A stretch of 7,291 nt of DNA from Thermoproteota archaeon (GTDB taxonomy: Archaea; Korarchaeota; JAOZGF01; JAOZFZ01), in contig JAOZFT010000036.1 of the NCBI GenBank assembly GCA_027492035.1, forward strand, positions 1-7,291, read 5' to 3'. Positions 1 to 7,291 of the stretch are shown piece after piece. A model generated the notes under the pieces. It did no database searches. It saw only the letters and a program-made list of their open reading frames with translations, and was not told the origin of the DNA. Both the position numbers and the translations under genes were made by a program. How positions within the stretch are numbered: the first letter of the stretch is position 1; every line of letters starts with the position of its first letter.

Positions 1-99
1 CTTACACCGTATACACACGGTGTACCGTACCAACACACAAAAAACAACAATAGACATGCTATTCACATTCACAGTCCTACCAACACTACCTCTACTCAT
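1..99 (-). CDS. possible partial ORF running off the left edge
   Basis: A leftward ORF opens at an ATG at 99-97 and stays open for 33 codons to the window edge. It begins MSRGSVGRTVNVNSMSIVV and matches no family I recognise. A TATA-like CTTTTTAAG on the minus strand (118-126) lies about 20-27 nt before the ATG, the right distance for a leaderless archaeal transcript. The stretch is strongly strand-asymmetric: the plus strand has almost no G from about 31 to 100, so the minus strand is rich in G and T. It may instead be non-coding. The case rests only on an open frame and a promoter-like box. Confidence 0.2.
   Translation of the reverse strand, partial: MSRGSVGRTVNVNSMSIVVFCVLVRYTVCIRCK
3..24. 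repeat. perfect 8-bp inverted repeat
   Basis: TACACCGT (3-10) and ACGGTGTA (17-24) are exact reverse complements around a 6-nt spacer. It could be an operator or a small hairpin. Its owner lies outside the window, so the role is unknown. Confidence 0.5.
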
Positions 100-179
100 A
101 CCGACAACATGGTATCACTTAAAAAGGAAAAGTGGTGCGAACTTGGTTTCAGCACTGGGTTTCTCTGTCGGGGATTTAG

Positions 180-675
180 ATGGCTATGACTTTGATTATG
201 AATGTTAGTCCTCGTAAGTTTGTTTCGGTTCAGCAAGGGTGTTTTCATCCTTCTCCAGTTGGGTACTGCTCAGAGCCGGTAAAGATAGCCGAAGCTAATG
301 AGATTTTAATTTCTGTTGGAACTCCTGTTGGAGATGTTAATCTAGCTCCATGCAGATTATGTATTGGTATGGGATTAGCAGCAATTAGGTTTAATGGTAA
401 GAAAGTCGATAACTTATTTTATTTCTATTATCTCCAGAAAATTAAGACTTTTCTAGAGGCGCTAGGAAAGGGATAAAGCAATAGTTAAGGATGACTTAGA
501 AAATTTAAGAGTTCCGCTTCCTACTCTTGAAGAACAGAAGAGAATAGCTGAAATTCTTTTAACCGTTAATAAAAGGCTTGAAGTTGAAATGAAGAGAAAG
601 GGAAGGCTAGAACGAATAAAGAAAGCTCTAATGGACTTATTGTTGACTGGAAAAATTAGGGTTAAGGTGAGTTAA
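180..675 (+). pseudogene. hsdS: HsdS C-terminal fragment, frameshifted
   Basis: This is a remnant of the type I RM specificity subunit, which chooses the DNA target and bridges HsdM and HsdR. The first frame (180-476) carries the end of a target-recognition domain, including EILISVGTPVGDVNLAP and CIGMGLAAIRF, then the helix leading to LEALGKG. The second frame (about 475-675) carries the family's C-terminal conserved region: VPLPTLEEQKRIAEIL, a charged helix, then LMDLLLTGKIRV and TAA at 673. The frames differ by +1 at 472-477, where homologues usually read GKGSTFKAI; an 8-nt deletion would give exactly this break. A stop (TAG 177-179) lies just before the first ATG, and the N-terminal half, including the first recognition domain, is missing. 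About 165 residues remain, against roughly 400 in the family. The TAA is 2 nt before the next gene, so the operon layout survives. Confidence 0.9.
666..671 (+). promoter_or_regulatory. ribosome binding site for the 308-aa gene
   Basis: GGTGAG inside the last codons of the hsdS remnant lies 6 nt before GTG 678. It decides the GTG start and shows coupling to the broken upstream gene. Confidence 0.6.
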
Positions 676-677
676 AA

Positions 678-1604
678 GTGGCTGAAGCTAAAAAACCATT
701 TGAGACATATTTAGAGGAGTATATAGGGTATCTACGCAAAGTTATAGATGAAACTTATAATTACTCCGCTGAAGGCACCCATATGCTATTTGAATTTATT
801 AATAACTGGATCGATTTAGTTCCCACGGAGAAAACCCTCTTCCTTGAAGCTACTAATTCTTTATCAGGAATAATTTTACTCAATTCTTGGAAGCTCATGA
901 ATTGGATAAGTTTTGAGATCTTATGTGGTAAGTATTTTGAGGCTTTAAGAGATTTACGTTTCATCTTCGAAGGTAGTATTTATGCCGTGGTCATAGAAGA
1001 TCTAATTGAGTCGCAAGTGTGGAAAAAATGGCAGTCGTTAAGTTCCATGTGCCTTAAAGCTGAAATCTTCAAGCTCTGGGAAGAATGCAGGAGTGCACGG
1101 GTATACGACAAAGAGAAGAAAGAGGTGGTAAGAGGTAAAGTAGAAGAGTTGGTTAAAAAGTTCATAGTGGATTCAGGTTCTCCCCCTGAGAAAAAAGTAG
1201 AGCATATAAGTGTCTATACCGAAATACTCTCCCAACGTGAACTCTACATGTCTGTGGGATCCATGATAGGAAAATGTTGCAAGTTGTTAAGAATTGAAGG
1301 AGAAGAAGAAAATTTAAGGGGTTTGTGGCATGAACTATCTCGTTATCAACATTTTTCTTATCCTTATCTTGAGATATCTTGTAAAAGACCAGAATTTGTA
1401 TTTCTTGAAGTGTTCGACAGGGTTCTCTTTGAATCAAGCTTGGAACTTTATTTCAGGACCATAGATCTCCTTTATGCAGCCATAGCTTGGCGTTTCCCTC
1501 AGTTAAGTGATAAAATCAAAGAAATGAATACTTGGTGGAAGGAAAATTTCAGTAAATCATTTACTTTAACAAAGAAAGTATTAAGGAGATTTGAGAGATG
1601 TTAG
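678..1604 (+). CDS. intact helical protein of unknown function embedded in type I RM operon
   Basis: This gene encodes 308 residues from a GTG start with a good GGTGAG site. I do not recognise the family with confidence. The protein reads as almost entirely amphipathic helices, with no signal peptide and no clear membrane span. Two stretches stand out: FEALRDLRFIFEGSIYAVVI at about 87-106, and LWHELSRYQHFSYP at 216-229. The second recalls the 'YxxLSxxxH' segment of several uncharacterised helical families; this is only a loose resemblance. The gene starts 2 nt after the hsdS stop, and its last 7 nt overlap the hsdR ATG (1598), so it was a true operon member between S and R. Both neighbours are broken while this frame is clean over 927 nt. 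Reasonable guesses are an RM accessory factor or an abortive-infection-type effector. The sequence does not settle it. Confidence 0.85.
   Translation: MAEAKKPFETYLEEYIGYLRKVIDETYNYSAEGTHMLFEFINNWIDLVPTEKTLFLEATNSLSGIILLNSWKLMNWISFEILCGKYFEALRDLRFIFEGSIYAVVIEDLIESQVWKKWQSLSSMCLKAEIFKLWEECRSARVYDKEKKEVVRGKVEELVKKFIVDSGSPPEKKVEHISVYTEILSQRELYMSVGSMIGKCCKLLRIEGEEENLRGLWHELSRYQHFSYPYLEISCKRPEFVFLEVFDRVLFESSLELYFRTIDLLYAAIAWRFPQLSDKIKEMNTWWKENFSKSFTLTKKVLRRFERC
1584..1590 (+). promoter_or_regulatory. ribosome binding site for hsdR remnant
   Basis: AGGAGAT lies 7 nt before ATG 1598, inside the end of the 308-aa gene. The initiation signal of hsdR survives although the gene is broken. Confidence 0.6.
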
Positions 1605-1997
1605 CTGAACGGAGCCTCCAAGATTACATTGGAAAGAAACTGAAAGAGCTAGGATGGGAAGTAGTTGAGTGGGGTAGAGGTGTAAAAGGAGAAAGAGGTT
1701 CACTTGAAGAAATATTCCTAAAAGAAAGATTGTTTAACGCTTTAGAGAGAATCAACAATGTAAGTTTGAATTGAGGATGAAAGGAAGGATGTACTTTCAA
1801 GGCTGCTTTTACTACCTAACACGATCGATGGTATAAAGAACTTCCTTGACTTCGTGAAGAATGGAATACCATTCAAGATTAGAAGGGATGAGGAAGAGAT
1901 TGAAAAACTACTGTATTTGTTTGATTTCGAAAATGTTGAGAGTAACGATTTTCTTGCTGTTAAGGAGTTTGAGATAGAAGAGAATGAAACACAATAA
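1598..1997 (+). pseudogene. hsdR: HsdR N-terminal fragment, frameshifted and truncated
   Basis: HsdR is the translocase/endonuclease subunit of type I RM enzymes. The first frame (1598-1774, 58 residues) has the typical opening: RSLQDYIGKKLKELGWEVVE, then WGRGVKGERGSLEEIFLKE. It stops at TGA 1772. The protein resumes in another frame from about 1770 with EDERKDVLSRLLLLPNTIDG, then FVKNGIPFKIRR and LFDFENVESNDFLAVKEFEI, ending at TAA 1995. The last stretch matches the family's conserved segment just before the RecB-like nuclease core. A one-base insertion or two-base deletion near 1766-1772 explains the frame change. The sequence breaks off before the catalytic PD-(D/E)XK residues, and the whole motor region (normally several hundred residues) is gone, replaced by unrelated sequence. 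The product cannot cut or translocate DNA. Confidence 0.88.
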
Positions 1998-2313
1998 ATA
2001 CTTTGCATCAACTAAATTAATGGATCTAGGTGAAAAAGGCAAGATACACTCAAACATACCATCTATAAAGACCTTAAAAGTAATAGATGTTGAAACAAGG
2101 AAGATTATAGGAGAGGTATGGTTTCCCATTGATGAGGTTTTTGCATTAGCCGGGAAAGCATGGAGGATCGTTAAGATATCGAAAGATAAATTATAGGCCA
2201 AAAAAGTTGAAGAGAAAATCTTTAGAACCAGTTTCAAAAACTATTATTCCAAAGGAGCATTCTACCATCTATTACCGAGAAAAATAAAGGAAAAATACAT
2301 GGAAATCCCTTAA
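1984..2313 (+). pseudogene. lhr: Lhr-like helicase C-terminal fragment with in-frame TAG
   Basis: From ATG 1984 the frame encodes 70 residues to TAG 2194. It continues in the same frame to TAA 2311, ending GAFYHLLPRKIKEKYMEIP. The core, GKIHSNIPSIKTLKVIDVET, then IIGEVWFPIDEVFALAGKAW and RIVKI, resembles the beta-rich region near the C-terminus of Lhr-family superfamily 2 helicases, where the pattern 'vvDvetG..iG......F.laGr.WrVv.v' recurs. No helicase motor motifs are present. The ATG overlaps the end of the hsdR remnant and has no ribosome binding site; it is probably just the first methionine after a deletion junction. The in-frame TAG suggests decay. Readthrough (for example by pyrrolysine) would need evidence not present here. 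Family assignment is moderate; the broken state is clearer. Confidence 0.6.
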
Positions 2314-2352
2314 CTAGTAAATCAGGGAATCAATGAATCTATGTCTCCCTTT

Positions 2353-3372
2353 TTAAGTGGATTTCCTTGTGCCTTCTTTTATCAGTTTTTCTATGATTCT
2401 CCTTGAGTCTTTTCGGCTTAGTTTCCTCATCTCAACCTGTAAAAATTTTCCCCAGTCCTCAGGGTCTTTTATAAACTCGAGTTCGGGGGCTAATTCTCTG
2501 AAATCCATTTCTTTACCAGTAAATACTGGTTTTATTAATAACCTATATGGGTATGTTTTGTCTGTCCATACTTTTTCATTGCTTGTAAACATGCTGCTGT
2601 AAACCTCGTAAACTTCTTTAACCATTTTGTCTCCTTTTACATAGAAAACTATTAGGTCTCGTGGTTTTACCTGTGAAATAACTTTTTTATATCTCTCAAC
2701 TCCCCAGAGGCCAAGCCTAACGCATTCCCTGTAATTTTCAGGGGAGGTAACTGCCAGCCAAAGGTTTCTCTTGGATAAACTTTCAGTTACCCTGTCCATG
2801 ACGCTTGGCTCTGCTTCAAGGAGTTCATCACATATTTTCTCTTTAATGAGATCGAGGGGTCCAGCTTTTCTTTTATATTCTTGCCATTTATCCTCATATA
2901 AGCTTAGTAAGTCATCTGTTAACTTTTGTGAAACAGGTGACGTCCATAAACCCTTTAAAAAATTTAGGACTTCTTTAATTGGCGAATCAATTTTCCTTCC
3001 CTTTAAAACAATGTTTGCTTCGATGTTTCTTTTAAAGCCGCCAGCTGTTAAGTTAGAAGATCCAACAACGGCCAAAATGTCTTCTTCAAGTCTTTTTGCT
3101 TCATTAACTACGTAAACCTTTGGGTGGAAGTAACCAGTTGAAGAATAAACCCTGACTTCAAACCCTAAGTCAAGTAGTGTCTTTAAAGCTGAAGGTTCAG
3201 CGGCGTAACCACTAAGAGAAGCTAAAATTCTGCCTCTATATTCAGAGTTTAAGGTTTCATGGAGGAAATCAACACCTTCTTTATCAATAAATGCAACAGA
3301 TGCCCAGATATTCCTTACAGGTTCAACTTCTCTAAAAACAGAGAACAAGTCGCCTGTAAATTTAATCTTCAC
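2353..3372 (-). CDS. PLD/BfiI-like nuclease fused to EVE domain (putative modification-dependent restriction enzyme)
   Basis: This gene encodes 339 residues and looks intact. Residues about 1-140 form a phospholipase D-type nuclease domain with a single active-site set: H83-x-K85 in YFHPKVYVV, and N107 in VVGSSNLTAGGF followed by E118. The N-to-E spacing of 11 matches what I recall for the metal-independent restriction enzyme BfiI, whose dimer shares one active site. Residues about 203-284 resemble an EVE domain of the PUA-like fold: LWLAVTSPENYRECVRLG, then LWGV, KPRDLIVFYVKG, and TYPYRLLIKPVF. EVE domains are known or predicted readers of modified bases. Reader plus nuclease suggests a type IV-like enzyme that cuts modified, probably viral, DNA; this is inference. 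The GTG start is supported by GGTG 6 nt upstream; the nearby ATG (3374) hits a stop at once. It faces the + strand operon tail-to-tail and has its own promoter. Confidence 0.85.
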   Translation of the reverse strand: MKIKFTGDLFSVFREVEPVRNIWASVAFIDKEGVDFLHETLNSEYRGRILASLSGYAAEPSALKTLLDLGFEVRVYSSTGYFHPKVYVVNEAKRLEEDILAVVGSSNLTAGGFKRNIEANIVLKGRKIDSPIKEVLNFLKGLWTSPVSQKLTDDLLSLYEDKWQEYKRKAGPLDLIKEKICDELLEAEPSVMDRVTESLSKRNLWLAVTSPENYRECVRLGLWGVERYKKVISQVKPRDLIVFYVKGDKMVKEVYEVYSSMFTSNEKVWTDKTYPYRLLIKPVFTGKEMDFRELAPELEFIKDPEDWGKFLQVEMRKLSRKDSRRIIEKLIKEGTRKST

Positions 3373-3413
3373 ATTTCACACCGAAAGACAACCTGATAAA
3401 GTTAGCGGTAAAA

Positions 3414-3423
3414 CAAATATAAA
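3414..3423 (-). promoter_or_regulatory. TATA-like promoter element of the PLD-EVE gene
   Basis: On the minus strand TTTATATTTG lies about 46 nt before GTG 3372. Transcription starting about 26 nt downstream would leave a leader of about 20 nt holding the GGTG ribosome site. Confidence 0.45.
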
Positions 3424-3724
3424 TTAATATTTTGCTTTTATTCTGGAAAGGGATTAAAGGTAAAACTTAACTATTTTCCTTTTTATTTTGCTAAGTTTCT
3501 CGGTCTTTTTATTAAAACTAAGTGCGATCCTCTCTACGCTACGTCGTCGCTACATATGCCTTTTGGAGCTGATTTTTAAGTTAGTTTTTATAAACGTTAC
3601 GATTTATCCCTCTTATTCAATATATAAATTTTATATTTTATAAAATATCAGGACCCTTTCAGCTTGAAAAGTAAGGTTACTGTTATGGGGATGGATGAAA
3701 CAGTTAAAGAGTTCGGGGAAGGAA
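3424..3724. other. gene-poor stretch with one remnant-like ORF at its right end
   Basis: I see no RNA gene and no long coding frame. It contains AT-rich tracts, the palindrome at 3633-3648, and the start of a short + strand ORF at 3685. It is probably debris from a rearrangement. Confidence 0.5.
3633..3648. repeat. perfect 16-bp AT palindrome, possible TATA/operator
   Basis: ATATTTTATAAAATAT is its own reverse complement. It contains a TATA-like TTTATAAAA and lies 36 nt before the + strand ATG at 3685, so it may be the promoter of a gene whose body has been lost. In AT-rich DNA such a palindrome can also occur by chance. Confidence 0.4.
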
Positions 3725-3771
3725 TTATAAAATTCTCAGATTTGTTCTTTGTTCTACAGCTTTCGCAGTAA
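3685..3771 (+). pseudogene. possible 5' remnant of an unknown gene
   Basis: ATG 3685 opens 28 codons, MGMDETVKEFGEGIIKFSD and then a tail, ending TAA 3769. The first 19 residues look coding. The rest overlaps the hsdS N-terminal fragment on the other strand and looks like out-of-frame sequence. A TATA-like palindrome and a weak AGGTTA site lie upstream. It could be a gene start cut off by the event that truncated hsdS at about 3735. No family recognised, and it may be chance. Confidence 0.25.
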
Positions 3772-3895
3772 CGCCATAATAAATATCCGCTATAATGTTT
3801 TCTAATCTAGTAAACTCCCAATCTTCTGGAATTTTACTGATTGGTGTTTCTTTAAATTTCTCCTCCCTGTGAAATCTTATGTTGACCTTGTACAT
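3725..3895 (-). pseudogene. hsdS: HsdS N-terminal fragment
   Basis: This encodes 56 residues from ATG 3895; a TTG at 3907 overlapping the upstream gene is a possible alternative. KFKETPISKIPEDWEFTRLE is the classic opening of type I specificity subunits, followed by the start of a first target-recognition domain, DIYYGVTAKAVEQ, then TNLRIL and TAA at 3725. Homologues continue with the rest of that domain, a conserved helix, a second domain and a second helix. All of this is missing here, and unrelated sequence follows. It lies directly after the PD-(D/E)XK gene (2 nt from its stop), so it was the operon's next gene. The missing C-terminal part may be the + strand fragment at 180-675. Confidence 0.88.
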
Positions 3896-3897
3896 AG

Positions 3898-4386
3898 CTA
3901 TCGCCAATAGTACTCATTCTCAAAGGGATTCTCAGGATACCACTCATGGAAGGATTGATCTTCCTCATTGAAGTAAACTAGAACTAAATTTCTATAGGCA
4001 GGTAGTGATAATAAAGAATAAATCACTTTTGACAGTCTCTTTATCTCCTTTGGAATTTCCTCTGTTGAAACGAGAAATACAAATCTTGCATCGAAAAGTT
4101 CAGCGTACTTCCTTGTTTGATAGATATGGTCTAATTTTATCTGCTCCTTCTTAACTTCAATCACGACAAACTCAGTCCAACTATTTTTAACGATGAAGCC
4201 TGTAATATCTGGTGCTATTTCTTTAAGGAAGTAGAAAATTATGTGGCGATAGTCTGGAATCTTGCTTTTCAACTTATTACTAAACTTTTTACTGGATGTT
4301 ATTTCAAGATACGGCTTTACTCCCTTAGACCTAAATAATTCCTCAAATTTTTGCTTAATAATCACATAGTACTCTTTTTCTCTCAT
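3898..4386 (-). CDS. small stand-alone PD-(D/E)XK nuclease-like protein in the hsdM-hsdS gap
   Basis: This encodes 162 residues from ATG 4386, preferred over TTG 4398 because GGTGAT lies 4 nt upstream of the ATG. The nuclease core is visible: APDITGF gives the acidic residue D60, FVVIEVKK gives E77-V-K79, and the following helix carries Q90-TRK-Y94, a Q-x3-Y pattern seen in RecB-like members. The N-terminal region is rich in lysine and helical; the C-terminus ends in an aromatic, acidic tail, HEWYPENPFENEYYWR. The hsdM stop is 1 nt before this ATG, and the hsdS start follows its stop, so it was co-transcribed with the RM genes. Standard hsdM-hsdS pairs lack such a gene. It may be an accessory nuclease of the RM system or a passenger. 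Unlike its neighbours it is unbroken, and its DNA is more AT-rich than hsdM. Confidence 0.82.
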   Translation of the reverse strand: MREKEYYVIIKQKFEELFRSKGVKPYLEITSSKKFSNKLKSKIPDYRHIIFYFLKEIAPDITGFIVKNSWTEFVVIEVKKEQIKLDHIYQTRKYAELFDARFVFLVSTEEIPKEIKRLSKVIYSLLSLPAYRNLVLVYFNEEDQSFHEWYPENPFENEYYWR

Positions 4387-4387
4387 C

Positions 4388-5562
4388 TTAATCACCAAGT
4401 ATCTGAGTTAATTGAGAGATATATTCCTCCAACCTCTTTAGTTCGGAGAACTCTAGAGCGATGTCTATCTGCTCCTCTTCCTCAACTGGCATTACGTAGA
4501 GTGCCACATTTAAGTTGTAATCATTATCCCTAACCTCTTTCATATCTACTACTCTTGAGAATCCATCTAAATCAGCGAAGCCCAGTCAGCGGTGTTCTTA
4601 GGTGGATAGCCGAGGCGGAATCTCCATCCAAACTCGGCTTTTTTAGGCCTGTCCTCTCCATACCCATCCTGGTTCCATGGAACGTTAGCCATAACTACGT
4701 CGAACTGCTTTAACTTTCCTCCCTCTTTAAACATGGGGTGGTCGAGGGTGTCTTCTCTCGCTAAATTGGCATTCTTAATATCATGTAGGAGTAGGTTCAT
4801 CCAGCTTATAGCGTAGATTGTTGGGCTCCTCTCCTGTCCGTATAGGAAAAGCCTCCTAGCCTCCTCTTCACCATATTTCTCAGCCACGTATAGGTAGGAG
4901 ATTATCAGCATTCCACCTGATCCGTGGCGGGGGTCATAAACGCTCTCACCAGGCTTAGGGTCTAGGATCTCAACGAGCAGCCTTATGACCTCCCTAGGCG
5001 TGTATATTTCGCCTTCCTTTGCCCTTGTAGGTGCAAACCTCATGAGTATATGCTCGTAAGCACCCCCCAGGACATCTGGAGAAGCATACTCGTTGCTTAA
5101 ATTATACGTGTTGAAAAGCTCGACAAGCTGTCTCAGAAGCTCCCTATTCCCCTGACTCCTTGCGAACTCCAGGAAATCAACTCTATCAATAACACCCTGC
5201 AGTTCCTTATTCCTTTTAGCTAGTTCACCTATCGCATTGGCAAGCCTCTCGGGAAGCTTTCTAACGTCCTTCGTTATCTCATCCCAGAGGCAAGGCCTAG
5301 GGATAGTGAATATGTGGGAGACCTCTAGGGTCTTCTCAGCCTCCTCCTCAGCCTCCCTCTCCGGTAAACCTATTTCTTTGATTATCCTCTCCTTTATCCT
5401 CTCCTTCTCACTTTTCCAAACATCGTTAAGCCTCTTCAAGAATAGTAACACGAGGATGAACTTGTAATCCACAGCCGTCCTTACCAAGTCAGCAGCCTTG
5501 TCAACCAGAGAGCTTAATTCCTCTCTAGATATCTTCCTCGGTATGAAACGGTCTAAACTCAT
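4388..5562 (-). pseudogene. hsdM: HsdM with internal deletion and altered catalytic motifs
   Basis: HsdM is the N6-adenine methyltransferase subunit of type I RM. From ATG 5562 (site AGGTGGT 4 nt upstream; GTG 5571 is an alternative) 331 residues are readable: a helical N-terminal domain with LLFLKRLNDVW, the segment GEIYTPREVIRLLVEIL (185-200), motif I as DPRHGSGGML from residue 210, GQE at 242-244, and WMNLLLHDI. The frame runs to ADWASLI and stops at TAG 4567. The true C-terminus follows in another frame: DLDGFSRVVDMKEVRDNDYN, then LNVALYV and TAA at 4388. Between the two, roughly 110-150 family residues are missing, so a frame-breaking deletion joins near 4570-4580. Motif IV, (N/D)PP(Y/F/W) in active enzymes, is NVPW at 293-296, and motif I has RH where a Cys-containing pair is usual. 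An active methyltransferase is very unlikely. Confidence 0.93.
4391..4396 (-). promoter_or_regulatory. ribosome binding site deciding the start of the PD-(D/E)XK gene
   Basis: On the minus strand GGTGAT lies 4 nt before ATG 4386 and overlaps the last codons and stop of hsdM. It is a strong match to the archaeal 16S rRNA tail and indicates translational coupling. Confidence 0.65.
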
Positions 5563-5566
5563 TTCT

Positions 5567-5573
5567 ACCACCT
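5567..5573 (-). promoter_or_regulatory. ribosome binding site for hsdM
   Basis: AGGTGGT on the minus strand, 4 nt before ATG 5562, supports that start over the GTG at 5571, which falls inside this site. Confidence 0.6.
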
Positions 5574-5574
5574 T

Positions 5575-5781
5575 CTACCCCTGCTCTCTGTTAAAATATA
5601 CCCTTGCAGGCCCTATTCTCTTAGACTTAACATATCCTTGGTCTTCTAAAGCCTTTAAGTACCCTGATAGATAACTCCTATTCACACCTAGCTTTTTAGC
5701 TAAGTCCTTAACGGCTTGTCCAGGGTCTTCCTCAAGAAGCTTAATTATCTTGGCTGACAGCCCCTTGTACTCCCTAGCCAT
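5575..5781 (-). CDS. small winged-helix DNA-binding protein, likely regulator of the RM operon
   Basis: This encodes 68 residues. Residues 8-18 form a first helix, and 24-46 form the helix-turn-helix, with VKDLAKKLGVN then the recognition helix RSYLSGYLKALEDQ. Residues 50-63 (YVKSKRIGPARVYF) form the wing. This is the general MarR/ArsR-like archaeal layout and the protein is just long enough for one domain. The start is ATG 5781 with GGTGAG (5787-5792) 5 nt upstream. Its stop is 12 nt before the hsdM ATG, so it is the first gene of the operon and probably controls it, a role like that of bacterial controller proteins. An inverted repeat upstream (5849-5885) is a candidate operator. The domain is clear; the target is inferred from position. 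Confidence 0.85.
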   Translation of the reverse strand: MAREYKGLSAKIIKLLEEDPGQAVKDLAKKLGVNRSYLSGYLKALEDQGYVKSKRIGPARVYFNREQG

Positions 5782-5817
5782 CCTAACTCACCACTATTAA
5801 CTTAACTTGGTTAGCCT

Positions 5818-5824
5818 TATAATT
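5818..5824 (-). promoter_or_regulatory. TATA-like promoter element of the winged-helix/hsdM operon
   Basis: ATTATAA on the minus strand, preceded by a purine-rich GGAAAA that may serve as the TFB-binding element. It lies about 40 nt before ATG 5781, leaving a leader of about 15 nt that holds the ribosome site. Confidence 0.45.
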
Positions 5825-5848
5825 TTTCCATAGTGTAAACCCATGTGC

Positions 5849-5885
5849 TTACTTAAGAGCAAAAGATATATTACTCATTAAGTAA
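5849..5885. repeat. 8-bp inverted repeat upstream of the winged-helix gene
   Basis: TTACTTAA (5849-5856) and TTAAGTAA (5878-5885) are exact reverse complements, 29 bp start to start. The pair flanks a TATA-like AGATATATTA that could serve the opposite + strand gene remnant. It is a candidate operator for the winged-helix protein. The arms are AT-rich, so chance cannot be excluded. Confidence 0.4.
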
Positions 5886-5948
5886 ATCGAATTTGAGTTT
5901 AGTGTGGAAGAATAAACGTCCTGGTTAAAGAATATATCTGATGGCTAT

Positions 5949-6090
5949 ATGCGTAAGGTATCTGGTTTAAAGGGGCATTGCGATTGTCTTAGAACTGAGA
6001 AGTGGGGTAGAAGCGTTGTTTTAATGGTTATTGATGCAGCCTTCACATCAATTGGCCTCAACTACTTCACGGCAGTTGTCTCAAAGGTTT
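5949..6090 (+). pseudogene. N-terminal remnant of an unrecognised protein
   Basis: From ATG 5949 (the frame is open from 5916) the sequence reads GLKGHCDCLRTEKWGRSVVL and then MVIDAAFTSIGLNYFTAVVS. The second part has the look of a conserved helical protein core, and GHCDC could bind metal. I cannot name the family. The frame stays open to 6209, but after about 6090 it overlaps the - strand gene and reads as antisense, so the rest of the protein is probably lost. In another frame a short stretch (LWGISILMVKLELS) follows at the same point, which may indicate a frameshift there. The two remnants converge here. Confidence 0.4.
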
Positions 6091-6133
6091 GTGGGGTATA
6101 TCGATCCTCATGGTTAAACTTGAACTCTCTTCT

Positions 6134-6928
6134 TCACCGTTTCCACTTTTTTATTCTGTCTTCAATTTCCTTTTCAAGTATGCTTCTAAGAGTTCTAAAG
6201 GTTTTCTGACTGGTTCCCATCATGGCCACAGCGCCGCCTGGCATACCTTTTCTGCTAGCCTTCCACTCTTCAGCCTTTAAGTATTTTGAATCCATAAGTT
6301 TAAAGAGGAAGTCTCTCAGTTTTCCATAGGTGAGTATGTATTGACCTGTATGTGGATCTCTGCAATATTTGGCAATTGTCGGGAGAAGCCCATTAAAAAC
6401 GAAAGCCCCGGTGGTTTTTTGAACTACGTAATCTTTAGGTGAAATAAACGCATCTCTCATTAAGTCTTTAATAGCGTTCCAGAAATTGTTAAGAACCTTC
6501 ACAAGGGTATCTACATCTAAATCTTTAAAGTCTGGATGCTTCAAGATAGGTTCAAGAGAATCCGTGAATGATTTCTGTCTTATTGTGGCCCTTGGTTGCT
6601 TAACGTTTGGAGGGCGTATAAGTCCATGGCATGGGGAGTTTACATCTTCGTTAAGTTTATCAGCTATTTCAACAGCTTTTGGTCTCCACTCTACATCTGC
6701 AAATATCCTTCTAGGTAATGTCCCCGTCGCCACCTTCTCCATGATTGTTGTGTAGCCTTCCTTTAAAGCGGCTTGTTGTAAAAATCTCTCAGCAAGATCT
6801 GTCCTTACCCCTATTAGGTAACATCTCTCTGTGGAGGATACAAATAAAGAGGAGGGTATACTTTTAATCGTTACTCTGTAGAAGATGCTCGGAGAGGGAG
6901 GAAAAGGGTTCCCCTCTTTAGAGAAACT
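6134..6928 (-). pseudogene. C-terminal half of a DGQHR/DndB-like protein, N-terminus lost
   Basis: The frame is open from 6928 to TGA 6134, about 264 residues. No ATG, GTG or TTG occurs before the internal ATG at 6742, and TAA (6929-6931) blocks the frame upstream. Readable protein starts well before 6742: IFYRVTIKSIPSSLFVSS, ERCYLIGVRTDLAERFL, then KVATGTLPRRIFADVEWRPK. The later part, AVEIADKLNEDVNSPCHGLI, then RQKSFTDSLEPIL, LVKVLNNFWNAIKDLM and KTTGAFVFNGLLPTIAKY, resembles the C-terminal half of DGQHR-domain proteins. That family includes DndB, the regulator of DNA phosphorothioation, and also free-standing defence-island members. The signature DGQHR motif, expected further upstream, is absent. 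A short readable stretch in another frame (LNSFEGVTDLKVSL, 6960-6919) suggests a frameshift near 6920. Assignment is from pattern memory and moderate. Confidence 0.5.
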
Positions 6929-7055
6929 TTAAGGTCAGTAACTCCTTCAAAACTGTTTAGTTGAAATCACACTCACCCTGTAAAGCTGTTGAGAGCGAGG
7001 CTTCTAAAACTGGGGGGGTTAATCAGAAACACAGGGAGTTGTAGTACATAAAAAT
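6929..7055. other. non-coding or decayed sequence with a seven-G run
   Basis: No intact gene. On the minus strand it holds stretches readable in the frame of LNSFEGVTDLK, interrupted by two TGA codons, which may be the eroded start of the DGQHR-like gene. A run of seven G at 7012-7018 is a likely slip site. Confidence 0.35.
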
Positions 7056-7104
7056 TTATATATGGATGGAATTATATATGGATGGATAATCCAACCATAT
7101 ATAA
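7056..7104. promoter_or_regulatory. triple TATA-containing repeat with palindrome (promoter/operator)
   Basis: TTATATATGGATGGA occurs at 7056-7070 and again at 7072-7086, a 16-bp period. It then occurs inverted with one change (TCCAACCATATATAA) at 7090-7104. The second and third copies form a 33-bp near-palindrome around a 3-nt centre. Each copy contains a TATA box. The first or second copy would place transcription starts near 7085-7103, upstream of the ribosome site at 7111. The third copy is better placed to drive leftward transcription. A dimeric regulator binding over the TATA boxes is a natural reading. Confidence 0.65.
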
Positions 7105-7110
7105 GTGTAT

Positions 7111-7116
7111 GAGGTG
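7111..7116 (+). promoter_or_regulatory. ribosome binding site deciding a TTG start
   Basis: GAGGTG ends 6 nt before TTG 7123. The only nearby ATG (7109) reaches a stop after five codons, so TTG is the start. Confidence 0.6.
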
Positions 7117-7122
7117 TAGGGA

Positions 7123-7291
7123 TTGAAAAGGAAAATAGACTACCTGTTAATTGCCTTCATGTTAATTGCAATTGTAATAGCCAGTGTTTCACTGTACTAT
7201 TCGTTACATGCAGCATCGGCGATTTCAGCCCTAGATAAGTCAACTGTACAGTTAAGTGAAAAGCTTGATAAATTTATGGAGGAGACCTTGA
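7123..7291 (+). CDS. N-terminus of an exported or membrane-anchored protein (partial)
   Basis: The first 56 codons are present; the gene runs off the right edge. The start has two basic residues (KRK), then a hydrophobic span YLLIAFMLIAIVIASVSLYY of about 20 residues. This is a signal peptide or signal anchor, so the bulk lies outside the membrane. What follows, SAISALDKSTVQLSEKLDKF, has heptad-like spacing typical of a short coiled coil. Several archaeal extracellular solute-binding proteins of ABC transporters start this way, but so do other anchored proteins, and too little is present to choose. It has its own elaborate promoter and appears unrelated to the defence genes. Confidence 0.75.
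   Translation, partial: MKRKIDYLLIAFMLIAIVIASVSLYYSLHAASAISALDKSTVQLSEKLDKFMEETL

Follow-up and report, generated by a model that had tools for sequence, protein, structure and literature searches.

A single gene at positions 2353-3372 (minus strand) of a korarchaeal contig couples a PLD-family nuclease domain to an EVE domain, raising the question of whether one archaeal protein could both recognise a modified base and cut the DNA that bears it. The window analysed is the entire contig of 7291 bases, which belongs to a draft host genome of 1.87 Mb that is 93% complete. An initial annotation, made from the sequence alone, had described a BfiI-like nuclease carrying a reader of base modifications, lying intact within a wrecked type I RM locus.

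Gene structure and domain composition

The gene runs from a GTG start at 3372 to a stop at 2353-2355 and encodes an intact protein of 339 amino acids with a predicted mass of 39.2 kDa and a pI of 8.8; translation of the same span on the plus strand meets 27 stops. The chain consists of three segments only: an N-terminal PLD-family nuclease domain (approximately residues 1-150; 2923-3372, minus strand), backed by the PLDc_2 profile, an alignment with 17 relatives and a fold match; a helical linker (approximately residues 151-202; 2767-2922, minus strand), taken from an AlphaFold2 model; and a C-terminal EVE (PUA-like) domain (approximately residues 203-331; 2380-2766, minus strand), supported by the Pfam EVE profile and a fold match. 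Pfam PLDc_2 matched residues 30-134 with E = 2.6e-10 (40.7 bits, cut-off 27) and Pfam EVE matched residues 203-326 with E = 1.9e-5 (25.1 bits, cut-off 23), with NCBIfam PRK00809, an archaeal EVE subfamily, reaching E = 1.7e-21, under that model's full-family cut-off. By sequence, the solved structures nearest to the PLD half were SauUSI (2e-6) and BfiI (0.003), and those nearest to the EVE half PH1033 (7e-15) and MJECL36 (3e-11). A chance ORF and a reading-frame artefact were both rejected, the two domains scoring above their Pfam cut-offs in one intact frame; judged from the sequence, the fusion of PLD and EVE in one chain is real, far beyond chance.

The AlphaFold2 model was built from a 45-row alignment without full-length relatives, in which some PLD tails were misaligned onto the EVE half, and had a mean pLDDT of 83 and a pTM of 0.58. 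Confidence was mostly above 90 pLDDT in the EVE half and poorest at residues 170-178, within the helical linker; given this pTM, the relative placement of the two domains in the model is not to be trusted. Fold comparison with VIA-align 2 matched the EVE half to PH1033 (Z 20.8; 1.2 A over 129 residues), MJECL36 (Z 19.3), the YTH m6A readers (Z approximately 14, Pfam YTH having no match to the protein) and the EVE domain of VcaM4I (Z 13.7; 3.1 A over 129 residues). The PLD half matched SauUSI (Z 17.4; 2.6 A over 155 residues) and BfiI (Z 15.2; 2.9 A over 155 residues), and the PLD-fold RNA nucleases Zucchini/MitoPLD were also among the fold matches. The BfiI-like nuclease domain proposed at the outset is upheld by the PLDc_2 score and by the SauUSI and BfiI matches, and structure prediction combined with fold search recovered a PUA-like C-terminal domain with pocket positions and a PLD site that is not degenerate. 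The identity of the EVE domain was likewise correct, its size having been underestimated at 80-100 residues when it spans about 130 (203-331).

The PLD active site and its nuclease relatives

The PLD domain was aligned with 17 distant PLD domains from loci fetched for the analysis, at 22-30% identity, and only seven columns were invariant: G33, H83, K85, G104, S105, N107 and E118. The four residues that had been named as the active site, H83, K85, N107 and E118, are all among them, present in each of the 18 sequences. A profile built from this alignment retrieved SauUSI at E 7e-46, followed among restriction enzymes by NgoAVII R (entry R.NgoVII, 5e-11) and BfiI (1.6e-10), and PADLOC placed mREase_IV and DrmC among the relatives of the domain. 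The relatives recovered by profile are defence nucleases (SauUSI, BfiI, NgoAVII R), and those found in Algoriphagus adjoin helicase and methyltransferase genes.

The BfiI/SauUSI/NgoAVII-R branch is marked by a PLD fold in which each chain carries one HxK...N...E motif, and this is the pattern found here; a single HxK motif per chain implies that a functional site takes two protomers. In SauUSI and BfiI the active site is indeed a composite of two protomers, and BfiI proceeds via a histidine-phosphate intermediate (PMC7913695), a step that the present protein would share by analogy.

The EVE base pocket

The candidate pocket of the EVE domain comprises T209, N213, W223, W269 and Y274. According to a review of YTH domains (PMC6112328), the aromatic cage of MJECL36 (W25/F79/F90) overlays that of the m6A reader YTHDC1, T11 and N12 being the residues that deviate. 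The same W25, F79 and F90 stand opposite W223, W269 and Y274, a correspondence drawn from residue numbering in the alignment. The latter three positions carry aromatic residues in all 22 EVE relatives, in which T209 and N213 do not vary either; the predicted pocket looks intact. The EVE-HNH enzyme VcaM4I restricts 5mC/5hmC DNA via such a pocket, in which the T11 hydroxyl and the E15 side chain touch the flipped cytosine (PMC7897488), and the spacing of T209 and N213 makes them the likely counterparts of these two residues.

As to the mark that would be read, the protein carries a YTH-like EN-x9-W spacing, comparable to N367...W377 of YTHDC1, which leans towards adenine, and T209 leans towards cytosine. 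Reading of m6A was considered from this spacing and downgraded, since MJECL36 shares the layout and, despite its cage, leaves m6A RNA unbound (PMC6112328). By analogy with the T11 contact in VcaM4I, a modified cytosine is slightly favoured. Cage residues alone are no proof of reader activity, because a relative as close in structure as MJECL36 fails to bind m6A. We know of no established ligand for the archaeal EVE branch that includes MJECL36.

Proposed function

An EVE and a PLDc domain in one chain, their folds and their conserved residues support the single-protein, type IV-like enzyme of the initial annotation, and the gene product is probably a self-contained, dimeric, modification-dependent DNA nuclease that acts without NTP and probably without metal. 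Two protomers would pair by their PLD domains to build one composite active site, with H83, K85, N107 and E118 contributed by each, and this site would cut DNA through a covalent phosphohistidine, in the manner of BfiI, needing neither metal ions nor NTP. In the EVE domain, the modified base would be flipped into the aromatic cage of W223, W269 and Y274, with T209 and N213 making contacts to the base edge, and base reading would restrict cutting to foreign DNA bearing the mark, or unleash it there. We infer the dimerisation, the chemistry, the choice of DNA over RNA as substrate and the cutting of modified DNA only.

An affinity of the PLD domain closest to the DNA restriction nucleases SauUSI and BfiI, together with a neighbourhood of DNA restriction genes, makes it unlikely that the protein is instead an RNA-directed effector, in which the EVE domain would read a modified RNA base (e.g. 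in tRNA) and the PLD domain would cut RNA, causing suicide or dormancy during infection. The EVE half does lend this alternative some substance, being nearest, mostly at 30-38% identity, to archaeal EVE proteins that stand alone, many of which may bind RNA, and the presence of Zucchini/MitoPLD among the fold matches points the same way. Some EVE proteins have moreover been assigned tRNA 5mC binding and others toxin-antitoxin roles, and RNA can be degraded by the nucleases, PLD ones among them, that belong to related systems (Bell et al., 2020; PMC7641849).

The decayed type I locus and host methyltransferases

Fragments of hsd genes flank the PLD-EVE gene on both sides. An hsdS remnant (183-673, plus strand) and an N-terminal hsdR remnant (1598-1991, plus strand; HSDR_N at E = 0.0021, below cut-off, and 3.4e-9) each lie in two frames, and a further hsdS fragment (3728-3907, minus strand) was recognised by PADLOC Specificity_I at E = 5e-7. 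The broken hsdM (4391-5571, minus strand) consists of an N-terminal part at 4567-5571 and a C-terminal piece at 4391-4579 in another frame, which together cover positions 2-169 and 276-310 of PF02384, with about 106 central positions gone.

The PLD-EVE frame is thus complete amid a split hsdM and frameshifted hsdS and hsdR, much as first described. The type I system appears to have decayed as a whole, beyond HsdM alone, and part of the damage may be draft-assembly error. It had also been suggested that the loss of the local HsdM might be connected with the presence of the nuclease; such a link is no more than possible, since HsdR and HsdS are broken too and the entire system has decayed. Modification-dependent PLD-wH fusions have been found adjoining type I methyltransferases, with no conflict predicted between the two (PMC11037411).

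The hsd fragments on either side could also mark the protein as an accessory of the type I system, an EVE-bearing guard nuclease beside hsd that acts on lost or altered modification, and stand-alone EVE proteins are indeed regular neighbours of type I RM systems, for the most part in archaea (Bell et al., 2020; PMC7641849). We give this little credence: the hsd genes have decayed and the PLD-EVE frame is intact, implying that its upkeep is independent of hsd, and third-position G+C is 0.33 in the PLD-EVE gene (2353-3372, minus strand) versus 0.55 in hsdM (4567-5571, minus strand), a contrast in base composition indicating a mosaic island with parts of different origins. Least probable is a relic that folds correctly but is non-functional, or that is intact by recency alone, for which the broken state of all surrounding type I genes and the absence of an orthologue of the full fusion from the sampled genomes speak; against it weighs that the frame is complete and that no catalytic or cage position has been lost.

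For the favoured modification-dependent nuclease, tolerance by the host is a further consideration. Profiles of four methyltransferase families (PF02384, PF01555, PF00145 and PF02086) were searched against the host genome, about 7% of which may be missing. In the whole genome, PF02384 matched only the broken hsdM and one gene on contig 9, which was also the sole match to PF01555; PF00145 and PF02086 had no match in this 93%-complete genome. The contig-9 gene adjoins genes read as RNase Z-like and tRNA-thiolation-like and was itself tentatively identified, by eye, as a THUMP-type tRNA methyltransferase. Within the four searched families, the host thus seems to have no functional DNA methyltransferase; it would then tolerate a modification-dependent nuclease, and its own DNA would be spared for the same reason.

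A more specific scenario is rather doubtful: that an archaeal thermophile lineage made a single-protein, modification-dependent nuclease of its own, independent of metal and NTP, by fusing a SauUSI/BfiI-like PLD domain with a local stand-alone EVE protein, that the pocket (T209 and N213 plus the aromatic cage) recognises a mark other than 5mC/5hmC (4mC or 6mA, for instance), and that the fusion could persist only as the host lacks the matching DNA methyltransferase. Thermophily of the host is suggested by its korarchaeote affiliation.

Three other ORFs of the window deserve mention. A 202-aa ORF (6134-6742, minus strand), apparently without its N-terminal part, has weak DGQHR/DpdB similarity (E 4.5e-6 and 1.2e-5) and is possibly a further defence-island remnant. 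An intact 308-aa ORF (678-1604, plus strand) between the hsdS and hsdR remnants had no match in Pfam, NCBIfam or PADLOC, and a 166-aa ORF (3898-4398, minus strand) adjoining the hsdM remnant matched HSDR_N_2 weakly, at E 0.0074 and below cut-off; it possibly encodes a small PD-(D/E)XK nuclease.

Comparison with known systems

The EVE-PLDc fusions reported by Bell et al. (2020; PMC7641849) have the same two domains in one chain and the same predicted role; the present protein differs in its archaeal UPF0310-type EVE domain, the comparison being drawn from the published description. A literature search found no biochemically characterised PLD-EVE fusion. To our knowledge, none of the EVE-PLDc proteins of that survey has been biochemically tested.

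VcaM4I and other EVE-HNH enzymes likewise fuse an EVE reader to a nuclease, with an EVE domain matching in fold and a base pocket built of a T and an E/N position plus aromatic walls, E15 of VcaM4I probably corresponding to N213. In VcaM4I, however, an N-terminal reader precedes a metal-dependent HNH nuclease, whereas the present protein has a PLD nuclease first and the reader at its C-terminal end. The type IIS enzyme BfiI (358 aa; PLD + B3-like) is comparable in length and has the same order of N-terminal PLD domain, linker and C-terminal DNA reader, but its reader is a sequence-specific B3-like domain; BfiI-type membership was rejected because the C-terminal domain here is EVE. The type IV enzyme SauUSI (PLD, SF2 ATPase and SRA-type reader) offers the closest solved PLD domain by both sequence and fold and carries its modified-cytosine reader in the nuclease chain, as the PLD-EVE protein carries a reader domain in its own. 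Here an EVE domain replaces the SRA-type domain and there is no ATPase/translocase, and SauUSI-family membership was rejected since the 339-aa chain holds no SF2 helicase/ATPase domain. The PLD-wH fusions Aba4572I and CbaI (PMC11037411) are also two-domain proteins with PLD and a modification reader but, unlike the PLD-EVE protein, they are bacterial and read 6mA by a winged helix.

EVE-PLD fusions form a predicted class, and this compact, NTPase-free and possibly heat-stable member is suited to probing the ligand of the archaeal EVE branch; if it proved to cut near a given modification independently of metal, it would be a useful mapping tool.

Distribution of the fusion

Searches for further PLD-EVE fusions found none beyond this member in the samples. 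Whole-protein searches of 29 genomes of the host phylum, of 394 archaeal relatives (the host phylum included) and of 395 genomes from the phylum of the Algoriphagus match yielded single-domain matches and other fusions, namely SNF2 helicases with PLD and McrB with EVE, but no other PLD-EVE chain. Profile searching did not detect the fusion in 115 genomes of a Thermococcus-like phylum, nor was it among the matches listed from a Pfam EVE search of the 395 genomes. A plasmid collection yielded single-domain matches only; phages and viral contigs had no match to the whole protein, and scanning the viral contigs with the EVE profile gave one stand-alone EVE gene. In the searched genomes, most EVE proteins stood alone or were fused with McrB-type ATPases; the PLD domains were linked to helicases or to C-terminal regions of no assigned family.

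Bell, Wolf and Koonin (2020; PMC7641849) described numerous EVE-PLDc fusions, predicting that they act as type IV enzymes, and later authors have repeated the prediction; the negative searches, which covered the taxa of that survey unsystematically, do not contradict it. The kind is already known, and the protein described here adds to it a further archaeal member that is apparently rare and, in our samples, solitary.

The searches also brought up several other arrangements of these domains. An archaeal protein of 392 aa (locus L044:164-1342, minus strand) has an N-terminal EVE domain followed by an apparent KaiC/RecA-like ATPase, its Walker A motif being recognised by eye. No such fusion of EVE with a KaiC/RecA-like ATPase is known to us. 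In the same phylum, the product of L009:1506-2489 (plus strand) is a further candidate type IV enzyme, its EVE-like N-terminus being followed by what may be a PD-(D/E)XK nuclease region containing an ELKK motif. Locus L046 holds an archaeal PLD protein with a C-terminal region of no assigned family (4024-5052, plus strand) and, about 8 kb away, a stand-alone EVE gene (13270-13692, plus strand). One genome of the host phylum (G026, contamination 6%) carries six EVE genes, five of them very alike, on contigs 104, 49, 112, 176, 2 and 18 (loci L002, L010 and L012-L015). Finally, the Algoriphagus PLD proteins (L016:7959-9086 and L017:7959-9089, both plus strand) adjoin a large methyltransferase gene, the former matching Pfam RE_NgoFVII over its cut-off and the latter also having an SNF2-type helicase gene alongside; this gene content is that of a defence operon.
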